Shown: in pieces, positions 1 to 64,000 of the stretch
Layout: each line of letters starts with the position of its first letter
Position numbering within the stretch: position 1 is the stretch's first letter
Assembly (NCBI GenBank): GCA_016125075.1
Contig: WGMO01000008.1
Location: 1-64,000 of the forward strand
Direction: 5' to 3'
DNA: 64,000 nucleotides
Source of the DNA: Terrimonas sp.
GTDB lineage: Bacteria > Bacteroidota > Bacteroidia > Chitinophagales > Chitinophagaceae
The notes under the pieces: generated by a model
Database searches by the model: none
What the model was told of the DNA's origin: nothing
What the model saw: the letters and a program-made list of their open reading frames with translations, nothing else
Position numbers and translations under genes: made by a program

Positions 1-1827
1 GGGAATCCCGCAAAGATCGATGATACCAAAATAGGAACTCCTGCTGGGCCAAAGGGCATTATAGGGTGTGGGTTCTCCGAGATAGTCGAATCCGGTCCAT
101 ACAAACTCGCCCGCTACAAAATCATTTTCCTGGTTTTTCCACTCTTTATCGGGCAACTGCGACCAATTGCAATATTCAAGATCATAGGCTGATGACTGGT
201 TATCGGGCCAGGTTTTCATGATCCCGATTGCGGCAGGAAGTTTAAAGGCACCCCTTGAACTGACGGTGGAAGCGGTCTCGCTTCCATAAATGACCCAGTT
301 GGGATGTTGCTGGTGCAGGGATAGATATGCTTCAGGTTTATAATTCCATCCCGGTATATCTACAGCATCGGCCAGTCCGTTCCTGATGGCAGGATTCATA
401 TTGTTGAAGCCAGCCGTCACCGGCCTGGTGGAATCATATTGATGACAAATATCTGTAAGGAATTTTGCAACCCGTGCACCTTCTTTTTCTTCCTGTTCCT
501 TAGTTTCATTCCCGATGCTGTACATGATCAGGGCAGGATGATTCCTGTCTCTTAGGATCAAAGCTTCCAGGTCCTTACGGGCCCATTCATCGAAAAGCAA
601 ATGATAACCATTTTTTACTTTGGCGGTTTTCCACTCGTCGAATGCTTCATCTATAAAATAAAAACCCATTTCATCACAGAGCTCCAGTAATTCGGGGGTA
701 TGTGGGTTATGGGTGCCACGGATAGCGTTACAACCCATTTCTTTTAAAAGTTGCAGGCGGTATCGCAGCGCTGATGTATTAACGGCCATGCCTAAGGGGC
801 CCAGGTCGTCGTGGAGACAAACACCTTTCAGTTTGACATTATTTCCGTTGACGAGCATTCCCTGCTGCGGGTTAAAGCTGACCGACCGGATGCCAAAAAC
901 TGTTTTGTATTGATCGATGACCTTTCCATCCTTTTTAAGGGTACTGATGGCATAATAAAGTACGGGTTGGTCAGCCGACCAAAGCCGGGGATTTTTTATG
1001 GGGATTTGCTGGGTATTCACAGCCCCGGGTTTTTTATTAAGCGTTGCTTCGCCCACTTTTTCGTCTTTTTCTGTGTATAGGCTCGTTACCAGTTGAATAT
1101 TATCAGTTGCTTTAACACCTTCAACCCTGGTCTCTATACTGATCAACGCTTTTTCTGCTGAAATTTCTGGGGTGGTGATAAATGTTCCCCAATGTGCTAT
1201 ATGGACGGGATTTGTTTTTACCAAACGAACATGACGGTATATCCCGGCACCGGGATACCATCGCGAAGAACCTTCCTGGTTCTCTAACCGAACTGCAATT
1301 ACATTATCTTCCCCATACCGGATAAACGGTGTAATGTCAAAACAGAATGAGGCATAACCATAAGGCCATTCACCCACAAACCTGTTGTTGACATATACCT
1401 TTGCGTGGCTCATCGCCCCATCAAATTCCAGGGAAAAATGATTACCCTGGTCTGCCTTGTCAAAGACGATATGTTTCCGGTACCAGCCTACGCCGGAATA
1501 GGGCAAACCGCCTGTTCTGCCTGATCTCAACATTTCTTTTTGTTCGCCGTCTTCCTTAACCTGTACAACCTGTAAATCATTTTCCTTGCTAAAAGGTCCG
1601 GTAATGGCCCAGTCATGCGGAATGCTGACCTGCTTCCAGTCCTTTTCATCCATTTCATTCCTGGCCCCGTCGGGGATATCTTTTTTGATAAAATACCAAC
1701 CTGATTGTAAATCGGTTGTATTTCTTTCACCTGGCTGTGCAAGCGTCTTGCAACCTGTAGTCAGTATAAGCAGGGCCACGGTAAAGGAGGCCGGCATGAC
1801 TCGTATTAAAAATGATCTTCCTGACAT
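1..1827 (-). CDS. Glycoside hydrolase family 2 (beta-galactosidase-like) lipoprotein, 3' end outside window
   Basis: Manual reverse-strand translation from ATG at 1827: MSGRSFLIRVMPASFTVALLILTTGCK (lipobox), then GWYFIKKDIPDGARNE...VSIPHDWAI, GVCLHDDLGPLGMAVN, IRGTHNPHTPELLELCDEMGFYFIDEAFDEW, SIGNETKEQ; typical GH2 blocks. Not in ORF track because it runs off the window. Confidence 0.92.
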   Translation of the reverse strand, partial: MSGRSFLIRVMPASFTVALLILTTGCKTLAQPGERNTTDLQSGWYFIKKDIPDGARNEMDEKDWKQVSIPHDWAITGPFSKENDLQVVQVKEDGEQKEMLRSGRTGGLPYSGVGWYRKHIVFDKADQGNHFSLEFDGAMSHAKVYVNNRFVGEWPYGYASFCFDITPFIRYGEDNVIAVRLENQEGSSRWYPGAGIYRHVRLVKTNPVHIAHWGTFITTPEISAEKALISIETRVEGVKATDNIQLVTSLYTEKDEKVGEATLNKKPGAVNTQQIPIKNPRLWSADQPVLYYAISTLKKDGKVIDQYKTVFGIRSVSFNPQQGMLVNGNNVKLKGVCLHDDLGPLGMAVNTSALRYRLQLLKEMGCNAIRGTHNPHTPELLELCDEMGFYFIDEAFDEWKTAKVKNGYHLLFDEWARKDLEALILRDRNHPALIMYSIGNETKEQEEKEGARVAKFLTDICHQYDSTRPVTAGFNNMNPAIRNGLADAVDIPGWNYKPEAYLSLHQQHPNWVIYGSETASTVSSRGAFKLPAAIGIMKTWPDNQSSAYDLEYCNWSQLPDKEWKNQENDFVAGEFVWTGFDYLGEPTPYNALWPSRSSYFGIIDLCGIP

Positions 1828-2000
1828 TTGATAAATTAAATTAAAAAGACCAGGGCCATTAACAAAATTTTTATTCCTTCAAAGTTTAAGGATATTTAGT
1901 TATGTGAAGAGGGTTTAGCCCATCAATCAGGGGGGGTAAATAGTTCAAACAGGGGGTTGGGTAAATTGAATCATTAAATTTAGGCGCAATATGCCTTAAA

Positions 2001-5000
2001 TTGGATTCAATAGGGTTTCGGGAATCTCATTCGATTGTCCTGTTGAGGTTTTTTAAACGGGAAATTGATGATCACGGAGCCGGAATTTTAATAATTTGCT
2101 TGCTTGATATGATAAAAAGGGGGGGAATTAATATTGCCATTGTAATGGTAGCGATGCTGGGCTATACACTAAATAGTTTGGCACAAACCAATATTGAAAA
2201 TAATATCACGATTGATGATGGGTTGATCAATAACGAGGTGACAGCCATTCACCAGGACCGGTATGGGTTTATCTGGTTTGGCACAAGGGGCGGCTTAAAT
2301 AAATATAACGGGTATGACTTTAATGTTATCCGTTCCGATCCCGGTTCATTGAATAATCTTTCCAACCAGGCGGTTGAAGTAATTGCAGAATATAAGAATA
2401 CACTTTGGATCGGTAATAAAACCGGGGGACTGAACAGCTATGATTTTCTTTCAGATTCCATCACCCATTACCGACCGGCGGATTCTGTCAGGATCCAGGA
2501 GATCAAGTCCCTGCTGGCCGATAAATCTGGAAACTTATTTATCGGTGCCCTGCACGGATTGTATTTATTGAAAGGGGGGGAATTTATTACCATTGACAAA
2601 AACCTAACCGTCAATGCCCTTGCAGAAGATGATAACGGGAGTATTTGGGTGGGATCGACTTTCGGACTCTATAAGTATAACCCACCGCTAAATAAACTGC
2701 AACCGGTGAACCTTGGTCCGAAAAAATTTGAAATCACTTCCATCGGCGTCAATAATCTTACCCATACATTATTTATCGGGAGCTGGAGAAACGGGTTGAT
2801 TCGTTATGATATCCGGCAAGATAGTTTCAGGAAATACATGGTGGGTGCAGGACAGGAGGGGCTGGCCAGCAATAATACATACAGGGTGCTGGTGGATCGC
2901 AATCAAAATGTTTGGGTGGGTACCTGGGGAGGGGGGTTAAGCCGGTTTGATATCCCGACCGAAACCTTTGAAGATATCAGGATCAAGCCCCTGGATGTAT
3001 ATAATAAGGACTATGATATCATTTTATCCATCATCCAGGACAATACCGGTATTTTATGGATCGGTACAGATGGCGGCGGTGTGTGTAAACTGGATCCCTA
3101 CAGGAAAAAATTTAAGACCATCACCAATTTCGGACGCGATAAGGCGATTCTTGACAATACCCATATCACGGCTGTTTATGAAGATCGTTTTGGAGGATTT
3201 TGGCTGGGTACCAAGGGGGGCGGATTGCGGTATTCTGCAGACAAAAAGAATTTTGTTCAAAAAGACCTGGGTTTTAAAACCATCCGGATCAATACTTTTT
3301 TTGAAAATGGGAATGACCTCTGGGTCGGTACCGGCGACGGATTAGTGATTTATAAAGATTTCAGGCATCATAATACACCCTTACTAATAAAAAGGGCGAA
3401 TAACGACAGCACAACCCTGAGTGGTCCCAAGGTCACTTCCATCGTCAGGGATAAAAATGGCATCTTATGGGTGGGTACACAGGAGCACGGCCTGAACAGG
3501 ATCATCTCCTATCAAAACGGGGTTCCTGTTTTTAAAAGGTATCCGGAATATGTGGGAGTGGCCGGCGCGATTCAAAATGACCGGGTAAGCTGTATGCTGG
3601 TGGACAAAAGCAATCATTTGTGGGTAGGCACCTACGATGGTCTCCATTTATACAACCGGCAAAAAGACAGTTTTGAATTAATAAGAACCGTTGATAAGAC
3701 GAAGAAAGGACTGTCTAATAACACGATCCTGTCGCTGGCCGAAGACAGCTATGGAAATATCTGGGTGGGCACGCAGCAGGGACTGAATAAGTTGTTTTTT
3801 CTGGATAATGGTAAAATTTCCATTGAACCCTTTTATCAGAGTCCGGGATTCCCCAATGATTATATCCATGCCATCCTGGTTGACAATGAGAACAATATAT
3901 GGATGAGTACGAATAAAGGGATCACCAAGTACAATGTCCGCACCCGCAATTTCAGGAATTTCGATACCCGGGATGGGGTTTCTTCCAACACTTTTTCTGA
4001 AAATGCGTCATTTCTGAAGCCAAATGGGGAAATGTATTTCGGAGGTATCAACGGGGTGACCTATTTTTTCCCGGACAGTATTTTTCTCAATCATTATAAA
4101 CCGCCGGTCTATATCACCAACCTTCAGATCAACAACCAGAGTCCAGGAACCGGCAAGGCGATAACAGCGGATAATATCCGTTCCGGGTCCTTATTTCTGA
4201 CCAGGAAGATCCGGTTGACCTACAAAGAGAATATTATTACCATCTCTTATGCGGCATTGGATTATCATGCATCGGATAAGAATCAGTATCAATATAAACT
4301 GGAGGGCTTTGATGATAAATGGGTCAATGCAGGGTATAAAAGGACTGTCACCTATACCAACCTGCCTTCCGGTTCCTATGCTTTCAAAGTAAGGGCTTCC
4401 AACAGTGACCAGATCTGGAATGACGCCACTGCAGTCATGCAGTTTTACATATCCCCGCCACCCTGGAAAACCTGGTGGGCCTATTTGATATATTTCCTGA
4501 TCATTGGCGGGCTGCTCTGGCTTTCCCGGCATCTCACCCTGAACAGGATTTACCTGAAAAACAAGTTGGAGATTGCTAACCTTAATTATGCGAAGGAACA
4601 TGAGATCGCTGAGATAAAAAGTAAGTTCTTTACCAATATCTCCCACGAATTCAGGACCCCCCTTACCCTGATGATGGGGCCTTTGGAGGACCTGTCCACA
4701 GACACTAAAATTGATCATTCGGTAAAGAGCACGATCGCCAGGATCCAAAACCAGTCAAAAAGACTCTTAAGCCTGATCAATCAACTACTCGATTTTAATA
4801 AGGCGGAGGCCAATGCCTTAAAGCTAAATGCCTCCTACCAGGATATTGTTGGTCTATCAAGATCCATTGCAAACTCATTTGAAGAAGAGGCAGAAAGAAA
4901 AGATATCCAGTTTTCATTTAGCTCCAACAAGCGGGAAATATTCCTGCTGCTTGATAAAGAAAAACTGGAGAGTATCTTATATAACCTGTTGTCCAATGCT

Positions 5001-6161
5001 TTTAAATTTACCTATGGAGGAGGGGAGGTCAGTATGCAAGTCAATTATGTACAGGACCCCAGGCCCGGTTGTGAGATCATAGTGGCCGATACGGGTAAAG
5101 GTGTGGCGAAAGAAGAAAAAGAAAAAATATTTGACAGGTTTTACCAGGTGGCACAGGCAGAGCCCGGTAAATATATGGGTACGGGTATCGGCTTGGCTTT
5201 TGTAAAAGACCTGGTGGAATTGCACAAGGGGACGATCCGGTTAATGGACAACCAGCCACAGGGCTCGGTTTTCACCATCAAACTGCCCGCGGAAATTGTC
5301 AATTATACCAATGAAGAATGGGTGGAAGATGAACCCCAGAACGGTCAGTCTGCTGATCATGATACTGAGGCCGAAAAGCCCGAGCTCCCTATATTTCTGG
5401 TGGTGGAAGATAATGAAGAGCTGAACCACTACCTGTGTAAAATATTAAGCAGGCGGGGGGAGGTGATTTCTGCACTGGATGGAAAAGAGGGCCTGGAAAA
5501 AGCATTCCAAACCATTCCTGATTTAATTGTGAGCGATGTGATGATGCCGGAGATGGATGGATATGAACTGTGTAAATTAGTAAAGGAAGATAAACGGACC
5601 TCTCATATTCCCGTTATATTATTGACTGCAAAATCAGACGACCTTTCCCAAATCGAAGGCATCAAAATCGGCGCGGACGTATATCTCGGCAAGCCATTTA
5701 AACCCGCCATATTAGTCTCTCATGTTACCAGTCTTATTAAATCCAGGAAAAAATTAAAAGAACTGTTCGCCCATCGGCTCAACCTCGAGCCGAGCGATGT
5801 GGAGGTCACGTCCTTTGATGAGGAATTCATAAAAAATGCGATCCATTTTATTGAGGAGAACATAGAAAAAGATGAATTTTCAATTGATGAACTGGCCCAG
5901 CAACTGAATATGAGCCGTTCTACTTTTTACCGGAAATTAAAAGCCCTGACCGGTATGTCCGGATCAGATTTTATCCGTCTCATCAAGCTGAAACGATGTG
6001 CCCAATTATTGAAATCGGGAGAATATACGGTAAGTATGGCCGCTTATCATGCCGGTTTTAATGATCTGAAACATTTCAGAAAAAGTTTCCAGAAACAATT
6101 TGGTATCACACCCTCCGCCTATATGAAACGGAAGGGTGTTGGTCGGGAGGACCTTACATAA
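2001..6161 (+). CDS. Hybrid two-component system sensor/regulator (reg_prop propeller, Y_Y_Y, HisKA/HATPase, REC, AraC-type HTH); likely true start 2109
   Basis: Repeated GxIWxGTxxGLN propeller motifs, SHEFRTPLTLM H-box, GTGIGLAFVKDLVELHKG, VSDVMMPEMDGYELC receiver, C-terminal AraC HTH (SMAAYHAGFNDLKHFRKSFQKQFGITPSAY). Confidence 0.95.
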   Translation: MDSIGFRESHSIVLLRFFKREIDDHGAGILIICLLDMIKRGGINIAIVMVAMLGYTLNSLAQTNIENNITIDDGLINNEVTAIHQDRYGFIWFGTRGGLNKYNGYDFNVIRSDPGSLNNLSNQAVEVIAEYKNTLWIGNKTGGLNSYDFLSDSITHYRPADSVRIQEIKSLLADKSGNLFIGALHGLYLLKGGEFITIDKNLTVNALAEDDNGSIWVGSTFGLYKYNPPLNKLQPVNLGPKKFEITSIGVNNLTHTLFIGSWRNGLIRYDIRQDSFRKYMVGAGQEGLASNNTYRVLVDRNQNVWVGTWGGGLSRFDIPTETFEDIRIKPLDVYNKDYDIILSIIQDNTGILWIGTDGGGVCKLDPYRKKFKTITNFGRDKAILDNTHITAVYEDRFGGFWLGTKGGGLRYSADKKNFVQKDLGFKTIRINTFFENGNDLWVGTGDGLVIYKDFRHHNTPLLIKRANNDSTTLSGPKVTSIVRDKNGILWVGTQEHGLNRIISYQNGVPVFKRYPEYVGVAGAIQNDRVSCMLVDKSNHLWVGTYDGLHLYNRQKDSFELIRTVDKTKKGLSNNTILSLAEDSYGNIWVGTQQGLNKLFFLDNGKISIEPFYQSPGFPNDYIHAILVDNENNIWMSTNKGITKYNVRTRNFRNFDTRDGVSSNTFSENASFLKPNGEMYFGGINGVTYFFPDSIFLNHYKPPVYITNLQINNQSPGTGKAITADNIRSGSLFLTRKIRLTYKENIITISYAALDYHASDKNQYQYKLEGFDDKWVNAGYKRTVTYTNLPSGSYAFKVRASNSDQIWNDATAVMQFYISPPPWKTWWAYLIYFLIIGGLLWLSRHLTLNRIYLKNKLEIANLNYAKEHEIAEIKSKFFTNISHEFRTPLTLMMGPLEDLSTDTKIDHSVKSTIARIQNQSKRLLSLINQLLDFNKAEANALKLNASYQDIVGLSRSIANSFEEEAERKDIQFSFSSNKREIFLLLDKEKLESILYNLLSNAFKFTYGGGEVSMQVNYVQDPRPGCEIIVADTGKGVAKEEKEKIFDRFYQVAQAEPGKYMGTGIGLAFVKDLVELHKGTIRLMDNQPQGSVFTIKLPAEIVNYTNEEWVEDEPQNGQSADHDTEAEKPELPIFLVVEDNEELNHYLCKILSRRGEVISALDGKEGLEKAFQTIPDLIVSDVMMPEMDGYELCKLVKEDKRTSHIPVILLTAKSDDLSQIEGIKIGADVYLGKPFKPAILVSHVTSLIKSRKKLKELFAHRLNLEPSDVEVTSFDEEFIKNAIHFIEENIEKDEFSIDELAQQLNMSRSTFYRKLKALTGMSGSDFIRLIKLKRCAQLLKSGEYTVSMAAYHAGFNDLKHFRKSFQKQFGITPSAYMKRKGVGREDLT

Positions 6162-6321
6162 CAAGCTGATTTTTATGAAAAAATTTTCATTTGAACCGTC
6201 ATTACCTCTTTTTTGATTCAAAAACCCCCGTACTGTTTCATCTTAATTTTTGAAAATTGAATCCAGGAAGCAAAGGCTTTCTCTAACGATTAGTATTTAG
6301 TTCAATCCAAAACTTAAGCGT

Positions 6322-9300
6322 ATGAGTTTTCTACAACTTCTTAAACGTAAAGCGGGTCCATATGGGGTCATGCTTTTTGGCATTTTGCTCTTCTTTAGTG
6401 CAGCGAAAGCACAGGTGACACCTTCGCAAAGCAACGTAATAAAAGGAAAGGTCACAGCCGCAAAGGATAATCAGCCTTTATCGGGTGTTTCGGTGGAAGA
6501 CAGTGATAAACCGGGTAGCGGTACGGTTACCGATGAAAACGGCATGTATGAAATTCGTGTTAGCGACAACACCAAAACATTGCGCTTTACTTACGTGGGA
6601 TTCATTTCCGCTGAAATCCCAGTGTCCGGAAGGAGCCTGATCAACGTCAGCCTCGAGGCCGGTGTTTCCACCCTCGACGAAGTCGTAGTGGTGGGTTATG
6701 GTACGCAGAAAAAAATTAATCAAACCGGGGCTGCCGAAACGGTGCGTTTTGATGATGCGGTCAACCAGCCGGTAACAAATTCAGGGCAGTTGATGTACGG
6801 AAGGTTTTCCGGGGTGCAGATCACTCAGTCCAGCGGTCTTCCCGGATCGGATGCATCCTCTGTTATTATCAGGGGTGTGGGTACTTTTGGATCCGCCAAC
6901 CCCCTGGTGGTAATTGATAATATACAATATGACGGATTGGAGGCATTTAATAACCTGGCGCCTTCCGATATAGAGAGCATTTCGGTACTCAAAGATGCTT
7001 CGGCCAGTGCCATTTATGGCGCAAGGGGTGCAAACGGGGTCATTGTTGTGACCACCAAAAAAGGGAAAAAAGGACCCATGAAGGTCATTTATAATGGCTA
7101 TACCGGTCTGCAGAAAGTGACGGTTGTCCCTGAATATTTAGATGCTGTAAATTATGCCCGATTAAAAAATGAACACGATATAAATCTCAATGGTGCCAAT
7201 GCCCCGTTAAGATTTACGGCCTCCGATATCCAGGCCATTATCGATGGTACAAAGCCGGACCAGTATGCCAATACCAACTGGGCTAAAGCGATCCTGCGCA
7301 ATGCGCTTATCCAGAATCATTATCTCTCATTTTCGGGCGGAAATGACAGGACCACTTTCCGGGTTTCATTGGGATATTTAAACCAGCAGGCTGTAGTAAA
7401 AGGAAAGTTCAAGTCGGAACGGTATAACCTCAGCCTGAATCTTAACTCTAAAGTAAAAGACTGGTTAACTATTTCCAATGTCACTAATACATACTGGAGC
7501 AAGTTCAGGGGACCTGCCGGTGGCGCCGGTGCTATTACCGGGGAAACAGGGATCATCAACCAATTCCAACGCTCTTCTCCCACCGTCCCCGTTTATTATT
7601 CCAATGGAGAGTATGGCATCGTGGATGGTTCTTACCAATATGTAAACTTCAGTTTCCCCGTAACCAATCCGATCCAGAAAGGTTATTTAGGTGATTATCT
7701 CAATGACGATATCAATATTGCGGAAAGGCTCGGTCTCAAAGTCGATTTTACAAAATATATATCTTTTGAATCCAGTGGTAGCCTGAACCTGGGTTTTGGC
7801 AATACTTCCAATTTTGTTCCGACCAATAATACTTACGACTGGGCAGGCAATCTCGTGGGTCAAAACCTGGTCAATACCCTGACCAATATCGAAACTTTCA
7901 GTTATCGTTTACTCAATGAAAATATTTTGCGCTATGCCAGGAAGTATAACGAGCATCATGATGTATCTTTTTTGCTGGGTCACTCCTTAATATATAACAG
8001 GAATGATGGTTTTACCGGGCAATTGTCGGGTTTCCCATCTAATTCCGTTCAGGAGTTTGACGGGGGTGGGGTGTTAAACCCCAATGTATCGGGTGGTGCT
8101 TCAGAGGTATCCCTGCAATCCTTCTTTTCCAGGGTCAATTATGTGCTGAATGGAAAATACCTTTTTGAATTTAATATCAGAAGGGATGGCTCATCCCGTT
8201 TCGGTCCGAGCCACCGGTATGCCAACTTCCCATCTGCTTCTGTGGGCTGGCGTTTAAGTGAGGAAAAGTTTCTGAGTAATGTGGACTGGATTTCAGAACT
8301 CAAACTGAGGGGCAGCTGGGGTATTACCGGAAACGATAATATCGGCAATTATATCTTCGAACAGACTTACAATACCAACCTGGATTATATTTTAGGAACC
8401 AGCAATATTGTAGGCGCTGTAGCATTGACCGGACTGGCCAATCCCAATATCACCTGGGAAACCATCAAACAGGTGGATCTGGGTTTGGATGCAGGGTTGT
8501 TCAGGAATCATTTGTCGGTTACGGCAGACTATTTTAAGAGAAACAGTTCGGATGTGCTGTATACAAATTTCCCCATACCGAGTTCAATCGGGGTAACCAA
8601 CCTGGCCGCACAGAATGCTGCCAGTATGGTGAACAGCGGTGTGGAACTGACGGTGAACTACAGGGGACGGATGCATGAATTTAATTATAATGTCGGCGCC
8701 AGTGTAAGCAAGTTTGCGGATAATAAGGTTACCGGTTTGGGTGAAAAAGGGATTGAAACCATCAATAATGAAACCATCATAAGGATCGGTCAACCGTTTA
8801 ATGCTTATTTCGGGTATAGAGTTCTCGGCGTTTTCCAGACGATGGACGAAGTAAATAATGCACCCAAACAGTTTGGCAGTAATAAAACAGCGCCAGGTGA
8901 TTTTCAATATGCGGATCTTTCAGGACCTGATGGCAAACCGGATGGTGTCATTGATGCCTATGACAGGACGATCATTGGTAACCCCTTCCCCAAGTGGACC
9001 TATAACTTTAATGTCAACCTGGATTATAAAGGGTTTGATTTGAACATCATTTTACAGGGAGTTGACCGGATCGACCGTTTATTGAATGACAACGGGCAGC
9101 TTCCTATGGAAGGCGACCGGAACAATGTGCTTGCCTACTGGGTAAACAGGTGGACTGTTGATCAGCCCTCGAAAACCCTGCCCCGTTTAGGTGGACAGAA
9201 TAATTCAATCGTTTCTGATTTTTATATCCAGGATTGTTCATACCTCAGGGTTAAAAGCATTGAACTGGGTTACGCTTTACCCAAGTCCATAACACGCAAA

Positions 9301-9459
9301 ATGGGTATTGATGTACTGCGGTTCTATCTCGGTGGCCAGAATATCCTGACGTTTACAAAACTGAAAAATTTTGATCCCGAGAGACAAAGGGGTAATGCAA
9401 CAGATCAGCTTACTCCCCTTTATAAGATATTCACATTTGGTTTAAATGTTAAATTTTAA
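6322..9459 (+). CDS. SusC-like TonB-linked outer-membrane transporter
   Basis: Signal peptide, carboxypeptidase-like N-domain (GKVTAAKDNQPLSGVSVE), plug motif VVVGYGTQKKINQTGA, SVLKDASASAIYGARGANGVIVVTTKKGK, C-terminal beta-barrel. Confidence 0.96.
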   Translation: MSFLQLLKRKAGPYGVMLFGILLFFSAAKAQVTPSQSNVIKGKVTAAKDNQPLSGVSVEDSDKPGSGTVTDENGMYEIRVSDNTKTLRFTYVGFISAEIPVSGRSLINVSLEAGVSTLDEVVVVGYGTQKKINQTGAAETVRFDDAVNQPVTNSGQLMYGRFSGVQITQSSGLPGSDASSVIIRGVGTFGSANPLVVIDNIQYDGLEAFNNLAPSDIESISVLKDASASAIYGARGANGVIVVTTKKGKKGPMKVIYNGYTGLQKVTVVPEYLDAVNYARLKNEHDINLNGANAPLRFTASDIQAIIDGTKPDQYANTNWAKAILRNALIQNHYLSFSGGNDRTTFRVSLGYLNQQAVVKGKFKSERYNLSLNLNSKVKDWLTISNVTNTYWSKFRGPAGGAGAITGETGIINQFQRSSPTVPVYYSNGEYGIVDGSYQYVNFSFPVTNPIQKGYLGDYLNDDINIAERLGLKVDFTKYISFESSGSLNLGFGNTSNFVPTNNTYDWAGNLVGQNLVNTLTNIETFSYRLLNENILRYARKYNEHHDVSFLLGHSLIYNRNDGFTGQLSGFPSNSVQEFDGGGVLNPNVSGGASEVSLQSFFSRVNYVLNGKYLFEFNIRRDGSSRFGPSHRYANFPSASVGWRLSEEKFLSNVDWISELKLRGSWGITGNDNIGNYIFEQTYNTNLDYILGTSNIVGAVALTGLANPNITWETIKQVDLGLDAGLFRNHLSVTADYFKRNSSDVLYTNFPIPSSIGVTNLAAQNAASMVNSGVELTVNYRGRMHEFNYNVGASVSKFADNKVTGLGEKGIETINNETIIRIGQPFNAYFGYRVLGVFQTMDEVNNAPKQFGSNKTAPGDFQYADLSGPDGKPDGVIDAYDRTIIGNPFPKWTYNFNVNLDYKGFDLNIILQGVDRIDRLLNDNGQLPMEGDRNNVLAYWVNRWTVDQPSKTLPRLGGQNNSIVSDFYIQDCSYLRVKSIELGYALPKSITRKMGIDVLRFYLGGQNILTFTKLKNFDPERQRGNATDQLTPLYKIFTFGLNVKF

Positions 9460-11002
9460 AGTTATGAGACAATTGATTGTTCTATTAGCCGGCGTAATAA
9501 CGCTTGCGGGTTGTTCCAAAAAGTTTCTGGATAAAAATTCCCTGACGCAGATCGGGGAAGCAAATTTCTGGAAAACGGAACAGGATGCATTATTAGGTAT
9601 CAATGGTATTTATGAGGCTTTACAGGATCGTGCCCTGTACAGCGGTAACCTGAACGCCAGCCAGGGTTTACCCGGGTTCGACACCTTTGGTGATAACTGT
9701 TATAACGCCTACAAATGGGAGGGTCCCGGAAACTATATGGTGGCCAATGTCGATCCGAGTACTGCCTTTTTTAGTTACCTGTGGACTTCCTGTTATAAGG
9801 GAATCGCCCGGGCCAATGCGGCTATTGAAAATATTGCCAGGATCCCCGTAGAAAATGTGTCTGATGCTAAAAAGCAGGAACTGCTGGGTCAGGCCTACTT
9901 CTTGAGGGCCTTGTTCTATATGAACTTAGCGGTGTATTACAAGGATGTTCCCCTGATTCTGAATGTACAGACTTTGGATGATGCATACGTGACTAAAAAC
10001 ACCTACCAGGAAGTATCTGACCAGATCATAGAAGACCTGAAATCGGCGGCCAATACGCTACCTGTTTCCTATCCTGCCGATCAGTATGGATATGCCACCA
10101 GGGGAGCTGCACTTGGCTTATTGGCGCGGTTTTATTTGTACAACCACGAATACCAGTTGGCCTTTGATGCCACAACTGGTATCATGTCATTGGGCTATAT
10201 TTTGAATCAAAGCTATTCCCAGTTGTTTACCGAGCAGGGAGAATTATCAAAAGAAATCATTTTTTCGGTTCGTTTTATTCAGGATGCATCTGATAATGGG
10301 GAAACATTTTCAGGAACCTATGCCGGTATCCCGAAAGTCGATCAGCAGCCCATGCCCAACCTGGTCAATGATTTTTATTGTACGGACGGTTTGCCAATCA
10401 GCCAGTCTCCCTTATATGCTCCTGCCAATCAAAAAGCCAACCGGGATCCAAGGCTGACGTCAACCGTATATTTTAAGAATGATGTTTTCCTGGTAGATAT
10501 CAACAAGGTGTTTACAGGAAATACCGCCACCAAATATGGATTAAAGAAATATATCAGGAATTCCGCATCTTCTACCGGTATCGCAACTTACGCACCCGGC
10601 GGGCAGGATTTTATAGTACTGCGCTATGCTGATGTTTTATTGATGCGGGCTGAAGCGCTGGTGGAACTTAACCAACTGACAGAAGTTTATACCTTGGTGG
10701 ACCAGGTAAGAAGCCGCGTAAATATGCCCAGTATTGAATCGGTGGAAGGAACAGGGTTAAGCCAGGCTCAATTAAGGGATATTGTGCGGCATGAAAGAAG
10801 GGTGGAACTGGCAACTGAAGGTTTGCGTTTCTTTGACCTGATACGCTGGGGACAGGTACAGCAGTCTTTCCAGACAGTTTCTGCAGATGTCGTTGCCGGA
10901 TATTCGCCGGTATACAGGGGGCCGAAATCTGAATCATTCCCGATTCCGCAATCAGAGTTAGATGCGAACGCAAGCCTGGTACAAAACCCGGACTGGCAGT
11001 AA
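9446..11002 (+). CDS. SusD-like substrate-binding lipoprotein (likely start 9464)
   Basis: MRQLIVLLAGVITLAGCSKKFLDKN lipoprotein signal; FLRALFYMNLAVYYKDVPL and ERRVELATEGLRFFDLIRWG, typical of SusD/RagB; directly follows SusC. Confidence 0.95.
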   Translation: MLNFKVMRQLIVLLAGVITLAGCSKKFLDKNSLTQIGEANFWKTEQDALLGINGIYEALQDRALYSGNLNASQGLPGFDTFGDNCYNAYKWEGPGNYMVANVDPSTAFFSYLWTSCYKGIARANAAIENIARIPVENVSDAKKQELLGQAYFLRALFYMNLAVYYKDVPLILNVQTLDDAYVTKNTYQEVSDQIIEDLKSAANTLPVSYPADQYGYATRGAALGLLARFYLYNHEYQLAFDATTGIMSLGYILNQSYSQLFTEQGELSKEIIFSVRFIQDASDNGETFSGTYAGIPKVDQQPMPNLVNDFYCTDGLPISQSPLYAPANQKANRDPRLTSTVYFKNDVFLVDINKVFTGNTATKYGLKKYIRNSASSTGIATYAPGGQDFIVLRYADVLLMRAEALVELNQLTEVYTLVDQVRSRVNMPSIESVEGTGLSQAQLRDIVRHERRVELATEGLRFFDLIRWGQVQQSFQTVSADVVAGYSPVYRGPKSESFPIPQSELDANASLVQNPDWQ

Positions 11003-12445
11003 TTGAAGAAAAATATTCAGTATATGATAACAGGAAGAAATCACCTTGGTCTTATACTGTGCATAGCGTTTTCCTTTATGGCTAAGCTGTCTATTGCCCA
11101 GTCATCAGCTCCGAATATCATCATCATTCTGGCTGATGACCTGGGTTATGCCGATGTCGGTTTCAATGGATGTAAAGATATTCCCACACCCCATATTGAT
11201 CGAATCGCCAGCAATGGCGTGGTCTTTTCAAGGGGTTATGTAAGCTATGCTGTGTGTGGCCCCAGCAGGGCGGGTATCATGACTGGCCGGTACCAGGACA
11301 GGTTTGGGTTTTCCAAAAACCCTTTATTGGCACCCAATGATCCGGAAATGGGTTTGCCATTGGAACAGCAAACTATAGCCGAGTTTTTAAAAGAACAGCA
11401 ATATGTTACCGGTGCTATTGGTAAGTGGCACCTGGGTGCCTATCCAACTTTACGGCCCAATAAAAGGGGGTTTGATTTCTTTTTTGGTTTCTTAAGCGGC
11501 GGTCACCGGTATTTACCGGAAGAATTGACTTTGCAAGACCTCTCGGAGGCAAAATCACAGTTTGATGGATACCGTACTAAATTGCTGCGCAATGAAAAAC
11601 GGGTTGAAGAAAAGGAATACCTGACGGATGCCTTTTCCCGCGAAGCTGTTCATTTTGTAGAAGAGAATTATAAAACCCCTTTTTTCCTTTACCTGGCTTA
11701 TAATGCTCCGCATACTCCATTAGAGGCGACCGGGAAATATTTAGACCGATTTAAACAGATTAAAGACGAAAAACGGCGCACGTATGCTGCCATGATCAGT
11801 GCCATGGATTATGGTGTCGGTTTGCTCATGGATAAACTGCAAAGCCTGGGTATTGAAAACAATACCATTGTGTTTTTTCTGTCTGACAACGGGGGGCCCA
11901 TCCATGCCAATGCTTCCAGCAATGCTCCCTTAAGAGGTGAAAAGGGTGATTTCTATGAGGGCGGAATTCATGTGCCTTTTGCAGTACAGTGGAAAGGTCA
12001 TTTGCCCGCTGGAACGCGATATGATGGACCGGTGATCTCTCTCGACATCTTTGCCACAGCTGCAGCGCTGGTCAGCGCTGAACCGCGAAATACCCTGGAT
12101 GGTGTGAACCTGTTGCCCTACCTGTCGGGTGAAAAAAAAGGAGTTCCCCATGACGATCTTTTCTGGAGAAATTTTGCAGTTGAAAAATTTGCAGTGGTGG
12201 GACCTACCTATAAGCGGATCGACCAAAAAGATAAAGCAGCACAGCTATTTAATCTAAAAAAAGATATCAGTGAAAAGATCGATATATCTTCTGTGGTAAA
12301 TAATCAATCCATCATGTCCGACCTCGAAAATAAAATAAAAAGGTGGAGCGGGTTGCTGATACCGCCGAAATTCCTGGGACTCCTGGAAGACCAGGAATAT
12401 TCCCAACAGCACCCGGAGCGATGGATGGTAAAAGATAATAAGTAA
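11003..12445 (+). CDS. Secreted S1-type sulfatase
   Basis: NIIIILADDLGYADVG; FGly motif CGPSR (AVCGPSRAGIMTGRYQ); GAIGKWHLG; FFLSDNGGP. Track start is TTG; ATG at 11024 is an alternative. Confidence 0.93.
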   Translation: MKKNIQYMITGRNHLGLILCIAFSFMAKLSIAQSSAPNIIIILADDLGYADVGFNGCKDIPTPHIDRIASNGVVFSRGYVSYAVCGPSRAGIMTGRYQDRFGFSKNPLLAPNDPEMGLPLEQQTIAEFLKEQQYVTGAIGKWHLGAYPTLRPNKRGFDFFFGFLSGGHRYLPEELTLQDLSEAKSQFDGYRTKLLRNEKRVEEKEYLTDAFSREAVHFVEENYKTPFFLYLAYNAPHTPLEATGKYLDRFKQIKDEKRRTYAAMISAMDYGVGLLMDKLQSLGIENNTIVFFLSDNGGPIHANASSNAPLRGEKGDFYEGGIHVPFAVQWKGHLPAGTRYDGPVISLDIFATAAALVSAEPRNTLDGVNLLPYLSGEKKGVPHDDLFWRNFAVEKFAVVGPTYKRIDQKDKAAQLFNLKKDISEKIDISSVVNNQSIMSDLENKIKRWSGLLIPPKFLGLLEDQEYSQQHPERWMVKDNK

Positions 12446-12469
12446 ACGGATCATCATAAATTTTGACCC

Positions 12470-13138
12470 ATGCGCAGCATTTTTTTACAATTGAAAATTG
12501 TTTTGTTTATAATGGCAATTACCATTGTTGCCCCTGGGTTTACCTACCAGCATGCAAAATTGCTCATTATCGGGGATTCGATTTCTATCGGCTATACACC
12601 TTATGAGAAAAAGACCCTGGCGGATAAGGCCGATGTTATCCACTGTAAAGGGAATGCGAAATACACCGCTAATGGATTACAGCACCTCGATGAATGGCTG
12701 GGGGATGAAAAATGGGATATCATTCAATTCAATTGGGGGCTATGGGATCTTTGTTATAGAAACCCGGATCTGGATGAAGTCCCCGCCAATCGCGATAAGA
12801 TCAACGGTACTATAACAACTTCTTTGGAACAATATCAAGCTAACCTGGAGGCGATTGTAAAACGTTTAAAACAGACAAAGGCCAAACTGGTATTTGTTAC
12901 CACCACTTATGTACCGGAAAACGAACCGGGCAGGTATGATAGAGATGTTGAATCTTATAATGACATTGCCAAAAAAGTGATGCAGGCCAACGGGGTCGGG
13001 GTTATTGATATTTATCCATTGTCCAAAGAGATCCATCAGCAGGATGGGTTGGGAAATAATAATGTGCACTATACGGACGAGGGGTACCGGAAACTTTCTG
13101 ATGAAATATGTAAGGAGGTAAAAAACTTGTTGAACTAA
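12470..13138 (+). CDS. SGNH/GDSL hydrolase family protein
   Basis: Signal peptide; LLIIGDSISIGYTPY block I; FNWGLWDL block; C-terminal NNVHYTDEGYRKL. Confidence 0.85.
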   Translation: MRSIFLQLKIVLFIMAITIVAPGFTYQHAKLLIIGDSISIGYTPYEKKTLADKADVIHCKGNAKYTANGLQHLDEWLGDEKWDIIQFNWGLWDLCYRNPDLDEVPANRDKINGTITTSLEQYQANLEAIVKRLKQTKAKLVFVTTTYVPENEPGRYDRDVESYNDIAKKVMQANGVGVIDIYPLSKEIHQQDGLGNNNVHYTDEGYRKLSDEICKEVKNLLN

Positions 13139-13145
13139 AAATAAT

Positions 13146-14852
13146 ATGATGATGGGAAGAGGGTTGTACGGATGGCTTTTTGGGTTTGTGGTTTTGGGAA
13201 ATAGTTTTATCGGGGCAGGCAGTAAGGACAACCCATGTATACAGCCAACCAAAATTGATCAACACCATGCAGCCGTTTCTTATTTTGTTCATCCTTTGCT
13301 GGGTAGTGATTTGAATGATGGCACCTCCAAAGAAAAGCCGTTTAAAACCTTTCTTCCCCTGGAGAAAATCAAATTCAATCCCGGCGACGAAATCATCCTG
13401 GCAGCCAACCAGCGGTATACCGGTAGCTTGCAATTGGTGAATCAGGAGGGCAGCCGGGAAAAACCGATCCTGGTGAGATCCGTTGGATGGAAGGAAGGAG
13501 AACCGCCGATGCCGGCGCTCATTGATTTTAAAGGGTTGGCAAACGGTATCCTGATCCAGGATGTCAGTTTTATTCATATCTCCAACATCCGGCTGACCGG
13601 GAATGGCTTTGATCAGGCGAATGAAAAATCGGATATGCGTTGTGGCATCCTTGTCAATAGCAATAACCGAAAAGAAATGACCGGTATCCGGCTGGATCAT
13701 ATTTTTATCCGGGATGTATATTTTGAGAATGCCGGTTTTATAAGGAATGTCAGTGAAGTACACAGTGCCAATGGCACGCAGCAATATGGGTGGGGAATCA
13801 GGGTCATCAGCAGGCAGGAGGACCGGACAATACGGGACATTCAAATTTCTGACTGCGAAATCACTGATGTCAGCCATACAGGCATCAAGTTCACCGGGAA
13901 TAAAAAGAATATCAGGGACGTAAAGATCCTCCGCAATGCTGTAAAGTATACCGGGGGCCCGGGTATGCAAATGTCGGAAGTGCAGGCAGTATATGTAGCG
14001 GATAATGTGGTCGACCATTCCGGGAGTAATAATGAAAGCCGGAAATGGGGCCGGGGTAGCGGAATATGGACCTGGGGTTCCGCAGGGGTACTGATCGAAA
14101 AAAACAAATTTTTATATGCAAACGGGCCGGGTGATTCGGACGGGGCACATATTGATTATAACTGTGAAAACATTATCATCCAGTATAATTTCAGTGCATA
14201 TAATGCAGGGGGCTTCTGCGAGATCCTGGGAAACAATTACAACTGTATCTACCGGTATAATATAAGTGTAAACGACGGACACCGGGTAAAAGGGGAAAAT
14301 GGCGCTTTCCAGGAAGGAAAGACGCTTTGGTTAAGCGGCTTCCAGGGCGAAAAACAAAAACGGAAAGGTCCTGTTAATACCTATATCTACAATAACACTA
14401 TTTATACTGATCATTCCCTTTACCCGAAATTAGCCTTTGATAATACCAGCAGGGATGTACTCATCGCCAATAATATTTTTTATTTGGTGCATCCTTTTCA
14501 ATGGGTTTTAGGCGACCAGTATAAACCCGATGTGAAAACAAACCGGGTCATTGAAAACATGCAGCTTAAACATAACTTATTCCTGGATAAAAGTGGATGG
14601 CCGTCGCAAATGGCGATATATGGAAGTCAATCTTTTTTTGGCGATCCGCATTTTAAGATTCCCGGAGGCCTGGACTGCCAGGATTATACGCCGCTGAATG
14701 TAGATATTATCTGTAAAAAAGGGATTAGGGTACCCGGTATGAAGATAGAAACAGGTGATTTTCCATTTGACATAGCAATGAGAAAAGATATTCTTGGTAA
14801 CCCGATACCGGATCAACCCAGCATTGGCGCTATTGAACCGGTCGTGGACTGA
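13146..14852 (+). CDS. Secreted right-handed parallel beta-helix repeat protein (candidate polysaccharide lyase or hydrolase)
   Basis: Pectate-lyase-like repeats (NIRLTGNGF..., IRDIQISDCEITDVSHTGIKFTGNKKNIRDVKILRNAV...); N-terminal YFVHPLLGSDLNDGTSKEKPFKTF; PUL context. Confidence 0.8.
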   Translation: MMMGRGLYGWLFGFVVLGNSFIGAGSKDNPCIQPTKIDQHHAAVSYFVHPLLGSDLNDGTSKEKPFKTFLPLEKIKFNPGDEIILAANQRYTGSLQLVNQEGSREKPILVRSVGWKEGEPPMPALIDFKGLANGILIQDVSFIHISNIRLTGNGFDQANEKSDMRCGILVNSNNRKEMTGIRLDHIFIRDVYFENAGFIRNVSEVHSANGTQQYGWGIRVISRQEDRTIRDIQISDCEITDVSHTGIKFTGNKKNIRDVKILRNAVKYTGGPGMQMSEVQAVYVADNVVDHSGSNNESRKWGRGSGIWTWGSAGVLIEKNKFLYANGPGDSDGAHIDYNCENIIIQYNFSAYNAGGFCEILGNNYNCIYRYNISVNDGHRVKGENGAFQEGKTLWLSGFQGEKQKRKGPVNTYIYNNTIYTDHSLYPKLAFDNTSRDVLIANNIFYLVHPFQWVLGDQYKPDVKTNRVIENMQLKHNLFLDKSGWPSQMAIYGSQSFFGDPHFKIPGGLDCQDYTPLNVDIICKKGIRVPGMKIETGDFPFDIAMRKDILGNPIPDQPSIGAIEPVVD

Positions 14853-16404
14853 AATGAAAGCAAATGACTTCTTACCGCTAAATGATAGTATGAAACGAAT
14901 CTCCATATTAATAGGGTTGGCTGCTATGATAGCCGCTTCCTGTAACGATGCCAAAAAAGAACAAAAAACGAAACCCAATATTTTGGTTATTTATATTGAT
15001 GACCTGGGGTATGGTGACCTGAGTTGTTATGGTGCAACGGCAGTACAAACACCTCATGTGGACGCTTTGGCAAAAGGCGGCATGAAATTTACCGATGCAC
15101 ATTGTTCTGCATCAACCTGCACTCCTTCCCGTTATGCGCTATTGACCGGGAGCTATGCATTCAGGAGTAAGGCGGCCATTTTGCCGGGTGATGCACCCCT
15201 GATCATTCATCCGGGTCAGGCAACGCTTCCTTCGATGCTAAAAGATGCAGGCTATGTGACCGGGGTAATTGGTAAATGGCATTTGGGCCTTGGAGATGGG
15301 AAACCGGATTGGAATACAAGTATAAAACCTGGCCCCGGGGAAATCGGTTTTGATTACAGCTTTCTCATACCGGCCACACCCGACCGTGTACCCACCGTTT
15401 ATGTGGAAAACAGCAGGGTAGTCAATCTCGATCTGAAGGATCCCATCACCATCGATTATGCGCATCGGGTGGGTAACGATCCCATTGGCCTGGAGCATCC
15501 TGAGATGCTGAAGATGCAGGCCGACAGCCAGCACAGCGGGACGATCGTCAACGGCATCAGCCGGATCGGTTTTATGAAAGGCGGTCACCAGGCATACTGG
15601 CGCGATGAAGATTTCGCAACCGTACTGAATGATCAGGTCACATCGTTTATTACCCAAAACAAGGACAAGCCTTTTTTCCTGTATTATAGTTTACCAAGCA
15701 TACATGTGCCCCGTTCCCCCAATGCAAAATTTGTCGGTGCTACGGATATGGGTCCCCGAGGGGATGATATTGTTCAGATGGACTGGATGACCGGGGAAGT
15801 GATGAAGACCCTGAAAAACCTGGGATTGGAAGCGAACACCCTGGTGATATTTAGCAGTGATAACGGACCGGTGCTGAATGACGGGTATGCCGACCAGGCC
15901 GTACAACGATTAGGGGACCACCGTCCTGCGGGTATATACAAGGGTGGTAAATACAGCGCCTATGAAGGAGGGACCCGTGTACCCACGATCACCTTTTGGC
16001 CGGGCGAAATCAAACAGGGTGAAAGCAATGCCCTCATCAGCCAGGTAGATCTTTTTGCTTCACTTGCCCAGTTGGTAGGACAAGAAGTGGAGCCGGGTAA
16101 AACTGTTCCGGATAGTAAGAATGTGTTACCGGCATTATTAGGACAATCAATGACAGGAAGGGAAACGATGGTGGAAGAGTCTTTTACCATGTCCCTTCGT
16201 TCGGGAAACTGGAAATATATTGCACCTGCCGCCGGTAAAACACCAGAATGGCTAAAAAATAAGGATGTGCCAAAAGGATTGCAAGCCACCCCTCAACTGT
16301 ATAACCTGGAAGACGATCCCGGGGAAACACATAACCTGGCCGATCAATATCCGGATGAAGTGCAAAGGTTATCCGGGCAACTGAAGGAAATAATGGAAGA
16401 GTGA
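14794..16404 (+). CDS. S1-type sulfatase lipoprotein (likely start 14890)
   Basis: MKRISILIGLAAMIAASCNDAKK lipobox; NILVIYIDDLGYGDLSCYGA; FGly motif CTPSR (SASTCTPSRYALLTGSY); GVIGKWHLGLG. Confidence 0.93.
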   Translation: MVTRYRINPALALLNRSWTEMKANDFLPLNDSMKRISILIGLAAMIAASCNDAKKEQKTKPNILVIYIDDLGYGDLSCYGATAVQTPHVDALAKGGMKFTDAHCSASTCTPSRYALLTGSYAFRSKAAILPGDAPLIIHPGQATLPSMLKDAGYVTGVIGKWHLGLGDGKPDWNTSIKPGPGEIGFDYSFLIPATPDRVPTVYVENSRVVNLDLKDPITIDYAHRVGNDPIGLEHPEMLKMQADSQHSGTIVNGISRIGFMKGGHQAYWRDEDFATVLNDQVTSFITQNKDKPFFLYYSLPSIHVPRSPNAKFVGATDMGPRGDDIVQMDWMTGEVMKTLKNLGLEANTLVIFSSDNGPVLNDGYADQAVQRLGDHRPAGIYKGGKYSAYEGGTRVPTITFWPGEIKQGESNALISQVDLFASLAQLVGQEVEPGKTVPDSKNVLPALLGQSMTGRETMVEESFTMSLRSGNWKYIAPAAGKTPEWLKNKDVPKGLQATPQLYNLEDDPGETHNLADQYPDEVQRLSGQLKEIMEE

Positions 16405-16674
16405 AATTGGTTAGCAGGGGTCTTGATTCGTGCAGGGTGTAACGAACCTAAAAATCCGGTTAAACATGAATATTGCCTGGAGGCTATCCGAAGCCGTATA
16501 CAGTGTAATCAATTTTCAGCATCCTGAAAGATCAGGAAGGGGTTCCTATTCCAAATAGGGGGGGCTAATCATTCATATTTCGGTATGGGCTGTTATTCAG
16601 TGTTTTACTTTCTTAAATTGTAAAAAATTTATAAGAGCGGTGATAAGTCATTCTGAAAGAAAAGTGAAGTCAAA

Positions 16675-17928
16675 ATGAAATTATTTTTTATACCTTTTAA
16701 AACAGGGACAATGAAAATGTATCATGTAAAGATATGTGTAATGGTTTTGCTCATCCCCATGCTGGCCTGCAAAAAGAATGTGAAACCACCGGATAATAAC
16801 CCGGGTAATGGCAACGGTGGCAATCCAACGGGTAATTTTTCAGCGTTCCGGCTCACCATTTCTAAAGCAGAAAAAGTGGGTGACCCGAAAATTCAGCTTT
16901 ACCCCGACACGGTTTATTCTTCTTACAATTTAGGTTCAGGTCTTTTCAAAGCCCTCCCGGCTGAATATGACGATAAGATTGTATCCTTTCGCCTGCCCAA
17001 AGGATTTATGGCTGTATTTGCAGCTAACTATGACGGTACAGGTGAGTCGGTTTGTTATGTAGCAATCGATAGTGCCATCAATGCTAACTTACCGGCCAGG
17101 TTGCGCAATAGTATTTCGTATATCCGGTACAGGGCAATCAATAATCCCGATAAAAAAGGAACTGCTTCAACGAATGATACTACAGTTAATGCTTTGGGCG
17201 GTCAGTGGTTTTATGGGTGGAGTTTGAACCGCTCATCTTTTACAGGGCAGCAGTTTGTTCCCATGACATGGGGAAAAGGATCCTGCACGGATGAGAATGT
17301 GAAGACACTGGTTGAAAGGAGTGATGTTGATCATTTATTATCTTTTAATGAGCCTGACAATTCCAGCCAGTCGAATATTTCAAATATGGATACGGCAACG
17401 TCGCGATACAAGGTGATGCAAAAAACAGGTTTGCGACTGGGCGCCCCTGCCACTACGCAAAACCAGGTTTTTGGCAGCGGAAAATGGCTGACTGATTTCA
17501 TGAATCTTGCCCAGATCAAAAATTGCAGGGTTGATTTTATCCCGATCCACTGGTACGACTGGGGTAACCAGACCAATAACCAGTCTACTGACTCATTAAC
17601 TGCTGTAGCCATCTTTAACAGGTTTGTGACCTATGTGCAGAATGTTCACCTGAATTATCCCAAACAAACGATATGGGTAACAGAATTTAATGCAAACCCC
17701 AACCGGACTTCGGTGCCCGTACACAAATATTTTATGAAACTGTCGACCGAATGGATGAATAATACAGCTTATGTGGAAAGGTATTCCTATTTTTTCCCCA
17801 ATAGTGTTCCGGCTGTGAATGCTGATTTTACCTTAACTGAGGCGGGAACATATTGGAAGAGCCTGGCCTCTGCAAAATCATTTTCGGGCAATATTGTTTC
17901 TGATGATACGGTGGTGGTTCCCGAATAG
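16675..17928 (+). CDS. GH128-like (Asl1-like glycosyl hydrolase catalytic core) lipoprotein
   Basis: Lipobox MLACKKN; WFYGWSLNRSS...VPMTWGKGSC...LLSFNEPDNSSQSNI...VDFIPIHWYDW...IWVTEFN; resembles the Glyco_hydro_cc/GH128 family. Confidence 0.75.
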   Translation: MKLFFIPFKTGTMKMYHVKICVMVLLIPMLACKKNVKPPDNNPGNGNGGNPTGNFSAFRLTISKAEKVGDPKIQLYPDTVYSSYNLGSGLFKALPAEYDDKIVSFRLPKGFMAVFAANYDGTGESVCYVAIDSAINANLPARLRNSISYIRYRAINNPDKKGTASTNDTTVNALGGQWFYGWSLNRSSFTGQQFVPMTWGKGSCTDENVKTLVERSDVDHLLSFNEPDNSSQSNISNMDTATSRYKVMQKTGLRLGAPATTQNQVFGSGKWLTDFMNLAQIKNCRVDFIPIHWYDWGNQTNNQSTDSLTAVAIFNRFVTYVQNVHLNYPKQTIWVTEFNANPNRTSVPVHKYFMKLSTEWMNNTAYVERYSYFFPNSVPAVNADFTLTEAGTYWKSLASAKSFSGNIVSDDTVVVPE

Positions 17929-18010
17929 GTTATGGAAATGCTTCAAACAGAGTAGGCGGGACAGAAAATATAATGACGCTTGGAGATGAATTGATCCTGA
18001 TGATCAAGGC

Positions 18011-18751
18011 CTATCCTTCCAGGTGGATGCTCAATACGATCATTCTGGACTGTATCTTATCCAGCACATTGGAATACTTCAGGTTCTCATCCCGGCTATG
18101 GATATTCCCCAGGCCATTACTGAATTTAATTTCGGGGGAGAAGATAAAACTGGGGAAGTAAAAATTGAAACCGATACCGGCTTCAATACCATAATCAAAT
18201 TTATTCAGCTTCACCAGGTCTTCGGCCCTTTTGGCACGGGCATTGGCAGCCAGATCCAGGTCCAGCTTTACCCCACCCAGCATATAAACCCTGAAATTCC
18301 CGATCCGGTCGCTGTTGAATTTGGCCTGTAGGGGAAAGGAAAAGATCACGGATTCGATTTTCTTCGTCACATCCGTACCATCCAACGGATCGTTGTATTT
18401 GAGTTTATAATAAATATTTCTTTGGTTGAACATGAGGGTTGGGTTGAACCTTGCTTCAAAACGATTCGTCAACCGGGCGGTGGCGTGAAGCCCTAATTGA
18501 AAGCCCACGGCATTCAGCGGCTCTGCCACCAAAACGGAATCATATTGTAAAAATCGGGGGTGTAATTCAGTATGGAAACTGGCCTGGTGAAATCCAAGTG
18601 TGATCCCAAAATAATAAGGCTTCTGGTCATGATCAGGTTGGTTCAGAACAAATTCCTGGGCGGAAACGGGGGTGTAACAACAAGTAAGACCTGTTATCCA
18701 AATACTCACTGCGATCAGCTGACGGACTTTCTTCCATTGTAAATGCAACAT
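18011..18751 (-). CDS. porT: PorT-like outer-membrane beta-barrel protein (type IX secretion/gliding)
   Basis: Signal peptide; FGITLGFHQASF; FSFPLQAKFNSDRIGNFRVYMLGGVKLDLDLAANARAKR; overlaps and follows ubiE, a recurrent Bacteroidota arrangement. Confidence 0.8.
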   Translation of the reverse strand: MLHLQWKKVRQLIAVSIWITGLTCCYTPVSAQEFVLNQPDHDQKPYYFGITLGFHQASFHTELHPRFLQYDSVLVAEPLNAVGFQLGLHATARLTNRFEARFNPTLMFNQRNIYYKLKYNDPLDGTDVTKKIESVIFSFPLQAKFNSDRIGNFRVYMLGGVKLDLDLAANARAKRAEDLVKLNKFDYGIEAGIGFNFYFPSFIFSPEIKFSNGLGNIHSRDENLKYSNVLDKIQSRMIVLSIHLEG

Positions 18752-19470
18752 ATACCAAAACTTAACGGTTTGTACCCTGTGCTGGTAAAACCGGTATTAT
18801 TTAACAGGTTAATAAAATGTTCACGGTCTGGAAATGCTTCTGATGATTCTTTCAAATATTCGTATGCCTCTTTATTCTGTTGCAGCCAGCGTGCCATTTG
18901 CGGCGCCACGATACCCATATACAGGTTATATATTTTCCTGAATCCTGAATTTTTTGGCTTTGAAAATTCCAATACCACCAGTTTCCCGCCCGGTTTCAGT
19001 ACCCTCAGCAACTCTTTTAAGCCTTTTTCAAGGTTTTCAAAGTTGCGTACACCAAAGGCAACCATTATGCCATCAAACGTAGCATCTGGAAAATTTATTG
19101 CCTCCCCGTCGCCTTTTAGCAAAGCTATTTGATTTGTAAGGCCCTCTTTTTCAATCTTTTGCCTGCCGATGTCCAGCATTTGGGCAGAGATATCAATTCC
19201 AATGACTTTCTCAGGTTTTAACATTTTACAGGTGAGGATGGCCATATCAGCGGTGCCGGTAGCCACATCCAGGATCACCCGGGGCTGATCGGCCTGGAGG
19301 CTTTTGATGGCTTTTTTCCGCCACCCCGTATCGATCCCGGCAGAAAGGAAGCGGTTCATCAGGTCATAACGGCCGGCAATGCGGTCAAACATTTCTTCCA
19401 CCTGTTCCTTTTTCCCTTTTTCAGATTGGTCAAATGGTTTGATATGGTCGTGTGGTAAAGGCATATTCAT
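18715..19470 (-). CDS. ubiE: Demethylmenaquinone/ubiquinone methyltransferase
   Basis: VEEMFDRIAGRYDLMNRFLSAGIDTGWRKKAI; LDVATGTADMAI; MVAFGVRNFENLEKGLKELLRVLKPGGKLVVLEFSKP. Confidence 0.96.
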   Translation of the reverse strand: MNMPLPHDHIKPFDQSEKGKKEQVEEMFDRIAGRYDLMNRFLSAGIDTGWRKKAIKSLQADQPRVILDVATGTADMAILTCKMLKPEKVIGIDISAQMLDIGRQKIEKEGLTNQIALLKGDGEAINFPDATFDGIMVAFGVRNFENLEKGLKELLRVLKPGGKLVVLEFSKPKNSGFRKIYNLYMGIVAPQMARWLQQNKEAYEYLKESSEAFPDREHFINLLNNTGFTSTGYKPLSFGICCIYNGRKSVS

Positions 19471-19559
19471 AGCGGCAGCGAAGTTACAATGAAATCACCT
19501 GACGGCATTTAGCTTGTTTATCTGTTAATTTGCAGAAATAGAGACCTTCCCCGAATACC

Positions 19560-20183
19560 ATGCATATCAAATCTGCCAAATACAATATCAGTAGTCCCGG
19601 TTATGAACAATGCCCCAAGCCGGATAAAGCGGAATATGCTTTTATCGGGAGGAGCAATGTAGGGAAATCTTCCCTGATCAATATGCTTTGCAATAACCAG
19701 CGACTGGCCAAAACATCCTCTACCCCGGGCAAGACACAGCTGATCAATCATTTTGACATAGCCTCCGATGACAATAAACGATGGTACCTGGTAGACCTGC
19801 CGGGATATGGTTATGCAAAAGTGGCACAACGTAGCAGGAGAAGATGGGAGCAGATGATTGAGAATTACCTGCGGAAACGGGGAAATCTCATCAATGTATT
19901 TGTATTGATCGATAGCCGGCATGAACCGCAGCAGATCGATCTTGAATTTATCAACCAGTTGGGGGAATGGGGTATTCCTTTTTCGGTAGTATTTACAAAA
20001 GCGGATAAAAATAAACCCGGCGCCACTAACAGGAACGCCAATTTGTTTTTGGCCCGGATGAAAGAGACCTGGGAAGAATTGCCCCCCTGGTTCATCTCAT
20101 CCGCTATAAAAGGCACAGGAAGAGAGGAAATACTTGATTATATCGCCGATCTGAACAGGGATATTAATATCCACAATAGTTGA
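19560..20183 (+). CDS. engB: Ribosome-biogenesis GTP-binding protein YihA/YsxC
   Basis: FIGRSNVGKSSLIN (G1), TSSTPGKTQLINHF, VDLPGYGYAKV, TKADK. Confidence 0.95.
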   Translation: MHIKSAKYNISSPGYEQCPKPDKAEYAFIGRSNVGKSSLINMLCNNQRLAKTSSTPGKTQLINHFDIASDDNKRWYLVDLPGYGYAKVAQRSRRRWEQMIENYLRKRGNLINVFVLIDSRHEPQQIDLEFINQLGEWGIPFSVVFTKADKNKPGATNRNANLFLARMKETWEELPPWFISSAIKGTGREEILDYIADLNRDINIHNS

Positions 20184-20251
20184 AAACAAGGTTGTTTAAT
20201 CGAAATTTAGCGCATAAACTGTTATCTTGCAGCCGGATTTAGCAACATCGC

Positions 20252-20458
20252 ATGAAAAAAATATTTTCTGAAAAAACCCTGGTTCTTGCCCTTTTTGCAA
20301 CGGCCCTTTCTATTTTTTATGTAGCCAATGAGGATGCAAAAAAACTGGGTGTTTTGCAAAATACAACTTCTTCTCCTTCCAGGTTTATTTCCACTTTAGA
20401 AGACGGCACACCGGTTGAGCCCGCTGCGGCAACCCCGTCATCTTCCGTTTCGGAATAA
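20252..20458 (+). CDS. Small hypothetical protein with N-terminal signal/TM segment (68 aa)
   Basis: ORF with hydrophobic N-terminus (MKKIFSEKTLVLALFATALSIFYVAN) and low-complexity tail; candidate TATCTTGC promoter element at 20223. Confidence 0.5.
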   Translation: MKKIFSEKTLVLALFATALSIFYVANEDAKKLGVLQNTTSSPSRFISTLEDGTPVEPAAATPSSSVSE

Positions 20459-20621
20459 GATCACGATTAAGATTGTAAAGATTTATACTGCCGGAAATTT
20501 TTCCATCACCTCCGCCTGTTCGTTTGGCGGTTTTCAGGAAAAGCGGATAATATAGGGGAGAAAATGCCTGTACCTTACAAAATAGGGTATTGACCAGGTG
20601 AGTTTCCACCTGCCGTTGAAA

Positions 20622-21095
20622 TTAATTCACAACCTTATTGGCGCAGCTGCTGCTGGCAAATGCTTCTGGTTTTGCCTTGAAGGCAAAGCCCATACCGAGT
20701 ATATATCCCATGGCTTCTTTGAGGGCATCATTGCTCTTAAAACTGGGATTGGTATTGATATCGGCATGCACTTCCATATCCACATGGTAAATCGTGAACA
20801 GGTTACAGAGTTCATAAGCGATCTCAATACTTTTTGCTACTTCGGTCAGCATCCTTTCTTTGATCGTGAATTGGTGCCGTGTCTTTTCATTGTGAATAAA
20901 CATAAATCCACCATGCCCTTCCCGAAGAAAAACGATAACCGTTGCAAATTCGGTTTCCTGGCCTTTGACCTGAGAATCGGTGCCGATACAGACTTTTAAC
21001 CGGTAACCTTTGTCAGATTCCCTTTTGATCGCGTTTTCAACGGCTTCGTAGATAGGGAGATCAATGGTATCGCCATTAAATTTTCTCCATCGCAT
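20622..21095 (-). CDS. YkuK-like (DUF458) ribonuclease H-like protein
   Basis: YRLKVCIGTDSQVKGQETEFATVIVFLREGHGGFMFIHNEKTR; AYELCNLFTIYHVDMEVHADIN. Confidence 0.75.
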   Translation of the reverse strand: MRWRKFNGDTIDLPIYEAVENAIKRESDKGYRLKVCIGTDSQVKGQETEFATVIVFLREGHGGFMFIHNEKTRHQFTIKERMLTEVAKSIEIAYELCNLFTIYHVDMEVHADINTNPSFKSNDALKEAMGYILGMGFAFKAKPEAFASSSCANKVVN

Positions 21096-21171
21096 AATAA
21101 AAGAGGTTTTCCTAAATTATAGAAAAACCTCTGTTTGTCCAAACGGGTACGGATTATTGTTATGTTAACGG

Positions 21172-22788
21172 TTAATGTTTGATGAATTTTTCTGTCCATT
21201 GTTGCCGGTCAGCCGCAAAGCGGATTAGGTAGATGCCGGCTACCAGTTGCTGTGCAGGGATCGTGGAATACCCCTTCTCAATACGACCTTTGCTGACCAT
21301 CCTGCCATTATTATCCATGATAAAATACTGGTAAATGCCCGGGCTGTTGATGGAAAGATCCTGGTGGATGATATTGCCCAGCAGCTGTGGTTTGCTGATG
21401 ATACCGGGCCGGAAAGTAATGACATTGGAGTAATAATGTTTACCGTTTTCGAGGGTGACGGCTATCCGGTACTGGACTGGTTTCGCATAATTATAGAAAT
21501 AGGCATAGGCCCTGTCCGTTACCGGCGTTTCCGCAAGGGTTTCAAATCTTTTTCCGTCCTGGGAGAATTCGATAACCTGTTTTGCTACCGGTTCATCAGC
21601 ATTCAGCTCCCATTGCAGGGAATGGATATTGTTTTCTGAATGGCCATGTAATTCCAGTTTCCGTACCGGTAAGAGGCTGCCGTCGATAAAAGCTGCCTGT
21701 AAAGAATAGGAGCCAAGGCTCCCGTAGTCGGGGGCATACATGTTCCCTTCTCCATCCACACTGATAAAATAAGTGCCGGCCTGGAGGATGGTATCGATAA
21801 TCGAGCTCAGTTCATTGCCCGGATTATAAGCCCCCAGCAGGTTATGGTACTGGTCGTAGAGCTGCACATTCATATCGAGGTCGGATCCCGAATTACCCGT
21901 CCCCACATTGTAGGGTATGGCATCCAGGGTAAAATTCCCGAATACCGGCAGGGTAAACTGGAAATAATCGATATCACTGGTCTGTTCAATCACCCCATTG
22001 ATCGTAAAATTATTGCTGCCGTCAAAAACGGCCGCGGATGCACCTGCAAAACTGTTGGCATTATCATCCGTTCTGAACCCAAAGCCGTTATAGCTGCCAG
22101 ATATGATATCGAGATCACTCTGGTAATTGGTACAGCCGAATGAATTGGGCCCATTATGCCAGAGGGTAAGATTCTGGTAATAACCGGCTCCCATGATGGG
22201 GGCCCAGCCGATCTCCCCGCTGCCCTGGCCCCAGTTATAATCGGAGGTTTTATTGCAACTCCCGTCATAAGAGCTCTGGTGTCGCAATCCCAAAGTATGA
22301 CCTGCTTCATGCGAAGCTGCCTCCGCAATATTTTTGGCATTAAAACCAAAGAGGGAAGAGAATACAAAACAGGGGGTGCCATCGCCCCATTTAAATGAGT
22401 TGACATAGGCTACACCACCGGCACCACTGCCATACCATTCATAAGAGGTGGTGATGATCACACGCATCCGCTGGTCAATAGGTGCAGCAGTGAATTTGGC
22501 TTCTTCCGTTGTAATATTGATATTAAATGGACGGTAATCTTCGGCAACACGATTAAAGGTTTCAACGATCTGGTCATTGGTCAGCCCGGAGGGGTTACAG
22601 GTAAAAGGTCCGGCATAATTCCAGACAGTCCCGCTGAGGTCGATCCCGTCAAAATCCAACAGGATCACCGCATTGGCTGCGGGATAGCTGTTCATCACCG
22701 GCACCTGTGCCTGAACAGCAGACAGGTGCGCGGTGAGCAGGATAAGGGATAAGGTTTGTACAATTGTTTTCATAGTAGGCGGTTTCAC
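21172..22788 (-). CDS. Secreted zinc metalloprotease (metzincin) with T9SS C-terminal sorting domain
   Basis: Signal peptide; zinc motif HEAGHTLGLRH; PIMGAGYY Met-turn-like segment; C-terminal QQLVAGIYLIRFAADRQQWTEKFIKH, typical T9SS type A tail. Confidence 0.88.
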   Translation of the reverse strand: MKPPTMKTIVQTLSLILLTAHLSAVQAQVPVMNSYPAANAVILLDFDGIDLSGTVWNYAGPFTCNPSGLTNDQIVETFNRVAEDYRPFNINITTEEAKFTAAPIDQRMRVIITTSYEWYGSGAGGVAYVNSFKWGDGTPCFVFSSLFGFNAKNIAEAASHEAGHTLGLRHQSSYDGSCNKTSDYNWGQGSGEIGWAPIMGAGYYQNLTLWHNGPNSFGCTNYQSDLDIISGSYNGFGFRTDDNANSFAGASAAVFDGSNNFTINGVIEQTSDIDYFQFTLPVFGNFTLDAIPYNVGTGNSGSDLDMNVQLYDQYHNLLGAYNPGNELSSIIDTILQAGTYFISVDGEGNMYAPDYGSLGSYSLQAAFIDGSLLPVRKLELHGHSENNIHSLQWELNADEPVAKQVIEFSQDGKRFETLAETPVTDRAYAYFYNYAKPVQYRIAVTLENGKHYYSNVITFRPGIISKPQLLGNIIHQDLSINSPGIYQYFIMDNNGRMVSKGRIEKGYSTIPAQQLVAGIYLIRFAADRQQWTEKFIKH

Positions 22789-22838
22789 TTTTCATAGGGC
22801 GGGTAAAGGGTACGGATTAAAAACGGGTCCGCAGTCGG

Positions 22839-23306
22839 TCATTCATTGATCAGATCATAAAAGCCTTTTTTGATAAAATAATATTGGTTGTTCTCTTGTA
22901 CAAGGTCAAAGGCATCACCATGCTGCAGGCTGATGATCCTTCCGGTAAATTTTATACTGCCATCCGAAAGCCTCACCCTGGCGAGGTTCAGCACCGCTCC
23001 TGCATAGTTTGAAGAACGGATCGTGACACTGACCAGGTCGCCGGCATACTTGTCTGCGACCGAAACAACAGTACCCCTGAAATTAAAATGTAAGGCCAGG
23101 TCAGTGTTCACGGCCTGGCCTTGTTGTGCTTGTAAAAGGGACTGTAGTTCATCGGTACTGCAAAGTATCCGTTGAGGCAGTTGTTCAAATAAAAAAGGTT
23201 TGTTGTAATCCGGTTCCCGTACCGGGAGTGTATTTTCCTGGGCGGGTACAATAAGATAGAAAGATATAGAGGTTAGCAAGAGCAGGGCTCTTTTCAGGTC
23301 TTTCAT
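22839..23306 (-). CDS. Small secreted hypothetical protein
   Basis: Signal peptide MKDLKRALLLLTSISFYLIVPAQ; co-directional, 50 nt upstream of the metzincin gene. Confidence 0.65.
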   Translation of the reverse strand: MKDLKRALLLLTSISFYLIVPAQENTLPVREPDYNKPFLFEQLPQRILCSTDELQSLLQAQQGQAVNTDLALHFNFRGTVVSVADKYAGDLVSVTIRSSNYAGAVLNLARVRLSDGSIKFTGRIISLQHGDAFDLVQENNQYYFIKKGFYDLINE

Positions 23307-23507
23307 TACTGGATATTTTGGTAATAACGGAATTCTCAGCAGTAAATTTTGTTACTGCTATTTTCTGTAGGGGACGGGATACAATATTTGGAATTTATAT
23401 TCAAAATTGCAATGACTTGCAGTTATTCGTTGCAAAATTCAGTAATAGTCGGATAGGCGGGTGGGAATACTACTTAGTACAGTTTCTTTTTTTTGTGGAA
23501 AAGGGAA

Positions 23508-23873
23508 TCAAAACTGTCCTGTACTCAGCATCACCAGGGTACAGGCTTCGAGGGTTTGGATGTTATTTTTTTCGGCCAGTTCCTTCAGGGTATCATTTTC
23601 TGCTCCCGGGTTGAAAATAATCCGACGGGGATGCAATCCTATGATATAGTCATAGTAGGCCACCTGGTGGGATGGGTTGAGATAAAGCGTCACGGTATCC
23701 ACATCGGTCCAGTCTTTTTTTTCCGTATGGATGACGATGTCATCCACAACGGCTTTTCTTTTCCCGATGGCCAGTACGGTATGCCCGTTGGCCTTTAATC
23801 TTTTCATGGCGAGAAAGCTGTAGCGGGAAGTATTATCAGAGGCGCCAAGTACCAGGGTTTTCTTTGATGACAT
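23508..23873 (-). CDS. CoA-binding domain protein (YccU-like)
   Basis: KTLVLGASDNTSRYSFLAMKRLKANGHTVLAIG Rossmann start; IGLHPRRIIFNPGAENDTL. Confidence 0.82.
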   Translation of the reverse strand: MSSKKTLVLGASDNTSRYSFLAMKRLKANGHTVLAIGKRKAVVDDIVIHTEKKDWTDVDTVTLYLNPSHQVAYYDYIIGLHPRRIIFNPGAENDTLKELAEKNNIQTLEACTLVMLSTGQF

Positions 23874-23906
23874 ACTGTAAAGCTAACACCCTTACCGGAA
23901 ATTTGT

Positions 23907-25010
23907 TTACAAAAGACGGTAAGCACTTCTGGGTAATTTCCCAATGATGGCCTGGCAAGCCTGCCCGATGGTTTCATATTTAAACCGGAATCCTTCTTTC
24001 CGGGCTTTTGCAGGGATGACCCACCTACTTTTTAACAATAGTTCGGTTTCCGTGCCGATTAGAAATGCGCCTGCTTCCAATAATAATTCCGGAGCTGGTA
24101 ATCCAATCTTGTTATGGGTTATGTTTCTTAGCGTATACATGAGATCGGTGTTTGAAACTGCATATGGGGCAACACAGTTATAAACCCCTTCCGCAGTTTT
24201 ATTTTCAAAAAGCCATTCTATCATTCTGGCAATATCTTCAGCATGAACCCAACTGAACATTTGCTTCCCACTTCCCTGTTTTCCCCCGAGGAAGTATTTG
24301 CATAACCGGAGATAGGGGGTAAGTACCCCTCCTTCATCCAGGGTAATTGCTGTTCTTAAAATTACCTTCCGGGTTGCAGCAGTTTGCTCTTTCTCAAAGG
24401 TTTTTTCCCAAAGTTTACAAACCTGTACTGAAAAGTCATAGTCAAGTTCTTTATACACGGAAGAATTTTTTCCATGTTGGACCCTCGTGAGGATCCTATT
24501 TTTTATTTCTCTGGCAGTATCAAGAAAATTGAATGGCATATTATCCTTTTTCTGGTCACTGATCATACCGGTGAATTCATCATTGGGGCCTTCATATTCA
24601 TTGCGATATATTGTGGTGGAACCTCCATTGATCCATAGCTGAGGTGGATGATTACATTTTCTGATGGCTTCGCCAATAGTCTTTGTGGCATTGACACGGC
24701 TTGATAGAATTTCGTTTTTCTGTTTTTTGTGATACCGGCAATTGACTGATTTCCCAGCGAGGTTAAGTAAGATGTCAGATCGGTCAATAGCTTTCAACCA
24801 ATTATTGTCAACATGGCATCCATCCCATTTCAGGTATTGAACCTTATACCCATCTTTACGGGTTAATAGTTTTGAATGATATGCATTATTATGTGGGTCT
24901 CCTTGCTGACGACTTAGAATGATGATTTCATTTTCATTTCCCAGGTATTTTACAAGTGCCTGTCCAATGAATCCAGTACCTCCGGTGATAATGATCTTTT
25001 TATTTTTCAT
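23907..25010 (-). CDS. TIGR01777-family SDR epimerase-like protein with internal insertion
   Basis: IIITGGTGFIGQALVKYL; NLAGKSVNCRYHKKQKNEILSSRVNATKTIGEAI; FSWVHAEDIARMIEWLFENKTAEGVYNCVAP. Confidence 0.85.
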   Translation of the reverse strand: MKNKKIIITGGTGFIGQALVKYLGNENEIIILSRQQGDPHNNAYHSKLLTRKDGYKVQYLKWDGCHVDNNWLKAIDRSDILLNLAGKSVNCRYHKKQKNEILSSRVNATKTIGEAIRKCNHPPQLWINGGSTTIYRNEYEGPNDEFTGMISDQKKDNMPFNFLDTAREIKNRILTRVQHGKNSSVYKELDYDFSVQVCKLWEKTFEKEQTAATRKVILRTAITLDEGGVLTPYLRLCKYFLGGKQGSGKQMFSWVHAEDIARMIEWLFENKTAEGVYNCVAPYAVSNTDLMYTLRNITHNKIGLPAPELLLEAGAFLIGTETELLLKSRWVIPAKARKEGFRFKYETIGQACQAIIGKLPRSAYRLL

Positions 25011-25015
25011 GGTGC

Positions 25016-25831
25016 TTATCTAAATAGGTACAATATAAAAAAGCAAATGCCGGCAAGATTGATCCCGCTGATCCACCTGTGCTTACTGAGCAGCCCGATA
25101 TAATCCATCCTTCTGAGGTATTCCTGGAAGATGAATATGGACAGGAATACCAGGTAAAGGCTGAGCAATATAGCTGTCAGTTGTCCTGCCAGGAGTATGA
25201 CGGGCACAAAAAGAAGGGTACAGGTGAGGGCCAGCATATTGACCTGTCCCAGGTATTCAATCGCTTTTTTGGCAGGAAGGCAAAAGGCCAGCAGGCAATT
25301 GGCGCCGGCCAAAACGAAGTGGGCCACCTGCAGTTCCCGGATGGTCAAATGATAAAATGGCAGGGATTGTAAAACCTGGTCAACGGGGTAGAGCATTACA
25401 GTATTGAAACAAAAAAAGAACAGCAGGAACAATATCCTGTATCCCGGATGGAAAGCGGGAGAACAATCGATATCACCGGGTCCGCATTTTTTGGCCACGA
25501 TCACTTTCCGGTTGAAAGAAATAAATTTATAAAAGTGGGTCAGGAACCATTTTACAGGGTGGAGATTCCCGATCGTTTTGATCATAGGGATCTTTGTGTC
25601 GAGTATCTCCAGCAAGGCATCAATACCATACAGGACCTGACCGGATTGCAGGTTGATGAGGGGGATTTCGTTGGACCCTTTTTCGAAATTGATCCTGGCC
25701 AGTAGATCTTCACGCGCTGCAGAAAAAGCCATACGTTCTTCCCTTTTCAGCAGACCGGTCTTGACAAAGAGCCGGGTATACCCGACACAAAGCGGGCAAT
25801 GATCATCGTATAAGAGGATACTGTTTTCCAT
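25016..25831 (-). CDS. DCC-family (DUF393) thiol-disulfide oxidoreductase-like membrane protein
   Basis: LLYDDHCPLCVGYTRLF DxxCPxC motif followed by several hydrophobic segments. Confidence 0.8.
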   Translation of the reverse strand: MENSILLYDDHCPLCVGYTRLFVKTGLLKREERMAFSAAREDLLARINFEKGSNEIPLINLQSGQVLYGIDALLEILDTKIPMIKTIGNLHPVKWFLTHFYKFISFNRKVIVAKKCGPGDIDCSPAFHPGYRILFLLFFFCFNTVMLYPVDQVLQSLPFYHLTIRELQVAHFVLAGANCLLAFCLPAKKAIEYLGQVNMLALTCTLLFVPVILLAGQLTAILLSLYLVFLSIFIFQEYLRRMDYIGLLSKHRWISGINLAGICFFILYLFR

Positions 25832-25834
25832 GAC

Positions 25835-26227
25835 TCAGTTTTTGAGGTGAATCAGTTCTTTTTTTGCCAGCAGTTGATATTCTTTATAACAAATGAAATG
25901 ATAAAATATCGCCAGCAGGGGTGGTAAGAAAAGCATCAGGTAGAGGTAATACCAGAAAATGGGGATGTCCAGGTAAGCCAATCCAAAACAAAGCAGCCCG
26001 GTGGCCAGGAGGATGAGGAGGATAACTTCATAGGTCTTCCTGGAGGGTATTCGGATATATTTCTTTTTTAAGAACAGGTGGGCAATCATGCTGATCAACT
26101 GCCAGCCCCCCACGATAAAATAAGCAGTGAAGATGTATTGGCCATTTCTTTTTACCAGCCCCATGATGGTACAAATGAGGATCAGCAGGGTACCGATCAA
26201 CATATCGGCCAGTTTCAGTTTTTTCAT
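25835..26227 (-). CDS. Multi-pass membrane hypothetical protein
   Basis: 130 aa with about four hydrophobic segments; 3 nt from the DCC gene. Confidence 0.7.
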   Translation of the reverse strand: MKKLKLADMLIGTLLILICTIMGLVKRNGQYIFTAYFIVGGWQLISMIAHLFLKKKYIRIPSRKTYEVILLILLATGLLCFGLAYLDIPIFWYYLYLMLFLPPLLAIFYHFICYKEYQLLAKKELIHLKN

Positions 26228-26242
26228 TATTTATGTTTTTAA

Positions 26243-26264
26243 ATTTTCAGAATAAATTGAAAAA
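26243..26264. promoter_or_regulatory. Candidate operator A for the GbsR/MarR regulator
   Basis: ATTTTCA-GAATAAAT-TGAAAAA; matches operator B (26849..26870); 16-37 nt upstream of the 26227 start codon. Confidence 0.6.
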
Positions 26265-26272
26265 TTTTGTGT

Positions 26273-26295
26273 AAAGAAAAGCCGGGGTATCCGGC
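26273..26295 (-). terminator. Probable intrinsic terminator after the GbsR/MarR gene
   Basis: Minus strand GCCGG-ATACC-CCGGC followed by TTTTCTTT. Confidence 0.5.
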
Positions 26296-26315
26296 GTTTC
26301 GGTTAGTGATTTCCA

Positions 26316-26822
26316 TTATTTAAAGAGCTTCATCATGCTGCCCACAAACCAGTTTTCTTCGGCCCTGATCATCACATCAAGGGTCTTATCGGCCTGGTTA
26401 CCGAGTTTTTTGATACTACTGATAGTATCCACAAAGGTCCTGACATTTTTATCCCTTTTATCGCCTTCCACCGCTTCTAATTTATTCAAAAGGTCCAGCA
26501 TGGGCTCCAGTTCCCTTTTCTTCCTTTCTTTGACGATTTGCCTGACTACTTTCCAGATATCTTTTTCAGCCGTAAAAAACTCTTTTCTTTCGCCCGGGAT
26601 GATCACCCTTTCCACCAGTCCCCAGTTGATCAGTTCCCGGATATTCATATTGGTGTTACCCCGACTGATATTCAGTTCTTCCATCATGTCATCCTGCGTC
26701 AGCGGATCGGGACTGACCAGTAGCAGGGCATGGATCTGGGCCATGGTCCGGTTGATACCCCAATGGGTACCAAAGGCGCCCCAGCTGCTGATGAATTGTT
26801 GTTTGGCTTCTGTGAGTTTCAT
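26316..26822 (-). CDS. GbsR/MarR-family transcriptional regulator
   Basis: FGTHWGINRTMAQIHALLLVSPDPLTQDDMMEELNISRGNTNMNIRELINWGLVERV winged-helix region. Confidence 0.88.
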   Translation of the reverse strand: MKLTEAKQQFISSWGAFGTHWGINRTMAQIHALLLVSPDPLTQDDMMEELNISRGNTNMNIRELINWGLVERVIIPGERKEFFTAEKDIWKVVRQIVKERKKRELEPMLDLLNKLEAVEGDKRDKNVRTFVDTISSIKKLGNQADKTLDVMIRAEENWFVGSMMKLFK

Positions 26823-26848
26823 ACCCCAAAAATAAATATTGATATTGA

Positions 26849-26870
26849 ATTTTCAAAATATATTGAAAAT
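26849..26870. promoter_or_regulatory. Candidate operator B for the GbsR/MarR regulator (autoregulatory)
   Basis: ATTTTCA-AAATATAT-TGAAAAT, perfect 7-bp inverted repeat, 27-48 nt upstream of the regulator start. Confidence 0.65.
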
Positions 26871-26875
26871 AATAT

Positions 26876-28318
26876 TTACTCAGGACAACGGAGCCTTTTG
26901 TCTTCCCGCGAGCCGGTAAGGTCTTTGGCCCGGATGATGATGGCCAGGTAACCGCCACCGCGTTGAATTTTCTTTTTGGAAAGGATATTCGACCAGTTAT
27001 GAACGCCGAAAAGGACAGGGCCGAGCCTTACGGCACCGCCTACCCATAATTGATCAAGGGCATTGTAATAGATGGGTAAATAGAAGCCTTTCTTTTTTGT
27101 TTCCCATCGGGGGGTGACCGTTAGCCGGTTGATGTCTTTTACCTTAAGGTTATCCCTGATGGGCAGGGAGGAGAGGTCCAGGGAGAGGTCGGCATTGACA
27201 AAAAAAGCGCCGCTGATGAAATGGTCAGCATTGAGAACAAACCGGGCAGGGTGGTTGATCCTGTATTTTCCCTCATAGGTTCCATAGAACTGGAAAAGGG
27301 AAGAAAGGCTGTCTTTAAATATCCCGATCCTGTTGATCGTGGAATCAAAACTAAGGTCGAGGTGCTGGTCAGTGACATTGGGTTGCACCACGTTGACCGA
27401 AGTACTGTATTTGCCAAAATGATATTGTGCATATCCAAAGTCAAGCAGGGATACCCCGATCTTCCAGTCATAATCATAATAGCTTTCTTCCACTGCCGGG
27501 ATATTGATGACCCTTGGTTTGATCAGGTACTCGGCACCCAGGTCGACCGAAGCCCCGCTTTCTGTAAAGGACCTGAAATCCCTGAAGTTCTCCCGGAATG
27601 ACCTGTTCCGGTCCCAACTGTCAAAATTGGAAGAGTAACCGAAATCCATCCTTGCATCGGTCACCCGGTAGCTGACCGGGTCGGCGGTGCCATTCTTGAT
27701 GAAGTTGCCATTCCTGAGCCGCAGAAAGGCGCCGGATAATCCACGGTTGGCTTTTACCGTTATACCGGCATTGAGCCTCCCGAAATCATTGTCCAGCAGG
27801 GTGCGGCCATAGGAAGCATAGATCTCGGCCCAACTGCTGGTGGCCATCTGCAGATGCATATCCTCAGCCCCTTCATTCAGCAGGAAGAAATGACCAAAGC
27901 GGCCAAGGGTATCGATAAAGTTATAGTCGCTGGTGGTGATCACTGCATTGGACCTGATATTCACGCCAAAGGCCACCGCATTCCTTTTATCCACCGCGAT
28001 CCTGGTGTTCAGCAGGTTGAGGTTGGCATTCAGGTAGGCATATCGTTTGAACTGTCCCTCGGCCACCAGGTATTCGGAATTAGAAGGATTCGAGATCAAT
28101 GAATACTTAAAGATCCTGACGGCATTGGTGGCGTGTTTGTCCTGTATGCCAAACAGTGTCAGGTCCCATTTCACCGGGGTGTTCACAATAGCCGCCGGGT
28201 TCTGGTGTACATTGAGTGAACCGGTATAGGAGGAGCCATTCAGTGCCGTATAGTTTTGGGCCTTTACGGGTACCGACAGCGACAATATCCATAATATGGA
28301 GAGGTAATACTTCATCAA
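26876..28318 (-). CDS. DUF5723-like secreted/outer-membrane beta-structure protein
   Basis: Signal peptide MKYYLSILWILSLSVPVKAQ; NPAAIVNTPVKWDLTLFGI; beta-rich barrel-like sequence. Confidence 0.7.
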   Translation of the reverse strand: MMKYYLSILWILSLSVPVKAQNYTALNGSSYTGSLNVHQNPAAIVNTPVKWDLTLFGIQDKHATNAVRIFKYSLISNPSNSEYLVAEGQFKRYAYLNANLNLLNTRIAVDKRNAVAFGVNIRSNAVITTSDYNFIDTLGRFGHFFLLNEGAEDMHLQMATSSWAEIYASYGRTLLDNDFGRLNAGITVKANRGLSGAFLRLRNGNFIKNGTADPVSYRVTDARMDFGYSSNFDSWDRNRSFRENFRDFRSFTESGASVDLGAEYLIKPRVINIPAVEESYYDYDWKIGVSLLDFGYAQYHFGKYSTSVNVVQPNVTDQHLDLSFDSTINRIGIFKDSLSSLFQFYGTYEGKYRINHPARFVLNADHFISGAFFVNADLSLDLSSLPIRDNLKVKDINRLTVTPRWETKKKGFYLPIYYNALDQLWVGGAVRLGPVLFGVHNWSNILSKKKIQRGGGYLAIIIRAKDLTGSREDKRLRCPE

Positions 28319-28346
28319 AAAAAAGACCCTGCGGGGAAGGTCTTTT
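28313..28346 (-). terminator. Terminator-like hairpin with U8 downstream of pdhC, abutting the next start codon
   Basis: AAAAGACC-CTGCGGGGAA-GGTCTTTT; minus strand continues as TTTTTTTT directly before GATGATGAAG. Confidence 0.7.
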
Positions 28347-28369
28347 CATCTTTATGATTGATAATTTTC

Positions 28370-29995
28370 TTAAACCAGCATCCTTAAGGGTTCTTCAAGC
28401 AGCCCTTTCAGGGTTTGCAGAAAAGCAGATCCGGTAGCGCCATCCACCACCCGGTGGTCGCAGCTCAGTGTCACTTTCATGATATTGCCCGGCACTACCG
28501 CACCGTTCTTCACGATAGGCACCTGGTTGATGGCGCCGACAGCAAGGATACAGGCGTCGGGGGGGTTAATGATGGCTGTAAATTCTTCGATGCCAAACAT
28601 CCCGAGGTTGGAGATCGTAAACGTATTTCCCTCCCAGTCTGAGGGCTGCAACTTTTTATCCTTCGCTTTCTGCGCAAAGGTCTTGACTTCGGCTCCGATC
28701 TGTGATAGGGTCTTGCTGTCTGCAAACCTAACCACAGGAACGAGTAATCCGTCTTCAACGGCAACAGCCACACCGATGTTCACATGATGATTCTTACGAA
28801 TGGTATCGCCCATCCAACTGCTGTTCACTGCCGGATGTTGTTTTAAGGCGAGGGCGCAGGCTTTCAGCACCATGTCATTGAAAGATATTTTAACAGGGGC
28901 CACTTCATTGATCCTGGCACGGCTTTCCACGGCCTTGTCCATATTGATCGCCATGGTAAGATAAAAATGGGGGGAGGTGAACTTGCTTTCCGCCAACCTT
29001 TTGGCGATCACTTTCCGCATCTGGGATACGGGTACGTCTTCAAAGCTTACCTGGCCCGGGATCACTGCCTGTACGGGCTGGCTTACCGGAGCAGCAGTTT
29101 TTGACATGACCGGTTCTGCCTGGCCTGGTTTGAAATTATCCACATCCGATTTTACGATCCTTCCACCATCGCCGGTACCCTGGATCCTTGATAAGTCAAT
29201 TCCTTTTTCTGCGGCCAGTTTTTTGGCCAGCGGGGAGGCCTTTACCCTTCCATTTTCAGAAGAAGCGACCTGTTCGGTGGTATCCGATGCAGTATCGGTA
29301 GCCGTATGGCCTGTTTCGGGTGCAGCCATCATCTGCCCGGTTCCTGCACCACCCGCTTGTACGGCGGCGACAATAGCATCCACATCCACTTTCCCCTTTT
29401 CGCCAATGATACAGAGCAGGTCATTGACCGCGATCTTCTGGCCTTTTTCAGCACCGGTATATAATAAGGTTCCGTTCTTATAACTCTCCAGTTCCATCGT
29501 GGCTTTATCGGTTTCGATTTCGGCCAGTAATTCGCCTTTTTTGACAGGGTCGCCCACTTTTTTTGCCCAGGATGCTATCACCCCTTCTGTCATGGTATCA
29601 CTCAAACGGGGCATGAGGACCACTTCCTCCATCTTGGATACATCCAGTGCTTGCGCTTTTTGTTCAGGGGCAGCAGGTGTGGCAGCAGCAGCCTTTTTCT
29701 CTTCTTTTTTGGCCGCTGGTTTTGCTGAACCGGATATTAAGGATGATATATCTTCACCGGCATTGCCCACAATTGCGAGAAGGTCGTCGACCTGTAATTT
29801 CCCGCCTTTATCGCTGCCCACATGCAATAACACGCCATCTTTATAGCTTTCCAGCTCCATGGTGGCCTTATCGGTTTCAATTTCAGCCAGGAGGTCGCCT
29901 TTTTTTACAGTATCACCCACTTTTTTATGCCAGGCGGCAATCACCCCTTCTGTCATCGTGTCACTTAAACGGGGCATTAAAATCACGTCAGCCAT
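28370..29995 (-). CDS. pdhC: Pyruvate dehydrogenase E2 (dihydrolipoamide acetyltransferase), two lipoyl domains
   Basis: Two ETDKATMELESYK lipoyl motifs; E3-binding domain ASPLAKKLAAEKGIDLSRIQGTGDGGRIVKSDV; catalytic SCDHRVVDGATGSAFL. Confidence 0.95.
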   Translation of the reverse strand: MADVILMPRLSDTMTEGVIAAWHKKVGDTVKKGDLLAEIETDKATMELESYKDGVLLHVGSDKGGKLQVDDLLAIVGNAGEDISSLISGSAKPAAKKEEKKAAAATPAAPEQKAQALDVSKMEEVVLMPRLSDTMTEGVIASWAKKVGDPVKKGELLAEIETDKATMELESYKNGTLLYTGAEKGQKIAVNDLLCIIGEKGKVDVDAIVAAVQAGGAGTGQMMAAPETGHTATDTASDTTEQVASSENGRVKASPLAKKLAAEKGIDLSRIQGTGDGGRIVKSDVDNFKPGQAEPVMSKTAAPVSQPVQAVIPGQVSFEDVPVSQMRKVIAKRLAESKFTSPHFYLTMAINMDKAVESRARINEVAPVKISFNDMVLKACALALKQHPAVNSSWMGDTIRKNHHVNIGVAVAVEDGLLVPVVRFADSKTLSQIGAEVKTFAQKAKDKKLQPSDWEGNTFTISNLGMFGIEEFTAIINPPDACILAVGAINQVPIVKNGAVVPGNIMKVTLSCDHRVVDGATGSAFLQTLKGLLEEPLRMLV

Positions 29996-30063
29996 TTACG
30001 CTAAATTTTGACCGAAATTAAGGCAAAATGAGGAAATAGAAGGAGTTTGATAAGGTTAGGTCC

Positions 30064-31869
30064 TTAATAATCCAGTTCCAGACCCAGCTTATCTTTTAAC
30101 TCTTTTACCAATGGATATTCTTTAGCCATTTCAATAAACTGGTCCCGGATGGAAGGAGGTGCTTCCACTTTGGGTCTTAGTTCAGGTTTATCTTCCAGCA
30201 GAATGGAAAACTGCAAAGACCGGTTTTTCAGTTTTTCCTGGAGGAATTCACTGGCCCTGATCCTTTCTTTTTCTAAAAATTTTTGCTCCAGGCTGTTGGC
30301 GGTTACGGCTTCAAAACTGTTCTTGTCAAGTATTCTCAATATAGCCAATTCAAAGCTTTGTGCAGCGGAGTTCTTTTCCTTCTTAAGTTGTTTCACAAAA
30401 TCATTCCAGCAGGCAATGAGTTGGGCTTCCACCAGGGGCTCTTCAGAGGATGCTGCCGGGTCCGTAACAGCTCCTTTTACCTGGTTACGGATCTTATTGA
30501 GCGCCGTCAGTTTTCCTTTTCCGTTCACCGGTATGGTCTCTTGCTTGGAGGGCATGACCGTCTTTGTTTCCGGTTTTTGGGTTTCAAGTATCAGTTTTGC
30601 CGATGGGGCCGCCGTTTCGGGGCTTGCGGCTTGCTGAGGGTTGGAAGGGTTCATACCGGCGGGTTGGCCGGGTTTTTTGATTTCGATGGGTTTGATCTTC
30701 CGGAAGGCAACCGGCTGCGCGGAGTCAATCAGTTTTTTTTTTGAAAGCTGGTGACCCTCAGCAACGATAGAAAGGGCCTGTTGCAGGTAGCAAAGTTTGA
30801 TAAGGGTGAGTTCAACATGGAGTTTCTTATTGCGTGCCGAACGGTAATTGATCTCTGCTTCACTGATAATGTTCAGGGCACTGATCAATACCGAAGGGGA
30901 TACTTTTTTTGCGGTTTCCCGGTACTTATCTTTAAAACTCTCCACTACCTCGAGTAATACAGCGGCTTTATCATCTTTGCAGACCAGGATATTACGGATG
31001 AACTCGGCCAGTCCGTTCAAAACGAGGTCGCCTTCAAAACCCTTGTTATTGATATCATCATATAAAAGCATGGCGCCCGAAAGGTCCTGTTGCAGCATGC
31101 AGTCCAGCAACTGGAAATAATAATCGGCGTCCAGGATATTCAGGTGCTCAAGGGTGTTTTTATAATTCACTTCACCATTGGTAAAACTGACGATCTTATC
31201 CAGGATGCTCAGGGCATCCCGCATGCAGCCTTCACTTTTTTGGGCGATGATCTGGAGGGCGGCTTTTTCCGCTTTAATGGTTTCTTTTTTACAGATCTCT
31301 TCCAGGTGCTCAACCGTATCGTTTAAAGTAATGCGTTTAAAGTCAAATATCTGGCATCGGCTAAGGATGGTCGGTAGTATCTTGTGTTTTTCCGTGGTGG
31401 CCAGGATAAAGATGGCATAGGGCGGTGGTTCTTCGAGTGTCTTCAGGAAGGCGTTGAATGCCGAGGAACTGAGCATATGCACCTCGTCGATGATATACAC
31501 TTTATACTTACCGGCCTGCGGGGCAAAACGGACCTGGTCCACCAGGGTCCGGATATCATCAACAGAATTATTGGAGGCGGCATCCAGTTCATGGATGTTC
31601 AGCGAACTGCCTTCATTAAACGAAACACAGGAATGACAGGTATTGCAGGCTTCGCCTTCCTTCGTCCTGTTTTCGCAGTTGATCGTTTTGGCCAGGATCC
31701 TGGCACAGGTGGTCTTACCCACTCCCCTTGGACCACAGAATAAAAAGGCATGTGCCAGTTGGTTATGCCTGATGGCATTCTTCAGGGTTGTAGTGATATG
31801 CGATTGACCGACAACTGTTTCAAAAAGCTGGGGTCTGTATTTTCGGGCCGATACAATGAATTTTTCCAT
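30064..31869 (-). CDS. dnaX: DNA polymerase III subunit gamma/tau
   Basis: YRPQLFETVVGQSHITTTLKNAI; GPRGVGKTTCARILAKTINC; Cys zinc-binding cluster; DEVHMLSSSAFNAFLKTLEEPP. Confidence 0.97.
   Translation of the reverse strand: MEKFIVSARKYRPQLFETVVGQSHITTTLKNAIRHNQLAHAFLFCGPRGVGKTTCARILAKTINCENRTKEGEACNTCHSCVSFNEGSSLNIHELDAASNNSVDDIRTLVDQVRFAPQAGKYKVYIIDEVHMLSSSAFNAFLKTLEEPPPYAIFILATTEKHKILPTILSRCQIFDFKRITLNDTVEHLEEICKKETIKAEKAALQIIAQKSEGCMRDALSILDKIVSFTNGEVNYKNTLEHLNILDADYYFQLLDCMLQQDLSGAMLLYDDINNKGFEGDLVLNGLAEFIRNILVCKDDKAAVLLEVVESFKDKYRETAKKVSPSVLISALNIISEAEINYRSARNKKLHVELTLIKLCYLQQALSIVAEGHQLSKKKLIDSAQPVAFRKIKPIEIKKPGQPAGMNPSNPQQAASPETAAPSAKLILETQKPETKTVMPSKQETIPVNGKGKLTALNKIRNQVKGAVTDPAASSEEPLVEAQLIACWNDFVKQLKKEKNSAAQSFELAILRILDKNSFEAVTANSLEQKFLEKERIRASEFLQEKLKNRSLQFSILLEDKPELRPKVEAPPSIRDQFIEMAKEYPLVKELKDKLGLELDY
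30733..30742 (-). other. dnaX: A10 slippery homopolymer inside dnaX (candidate gamma/tau slippage site)
   Basis: Coding strand TCA AAA AAA AAA CTG ATT GAC (codons 376-382). +1 A gives ACT GAT TGA; -1 A gives AAC TGA. Confidence 0.7.
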
Positions 31870-31944
31870 TTTTCACATTCCTTGCTGTATCAACGAATTT
31901 CGGATTTTAAAACCGGAATCCGCTATTTGATTTCGATTTTTCGT

Positions 31945-33108
31945 CTATAAGATGGGATGGGGTTTAAATTCTTTCGTCCGGTCGAAAAGATACCGGTAGG
32001 TGATCAGTTTGCGGCTCCGGAAGGTATCGCCGAAATTTTCTGCCACATTGATCATTTTCGGGTTAAACTCGCCGATCCACAGCAGTTCATATCTGGTATA
32101 CCGGTTCATGGGCTGGACCACCAATGCCGCTTCATTGATCATAAAGGCATCCACGCCGGTTCCCTGGAATTCGGGCACCACGCCAAATACAAGACCGGTG
32201 AAACTCCTGTTGGGGATCATTTTTTTGTACCAGAGGAATTTGAGTTTATGCCAGAGATCAAATTTTCCGTTCAGGTATTTGAACCACTGGTTCAGGTCAG
32301 GGATATTGGTGAAAATAGCAACAGGATCCTGGTGATAATAGACAAACCAGACAATTTTCTCATCCATCACCGGCTTCATTTTCCGGAACATCATCAGTAC
32401 CTGTTCTTTTCTGAGTTCCTTCAGCCCCCCATGACCTGCCCAGGCCTTGTTATACACGGTCGTGAAATCGGCCGCGTATTTTTCCAACTGGTTTTTTTTA
32501 ATGTATTCTGCCCGGTAGCCCGGGTCTTTTGAAAGCATGGCATGCCGGTCGATGATTTTCTGGCTGATCTTTCGGCGGGGGTCAAGACCAAAGCAGATCT
32601 GGTTGAAAAATTTTTTGAAACCATAATCTTCAAAGAGGTGGCGGTAATAAGGGGGGTTGTAATTTAACCCGTAAACGGGTGGGTCAAAACCTTCCACCAG
32701 TAATCCCCACCAACGGTCCCTTTCGCCAAAATTCACGGGTCCGTCCATGGCCTGCATCCCTCTTTGTAAAAGCCAGTGTTTGGCCACATCAAAAAGCATA
32801 TCAGCGGCTACCTGGTTATCGATGCAGTCAAAGAACCCGATACAGCCGACCGGAACATCATCACCCTTGTTCTTGTACTTCTTATTGGTAAAGGCCGCGA
32901 TCCTCCCGATAAGCTTTCCCTCATCATCTTTTAGGATCCATCGGCAGGCTTCTCCATGCCGGAAAGATTTGTTTTTTTTGGGGTCAAACACTTCATTGAT
33001 ATCCTTATCCAGCGGGCGGATATAGTTGGGGTTGTTCCTGTTCATTTCCACGTTGGTAAGCAAAAAATCAGCCGCCTGTTTTTTATCTTTTACTTCAATG
33101 AGTTGCAT
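31945..33108 (-). CDS. GNAT-like N-acetyltransferase-fold hypothetical protein
   Basis: WILKDDEGKLIGRIAAFTNKK; VGCIGFFDCIDNQVAADMLFDVAKHWLLQRGMQAMDGPVNFGERDRWWGLL; recognised only as a conserved Bacteroidota-type GNAT-like protein. Confidence 0.65.
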   Translation of the reverse strand: MQLIEVKDKKQAADFLLTNVEMNRNNPNYIRPLDKDINEVFDPKKNKSFRHGEACRWILKDDEGKLIGRIAAFTNKKYKNKGDDVPVGCIGFFDCIDNQVAADMLFDVAKHWLLQRGMQAMDGPVNFGERDRWWGLLVEGFDPPVYGLNYNPPYYRHLFEDYGFKKFFNQICFGLDPRRKISQKIIDRHAMLSKDPGYRAEYIKKNQLEKYAADFTTVYNKAWAGHGGLKELRKEQVLMMFRKMKPVMDEKIVWFVYYHQDPVAIFTNIPDLNQWFKYLNGKFDLWHKLKFLWYKKMIPNRSFTGLVFGVVPEFQGTGVDAFMINEAALVVQPMNRYTRYELLWIGEFNPKMINVAENFGDTFRSRKLITYRYLFDRTKEFKPHPIL

Positions 33109-33170
33109 GGGACAAATATATGGTTAAGTTCAAAAGAGGGGATTGACAGGTTTATTTTTTCATAAAATGG

Positions 33171-33240
33171 TCAATTTCGGCTATCGGGCAGAACCCGCTC
33201 TGTCTTCAGGGCAGCCCCCTGAACCGCAGGCTGAAATTGA
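33171..33240. ncRNA. Candidate structured RNA/inverted-repeat element upstream of atpD
   Basis: Outer stem TCAATTTCGGC (33171-33181) / GCTGAAATTGA (33230-33240), 11 pairs with one G-U; inner hairpins CGGG-cagaa-CCCG (33185-33197) and TTCAGGG-cagcc-CCCTGAA (33205-33223). Confidence 0.4.
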
Positions 33241-33296
33241 ACAGGAAAAGGACTGTTTCCGGGCTTTATCAACATTTTATTTTTTTGAATTCATAA

Positions 33297-33329
33297 TTGC
33301 GGATTTTTCCTGCTCCACCCTTACCTTTG
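33297..33329 (+). promoter_or_regulatory. Candidate Bacteroidota promoter for atpDC
   Basis: TACCTTTG at 33322-33329 matches TAnnTTTG -7; TTG at 33297-33299 at plausible -33 spacing (22 nt). Confidence 0.5.
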
Positions 33330-33354
33330 CGGCCTGAAAAATAACCTTCTTTAA

Positions 33355-34863
<1,509 letters not shown>

Positions 34864-34931
34864 TGATGTTTACCGTGAGGAAAAGGTCAATAGACCTGTT
34901 CACGAAAACAAAATAAAGACAACCAAGCATT

Positions 34932-35189
34932 ATGAATTTAGAGATACTGACACCCGAAAAAAAACTGTTCAGCGGCGAAGTGTTTGGGGTCCAGATGCCG
35001 GGTATCAGCGGTAGTTTTGAAGTGCTGGAAAAACACGCCCCCCTGGTCAGTGCCTTAAAGGCCGGCAGGATAAAAGTGCTGAAGGATAAGCAAAATCATC
35101 TGGCGCATTTCGACATACAGGGTGGTTTTGTGGAAGTGTTAAATAATAAAGTTACCGTACTGGTGGAAGGAGCTGTTGCGGTTGATTAA
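34932..35189 (+). CDS. atpC: F1F0 ATP synthase epsilon subunit
   Basis: MNLEILTPEKKLFSGEVFGVQMPGISGSFEVLEKHAPLVSALKAG, directly after atpD. Confidence 0.93.
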   Translation: MNLEILTPEKKLFSGEVFGVQMPGISGSFEVLEKHAPLVSALKAGRIKVLKDKQNHLAHFDIQGGFVEVLNNKVTVLVEGAVAVD

Positions 35190-35238
35190 GTTATTCCGAT
35201 GAAAACCGGAATAGTCCATCATTAATGAAAAGACTTCG

Positions 35239-35267
35239 TCCCCTCAGGATCTGAGGGGACTTTTTTT
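35239..35267. terminator. Intrinsic terminator after atpC
   Basis: GTCCCCTCAG-AT-CTGAGGGGAC type perfect hairpin followed by T7. Confidence 0.85.
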
Positions 35268-35283
35268 GGGGTTTATTTTTTCT

Positions 35284-35835
35284 TTAATTAAGCTGGGGGT
35301 CAATCGGGAAATTGACCAGCATACTATAATCGCCACCCAGGTGGATCAAAGCATCTTTCCAGATTTCTTTTTCATTCCGGTGAAAGAGAAGTTTACGCGT
35401 AGCTTTAACCGTCATCCATGATTTTTCTTTCATTTCTTCCTCCAGTTGTCTTTCGCCCCAGCCGGAATATCCGATAAAAAACCTGATCTTGTTATCATTC
35501 AGCTTATTGGCCTGTAACAATTCAATCAGTTTTTCAAACTGACCGCCCCAGAACACACCTTTCATCACTTCAAAGCCACCGGGAATATCATCGGGGTACT
35601 GGTGCAGGAAATGTATGGTATCGGTTTGCACCGGCCCTCCATAGTAAACCGGTAGGGTTTTCCCATCGATGCCCGGCACCAGTTTATCCAGCGTGGTATC
35701 GTATTTTTTATTGATCACAAAACCCAGGCTGCCTGCTGCCTGGTGTTCACACAACAACACGACGGTGCGCATAAAATGCGGGTCCTGCAAAAATGGATCG
35801 GAGATCAGTAATATGCCCGGAGCAGGCTCAATCAT
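35284..35835 (-). CDS. YqgE/AlgH family protein
   Basis: PAPGILLISDPFLQDPHFMRTVVLLCEHQAAGSLGFVINK; FIGYSGWGERQLEEE. Confidence 0.93.
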   Translation of the reverse strand: MIEPAPGILLISDPFLQDPHFMRTVVLLCEHQAAGSLGFVINKKYDTTLDKLVPGIDGKTLPVYYGGPVQTDTIHFLHQYPDDIPGGFEVMKGVFWGGQFEKLIELLQANKLNDNKIRFFIGYSGWGERQLEEEMKEKSWMTVKATRKLLFHRNEKEIWKDALIHLGGDYSMLVNFPIDPQLN

Positions 35836-35987
35836 ACTTCAATTTAATATCAAATTTTTATTTATCCTGTCGTTGTTGAAAATTTCTGTATTTTTCTTGC
35901 CATATTCTTGATGGATTCTCTAAACCTCTGTTAAAAATCATGATAAAGGGCATTGTTCCTTTTCCGGCACCCGGCGCCTGTTTACTT

Positions 35988-36011
35988 TTGCAGGGTTTCA
36001 GTTTCCTGCAA
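35988..36011. promoter_or_regulatory. Inverted repeat overlapping candidate -7 element of the histidine kinase gene
   Basis: TTGCAGG-N10-CCTGCAA overlapping TACTTTTG (35983-35990). Confidence 0.45.
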
Positions 36012-36042
36012 TAATAATATATTGCTGTACTAAAGATTCATC

Positions 36043-37368
36043 GTGAAAAAAACTTTTCCCATAATTGTCATACTGATTTCTATTTCACTGATTGGGATCA
36101 TCCTGATCCAGCTTTCGTGGATAAAAAGTATGACGATCTCAAAGGAGGACCAGCTGGATAACCAGTTGAATGCCGCCACGAGGATGGTGGGAGAGGAACT
36201 GGCCATGTATAAAAGCAATAATTACAATAACCCCGTTTTCAAAGATAATTTCTCCCTCGATTTATTAAAACCTACCACCATTGGTCACCGCTTCAAAACT
36301 GCTGAGATCAATGAAAAAATCAGTAAGGCTTTTGAATTGAACGGGATGAAAGATACGAGGTTCGAGTTTGGGCTGGCCACTACCACTTCGCTGGGAGATG
36401 CCTATATAGAAAGGCAGACACCGGGATTTGAAAAACTCAGTTATGATTCTTCGCATTGTATAAAGGCCATTTTCCCCATTGTGGCGCCCGGGGGTAGTTT
36501 TTTGGAAAATCTTTCACCCGATGAAATCCTGATTGTTGCCATTCCCAATATCAAAACGGTTGTCTTTAAGCAGTTGCGGTGGAAGATCGGGACGGCCATT
36601 CTCTTCACCATCATTATATTCGCGGCTTTCTTCCTAACGGTGAATACCATGTTGCGGCAGAAAAAACTCAGTGAGATCAAGAATGACTTCATTAACAATA
36701 TGACCCATGAATTCAAAACGCCGTTGGCCACCATCTCCCTGGCGGTGGATGCGTTGAAGAATGAAAAAGTCATGACCGATAAGACCCGTATGTCTTATTT
36801 CAGCGGGATCATCAAGGAAGAAAACAAAAGGATGCACCGGCAGGTGGAAACCATTCTTAAAGCTGCCCTGATGGAGAAACAGGAAGTGGAACTGATGCTC
36901 AAACCGGTGAACGCCCACCAGGTAATTACAGAGATCGCCGATAATTTTAAACTGCAGCTTGAAGAAAAAGCCGGTTCATTTGAAATTTCGCTGCAGGCAG
37001 AAAATGACCTGATCAATGCCGACGAGGTCCATTTTCCCAATCTCATCAATAACCTGATTGATAATGCCGTGAAATATGCGAAAGACAATATTCCCCCGCT
37101 GATCAGGATCAGCACCAGTTCCGACAAAAAAAAACTGTTTATTGTGATTGAGGACAATGGCATCGGGATGAGTAAGGAAACCGTCAAAAGGATATTTGAA
37201 AAGTTTTACCGGGCGCATACCGGCAACCTGCATAATGTAAAGGGATTTGGTCTTGGCCTCAGTTATGTAAAAACAATGGTGGAGGCCCATGGCGGAACCA
37301 TCAAAGCAGACAGCATGATCGGGAAAGGTAGTGTCTTTTCTCTCTCTTTTCCCCTGGCTAAAACCTAG
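36043..37368 (+). CDS. Membrane sensor histidine kinase (orphan in this window)
   Basis: Two TM segments; NNMTHEFKTPLATISLAVDAL H-box; NLIDNAVKYAKDN; GFGLGLSYVKTMVEAHGG. Confidence 0.93.
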   Translation: MKKTFPIIVILISISLIGIILIQLSWIKSMTISKEDQLDNQLNAATRMVGEELAMYKSNNYNNPVFKDNFSLDLLKPTTIGHRFKTAEINEKISKAFELNGMKDTRFEFGLATTTSLGDAYIERQTPGFEKLSYDSSHCIKAIFPIVAPGGSFLENLSPDEILIVAIPNIKTVVFKQLRWKIGTAILFTIIIFAAFFLTVNTMLRQKKLSEIKNDFINNMTHEFKTPLATISLAVDALKNEKVMTDKTRMSYFSGIIKEENKRMHRQVETILKAALMEKQEVELMLKPVNAHQVITEIADNFKLQLEEKAGSFEISLQAENDLINADEVHFPNLINNLIDNAVKYAKDNIPPLIRISTSSDKKKLFIVIEDNGIGMSKETVKRIFEKFYRAHTGNLHNVKGFGLGLSYVKTMVEAHGGTIKADSMIGKGSVFSLSFPLAKT

Positions 37369-38657
37369 TCGACCCATATCAGGTTACCATCCCCGTAACT
37401 TAAAAATCTGAAATCATTTTCAAGCGCATACTGGTAGACCGTTTTCCAGGTATCCCCGATGAGGGCGGCCACCAGCAACAATAATGTTGACTGTGGCTGG
37501 TGGAAATTCGTGATGAGTATGTTGACGATTTTTGTGCGGTAACCCGGTGCCGCTATCAACTGGGTTTTCGTGATCAGTTCCTGTAAATCATGATCACGCA
37601 TCCAGCGGAGCAGGGATCCCAGGGCATCGGGTACGGGTACCCGCTTTTCTTCGAGGGCATAGGCTTCCCATTGCGAAAGCCACAGATCCTGTGGTTGGAT
37701 GGCGGGTTGTAACCAGGTTTTTACACCCAGCCAATACAGGCTTTCAAGGGTCCTGTAGGAGGTGGTGCCAACAGCAGCAATCACCTTGCCGGGATGATCG
37801 AGGATATTACTGATCGAGTTTAGCCTGATATGAATAAACTCTGCATGCATTTCATGTTCAAGCATCGTAGCCGATTTAACCGGCTTGAAGGTTCCGGCAC
37901 CCACATGCAGGGTTACAAAATCATGCCTGATGTTTTTCCGTTCAAGCGTTTCAAACACATGCCGGGTAAAATGAAGTCCGGCTGTTGGGGCAGCGACCGA
38001 TCCGTTGAAGCGGGCATAAATGGTCTGGTACCGTTCGGCATCACTGGATTCGGCAGCTCTTTTGATATAGGGGGGTAAAGGAATGGCGCCGGCTGCATGA
38101 AGGATTTCCGCAAAACTGGTCGAAGGGACATCCCAACGCAGCTCAAGAGTAAAACTATCACCTGATTTTTCACAATATGCTGCCTGCAATATTGATTCCC
38201 TTTCCCGGACCCGGATTTTTTTTTCGAGTACCTGGCCGGGTTTCCATTTGGAGGCGCCACCGATCAGGCATTTCCAGGATACCTGGTTCTCCTGCTGCAG
38301 GGCGGTGCTGATATCACCATACCGGCTATCCGGTTCGAGACAGAATATCTCCACCTGCCCACCGGTGGGTTTTTGAAAAAGGATCCTGGCTTCCACCACT
38401 TTGGTGTCATTGAAAATAAGCAACGCGTTTTCCGGTAGATGATCGGCAATATCACGGTAGACAGATGTCGATAGATTGCCTTTTTTGCAGATCAGCAGTT
38501 TTGAACGGTCTCGTTCTTCCAGCGGGTATTCGGCAATTTTTTCCTTGGGGAGCGAATAGCTAAAATCGCTTATGCGTATATGTTGGGGATGCGGCTTCAT
38601 ACAACTAACTGTTGTGGGGTATCCTGCAAATTTAATGACGTTTCGCCATGGGAACAA
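37365..38657 (-). CDS. queA: S-adenosylmethionine:tRNA ribosyltransferase-isomerase (likely start 38600)
   Basis: FSYSLPKEKIAEYPLEERDRSKLL; NDTKVVEARI; GSVAAPTAGLHFT; LHVGAGTFKPV; NILITNFHQPQSTLL. Confidence 0.95.
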   Translation of the reverse strand: MFPWRNVIKFAGYPTTVSCMKPHPQHIRISDFSYSLPKEKIAEYPLEERDRSKLLICKKGNLSTSVYRDIADHLPENALLIFNDTKVVEARILFQKPTGGQVEIFCLEPDSRYGDISTALQQENQVSWKCLIGGASKWKPGQVLEKKIRVRERESILQAAYCEKSGDSFTLELRWDVPSTSFAEILHAAGAIPLPPYIKRAAESSDAERYQTIYARFNGSVAAPTAGLHFTRHVFETLERKNIRHDFVTLHVGAGTFKPVKSATMLEHEMHAEFIHIRLNSISNILDHPGKVIAAVGTTSYRTLESLYWLGVKTWLQPAIQPQDLWLSQWEAYALEEKRVPVPDALGSLLRWMRDHDLQELITKTQLIAAPGYRTKIVNILITNFHQPQSTLLLLVAALIGDTWKTVYQYALENDFRFLSYGDGNLIWVD

Positions 38658-39099
38658 CCAGTTTTAAACCGCTCCAGGTTTCCGTTACCGCGCAAACTTT
38701 TACATCTACGAGGTCGTTTTGCAAAGCATAATGCCGGATATCGTCTTCGAGGATATCGGTAGGGATACCCGAACTTTTTTTATACCAGGATACCCATATG
38801 ACCAGGGCCCTGTTTTTTTTGATCATTGGTTTGATTTTTCTCATGGATGCCCTGAACGCCTTCTTGTCCGCTGCAAACAGATGGATCAGGTCGGGTGTTT
38901 CCTTATGCCTGGCCATTTGTGTGCTGATATCGGTTCCCAACCAGTCGGCATAGTGCTCAGGGGGGTTGATCAGCATCAGTTTCATGCTGGGGCTGATACC
39001 CAGTTTCTTCCCTAATGGGGTATTCGAATAGCCGGCTGAAGACATCTTACAAATTAATGAAACCACCTGTGAAAATTGTCTGCGTCGAGGATTATGCAC
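38632..39099 (-). CDS. DUF3052-like hypothetical protein (likely start 39045)
   Basis: SSAGYSNTPLGKKLGISPSMKLMLINPPEHYADWLG...VIWVSWYKKSSGIPTDILEDDIR. Confidence 0.7.
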   Translation of the reverse strand: MHNPRRRQFSQVVSLICKMSSAGYSNTPLGKKLGISPSMKLMLINPPEHYADWLGTDISTQMARHKETPDLIHLFAADKKAFRASMRKIKPMIKKNRALVIWVSWYKKSSGIPTDILEDDIRHYALQNDLVDVKVCAVTETWSGLKLVVPMAKRH

Positions 39100-39249
39100 A
39101 GTAGTTGATACTTATTCACCCTAATTCACAGCTAATTCACATAATTTGCTCACTAATATTTCTTCGATCTTCCAAAGTGTGCGCTCCAACTGGCTTTCAG
39201 CCATTTTTTCTTTGTGGAAAAAATAAAGAGACAAAAATTTGATTATTAA

Positions 39250-39274
39250 GTGGGAAAAAGTGTTATTTTGTGTC
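39250..39274 (+). promoter_or_regulatory. Candidate MraZ box upstream of mraZ
   Basis: GTGGG-aaaaa-GTGTT-atttt-GTGTC: three GTG direct repeats at exact 10-bp period. Confidence 0.6.
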
Positions 39275-39307
39275 AATCTTTACAAAAATTGATACAATTA
39301 CCTGATA

Positions 39308-39763
39308 ATGATAGGTTTTCTCGGCGAATTCGAGGCTACTTTAGACGCAAAGGGTCGTTTTCTTCTACCGGCAGGCTTCAAGAAGCAGCTACCGGAAGAA
39401 GAAAATAGCCGGTTTGTAATTAACAGGGGATTTGAAAGATGTTTAAGTCTGTACCCTATAAAAAACTGGGAACCGCTCTTTGCCGATATCAGTAACATCG
39501 ACGAGTTTGACGAAGAAGCCCGGCAGTTCCGGCGGTATTTTTTAAATGGGGCCACTTACGTGGAGCCGGATACAGCCGGCCGTTTGCTGGTTCCGGGAAA
39601 TTTGAAAGCATATGCAGGTCTGGACAAGAATATTGTCCTGGTATCAGCGGTAAAAAAAATAGAAATCTGGGATAGTAGTAAGTACCACCAGCTCTTTGAT
39701 TCATTATCTGCGGAAGATTACAGTAAACTGGCTAAAAAAGTGATGGGTAAGCCGAATACCTGA
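39308..39763 (+). CDS. mraZ: Transcriptional regulator MraZ
   Basis: GEFEATLDAKGRFLLPAGFKKQL; EPDTAGRLLVPGNLKAYAGLDKNIVLVSAVKKIEIWD. Confidence 0.95.
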   Translation: MIGFLGEFEATLDAKGRFLLPAGFKKQLPEEENSRFVINRGFERCLSLYPIKNWEPLFADISNIDEFDEEARQFRRYFLNGATYVEPDTAGRLLVPGNLKAYAGLDKNIVLVSAVKKIEIWDSSKYHQLFDSLSAEDYSKLAKKVMGKPNT

Positions 39764-40758
39764 TGTCGGGAAAAGTTATGAGTAAGAAAAAGAAAATAAC
39801 TGCTGATAACTTGGAAATCACAAAAGCAAACGACGCCGGCACCGCCTCCTCAGCATATCATATTCCGGTTTTACTCCACTCAACCATCGGGTTGCTGCAA
39901 ATAAAACCGGGGGGTATCTATGTTGACTGCACATTTGGTGGTGGGGGGCATGCGAGGGCGATCCTGGAAAAACTGGGACCTGAAGGAAGGCTGATAGCTT
40001 TTGACCAGGATGAGGATGCCAGAAAGAACCTGCCCGACGACCCGAGGCTTTTGTTTATCCCTCAGAATTTTCGGCACCTGCAACGGTTTCTCCGCCTGCA
40101 TCAGGTTACAGCAGTCGATGGCATATTGGCCGACCTGGGTGTGAGCAGTCATCAGTTTGACCAGGGCGAAAGAGGATTTTCCATTCGCTTTGAAGGAGAA
40201 CTGGACATGCGGATGGACCAGCGGCAAAACCAGAAAGCGCTTGATGTGGTGCGTACTTACAGTGAACAGCAACTGCACAAATTGTTTGAGCAGTATGGCG
40301 AAGTGACGAATGCCAAAACCCTGGCAAAAACAATTGTTGCAGCCAGGAGTATTACACCCATCCGGAAAACAGAGGATTTTAAGCAAGCACTCCGCGGAAT
40401 CGTAAAAGGAAATCCACAGAAATACTTTGCCCAGGTTTTCCAGGCTTTGCGAATTGAAGTTAATGATGAGCTCGGCTCATTAAAGGAACTGTTGCAGCAA
40501 ATCCCGGATCTGTTGAAACCCGGTGGCAGGGTAGCCATTATCACATTCCATTCATTAGAGGACAGGTTAGTGAAGAATTTTTTTCGTCAGGGAACATTCG
40601 AAGAGACGGAGGGTAACCCTTTTATCATGCAGGAAAGCAGGAATGAACTGACAGTCATTACAAAAAAACCCGTGGTGGCAGAGCCCGGGGAAATAAAAGC
40701 CAACAGCAGGTCGAGGAGCGCGAAATTAAGAGTGGCTGAAAAAATAAAGAAAGATTGA
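39763..40758 (+). CDS. rsmH: 16S rRNA (cytosine(1402)-N4)-methyltransferase
   Basis: HIPVLLHSTIGLLQIKPGGIYVDCTFGGGGHARAIL; GILADLGVSSHQFD; ITFHSLEDRLVKNF. Confidence 0.97.
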   Translation: MSGKVMSKKKKITADNLEITKANDAGTASSAYHIPVLLHSTIGLLQIKPGGIYVDCTFGGGGHARAILEKLGPEGRLIAFDQDEDARKNLPDDPRLLFIPQNFRHLQRFLRLHQVTAVDGILADLGVSSHQFDQGERGFSIRFEGELDMRMDQRQNQKALDVVRTYSEQQLHKLFEQYGEVTNAKTLAKTIVAARSITPIRKTEDFKQALRGIVKGNPQKYFAQVFQALRIEVNDELGSLKELLQQIPDLLKPGGRVAIITFHSLEDRLVKNFFRQGTFEETEGNPFIMQESRNELTVITKKPVVAEPGEIKANSRSRSAKLRVAEKIKKD

Positions 40759-40827
40759 TACCCTGGATAGTTGCGTGACAAACAAAGATTGAAAATTTTA
40801 TAATCTATATCCCTTGAAGCAAAATGG

Positions 40828-41214
40828 TTGCTGTGCCATACTTTCCAGTGTGGCATAGTAAACCTTAATCAGGATCAGATGAACCAGCAACAACCTATAA
40901 AAGAGAAAGAGCCAAAACTGGATTGGAAACGTTGGTTAAACTACAGTTCCATCGTTCGCCAGCTTCCTTTTTTTCTTTTTCTTACCCTGCTGGCAGTCAT
41001 CTATATCTATAACGGGCACTATGCGGATAAAACCATCAGGAAAATCAACAGTACGGCCCGGGAAGTGAAGGAACTGCAATATGAATACAAGACACTGAAA
41101 GGGGAAATCATGGGGCAGAGCAAATTGAGCGAATTGGTGAAAGCGGTTGAACCCCTGGGATTGAAAGAAATGCAGGAACCCCCGGTCGTTGTCAGGACGG
41201 GTGATGGCAATTGA
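40828..41214 (+). CDS. ftsL: FtsL-like division protein (likely start 40879)
   Basis: Short bitopic protein with coiled-coil (NSTAREVKELQYEYKTLKGEIMGQSKLSELVKAVEPLGLKEMQEPP) between rsmH and ftsI. Confidence 0.8.
   Translation: MLCHTFQCGIVNLNQDQMNQQQPIKEKEPKLDWKRWLNYSSIVRQLPFFLFLTLLAVIYIYNGHYADKTIRKINSTAREVKELQYEYKTLKGEIMGQSKLSELVKAVEPLGLKEMQEPPVVVRTGDGN
40831..40858 (+). other. Intercistronic hairpin, rsmH-ftsL
   Basis: CTGTGCCATAC-TTTCCA-GTGTGGCATAG: 11 pairs with two G-U wobbles; no U-tract. Confidence 0.6.
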
Positions 41215-41240
41215 ACAGAACATGACAGCCCTATTCGGTT

Positions 41241-43400
41241 TTGGCCGAAGCGGGCTGCTACCATAAACAACTAAGCACAAACACAGGGTCATTGGAAATC
41301 AAACGTGACATATTGTGGAGAGTCTATCTCAGTTTCATAGGCATTGCCTTGCTGAGTATGCTGGTCCTGGGAAGGGCATTTTACATCCAGCGTTTCCAGG
41401 GTGAATTCTGGAGAAGTATGAGCGACAGCCTACACCAGCGCATCCAGGAAATTGATCCCGAACGCGGCACCATCTACAGTGAAGACGGACAAATGCTGAG
41501 CACGTCATTACCCACCTTTGATATCTACATGGACTTTGGGGCAGATGGACTGAGGGAAAAGGGCGGAAAAAGATTCAGGGAAAACGTCGATTCATTCGCC
41601 TACCATATGGCGGTCCTGTTTAAGGATAAAACCAAATCAGCCTATACCCGCGAATTACAGGCAGCATATAAGGAAAAGAAAAGGTACTACCTGCTGAAAA
41701 AGAAAATGTCTTTTGAAGATTACAAGGCATTCCGGGATTTCCCGCTGGTGCGGTATGGAAGAAACAAGAGCGGTGTGATCGCCGAGGTGAACAGCATGCG
41801 ACTGATGCCTTATGGCTTAATGGCAAACCGTACCATTGGCCTCGCAAGGGATAATGCCGATAATGTGGGACTGGAGAGAACCTACGATTCACTCCTGAAG
41901 GGGCAAACCGGAAAAAGGCTTATCCGTTTTATTTCCGGGGGAGCAGCCATACCTGTGGACGGGTACGAGATCGAACCGGAAGACGGGCGTGATATCATTA
42001 CGACCATCGATGTCAATATACAGGATGTGGCCGAGACCGCACTCATGAAAAAAATGGAAGAGAGTGCCGCACAATATGGTACCTGTATCGTGATGGAAAC
42101 CCGGACCGGGAAAATAAAAGCGATCGCCAATCTCGGACGCCAGGATGACGGAGCCTATTGGGAAGATTATAATTATGCCCTGCGGACCACCGAGCCGGGT
42201 TCAACCATCAAACTGGCCACTTTCTTATCCACCTTAAGCGAAGGAACGGTTAAAGAGAATGATCTCGTAGAAGTTGGCACTACCGGTAGTGCTTTTGTTG
42301 GCGTTAGGAATGTGAATGATGCTGAACGGGCGCCCAAGCCTGTGCTGACCGTTAAAGAATGCTTTGCGCATAGTTCCAATGTGGGTATGAGCAAGGTTGC
42401 CTATAAAACCTTTGCCGGCAATCCCTCAAAATTCAAGGATTATTTACACCGCTATCACCTGGACCAGCGTACAGGTATTGACCTGGTGGGGGAAGAGCAA
42501 CCCCGGATGCTGAAGCTTACCAGGAACAGCCAGGGATTGAACGCCATGATCACCATGAGTTTTGGCTATGCGATTGAAGTGAGCCCGCTCCAAACACTCA
42601 CCTTATATAATGCTATCGCCAACAATGGTACCATGATGAAGCCCTATCTCGTGAACAGCATCCAGAACAGCGGGGTAACCTTGAAACAGTTTTCACCCAC
42701 CGTGCTGGAAGAAAAAATCGGTGATAAACAGGTTATCAATGCAGCAAAGAACGCTATGGAAATGGTGATATCTGAAGGAACAGGTAAACCTGCTTTTAAA
42801 GATATGCCCTTCCCCGTGGCCGGTAAAACCGGGACCGCCCATGTTGCAGACGGAAGGATCAAATATCATGATGGTGTATACCAGGCCTCCTTTGTGGGGT
42901 ATTTCCCTGCCAACGATCCCCAGTATACCTGCATTGTCGTGATCAGGACACGCCCCCATGCTGCACAACATTATGGCGGGCAGCTGGCTGCACCGGTCTT
43001 CAGGGAAATAGCGACAAAGCTATACCTGATGAATATTGAAAAGAAAACACCCAACTATTTTTTGGCATCACCCGACAGCAGCAATTATTTCTATGCAGGT
43101 AATGCAAAAGATATAAAGGAAGTGTATCAGACCCTTCATTTGGATATCCGCGATTCTGCAGTCGGCCATCCCTGGGGTTTTGTTCAACGTGAAAATGCTT
43201 TGCCGGTTGTAAAAGACCTGGCGTTCAATCAACAGACTGTTCCCAATATCATCGGTATGGGGTTGAAAGATGCCTTGTTCCTCCTGGAGGAGAGAGGGGT
43301 AAATGTACGGGTGAATGGAAAAGGAAAGGTGCAGTCACAGTCGGTAGGTGCCGGAACTGCGGTTTCGAAAGGGATGATCATGAATATTGACCTGGAATAA
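41241..43400 (+). CDS. ftsI: Penicillin-binding protein (FtsI/SpoVD-like) with C-terminal PASTA domain
   Basis: EPGSTIKLATFLSTL; HSSNVGMSKVA; VAGKTGTAHVADG; C-terminal VPNIIGMGLKDALFLLEERGVNVRV. Start codon uncertain. Confidence 0.93.
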   Translation: MAEAGCYHKQLSTNTGSLEIKRDILWRVYLSFIGIALLSMLVLGRAFYIQRFQGEFWRSMSDSLHQRIQEIDPERGTIYSEDGQMLSTSLPTFDIYMDFGADGLREKGGKRFRENVDSFAYHMAVLFKDKTKSAYTRELQAAYKEKKRYYLLKKKMSFEDYKAFRDFPLVRYGRNKSGVIAEVNSMRLMPYGLMANRTIGLARDNADNVGLERTYDSLLKGQTGKRLIRFISGGAAIPVDGYEIEPEDGRDIITTIDVNIQDVAETALMKKMEESAAQYGTCIVMETRTGKIKAIANLGRQDDGAYWEDYNYALRTTEPGSTIKLATFLSTLSEGTVKENDLVEVGTTGSAFVGVRNVNDAERAPKPVLTVKECFAHSSNVGMSKVAYKTFAGNPSKFKDYLHRYHLDQRTGIDLVGEEQPRMLKLTRNSQGLNAMITMSFGYAIEVSPLQTLTLYNAIANNGTMMKPYLVNSIQNSGVTLKQFSPTVLEEKIGDKQVINAAKNAMEMVISEGTGKPAFKDMPFPVAGKTGTAHVADGRIKYHDGVYQASFVGYFPANDPQYTCIVVIRTRPHAAQHYGGQLAAPVFREIATKLYLMNIEKKTPNYFLASPDSSNYFYAGNAKDIKEVYQTLHLDIRDSAVGHPWGFVQRENALPVVKDLAFNQQTVPNIIGMGLKDALFLLEERGVNVRVNGKGKVQSQSVGAGTAVSKGMIMNIDLE

Positions 43401-44880
43401 AAACTGGATAGGATTGGCCGTATTGCAAGACATATTATACAAGGTGAAAATCAGGTCGGTGGCAGGAAGTACGGCTATAGCTGTCAGTGATATACAGATC
43501 GATTCGAGAAAACTGACAAAAGGTTCTTTGTTTATCGCGGTAAGCGGCGTAAAGGCGGATGGCCATGACTTTATCAGCCAAGCAATCGAGGCCGGAGCAG
43601 TTGCCATCGTCGTGGAAAAAATGCCAGCATCCCTCAGCAGCGAAGTGGTATTTGTGCAGGTGGAAAACAGTGCGGCGGCAGCAGGGATCATCGCCCATAA
43701 TTTTTATGGCCGCCCTTCGGAAGCCGTGAAACTGGTGGGGGTTACCGGTACAAATGGTAAAACAACAATTGTTACGCTGTTGTATAAGCTCTTTACAGTA
43801 TTGGGTTATCAATGCGGGTTAGTGAGTACGGTGGAAAACAGGATCGGGGATGCCGTGATTCCGGCTACCCATACCACACCGGATGCTGTTAGCCTGAATG
43901 CATTGCTCAAAAAAATGGTGGAGGCCGGCTGTACCCATGTATTCATGGAAAACAGCTCCCATGCCATTCACCAGCACCGGACAACCGGTCTGCATTTCAG
44001 CGGTGCGGTATTCAGCAATATCACGCATGACCACCTGGATTATCACCAAACGTTTGATGAATATATCCGGGTAAAGAAATCCTTTTTCGACGGGTTGCCT
44101 TCCAGTGCATTTGCCATTAGCAATCTGGATGAAAAAAGGGGAACGGTGATGTTGCAAAATACCGCTGCCAGGAAGTTTTTCTACAGCCTCCGCACCCTGG
44201 CCGATTTTAAAGGGAAGATCCTGGAGAACGGCCTCACCGGTTTATTGATGACCGTGAATGAACAGGAAGTGCATTTCCGGCTGATTGGTGAATTCAATGC
44301 CTATAACCTGCTGGCAGTTTATGGAACGGCCATTTGCCTCGGGCAGGATAAGCAGGAAGTGCTGAGATGTTTGAGTGTGCTGACGGGTGCAGAAGGAAGG
44401 TTTGACTATATGGTTTCACCGAAGGAAAAGATCATCGCGATCGTGGATTATGCACATACCCCGGATGCGCTCCTGAATGTGCTGTCGACGATTAAAAAAC
44501 TGAAGAAAGGGAATGAGCAGCTGATAACGGTAGTGGGTTGCGGGGGTGACCGGGATAAGACCAAGCGACCGGTGATGGCAACGGTGGCCTGTGAACATAG
44601 CGACAAGGTCATTTTTACGAGTGATAACCCGAGGACAGAAGACCCTGTGCAGATCATTAAAGATATGGAAGCGGGTTTGGGAGCGGCGGCAAAAAGAAAA
44701 TACCTGTCGATTGTTGACCGAAAAGAGGCGATCAAAACGGCTGTCAGCCTGGCCCAGCGCGAAGACATAATACTGGTGGCAGGAAAGGGTCACGAAAAGT
44801 ACCAGGAGATCATGGGGGTGAGAAACCATTTTGATGATAAGGAAATGGTGAATTTGATCTTTCGGGAACAGGACAAATAA
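43387..44880 (+). CDS. murE: UDP-N-acetylmuramoyl-L-alanyl-D-glutamate ligase
   Basis: DSRKLTKGSLFIAVSG; GVTGTNGKTTIVTLLYKL; HDHLDYHQTFDEYIRVKKSFF; DYAHTPDALLNVL; DNPRTEDP. Confidence 0.96.
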   Translation: MTWNKNWIGLAVLQDILYKVKIRSVAGSTAIAVSDIQIDSRKLTKGSLFIAVSGVKADGHDFISQAIEAGAVAIVVEKMPASLSSEVVFVQVENSAAAAGIIAHNFYGRPSEAVKLVGVTGTNGKTTIVTLLYKLFTVLGYQCGLVSTVENRIGDAVIPATHTTPDAVSLNALLKKMVEAGCTHVFMENSSHAIHQHRTTGLHFSGAVFSNITHDHLDYHQTFDEYIRVKKSFFDGLPSSAFAISNLDEKRGTVMLQNTAARKFFYSLRTLADFKGKILENGLTGLLMTVNEQEVHFRLIGEFNAYNLLAVYGTAICLGQDKQEVLRCLSVLTGAEGRFDYMVSPKEKIIAIVDYAHTPDALLNVLSTIKKLKKGNEQLITVVGCGGDRDKTKRPVMATVACEHSDKVIFTSDNPRTEDPVQIIKDMEAGLGAAAKRKYLSIVDRKEAIKTAVSLAQREDIILVAGKGHEKYQEIMGVRNHFDDKEMVNLIFREQDK

Positions 44881-44969
44881 AGAGAATTGGACGGACACTA
44901 ATCATAAAAAGGTCGGGTGTGAAGAACAATAATTCATCACCGACCTCAGGAAAAACCCAGGCACGGTTT

Positions 44970-44989
44970 CCCTCCCGCTGACGGGAGGG
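44970..44989 (+). other. Intercistronic hairpin, murE-mraY
   Basis: CCCTCCCG-CTGA-CGGGAGGG perfect 8-bp stem; no U-tract. Confidence 0.65.
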
Positions 44990-45018
44990 GGACAGGCCTA
45001 AGGAAAAACAAAACCGGC

Positions 45019-46296
45019 ATGCTATATCATTTATTTCACTGGTTGGATCAACAGGGAATCAGGTTTCCCGGAAGCAGGCTCCTCGAGTTCACTACTTTCC
45101 GGGTGCTGTTTGCCCTCCTGTTGTCACTGGTGATTTCAATGGTATATGGAAAAAGACTGATCAACCTGTTAAAGAGGAAGCAGGTAGGCGAAACCGTGCG
45201 GGATCTGGGTCTTGCCGGTGAGCAGAATAAGAAAGGAACCCCCACGATGGGAGGTTTTATCATCATCCTCGGCATTTTATTGCCCACATTATTACTGGCA
45301 AAACTCAGTACCGTTTACATTATCCTTATGCTGGTGGCAACTGTGTGGCTGGGGATCATTGGCTTTATTGATGATTACCTGAAACTGAAAGCCAAAAGGA
45401 TGGCCCAACAGCAGGGTGTATCCTATAAGAAAGGGGATAAGGACGGGCTGGCCGGCTGGTTCAAGATCCTGGGACAGGTCGGGTTAGGGATCACCGTGGG
45501 TGCTACCCTCATCTTTAACAGCGAAGTAAAGATCTGGCGGGAATATAAAGGTGCGTATAACCCGGCAGACGCCACCCAGGTACAAAAAGAAGTGAATGGA
45601 CAGCAGAAGGTCTTTGTAGTGACCAAGGACCCCATCACCACCATACCCTTCGTGAAGTCGCATGAGTTTAATTATACCAAATTATTACCGGCGGGGATCC
45701 GGCAATATGCATGGATCCTCTATATCCTGGCGGTAATATTCATTATCACGGCCGTTTCCAATGGGGCCAATATTACCGACGGGCTGGATGGACTGGCATC
45801 GGGGGCTTCGGCGCTGATCGGTGTTTGCCTGGGCATTTTTGCCTATGCCAGCGGTAATTTCTATTTCGCCGATTACCTGAACATTATGTATATCCCCGGG
45901 CTGGAAGAGCTTTCGATTTTTATCGCCGCTATGGTGGGTGCCTGTATCGGGTTCATGTGGTATAATGCCTATCCCGCACAGGTGTTCATGGGAGATACCG
46001 GAAGCCTCACGCTGGGCGGTATTATCGCCTCCATCGCCATCATCGTGCACAAGGAATTATTGATCCCGATCTTTTGCGGTGTATTCCTGGTAGAGGTGCT
46101 GAGTGTGACCCTGCAGGTGAGTTATTTTAAGTATACCAAACGGAAATATGGAGAAGGCAGGAGGATATTCTTAATGAGCCCGCTTCATCACCATTACCAG
46201 AAGAAAGGGTATCATGAAGCGAAGATCGTGACGAGGTTCTGGATTGTAACACTGTTGTGTGTGGCACTGGCCATCGCAACACTTAAGATACGATAA
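45019..46296 (+). CDS. mraY: Phospho-N-acetylmuramoyl-pentapeptide transferase
   Basis: GTPTMGGFIII; NGANITDGLDGLASG; FMGDTGSLTLGG; SPLHHHYQKKGYHEAKIVTRFWI. Confidence 0.97.
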   Translation: MLYHLFHWLDQQGIRFPGSRLLEFTTFRVLFALLLSLVISMVYGKRLINLLKRKQVGETVRDLGLAGEQNKKGTPTMGGFIIILGILLPTLLLAKLSTVYIILMLVATVWLGIIGFIDDYLKLKAKRMAQQQGVSYKKGDKDGLAGWFKILGQVGLGITVGATLIFNSEVKIWREYKGAYNPADATQVQKEVNGQQKVFVVTKDPITTIPFVKSHEFNYTKLLPAGIRQYAWILYILAVIFIITAVSNGANITDGLDGLASGASALIGVCLGIFAYASGNFYFADYLNIMYIPGLEELSIFIAAMVGACIGFMWYNAYPAQVFMGDTGSLTLGGIIASIAIIVHKELLIPIFCGVFLVEVLSVTLQVSYFKYTKRKYGEGRRIFLMSPLHHHYQKKGYHEAKIVTRFWIVTLLCVALAIATLKIR

Positions 46297-46358
46297 CAGT
46301 ATTACTGGAGCCACCGTGGTTTCATCTATGAAAAACCTATCGGATTCATGATGATTGT

Positions 46359-47852
46359 GTGGTACAGTTTAAAACTGATACTTCTGAAAAACCGCATTCC
46401 GTACAGGCATTGAAAACAACCCATTATTGCTGTTGGCCGGGCAATCATGGCGTTTCGGAAATCAGCCGGCCAACACTCTTCCGGGAGGAGGAGGGAAAGC
46501 AATCTGTGATTATGCGAAAAAGATTTGTCATTCTGGGTGGTGGAGAGAGCGGGGTGGGGGCGGCACTGCTGGCCAGCCAGCAAGGGTATGATGTTTTTCT
46601 GTCCGATCAAAGTTCTTTGAAAGAGACCTGGCGCAAAGAGTTGCAACAGGCACAAATCAAATTTGAAGAAGGGGGTCATACACCCAAACTGGTGCTTGCG
46701 GCTGATGAGATCATGAAGAGCCCGGGCATACCGGAAAAAAACGAAATGGTGAAAGCGGTCAGGGCCAAAGGGATCAATATCATCAGCGAAATAGAATTGG
46801 CTTACCGGTTCAAGGGCGACAGCCGGATCATTGCCGTGACCGGCAGTAACGGGAAAACCACAACAACGGCTCTCACATTTCATATCTGCCGTACGGCGGG
46901 CATCGATTGTGCGCTGGTGGGAAATATCGGTTACTCCTTTGCCCGGCAGGTAGCCACCGGACCCAAGCCCTTATATGTAGCCGAGATCAGCAGTTTTCAA
47001 CTGGATGATATCAAAAGCTTCCGGCCCGACATCGCGATATTGACCAATATCACAGAAGACCACCTGGACCGCTACGAATACAAATTTGAAAATTATATAT
47101 ACAGTAAGTTCAGGATTACCATGAACCAGCGACAGGAGGATTATTTTATTTACTGTGCCGACGATGAAGTGACCATGCAATATATCGATCAATTTAAAAT
47201 ACAATCTAACCCACTACCAATCAGTATGAGAAAAGAACTGCTAAACGGAGCATTTATCAAAGACGGGGACATGTACGTAAGGACAGGACATGAGCATATT
47301 TCCATGAGTGTTTTTGACTTTGCGCTCAAAGGGAAGCATAACCAATATAATACGATGGCTGCTTCTCTTGCCGCTGCTACCATGGATATCAGGAAAGAAA
47401 AGATCAGGGAAGCTGTGCAGACCTTTCATAGCCTGGAACACAGGATGGAACCGGTTTCAACGGTCAGGGGCGTAGAGTTTATCAACGACAGTAAGGCTAC
47501 GAATGTAAACAGTACCTGGTATGCACTCGAAAGCATGACAAAACCAACGGTGCTGATCATGGGGGGTATTGATAAGGGAAATGATTACACACTGATTGCC
47601 GACCTGGTCAGGGAAAAAGTGAAAGGGATCGTTTGCCTGGGCACCGACAACACTAAGATCCACGAAGCTTTTGGAAATATGGTCAGCCCGATTGTCAACA
47701 CCGGTAGTGCCTCCGAAGCCGTACTTGCTGCCTTTCATTTGGCCACCAAGGGCGACGTGGTGCTGCTAAGCCCGGCCTGTGCAAGTTTTGATCTTTTTAA
47801 GAATTATGAAGACCGGGGGAACCAGTTTAAGCAGGCTGTCAAAAACCTGTAA
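46359..47852 (+). CDS. murD: UDP-N-acetylmuramoyl-L-alanine-D-glutamate ligase (likely start 46512)
   Basis: MRKRFVILGGGESGVGAALLA; AVTGSNGKTTTTALTFHI; NITEDHLDRYEYKFENYIYSKFRI; FINDSKATNVNSTWYAL. Confidence 0.95.
   Translation: MVQFKTDTSEKPHSVQALKTTHYCCWPGNHGVSEISRPTLFREEEGKQSVIMRKRFVILGGGESGVGAALLASQQGYDVFLSDQSSLKETWRKELQQAQIKFEEGGHTPKLVLAADEIMKSPGIPEKNEMVKAVRAKGINIISEIELAYRFKGDSRIIAVTGSNGKTTTTALTFHICRTAGIDCALVGNIGYSFARQVATGPKPLYVAEISSFQLDDIKSFRPDIAILTNITEDHLDRYEYKFENYIYSKFRITMNQRQEDYFIYCADDEVTMQYIDQFKIQSNPLPISMRKELLNGAFIKDGDMYVRTGHEHISMSVFDFALKGKHNQYNTMAASLAAATMDIRKEKIREAVQTFHSLEHRMEPVSTVRGVEFINDSKATNVNSTWYALESMTKPTVLIMGGIDKGNDYTLIADLVREKVKGIVCLGTDNTKIHEAFGNMVSPIVNTGSASEAVLAAFHLATKGDVVLLSPACASFDLFKNYEDRGNQFKQAVKNL
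46431..46475 (+). other. Intercistronic hairpin, mraY-murD
   Basis: TGTTGGCCGG (46431-46440) / CCGGCCAACA (46466-46475), perfect 10-bp stem, 25-nt loop. Confidence 0.6.
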
Positions 47853-47870
47853 TGCACCCGGTATAACAAT

Positions 47871-49133
47871 GTGAATATTGACATGAACGATGTGATAAAC
47901 ATAGAAAGCCGCTTTAAAGGACTGGGGTCTAAGACCCGGGGTGATAAAGTGATATGGGCACTGGTAGTATTACTGGTGCTGGTATCCCTGCTGGTGGTCT
48001 ACAGCGCCACCGGATCGCTCGCCTATAAAATGTATAAAGGCAACACGGAGATCTACCTGTTTAAGCAGGTCATGTTCATCATTCTCGGTATTGCTGTGAT
48101 CTATTTTGCCCACAAGGTCAATTATACCATTTATTCGAAGGTCGCACAGTTTCTTTTTCTTGTCTCTATTCCCCTGCTGGCCTATACTTTATTTTTTGGC
48201 GTGCGCATGAATGAAGGAAGCCGGTGGATCAGGCTGCCGATCATCAATATGACCATGCAGACTTCCGACCTGGCAAAGCTGGGTTTGTTCATGTACCTCG
48301 CAAGATTATTAAGCAAGAAGCAGGCGATGATCAAGGATTTCAAAAAAGGATACCTGCCCCTGATCATACCCGTGGCCATCATCTGCCTGCTGATCGCTCC
48401 GGCCAACCTCTCCACTGCCTTATTATTAGGCGCCAGTTGTATGTTATTATTGTTTATCGGACGGGCCCGGACAAAGCATCTGTTATTGACCATTGCTGTG
48501 GCAATGATCCCTTTAATGTTCCTGATCGCCGGTGCCGTGATAAAACATAAAACATCTTCAGACCGTGATACGGAAGTTAAAAAGACATCCTCCGGTTTGT
48601 TTTCAAGGGTGGATACCTGGATCAGCCGGGTGGAAGGATTTATGTACGGAGGTAAGGAATCGGCCAGTGACGACGCCTACCAGGTGAATCAGGCAAAGAT
48701 TGCCATCGCCAAGGGTGGTGTATTTGGGGTAGGCCCAGGTAACAGTACACAAAGAAATTTTCTGCCGCAGGCCTATAACGATTTTATCTACCCGATCATT
48801 ATCGAGGAGTATGGAATGGTCGGTGGGGCATTTATCATTTTTATCTACCTCGTTTTTTTATTCAGAAGCATAAAAATATTCAAACGCTGCCCCTTTGCCT
48901 TTGGTGCATTCCTGGCACTGGGGCTCAGCTTTACATTGGTTATCCAGGCCGTGATCAATATGGCAGTCAGTGTGAACCTGTTTCCCGTTACCGGGGTCAC
49001 CCTGCCGTTGGTGAGTATGGGAGGGAGCAGTTTCCTCTTTACCTGTCTCTCGATCGGAATCATATTGAGTGTAGCCAGAAACGTTGAAAAACTGGAAGGA
49101 CAGACCATGGCCGTAAACGAGACGACGACATGA
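47871..49133 (+). CDS. ftsW: Lipid II polymerase/flippase-family division protein FtsW
   Basis: VVYSATGSLAYKM; NEGSRWIRL; GVGPGNSTQRNFLPQAYNDFIYPIIIEEYGMVGG; TLPLVSMGGSSFLFTCLSIGIILSVAR. Confidence 0.95.
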   Translation: MNIDMNDVINIESRFKGLGSKTRGDKVIWALVVLLVLVSLLVVYSATGSLAYKMYKGNTEIYLFKQVMFIILGIAVIYFAHKVNYTIYSKVAQFLFLVSIPLLAYTLFFGVRMNEGSRWIRLPIINMTMQTSDLAKLGLFMYLARLLSKKQAMIKDFKKGYLPLIIPVAIICLLIAPANLSTALLLGASCMLLLFIGRARTKHLLLTIAVAMIPLMFLIAGAVIKHKTSSDRDTEVKKTSSGLFSRVDTWISRVEGFMYGGKESASDDAYQVNQAKIAIAKGGVFGVGPGNSTQRNFLPQAYNDFIYPIIIEEYGMVGGAFIIFIYLVFLFRSIKIFKRCPFAFGAFLALGLSFTLVIQAVINMAVSVNLFPVTGVTLPLVSMGGSSFLFTCLSIGIILSVARNVEKLEGQTMAVNETTT

Positions 49134-50221
49134 GCAGAAAAGTTATTATTGCCGGAGGAGGAACCGGAGGACATATATTTCCCGCCATTGCCATCGCAAA
49201 TGCATTGCGGAAAAAGGATGAATCAGTTGCGATTTTGTTTGTGGGGGCAAAAGGGAAAATGGAAATGGAAAAAGTGCCGCAGGCCGGTTACGAGATTCAG
49301 GGTTTGGATATAGCAGGATTTAACAGAAGTTCTTTGATAAAAAATATTGGTTTGCCTTTCAAGATCATCAAAAGTCTCTGGCAGGCCCGAAAGATCATGC
49401 GGACCTTTCAGCCCCAGATTGTTGTGGGCGTGGGTGGCTATGCCAGTTTCCCGATGCTGAAGACGGCACAGCAGCAAAAGATCCCGGTTTTGATTCAGGA
49501 ACAAAATTCCTATGCCGGAAAGACCAATATGATCATCGGGAAAAAAGCAGCCAGGGTTTGTGTGGCCTATGACGGGATGGAAAAATTTTTTCCATCCAAC
49601 AAACTGGTCCTTACGGGGAACCCTGTTCGATCAGTGATCAGCCGGTCCGGGATTACAAGACAGGAAGGGATGGTATTTTTTTCCCTTGACCCTTCCAAAA
49701 AAACAGTATTGGTGATCGGTGGAAGCCTGGGAGCCCGATCGATCAATGAGGCCATTGACCTGCATCTGGAAAAATTACTGGATGCCGGTCTCCAGGTGAT
49801 CTGGCAAACAGGTAAGCCCTTTGCCAACCGGGCAAAAGAAAGAGCTGAGGGGCTGGCAGGCGTTTGGGTGAATGATTTTATTAGCCAGATGGAATATGCT
49901 TATGCGGCTGCCGACCTGGTGATATCAAGAGCCGGAGCGATTGCAATTGCCGAATTATGTGTTATGAAAAAGCCCGTTTTGTTCGTACCCTTTCCCTTTG
50001 CGGCTGAAGACCACCAGACTGTAAATGCTATGAGCCTGGTCCGAAAAAATGCTGCATTAATGGTGAAGGACCAGGAAGCCAGGGAAAAAGCGGTTCCGAT
50101 GATCATAGATCTGGCCGCACAGGAAGCAATACAAAAAACCCTGGCTGCGAATATCGGGAATCTGGCCATTACAGATGCCGATGAAAGGATTGCTGATGAA
50201 ATATTGAAACTGATTCAATGA
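49130..50221 (+). CDS. murG: UDP-GlcNAc-lipid I GlcNAc transferase
   Basis: IIAGGGTGGHIFPAIAIANAL; GVGGYASFPML; SRAGAIAIAELCVMKKPVLFVPFPFAAEDHQTVNAM. Confidence 0.96.
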   Translation: MSRKVIIAGGGTGGHIFPAIAIANALRKKDESVAILFVGAKGKMEMEKVPQAGYEIQGLDIAGFNRSSLIKNIGLPFKIIKSLWQARKIMRTFQPQIVVGVGGYASFPMLKTAQQQKIPVLIQEQNSYAGKTNMIIGKKAARVCVAYDGMEKFFPSNKLVLTGNPVRSVISRSGITRQEGMVFFSLDPSKKTVLVIGGSLGARSINEAIDLHLEKLLDAGLQVIWQTGKPFANRAKERAEGLAGVWVNDFISQMEYAYAAADLVISRAGAIAIAELCVMKKPVLFVPFPFAAEDHQTVNAMSLVRKNAALMVKDQEAREKAVPMIIDLAAQEAIQKTLAANIGNLAITDADERIADEILKLIQ

Positions 50222-51639
50222 TAGGTCCAGACAATACTGTCCTTATGAAATCCCCCCTATGGGGGAATGAGATCCGTACGGTTTATTTTATAGGCATTGG
50301 GGGGATCGGGATGAGTGCGATCGCCCGCTACTTTCTGGCACAGGGTGTAGCGGTGAGCGGATATGATAAAACCCCTACAACGCTGACCAGGGAACTGGAA
50401 GCTGCCGGGATAGCTGTTCACTACGCAGAGGATATCGAACAGATCCCAAAAGAAGTGCAACTGGTCGTGTTTACTCCGGCTGTACCCGGCAACCACAAAG
50501 AGTTGCTGTATTACCGGGAAAACGGATACCCGGTATTGAAGCGGAGTGAAGTGCTGGGGATGATCACGGGAAGTTCTTTTAATATCTGTATTGCGGGTAC
50601 GCATGGCAAGACAACCATCACTACCATGGTCGCACACCTGTTAAGGCATACCGGGTATGGGTGTAATGCTTTCCTGGGGGGCATATCGGTAAACTATGGC
50701 ACCAATTTCTGGAGCAGTGAAAAAAATGTATGCGTGATTGAAGCTGATGAATATGACAGGAGTTTTTTGAAATTGAATCCCGATATCGCTGTGATTTCAT
50801 CCATGGATGCCGATCACCTTGATATCTATGGTACGGCAGAAGACATGGAAATGGCTTTTATCGATTTCAGTGCGAAGGTGAAAGCGGGAGGGGTGCTGGT
50901 GAGTAAGTTCGGTTTAAAACGTGGTAAGGATTTGAAGACAGGCCGGCAGCTTCGGTATAGCCTGCGGGATCAAAGCGCAGATGTTTATGCCGAAAATATC
51001 AGGATAAAGGGAGGGGCTTACCTTTTCGATATTATAATAAAAGGAAAGATGATCAAAGACCTGGAACTGAAGATGGGAGGCATGCACAATATTGAAAATA
51101 TGGCGGCTGCGATTGCCGTGGCGGATTCCCTGGACATAGATCCTGCAGGGATCCGGGAAGCTGTAGCCAGTTTCAGGGGCGTGAAAAGGAGGTTTGAATA
51201 TATCATCAATGAAGAAAAGATCGTATTCATCGACGATTATGCGCACCATCCCGAGGAACTGAGGGCATTGATCAACGGGGCCAGGTCCCTGTTCGGGGCA
51301 AAAAAATGTACGGTGATTTTTCAGCCGCACCTGTACAGCCGGACCAGGGATCATGCTACGGGATTTGCAGAAGTGCTGGATCAGGCAGATACCGTCATCC
51401 TGTTACCGGTGTATCCGGCAAGGGAATTACCGATCGAGGGAGTGAGCAGTGCCATGATCATGGAACGGATGAAAAATGAAAAAAAGCAGGTCCTGTCGAA
51501 AGAGGAATTGTTAAAATGGATCGGGACGAATTATATAAAAAATATCCGGCAGGAACCGGGGTCGGTGTTGATTACGGCCGGTGCGGGGGATATTGACGGG
51601 CTGGTGGAACCGATCAAAAATATATTATCAGGTATTTAA
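50218..51639 (+). CDS. murC: UDP-N-acetylmuramate-L-alanine ligase
   Basis: VYFIGIGGIGMSAIARYFLAQG; IAGTHGKTTITTMVAHLL; EADEYDRSFLKLNPDIAVISSMDADHLDIYG; DDYAHHPEELRALI. Confidence 0.96.
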   Translation: MIGPDNTVLMKSPLWGNEIRTVYFIGIGGIGMSAIARYFLAQGVAVSGYDKTPTTLTRELEAAGIAVHYAEDIEQIPKEVQLVVFTPAVPGNHKELLYYRENGYPVLKRSEVLGMITGSSFNICIAGTHGKTTITTMVAHLLRHTGYGCNAFLGGISVNYGTNFWSSEKNVCVIEADEYDRSFLKLNPDIAVISSMDADHLDIYGTAEDMEMAFIDFSAKVKAGGVLVSKFGLKRGKDLKTGRQLRYSLRDQSADVYAENIRIKGGAYLFDIIIKGKMIKDLELKMGGMHNIENMAAAIAVADSLDIDPAGIREAVASFRGVKRRFEYIINEEKIVFIDDYAHHPEELRALINGARSLFGAKKCTVIFQPHLYSRTRDHATGFAEVLDQADTVILLPVYPARELPIEGVSSAMIMERMKNEKKQVLSKEELLKWIGTNYIKNIRQEPGSVLITAGAGDIDGLVEPIKNILSGI

Positions 51640-52696
51640 CATGAACACAGGAACAGTCATAAGGAAAATATTTATTGTAGCCCTTTGGGTGGCAGTGGGG
51701 GGCGGTTTGCTTTCTTTATTGCTGGCCGCCAACAGTAAGAAGAAAAGAGAATTGTGTGCCGGGTATAAAATTGAAATAAAAGGGATTCAAAATAATTATT
51801 TTATCACGCAACAGGATGTAGTGGGCCTGATCAGGTCGGCGACAAAGGGGAATATCCGGGAGGAGCCACTGGCTGACTTCGATTTACAGCGACTGGAAAA
51901 CCTGCTGGAGCAAAAGATTTGGGTACAGGATGCGGAGCTCTGGTTCGACAGCAGGAATGTCTTACATGTGAGCATCACCGAGAGGGAGCCTGTGGCCAGG
52001 ATATTTACAACGGGTAACGGATCATTTTATATCGATAAGACCTTGCAGCAATTGCCTGTATCCGGGAATGTGAATATCAGAGTGCCCGTCTTTACCGGGT
52101 TCCCCGGGGAAAAGAAATGGGATAAAGCCGATAGTGTATTGGCCGGATCGGTTAAAACGATCGCCGGGTTTATTGCAGCAGATGCTTTCTGGAATGCACA
52201 GGTATCGCAGGTGGATATTGTCGATAAGCAGCATTTCGAAATCATCCCGCTGGTGGGCAACACCGTGATAAGGATCGGTGATGACAGTCAGCTCGAACAA
52301 AAATTCAACCGGCTGATGATCTTTTTTAAAGAGGTGCTCCGGAAAACCGGGTTTGACCGGTATAGCGTGATCGATGCCCGTTATCATGGACAGGTGGTGG
52401 CAACGAAAAAAGGAACACAGCAGGTGGTGGTCGACTCCCTCCGCCTGAAAAAGAATGTGAAGCAGCTATTGGAAGCGGCCGGACCCGGCAATAACAATAA
52501 TGAACAATATATTAAACCGTCGCCCCGGCAAAATGACAAACAACCGGAAGCCTTAAAGCTGCCACCGGCCAATATACCTGAGGATCCCGACCCTGTGAAA
52601 ACTACCATCCGACCCGATTCGCTCATGAAAACTGTTCCAAAAGCAATCATGCCCGAAAGAACAACCAATGTTAAAAATGGAAACGCTAACAACTAA
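51581..52696 (+). CDS. ftsQ: FtsQ-like division protein with long disordered C-terminal tail (likely start 51641)
   Basis: N-terminal TM; POTRA-like region; FYIDKTLQQLPVSGNVNIRVPVFTG; position between murC and ftsA. Confidence 0.82.
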   Translation: MRGILTGWWNRSKIYYQVFNMNTGTVIRKIFIVALWVAVGGGLLSLLLAANSKKKRELCAGYKIEIKGIQNNYFITQQDVVGLIRSATKGNIREEPLADFDLQRLENLLEQKIWVQDAELWFDSRNVLHVSITEREPVARIFTTGNGSFYIDKTLQQLPVSGNVNIRVPVFTGFPGEKKWDKADSVLAGSVKTIAGFIAADAFWNAQVSQVDIVDKQHFEIIPLVGNTVIRIGDDSQLEQKFNRLMIFFKEVLRKTGFDRYSVIDARYHGQVVATKKGTQQVVVDSLRLKKNVKQLLEAAGPGNNNNEQYIKPSPRQNDKQPEALKLPPANIPEDPDPVKTTIRPDSLMKTVPKAIMPERTTNVKNGNANN

Positions 52697-52708
52697 ACAC
52701 AGCATACT

Positions 52709-54082
52709 ATGAACAATGAACAACCCATTATTGTAGGCCTTGACATAGGAACCACTAAGATTGCCGTCATCGCCGGAAGGAAAAACGAATTCGGCAAACT
52801 GGAGATACTGGGCTTTGGCCGTGCCAACAGCAACGGGGTCAAACATGGCCAGGTATTGAATATCGATGAAACGATTAAAGCCATCAAGACCGCTTTGGAA
52901 AACTGTTTTGCTTCCAATCCCGACCTTGATATCAATGAAGTGTATGTGGGTATCGCCGGGCATCATATCAAGAGCCTGCAAACCCGTGGTGATATCGTGC
53001 GGCAAACCACGGAAGAAGAAATCACCCAACGGGAGATCGACCAGCTGGTGGCCGATCAGTACAAAACATATATTCCTGCCGGTGACCAGATCATCGATGT
53101 GATACCACAGGAATTCACAGTAGACAATTTTCAAAACATACCCAACCCCATCGGATACGGGGGTGTGAAAGTCGGTGCTAATTTCCATATCATCACCGGA
53201 GATAAGAACGCTATCCGGAATATCAACCGCAGTGTGGAAAAATCAGGTTTGTATACAAAAGACCTTGTTTTGCAGCCCCTGGCTTCTGCCTCTGCTGTCA
53301 TGGGACAGGAAGATATGGAAGCAGGAGTTGCCATCGTTGACATTGGCGGTGGTACAACCGATCTTGCTGTATTTTATGAAGGTATCCTCAAACATACGGC
53401 TGTGATTCCTTTTGCCGGTGAAAATATCACCAATGATATTAAAACAGGACTCGGTGTACTGAAAACGCAGGCAGAACAGATGAAAGTCCAGTTTGGTTCT
53501 GCATTATCGAATGAGGCCAAGGCCAATGCCTATATCACCATTCCCGGTTTAAGGGGAATGCCCGCAAAGGAAATCAGTGTGAAGAACCTGGCAAATATCA
53601 TACAGGCAAGGATGAGCGAAATCATGGATTTTGTTACGTATCATCTTAAGCAGGTAGGACTTGACAATAAGGCCCTGAATGGCGGGGTGATCCTCACAGG
53701 CGGGGGCTCTCAACTGAAGCACCTGATCCAGCTGACCGAATATGTTACAGGTCTGAATGCCAGGATCGGGTTGCCCAATGAGCACCTGGCGGTCGGGCAT
53801 ATCGAGGACCTGACAAAACCCACCTATTCCACCTGTATCGGACTTATCCTGAAAGGATATGATGATTATGAACATAACCGTAAGCAGTTTGAAAAGGAGT
53901 TCAGGAAAGTGGACGTACCCGATGGACTGAAGCGGAGCCATCCGGAACAGGAAGAAGCGGTATCGGAAGAAGAAGTGGGCGTGGAGCAGGTTAAACAGCG
54001 GAAGGGACTCAATAATTTCTGGGGAAAGTTCAAAGACGGGATCATCGATCTGTTTAAAGAGGAAGAAGACCATCATTTATAA
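52709..54082 (+). CDS. ftsA: Cell division protein FtsA
   Basis: IIVGLDIGTTKIAVIAGRKNEFGKLEILGFG; VAIVDIGGGTTDLAVF; GGVILTGGGSQLKHLIQL. Confidence 0.96.
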   Translation: MNNEQPIIVGLDIGTTKIAVIAGRKNEFGKLEILGFGRANSNGVKHGQVLNIDETIKAIKTALENCFASNPDLDINEVYVGIAGHHIKSLQTRGDIVRQTTEEEITQREIDQLVADQYKTYIPAGDQIIDVIPQEFTVDNFQNIPNPIGYGGVKVGANFHIITGDKNAIRNINRSVEKSGLYTKDLVLQPLASASAVMGQEDMEAGVAIVDIGGGTTDLAVFYEGILKHTAVIPFAGENITNDIKTGLGVLKTQAEQMKVQFGSALSNEAKANAYITIPGLRGMPAKEISVKNLANIIQARMSEIMDFVTYHLKQVGLDNKALNGGVILTGGGSQLKHLIQLTEYVTGLNARIGLPNEHLAVGHIEDLTKPTYSTCIGLILKGYDDYEHNRKQFEKEFRKVDVPDGLKRSHPEQEEAVSEEEVGVEQVKQRKGLNNFWGKFKDGIIDLFKEEEDHHL

Positions 54083-54181
54083 ACATACAGGCATATCAAA
54101 CAACTTAAGCATACAAACCCATAACACAGCCTCCCGGCTTGCTGACTATGACAGATAAGCAGGGAAATAAATTCAGCAACT

Positions 54182-56098
54182 ATGATACATTTTGATTTAC
54201 CGAAGGAAAAATCATCCATTATTAAGGTAATAGGCGTTGGTGGTGGCGGCAGCAATGCTGTCAATCACATGTTTAACCAGCAGATCGACGGCGTAAATTT
54301 TATCATCTGTAATACGGATGCACAGGCCATTGCCTGCAGCAATGTTCCCAACAAGGTCCAGCTGGGGCCACACCTGACGCAGGGGCTTGGTGCCGGAGCA
54401 AACCCGGAAATCGGCCGACAGGCAACAGAAGAATCACTGGAAGAGATCAAACGCATCCTCGAGGTGAATACCAAGATGGCATTCATCACCGCAGGTATGG
54501 GCGGAGGAACCGGAACCGGTGGTGCCCCGATCATTTCAAAGATCTGTAAGGACCTGGGCATATTGACCGTGGGTATCGTGACCACACCCTTTGCCTATGA
54601 AGGAAAGAAAAGGCAATTGCAGGCCGAAGAAGGCATTAAGATATTAAAACAGTATGTAGATACTTTATTGGTGATCAGCAATGACAAACTGCGCCACCAG
54701 TTCGGCAACCTGAAAATGCGGGAAGCCTTTGAAAAAGCGGATAATGTGCTGGCGACTGCGGCAAAATGTATCACGGATGTGATCAATAGCACCGGGCAGA
54801 TCAATGTTGACTTTGCAGATGTCTGTACCGTGATGAGTAATGGCGGAGTTGCTATCCTGGGCAGCGCTGCTGCGGAAGGAGATAACCGGGCACAGCGCGC
54901 GATCGAAGAAGCCCTGAATTCACCGCTGCTCAATGACAACGATATCCGCGGTGCAAAATGGATATTGATCAACATTAACAGTGCGGAGGGAGAACATGAA
55001 TTTACGATGGACGAAGTGGAGATCATCCAAAATTACCTCCTGAGCCAGGCAGGAGACAGTACCGATGTTATACTGGGTCTCGGGTATGACAACGCGCTCG
55101 GAAATGCCATTGGGATCACCCTGATCGCAACCGGGTTTGAGCATAAAGATCCTTTTACGAAAACTGAAAAAAAGAAAGAGGATAAGAAAGATGAAAAGAT
55201 CGTGATGGTATTGGGCGAACCGAAAGAAGAAAAGCAACCCGAAGAAGCACCCGTTGTGAAGATGGAAAAGAAAAAGGAAGACCCGCTGGCGCCCCGGCTG
55301 GTGGAAGAAGATGAACCGGAAGTGATTCCTGCCATTGATATTTCAGATGATGTACAGCCGATCAGGGAAAACCATATTGAAACAAGGGAGGATCCGTCGC
55401 CGATGGTGTACTGGGAACTGGGCGATGATGAAAAAAAGGTAAGTGAAAATACGAGGGAAACTACTGTTGAAAAGTATATGTTATCCTCCGGCAATGAAAA
55501 CATACATTCGCCCCGACAATCCGTTTCCTCCGAAAGCTCACAAGCGCAACAAGCCCATTTTTCAAAAGATAAAGATAGTACTACCATCCCGTCGTCTGCA
55601 GCTTCGGGTGGTTATTTGGCCAGACCGTCCAATATTTATGCAGAGTCCAGGCCCGAGGTTTCAACTTCAATGCCTTCTGCCGAAGAACCGGTTCCGCCCT
55701 TACCAGTGGATAACAAAGACGAGGATGAATCCATCGACTTGACATTGGTAGAGCGGGATGACATTCCGGCGGCGGATATGCCGTTGGCCCATCAGGCTCA
55801 ACCACCTTTGAGTCATCAAGTTGAGGATCCCGCTTTGCAGGACGAAACCGATGAACAAAAACGTAGGGCAGCTGAGCGGTTGCAAAAGCTACGCAACCTG
55901 TCGTTCAACGTGAACGCAGCCGACCCCAATAACGAGTTTGAAACTGTGCCGGCATATATCCGCCGCAATATGGAATTGTACCAACCCTCCAATTCTGTAG
56001 AAAACTTTTACAGTAATTACGAAGTCAAAACCGACGACAACAACAATACCCGCATCAGTACGATCAATACATTCCTGGACGGTAAAAAACCGGACTAA
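54182..56098 (+). CDS. ftsZ: Cell division protein FtsZ with long C-terminal linker
   Basis: IKVIGVGGGGSNAVNHMFNQ; AGMGGGTGTGGAPIISKI; C-terminal RISTINTFLDGKKPD tip. Confidence 0.97.
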   Translation: MIHFDLPKEKSSIIKVIGVGGGGSNAVNHMFNQQIDGVNFIICNTDAQAIACSNVPNKVQLGPHLTQGLGAGANPEIGRQATEESLEEIKRILEVNTKMAFITAGMGGGTGTGGAPIISKICKDLGILTVGIVTTPFAYEGKKRQLQAEEGIKILKQYVDTLLVISNDKLRHQFGNLKMREAFEKADNVLATAAKCITDVINSTGQINVDFADVCTVMSNGGVAILGSAAAEGDNRAQRAIEEALNSPLLNDNDIRGAKWILININSAEGEHEFTMDEVEIIQNYLLSQAGDSTDVILGLGYDNALGNAIGITLIATGFEHKDPFTKTEKKKEDKKDEKIVMVLGEPKEEKQPEEAPVVKMEKKKEDPLAPRLVEEDEPEVIPAIDISDDVQPIRENHIETREDPSPMVYWELGDDEKKVSENTRETTVEKYMLSSGNENIHSPRQSVSSESSQAQQAHFSKDKDSTTIPSSAASGGYLARPSNIYAESRPEVSTSMPSAEEPVPPLPVDNKDEDESIDLTLVERDDIPAADMPLAHQAQPPLSHQVEDPALQDETDEQKRRAAERLQKLRNLSFNVNAADPNNEFETVPAYIRRNMELYQPSNSVENFYSNYEVKTDDNNNTRISTINTFLDGKKPD

Positions 56099-56149
56099 AT
56101 CATTATTCGTTCCAATGAAGCCTGTAATAAAGGCCGTGTTTTTAGTTGT

Positions 56150-56182
56150 AACCCCCTGGTTTTCCTGCCGGGGGTTTTTTTT
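56150..56182 (+). terminator. Intrinsic terminator downstream of ftsZ
   Basis: ACCCCC...GGGGGT hairpin followed by a T-tract, about 55 nt after the ftsZ stop. Confidence 0.75.
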
Positions 56183-56275
56183 GCCAGGGTCAGGGCTCTT
56201 TTGGAAATATTATTATTAATACTTTCAAACCCTGTATTCCCGATTTTGTTATAGGTTTAACGCATCAAACAGAAC

Positions 56276-57244
56276 ATGACAGCAGCAACTATTCTCATCA
56301 CCGGCGGTACCGGCCTGGTCGGCACCGCTTTGACAAAGGCCTTATTGGAAAAAGGATATCATGTTATTATCCTGACCCGTAACCCATCCCGATACCCGAA
56401 CCCGACTGCAAATCCCCATCTCTGTTATGCAGGATGGGATGTGAAAAAGCAGCACATCGATAAGGATGCCCTTGCCAAGGCTGATCACATCATCCATCTC
56501 GCCGGGGCAGGGGTAGCGGATAAACGCTGGTCGAAAAAAAGGAAGCAGGAGATTGTAGACAGCCGCGTGAAAAGCAGTGAACTTATCGTTCAGGTATTGA
56601 AGGAATACCCCAACAAAGTGCAAACTGTGGTCAGTGCATCCGCAATAGGGTGGTATGGCCCGGATCCTTCCATCCCTCTTTCCAACCATCGTGAAGGGTT
56701 TATTGAATCTGATCCTCCGTCACAAGATTTCCTCGGCACGACTTGTAAGCAGTGGGAAATATCCATTGAACCGGTCACCGATTTGGGAAAACGGTTAGTG
56801 ATACTCAGGACAGGAATCGTATTAAGTAATAACGGTGGAGCCTATGTGGAATTTATCAAACCCCTGCATTGGGGCATCGCTGCCATACTGGGAAATGGGA
56901 AACAGGTGATTAGCTGGATACATATTGATGACCTCGTTAGGATGTTTATCCATGCCCTTGAACAAAAAGATCTTTCGGGCCCCTATAATGCCGTAGCGCC
57001 CGCACCCATCTCCAATAAAGCGCTGGTAATAGAAATCGGCAAACAGCGCAGGGGACAATTTTATATTCCCATTTTTGTTCCCTCTTTTTTGCTAAAAATA
57101 ATACTGGGTGAAATGAGTATTGAAGTGTTGAAAAGTACAACGGTCAGTGCAGCCAGGATACAGGCCACCTCCTTTACCTTTCTCTTTCCAACTGCTGTAG
57201 CGGCGGTCAGGCACTTGCTGGGCCAAAGAAATCAAAAGGGCTGA
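56276..57244 (+). CDS. TIGR01777-family SDR epimerase-like protein (second copy in window)
   Basis: ILITGGTGLVGTALTKALLEKGYHVIILTRNP; HLAGAGVADKRWSKKRKQEIVDSRVKSSELIV; ISWIHIDDLVRMFIHALEQKDLSGPYNAVAP. Confidence 0.9.
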   Translation: MTAATILITGGTGLVGTALTKALLEKGYHVIILTRNPSRYPNPTANPHLCYAGWDVKKQHIDKDALAKADHIIHLAGAGVADKRWSKKRKQEIVDSRVKSSELIVQVLKEYPNKVQTVVSASAIGWYGPDPSIPLSNHREGFIESDPPSQDFLGTTCKQWEISIEPVTDLGKRLVILRTGIVLSNNGGAYVEFIKPLHWGIAAILGNGKQVISWIHIDDLVRMFIHALEQKDLSGPYNAVAPAPISNKALVIEIGKQRRGQFYIPIFVPSFLLKIILGEMSIEVLKSTTVSAARIQATSFTFLFPTAVAAVRHLLGQRNQKG

Positions 57245-57899
57245 CACCTGCATGGTCCTGGTGAAAGATATTTGTGAAGGCCCCAATGATATTTTTATCC
57301 TTACTTAAAATTATCTTTTCCAGTTTCAGCTGGTCAATATCTTCCTGTAATACTTTCCTGAACCTGGGATGAAGGGTTCCCCCTTTTGTGCCAGCGGGCG
57401 CCTGGGGTTCATACTGAAATTCAGGGTCCGTTAGTGTGCCACGGGGATACATGATTCCCGGCTGGCCTTTACCGCGAAGATCAAGTACAGTGGGGTGTTC
57501 CAGCCCCAGGGTATGACCATATTCATGGGCAGCCGTGGTGGAACCAGGGTAGAGGTTATCAAGTTTGAAATAACCGCTGTTGCAACCCAGCCCGTCCACA
57601 AAGGAGATTTGGTTATGGGAGAATGCTTCGATCCGGAAATAATTATTGCTGGGGTCCAGGTTCGTATATACTTCCATATCCGTGAGGGTGGGTTGAAAAC
57701 GGGCCGTTATGGAAAAGATAACGTTATAGGCAATCCCTTTTAAGTATACAGTTGCTTTGGGTTCATTCCATAAGGTTTCGATTTCTTCCCTGATCAGGGC
57801 GGTAATTTTTTCATCTGCAGCATTACCATACGTGATGATGTGGGAGTAAATGAAAACCAGCCGGTGATATTTGTCCATTTCAACGGAACCCATTTTCAA
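57207..57899 (-). CDS. Metzincin-like metalloprotease without recognisable signal peptide
   Basis: AAHEYGHTLGLEH zinc motif followed by GIMYPRG Met-turn; N-terminus MKMGSVEMDKYHRLVFIYSH is not signal-like. Confidence 0.75.
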   Translation of the reverse strand: MKMGSVEMDKYHRLVFIYSHIITYGNAADEKITALIREEIETLWNEPKATVYLKGIAYNVIFSITARFQPTLTDMEVYTNLDPSNNYFRIEAFSHNQISFVDGLGCNSGYFKLDNLYPGSTTAAHEYGHTLGLEHPTVLDLRGKGQPGIMYPRGTLTDPEFQYEPQAPAGTKGGTLHPRFRKVLQEDIDQLKLEKIILSKDKNIIGAFTNIFHQDHAGVSPFDFFGPASA

Positions 57900-57939
57900 T
57901 ACAATTGATTGCTACAGTGAAATTATCGAATCCCTTCTA

Positions 57940-59463
57940 TTATAATGAAAAAATGAGCCCCATTCCCGCCCCGATACTATAGGGATAGGATTTGATCCCT
58001 GTATTCTTTGTGATCGGGGTCAGTGCATAACGGAAGGAAGGAATGAAGGATAAAGATATTTTCGGCCTTATCCTGTAACGGATAGCGGTATTCATATAGA
58101 GCCCTAAAGTGAATTTTTTCAGCCCGTTGAGCTTTGTCTTGTATTCCTGCTCTCCATACTGGGTGCTCCGGATCTCTGTTTCAAGGGTGCCCCTGGTCAG
58201 CAGGTTGGCGGTAATACCGAGGCTTGGTGAAAAATTCAAGCGGTTGGATCCGGGTGAAAAATTGATCAGGACCGGAATACCGATGTATTCAAGCGTACTG
58301 TGCGATTCCTCGATTTTAAGGCTATCACCGGGTAAAGGCTGACCTGCACCAGGTTTGATATATGCAAAACCGGAGGTGAGATTGATTTTGAAATCAGTTT
58401 CCCCTCCGGGTCCGGCAACGGCATAAACCTGCTGGGGTCTGACACTGACAAAATTGGTTGTATATAAAAGACCTGTTTGGAATGAAAACTTCCTGTTAAA
58501 GGGATAACTGGCCAGTACACCTCCGCTGAAGGAGGGTTCTTCATTTTCCTTTTCTTCCAGTTCGCGTACATTAACGGGCATTGGAATGGATCCGTCTTCA
58601 TCCTTTGCATAGATCTTCGGTACTTCGGCTGAACCCAATACAGTGAAAGTCCAGCCCCTGTTCAATGGTCTTTTTTGCCGGAAAGGGTCCTGTAACCGAT
58701 CCCTGCTGACCAGGAAACTGGCAGCGGAATCTATTCCGGTTACAGGCAGGTTCCCCGTAAACAGGCCAACCCGTTGCGCGGGGATATGGGTATGTTCATT
58801 TATTGGAGGCTGTTTAAGCGCCACGGCCTCAGTTTCTGCAGAGGTCAAATTATTGACCAAGATATCCCGCTCATTTCGGGAAATCCTACGCTTTGAATTA
58901 TTTTTTTGGGGGGCGATGTTTTTTACCCGGCCGGCCACAACCTGTGCGGGTATTGGAGCAGTACTGGATTTTTCCGAAGCTGGGTTGCTGTTTGCAGGAA
59001 GGGAATGTTTTTTGGAGATCGGGCTTGCTGCTGCTTCTGCATCCGGTAAGGTGGCCTCTTCGGGGGGAGATACATTATACCGGGTAGTGCCGGTGATATC
59101 GGCGGTTTTGTCATCAGTTGTTGGGTACTGGCGGTCCCGGATACCCGAAATATTTTTATGAGTTTCTTCATCTGCCCCGGGAAGGGTTGGGGTCTTACCC
59201 GTGCCGGAAACCTTATCCCTGTCTGCCAGAGATCCGGATCCGGAATGGCGCAGGAAATTGTCTGCAACCAGGTAAGAGAGGAATAAGAGCAACAGCAAAA
59301 CCGCTATTCTCTTCGCAAACACATATTTCTTCTTATAAGCCGCTATTTCCTCTTTATCCAGATCGGAAGAAAGCTGCTCCCAGACTTCCGGCGAAGGCGT
59401 TTCCCGGTGTGCATCCAGCCCGGCATGAAATAGATTATCAATATCGTTTACATCATCACCCAT
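57940..59463 (-). CDS. Single-TM (anti-sigma-like) protein with disordered linker and C-terminal outer-membrane beta-barrel-like domain
   Basis: Short cytosolic N-terminus, TM RIAVLLLLLFLSYLVADNFL, Pro/Ser/Thr-rich linker, beta-rich C-terminus ending YSIGAGMGLIFSL. Confidence 0.75.
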   Translation of the reverse strand: MGDDVNDIDNLFHAGLDAHRETPSPEVWEQLSSDLDKEEIAAYKKKYVFAKRIAVLLLLLFLSYLVADNFLRHSGSGSLADRDKVSGTGKTPTLPGADEETHKNISGIRDRQYPTTDDKTADITGTTRYNVSPPEEATLPDAEAAASPISKKHSLPANSNPASEKSSTAPIPAQVVAGRVKNIAPQKNNSKRRISRNERDILVNNLTSAETEAVALKQPPINEHTHIPAQRVGLFTGNLPVTGIDSAASFLVSRDRLQDPFRQKRPLNRGWTFTVLGSAEVPKIYAKDEDGSIPMPVNVRELEEKENEEPSFSGGVLASYPFNRKFSFQTGLLYTTNFVSVRPQQVYAVAGPGGETDFKINLTSGFAYIKPGAGQPLPGDSLKIEESHSTLEYIGIPVLINFSPGSNRLNFSPSLGITANLLTRGTLETEIRSTQYGEQEYKTKLNGLKKFTLGLYMNTAIRYRIRPKISLSFIPSFRYALTPITKNTGIKSYPYSIGAGMGLIFSL

Positions 59464-59468
59464 GCGTA

Positions 59469-60020
59469 CTACCTATAATAGTTTATTTTTTTTTTGCTGA
59501 TAATTTCCTTTTGCAAAATGGCCCTGGCATCAAAGAGATTGGATTTGGATGTTCCTTCGGAAATGCCCAGCAGTTCGGCGATTTCCCGGTGTTTATAACC
59601 TTCAAAGACGTAGAGGTTAAAAACGACCCTGTAACCTGCGGGCAAATTTTGGATCAGTTGTAATAATTCTTTTACATCTATCTTTTCCTGGATCCCCGCA
59701 TCTGTTCCTGTTTCGGGAACAAATTCATTCAATTCAATGACGGGTACCAGCCTGGCTTTTTCACGATACTTGAGCAACGCGCAATTCACCATGATTTTCC
59801 TGATCCATCCTTCGAGAGAACCTGTGCCTTTGTACTGTTGAATATATTTGAAGACCCTTAAAAACCCTTCATGTAATATTTCCTCAGCATCCTCTTTCGA
59901 CCTGGCATAACGCATACAGACCCCTAGCATGACAGGGGAAAACTGGCTGTACAATTGTGATTGTGCAGCTCTTTCGCCTTTTATACATCCTTTTAGCAGG
60001 AGCTGCTCTGAAGCTGCCAA
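59469..60020 (-). CDS. ECF-type RNA polymerase sigma-70 factor
   Basis: Region 2 (YSQFSPVMLGVCMRYARSKEDAEEILHEGFLRVFKYI) and region 4 (LPAGYRVVFNLYVFEGYKHREIAELLGISEGTSKSNLFDARAILQKEI). Confidence 0.95.
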   Translation of the reverse strand: MAASEQLLLKGCIKGERAAQSQLYSQFSPVMLGVCMRYARSKEDAEEILHEGFLRVFKYIQQYKGTGSLEGWIRKIMVNCALLKYREKARLVPVIELNEFVPETGTDAGIQEKIDVKELLQLIQNLPAGYRVVFNLYVFEGYKHREIAELLGISEGTSKSNLFDARAILQKEIISKKKINYYR

Positions 60021-60146
60021 ATGTCTGTTCTTTTCAGTAATAAGATATACCTCTTTAAATAAATGGTTGGGTGAATATAGGAATAACCCATTTTTCAGAA
60101 TAGGACAATGGTCACCGGCATTTTTTCAAAACAGGCTGGCAGGTAA

Positions 60147-62528
60147 TCAGTTACGGATAGGCTTGCCGGAAGTGAGGACACTTTGGATCCTTTCCAGTGA
60201 CTTTTTTTCACCACAAAGCGACAAGAAGGCTTCTCTTTCCAGGTCGAGCAGGTATTGTTCCGATACCAGGCTTTGCTCGCTCAGGTCGCCACCGCACATG
60301 ACAAAGGCCAGTTTTTTCGCCACCAGTGCATCATGGTCGGTGGCGTAATGCGCCCGCCACATACCGTTGATTCCGGCATAGAGGGCCCCGAGGGCAGACC
60401 GGCCCAATACTTTTATATCCTTTCTTTGTACCGGTGTTATATAACCGCTTTCATAGATCTCGATCACCGACTTTTTGGCTGCTGCAATCCGCCTGCTTTG
60501 ATTCAATACCACTTCATCATGACCTTTCCTGTAGATGCCCAGGTCAAATGCTTCCTGGGCGGAAGTGCCGACTTTTGCCGTAGCGATGGTCAGGAAACGG
60601 TTTTTCAAAGTGATGGTTTCCGGTTCGTCCTCATGCATTTCATCTGCGGCCCTGAGTGCAAATTCTTTTGTGCCCCCGCCACCGGGTATCAATCCAACGC
60701 CCAGTTCCACAAGACCCGTATAGGTTTCAGCTGCCGGGCAGCATTTATCGGCATGCAGGTTGAGTTCGCAGCCTCCCCCCAGGGTAAGACCATGCGGAGC
60801 CGTCACCACCGGCACTGAAGAATAGCGGACCCGCATCATGGTATTCTGAAACATCCTGATCGCCAAATCCAATTCATCATATTCCTGGTCAATGGCCAGC
60901 ATGAAGATCATACCAACATTGGCGCCGGCACTGAAATTAGGTCCCTCATTCGCAATCACCAGGCCCTTAAAACCTTTTTCTGCTTTTTCAATCGCGGTCT
61001 GGATCCCACTGAGCACATCACCGCCAATGCTTCCCATCTTGGTATTCCATTGTAACCCTAAAACATCATCGCCGATATCATACAGGTTGCAACTGCCGTT
61101 TTTCCACACCAGCTTATCCTTGTAATTGCTCATCACAATAAAATCATCTGCTCCCGGAAGTGGTTTATAGGTTTTGGAAGAAGGGTCATAACAGAATTTT
61201 TTTCCTTGTTCCACCTTATAGAAAGCGGTGTGGCCATTGGCCAGCATCTCATCCACCCATCCGGCTACCTGATAACCGGATAATTTCATTTTTTCCGTTG
61301 TTTTGGCAACCCCCAGCACGTCCCAGCTTTCAAAGGCCCCGATCTCCCAGCCAAAACCGGCCATCAGGGCATCATCTACCCGGTAAAGTTCATCACTGAT
61401 CTCAGGGATGCGATGGGATATATAGGAAAAAAGTCCATAATGAAACTGGCGGAAAAATTCGCCGGCCTTATCCTTTCCTGCACAAAGGGCTAGCAGCCGC
61501 TGCGGTAAATTATCGATTGGTTTGGCTGTTTCAACGGTGGCAAATTTTGTTTTTACCCGGGGTTGATATTCAAATGTTGCCAGGTTAAGACTCAGTATCT
61601 CTGATTTCTTCTCCGGTGTTTTTACTTTCTTAAAAAATCCCTGTCCTGTTTTATCACCCAGCCATTTGTTCTCAACCATCTTATCCAGCCATGCGGGGAT
61701 CGTAAAAATATCCCTTGCTTCATCATCCGGGCAATTTTCGGCTACACCCCTGGCCACTTTTACAAGGGTATCGATCCCTACAACATCAGCCGTCCTGAAC
61801 GTTGCAGATTTTGGTCTTCCGATAAGGGGACCGGTCAAAGCGTCGATCTCGTCGATGGTCAGGCCCAGCTTTTCCATACTGTTCATGATCGCCATCATCC
61901 CAAACACACCCACCCGGTTGGCAATAAAAGCGGGTGTGTCTTTGCACAGTACGGTGGTCTTTCCCAGGTACAGGTCACCGTAATGCATCAGGAAACTGAT
62001 CACTTCAGGATCCGTATAGGCAGTAGGTATGATCTCCAGCAAGCGTAAATACCGGGGAGGGTTAAAAAAATGGGTGCCGCAAAAATGTTTTTTAAAATCA
62101 TCCGACCGTCCTTCGGCCATCATGTGGATGGGGATACCTGAAGTATTGGAAGTGATCAAGGTGCCGGGTCTCCGGAATTTTTCAACGGCTTCAAAAACCT
62201 GTTGTTTGATATCAAGCCTTTCCACCACTACTTCAATCACCCAATCATAACCGGCGATATCTTTCATGTTATCATCAAAATTCCCGGTGCTGATCTTTTT
62301 CACCACGTTCTTGTGATAAACAGGAGAGGGGTTGGACTTGATGGCAGCACTCAGTGAATCATTAACGATCCTGTTCCTCTGTTTCGGATCGCTGCTTTCT
62401 TTTGCATCACCCGGCACAATGTCCAGTAGTAAAACCTGTAACCCGATGCCTGCAAAATGACAGGCGATCCTGCTTCCCATAACGCCACTACCCAGTACGG
62501 CGACTTTTTTGATGATCCGATTTGACAT
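60147..62528 (-). CDS. fadN: FadN-like bifunctional 3-hydroxyacyl-CoA dehydrogenase / enoyl-CoA hydratase
   Basis: N-terminal KKVAVLGSGVMGSRIACHFAGIG; SNTSGIPIHMMAEG; C-terminal crotonase fold (GLTLGGGCELNLHADKCCPAAETYTGLVELGVGLIPGGGGTKEF). Confidence 0.9.
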   Translation of the reverse strand: MSNRIIKKVAVLGSGVMGSRIACHFAGIGLQVLLLDIVPGDAKESSDPKQRNRIVNDSLSAAIKSNPSPVYHKNVVKKISTGNFDDNMKDIAGYDWVIEVVVERLDIKQQVFEAVEKFRRPGTLITSNTSGIPIHMMAEGRSDDFKKHFCGTHFFNPPRYLRLLEIIPTAYTDPEVISFLMHYGDLYLGKTTVLCKDTPAFIANRVGVFGMMAIMNSMEKLGLTIDEIDALTGPLIGRPKSATFRTADVVGIDTLVKVARGVAENCPDDEARDIFTIPAWLDKMVENKWLGDKTGQGFFKKVKTPEKKSEILSLNLATFEYQPRVKTKFATVETAKPIDNLPQRLLALCAGKDKAGEFFRQFHYGLFSYISHRIPEISDELYRVDDALMAGFGWEIGAFESWDVLGVAKTTEKMKLSGYQVAGWVDEMLANGHTAFYKVEQGKKFCYDPSSKTYKPLPGADDFIVMSNYKDKLVWKNGSCNLYDIGDDVLGLQWNTKMGSIGGDVLSGIQTAIEKAEKGFKGLVIANEGPNFSAGANVGMIFMLAIDQEYDELDLAIRMFQNTMMRVRYSSVPVVTAPHGLTLGGGCELNLHADKCCPAAETYTGLVELGVGLIPGGGGTKEFALRAADEMHEDEPETITLKNRFLTIATAKVGTSAQEAFDLGIYRKGHDEVVLNQSRRIAAAKKSVIEIYESGYITPVQRKDIKVLGRSALGALYAGINGMWRAHYATDHDALVAKKLAFVMCGGDLSEQSLVSEQYLLDLEREAFLSLCGEKKSLERIQSVLTSGKPIRN

Positions 62529-62620
62529 AAGACAAAATTAGTTAGTTATGCAACTATTTTCATCGAAGTTAGCTGAAAAATAATTTTCTGCAAGGGATCT
62601 TTCATAAATTCTCTGTAAAT

Positions 62621-62649
62621 AAAAAGCCCCGCAGCTGCGGGGCTTTTTT
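62621..62649. terminator. Bidirectional-looking intrinsic terminator
   Basis: AAAAAGCCCCGCAGCTGCGGGGCTTTTTT perfect palindrome with flanking A and T tracts. Confidence 0.9.
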
Positions 62650-62670
62650 CCATCAGAACCTCAATATTTG

Positions 62671-63633
62671 TTATTTTTTTTGCTTTTTTATCTGGAAGGC
62701 CCTTAACAGGTTAAACCCGAACTGGATATCCCCTTTCGCCCAGTCATTTGTTGTTTCCGTTAAAAAGACTCTTTCATTCATACCGATGGCATTGGTAAAA
62801 TGGATCTGGAATACGTGTCCGCCGGTTTCAATATCGATCCCAACAGAAAGCGGATTTTTGGTGCCGTCATTTTCGTTGGGGTTGACCCTGTAATAATAAT
62901 CGGCAGTAAAGGAAACCCGGTTACTCAACCTGATCCTGCCTCCCGCACCAACAGCAAACATATCACTGGGGTCATTGAAGGTGGGAACGAGATTGCGGTG
63001 CAATACTGTGGGCATCAACTGAAGGGTGATACCTTCTGTAATCTTGCTGCCGATGATTAACTGTCCATAGTATGCCAGCCTGGAGGTGAAATAATTTTTA
63101 CGCGAGGTGTCGGCCCATTTCAGGGAATTTAAAGTGCCCCCGGCAACAGCCAGTACGGAAAAGGGCAGCCCACCGTTTTTGGACTGGTGGATAAGGCGGT
63201 ATTTCAGGAAACCGTCGAATTCCTTTTTATTGGTACTTCTTCCCACCCCCAGCATAAAATTTTTGGTGATGCCAAAATCAAAACCCATCCGCATGGTCGC
63301 ATTGTCAAGGCCAAAAAATTCATATGCCCCTTTGTTCACATTGCCGAAGCGATGCAGGATGCGGAAATCCATTACACCCGGCCTGGTCATTTCAAGGCTC
63401 TGGCTCATGATAACCCGCGAAGACTTAAATGCATAATCGACGAATTCCTTTTTTGGCTTTTCATTACCGCCGACCAGGCTCAGCAGGTCCTCGTCCTGTG
63501 CCTGCAACCCGGTGCAGCATGATGATAACAGAAGGATGGCAAAGGCGATTTTGGTGATGCGCATGAGCTGTATTGGTTTTGATGGGTGGGTGAATGTTGC
63601 CGGGTTAATTATTTTAATGGTTCGAGAGAACAA
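62671..63633 (-). CDS. DUF5777-like beta-barrel protein (likely start 63564)
   Basis: Signal peptide MRITKIAFAILLLSSCCTGLQAQ; VDYAFKSSRVIMSQSLEMTRPGVMDFRILHRFGNVN...GLDNATMRMGFDFGITKNFMLGVGRS. Confidence 0.78.
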   Translation of the reverse strand: MFSRTIKIINPATFTHPSKPIQLMRITKIAFAILLLSSCCTGLQAQDEDLLSLVGGNEKPKKEFVDYAFKSSRVIMSQSLEMTRPGVMDFRILHRFGNVNKGAYEFFGLDNATMRMGFDFGITKNFMLGVGRSTNKKEFDGFLKYRLIHQSKNGGLPFSVLAVAGGTLNSLKWADTSRKNYFTSRLAYYGQLIIGSKITEGITLQLMPTVLHRNLVPTFNDPSDMFAVGAGGRIRLSNRVSFTADYYYRVNPNENDGTKNPLSVGIDIETGGHVFQIHFTNAIGMNERVFLTETTNDWAKGDIQFGFNLLRAFQIKKQKK

Positions 63634-64000
63634 TCCACTTTTATGTTGACGGTATTGGAGATCTTATCGTTCACCACCGTTGGGATGCTGATATCATAGT
63701 CTGAAAGCAGAATCTGGAATACGGCATTGGCGGCAATCTTTCCTCCCCTGACGCTGAGTTTACCGGTCGATTCTACGTCTTTGGTAACGCCATGTATGGT
63801 CAGTTTTCCTTTCACTTTGGCAGTATATTCACCGTCTTTACCGTAATTGATATCGGCATTATTGGTAACCTGGCCTTTGAATTCTCCTTTGGGGAACTTA
63901 TGGCTTTCCACATAATTCTCATTAAAGTGTTCCTGCATCAATGCCCGCTTGAACTCGAAGCCCTTCATCAGAACGGCAAACTGCATATTGCCCGTCTTGC
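63609..64000 (-). CDS. YceI-family protein, 5' end outside window
   Basis: MKGFEFKRALMQEHFNENYVESHKFPKGEFKGQV...GKLTIHGVTKDVESTGKLSVRGGKIAANAVFQILLSDYDISIP; frame open to the window end. Confidence 0.88.
   Translation of the reverse strand, partial: KTGNMQFAVLMKGFEFKRALMQEHFNENYVESHKFPKGEFKGQVTNNADINYGKDGEYTAKVKGKLTIHGVTKDVESTGKLSVRGGKIAANAVFQILLSDYDISIPTVVNDKISNTVNIKVDCSLEPLK

Follow-up and report, generated by a model that had tools for sequence, protein, structure and literature searches.

The window analysed here, 64,000 nucleotides of a Terrimonas contig (WGMO01000008.1, positions 1 to 64,000), contains a gene for a GbsR-family MarR-type regulator (gbsR) with one copy of a 22-bp palindrome upstream of it and a second one before the gene cluster that follows. 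The best explanation, to which we give a probability of about 0.86, is that gbsR codes for an autoregulated repressor that would control its own cluster and, in the Chitinophagaceae, also the gene of the type II NADH dehydrogenase (NDH-2). A search of the literature for this cluster, or for a link between GbsR and NDH-2, found nothing, and the regulon and its NDH-2 connection are new with respect to the literature searched; the operator type and the kind of system are already known.

The first palindrome, ATTTTCA-AAATATAT-TGAAAAT (operator 1, 26849-26870), has perfect 7+7 arms and lies 27-48 nt from the gbsR ATG (26822, minus strand). The second, ATTTTCA-GAATAAAT-TGAAAAA (operator 2, 26243-26264), is mismatched at the outermost pair and lies 16-37 nt from the ATG of the first gene of the cluster (26227, minus strand). 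Between both genes, 3' of gbsR, an intrinsic-terminator-like hairpin was found, GCCGGATACCCCGGC-TTTTCTTT (26281..26295, minus strand), with a similar hairpin in 33 of the 43 orthologous spacers that carry a second operator. The palindromes, their positions and their distances to the ATGs agree exactly with a preliminary description of this DNA, which had also reported a terminator-like hairpin between the two genes.

The intergenic G+C content is only 15-31%, and with such AT-rich cores and flanks the palindromes might have arisen by chance and have no regulatory role. Dinucleotide-preserving shuffles almost never yield the motif, however. Exact TTTTCA-N8-TGAAAA occurs twice in the window versus 0.05 times per whole-window shuffle, and shuffling the two intergenic stretches alone produced it in 3/20000 and 2/20000 cases, so that the suspicion of a motif abundant in random AT-rich DNA found no support. 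In the whole genome (3.92 Mb) there are nine exact sites versus one for a control pattern (forward counts). Three of the nine have an A/T-rich core and are intergenic and close to a start codon, namely the two in the window and a third one at G000:C19:254637, upstream of the NDH-2 gene, which came out of the genome search that the preliminary description had proposed. Five others were judged to be chance occurrences as they fall inside coding ORFs, and so was one that is located between genes, yet not near a start.

Of 150 sampled genomes of the family, 80 contain a gbsR orthologue, usually in single copy. TTTCA-N8-TGAAA was found at most 100 nt upstream of gbsR in 47 of 50 family orthologues, where shuffles predict 0.06, and a marginally shorter variant, TTCA-N8-TGAA, precedes gbsR in all 80 orthologues of a set of named Chitinophagaceae and related genomes. 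The operator also extends to gbsR orthologues in other families of the phylum, and with this conservation an origin by chance is already refuted and keeps practically no probability. Operator 2 was recovered in 43 of the 80 named orthologues, always with the same TTTCTGAAA half-site. Phylogenetic footprinting thus supports the earlier proposal that the regulator controls itself and the next cluster, and the doubt that the site might not be conserved in orthologous loci did not hold.

The gbsR product (26316..26822, minus strand) is a cysteine-free protein of 168 aa. Residues 22-79 match MarR_2 (PF12802) with 35 bits, above the 27-bit cut-off, corresponding to an N-terminal winged helix-turn-helix. 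The best relative in the PDB, and the closest solved structure by sequence, is Mj223 of Methanocaldococcus jannaschii (1ku9; E 9.4e-17, residues 3-143), which served as GbsR template. There is also similarity to CudC (NF047500; 55.9 bits, E 4.4e-15, residues 2-114). Similarity to GbsR/CudC and to Mj223 is one feature of the GbsR family, and the A/T-rich inverted-repeat operators at or near target promoters are another; both are seen here, besides the MarR-type winged helix. The possibility of a CudC equivalog was discarded, with a score under the 218-bit equivalog cut-off and no osmoprotectant genes (glycine betaine synthesis, Opu transport) beside gbsR, where the neighbours are instead DCC, TIGR01777 and CoA_binding_2 proteins.

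The downstream cluster, on the minus strand as well, starts with a predicted membrane protein of 130 aa without Pfam or NCBIfam family (25835..26227). It continues with a DCC1-like thiol-disulfide oxidoreductase of 271 aa (25016..25831; PF04134, 33.7 bits), a TIGR01777 SDR oxidoreductase of 367 aa (23907..25010; 240.9 bits, above cut-off) and, as the last likely member, a CoA-binding-domain protein of 121 aa (23508..23873; PF13380, 78.2 bits), which adjoins gbsR in many relatives. Nearly all sampled genomes of the family have a TIGR01777 match, mostly more than one, whether or not they contain gbsR, and a comparison of its presence or absence with that of the regulator was therefore uninformative. 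The window itself contains a second gene of this family (56291-57205, plus strand) with a score above that of the cluster copy. In other families the cluster (L324 1194-5396, L326 1216-3765 and L320 2599-6023) also includes a protein of 158-180 aa that looks SRPBCC-like on visual inspection; L320 and L324 have a DUF2071-like protein in addition.

The consensus promoter of Bacteroidota is TTTG-N19-TAnnTTTG. A TTTG on the minus strand within operator 1 (26857-26854) fits the -33 element, and 19 nt past it there is a putative -7 box, TATTTTTG (26827..26834, minus strand). Among the 80 gbsR orthologues the operator start is found at 45 to 95 nt from the ATG, and in 70 of them a TAnnTTT/A box begins 16-18 nt past the operator end. 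This constant spacing to the box together with a variable distance to the ATG suggests that the operator is tied to the promoter rather than to the start codon and that its occupation should block the -33 element; fixed spacing of this kind is one more argument against chance palindromes. In the window (26820-26834) and in most orthologues only about 4 nt separate the end of the putative -7 box from the ATG, which predicts a gbsR mRNA with no leader or almost none.

At operator 2 no canonical -7 box was found between the operator and the ATG in the window, and a TAnnTTTG box is absent in 42 of the 43 spacers, which makes activation or a roadblock possible at this site. The regulator might recruit the polymerase to an unusual promoter, or stop transcription that reads through from gbsR. 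The distance from operator 2 to the ATG, nearly fixed at 33-35 nt, and the invariant half-site are in favour of such a different action, and in Bacillus subtilis GbsR represses as a roadblock, OpcR by occlusion of the -35 region (PMC7396694). Against it, the terminator T-tract is placed about 20 nt upstream of a TTTCTG, a spacing with which a degenerate -33/-7 pair could be hidden inside the operator; furthermore, an unlinked DCC-TIGR01777 pair in one relative (L315) still has operators, two in number. Altogether we consider activation or a roadblock at operator 2 possible but rather unlikely, and ordinary repression of the cluster is the reading followed below.

The third copy of the palindrome is identical to operator 1 in 22 of 22 positions and closely precedes a gene (L008 203-1474) whose product is a type II NADH dehydrogenase, with both Pyr_redox_2 (PF07992) and NDH2_C (PF22366) above cut-off. 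Among solved NDH-2 structures it matched 9mqy with an E value of 1.7e-69, and Ndi1 and the Staphylococcus aureus NDH-2 were among the matches. A conserved TAAATTTG box is found about 9 nt downstream of the operator, and judging from this arrangement the operator is probably in a blocking position at ndh as well. The presence of the operator in NDH-2 promoters follows that of the regulator, with 36 of 47 genomes containing gbsR against 0 of 18 lacking it (Fisher 7e-9), or 36 of 42 against 0 of 9 when only NDH-2 of at least 58% identity are considered (p 1.6e-6), values that overstate the independence of phylogenetically related genomes and have to be read as strong evidence rather than as exact probabilities. 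In most of the 11 of 47 gbsR-containing genomes without the site, GbsR or NDH-2 is divergent. Among 20 NDH-2 loci from outside the family a single, weak match was found, and the core regulon looks like gbsR plus its cluster, with NDH-2 as an addition at the family level. The regulon proposed in the preliminary description, gbsR and the next cluster, is thereby retained, and has to be enlarged with this distant third target.

The dependence on the regulator could also be seen in genome-wide scans with TTTCADWWNNTHYTGAAA, which gave 182 strand matches in 26 genomes with gbsR versus 18 for the reversed control pattern, and 45 versus 38 in 21 genomes without gbsR (each symmetric site counts as two matches, and the genomes, being related, are not independent samples). 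Several of the unlinked matches are at recognisable genes. A DCC gene away from gbsR has an operator in one genome (L082), and in another (L317) the operator precedes a two-gene unit whose homologues adjoin gbsR in Terrimonas. In eight genomes a two-gene unit coding for small membrane proteins of about 118 and 135 aa (TM118/TM135) keeps its own operator; these proteins have no clear Pfam or NCBIfam family, and a search of the genome that the window belongs to detected no TM118 at the sensitivity applied. The other matches in relatives are mostly within ORFs or at unrelated genes. One genome without a gbsR match (G021) gave seven pattern matches versus none for the control, and neither of the two inspected lies at a gene that could be recognised as part of the regulon.

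The palindromes could instead belong to a regulator other than the 26316-26822 protein, unlinked to it, for which gbsR is just one target more. Against this explanation stand the site before gbsR itself in each of the 80 orthologues, the lack of the NDH-2 site in genomes without gbsR and the loss in them of the enrichment over the control pattern. In addition, a GbsR-type protein, CydE, has been footprinted on the same palindrome. An unlinked regulator is improbable in the light of these data, and control by the gbsR product itself is the reading we retain.

CydE of Alishewanella sp. WH16-1 is a GbsR-type repressor of cytochrome bd that protects TATTTCAGAAATTTCTGAAAGTTCA in vitro, a site of TTTCA-N8-TGAAA form (PMC6096048). 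The footprinted TTTCAGAAATTTCTGAAA fits the consensus of the operators described here, so that the operator type is, at the level of its sequence, identical to the footprinted CydE site, and a GTTCA follows the CydE site as it does in several of our gbsR promoters. With this palindrome in common, a gammaproteobacterial and a Bacteroidota GbsR protein seem to have retained one operator specificity. CydE controls its own gene and has a respiratory enzyme as target, as the regulator described here would. CydE differs in being co-transcribed with cydAB and in responding to sulfate, whereas here the putative targets are the DCC/TIGR01777 cluster and NDH-2; no cydAB was found among the proteins scanned in the neighbourhood of gbsR.

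In B. subtilis, GbsR and OpcR regulate how glycine betaine is made and taken up, with choline or osmoprotectants as the compounds sensed (PMC7396694, PMC6207618). Like the putative repressor described here they are MarR-type repressors with a winged helix-turn-helix and A/T-rich inverted-repeat operators, and OpcR overlaps the -35 region in the way that operator 1 overlaps the putative -33 element. B. subtilis GbsR is different in that its operator has a 4-bp spacer and works as a roadblock. The aromatic inducer cage has been reported only in the osmostress subgroup of the family (PMC6207618).

From the placement of the operators and from the examples of CydE, GbsR and OpcR we infer repression, and the following model is proposed. 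The 168-aa protein would bind as a dimer to an A/T-rich palindrome built on TTTCA-N8-TGAAA. At operator 1 it would cover the -33 element of the gbsR promoter, blocking RNA polymerase and repressing its own synthesis, while from operator 2, past the gbsR terminator, it would control the cluster of membrane protein, DCC, TIGR01777 and CoA-binding protein. The third copy, just upstream of the putative NDH-2 -7 box, would add a target elsewhere in the genome. A presumed inducer would loosen the repressor and lead to joint derepression of redox and membrane genes.

A 2018 survey of GbsR proteins had to leave 73 homologues without an assigned function, most of them belonging to Bacteroidetes and Euryarchaeota (PMC6207618). 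For at least the orthologues sampled here of the Bacteroidota branch that this survey had left as "unknown", the analysis provides a candidate operator, a promoter geometry and a list of putative targets. We tentatively suggest that this branch might be a further functional class, in which the repressor would sense a respiratory or membrane-redox signal (e.g. NADH, a quinone, an acyl or a sulfur compound) and couple the expression of NDH-2 to a conserved cluster of membrane and thiol-redox genes that occurs across the phylum. NDH-2 would link the Bacteroidota GbsR branch to respiration, as cytochrome bd does for CydE.
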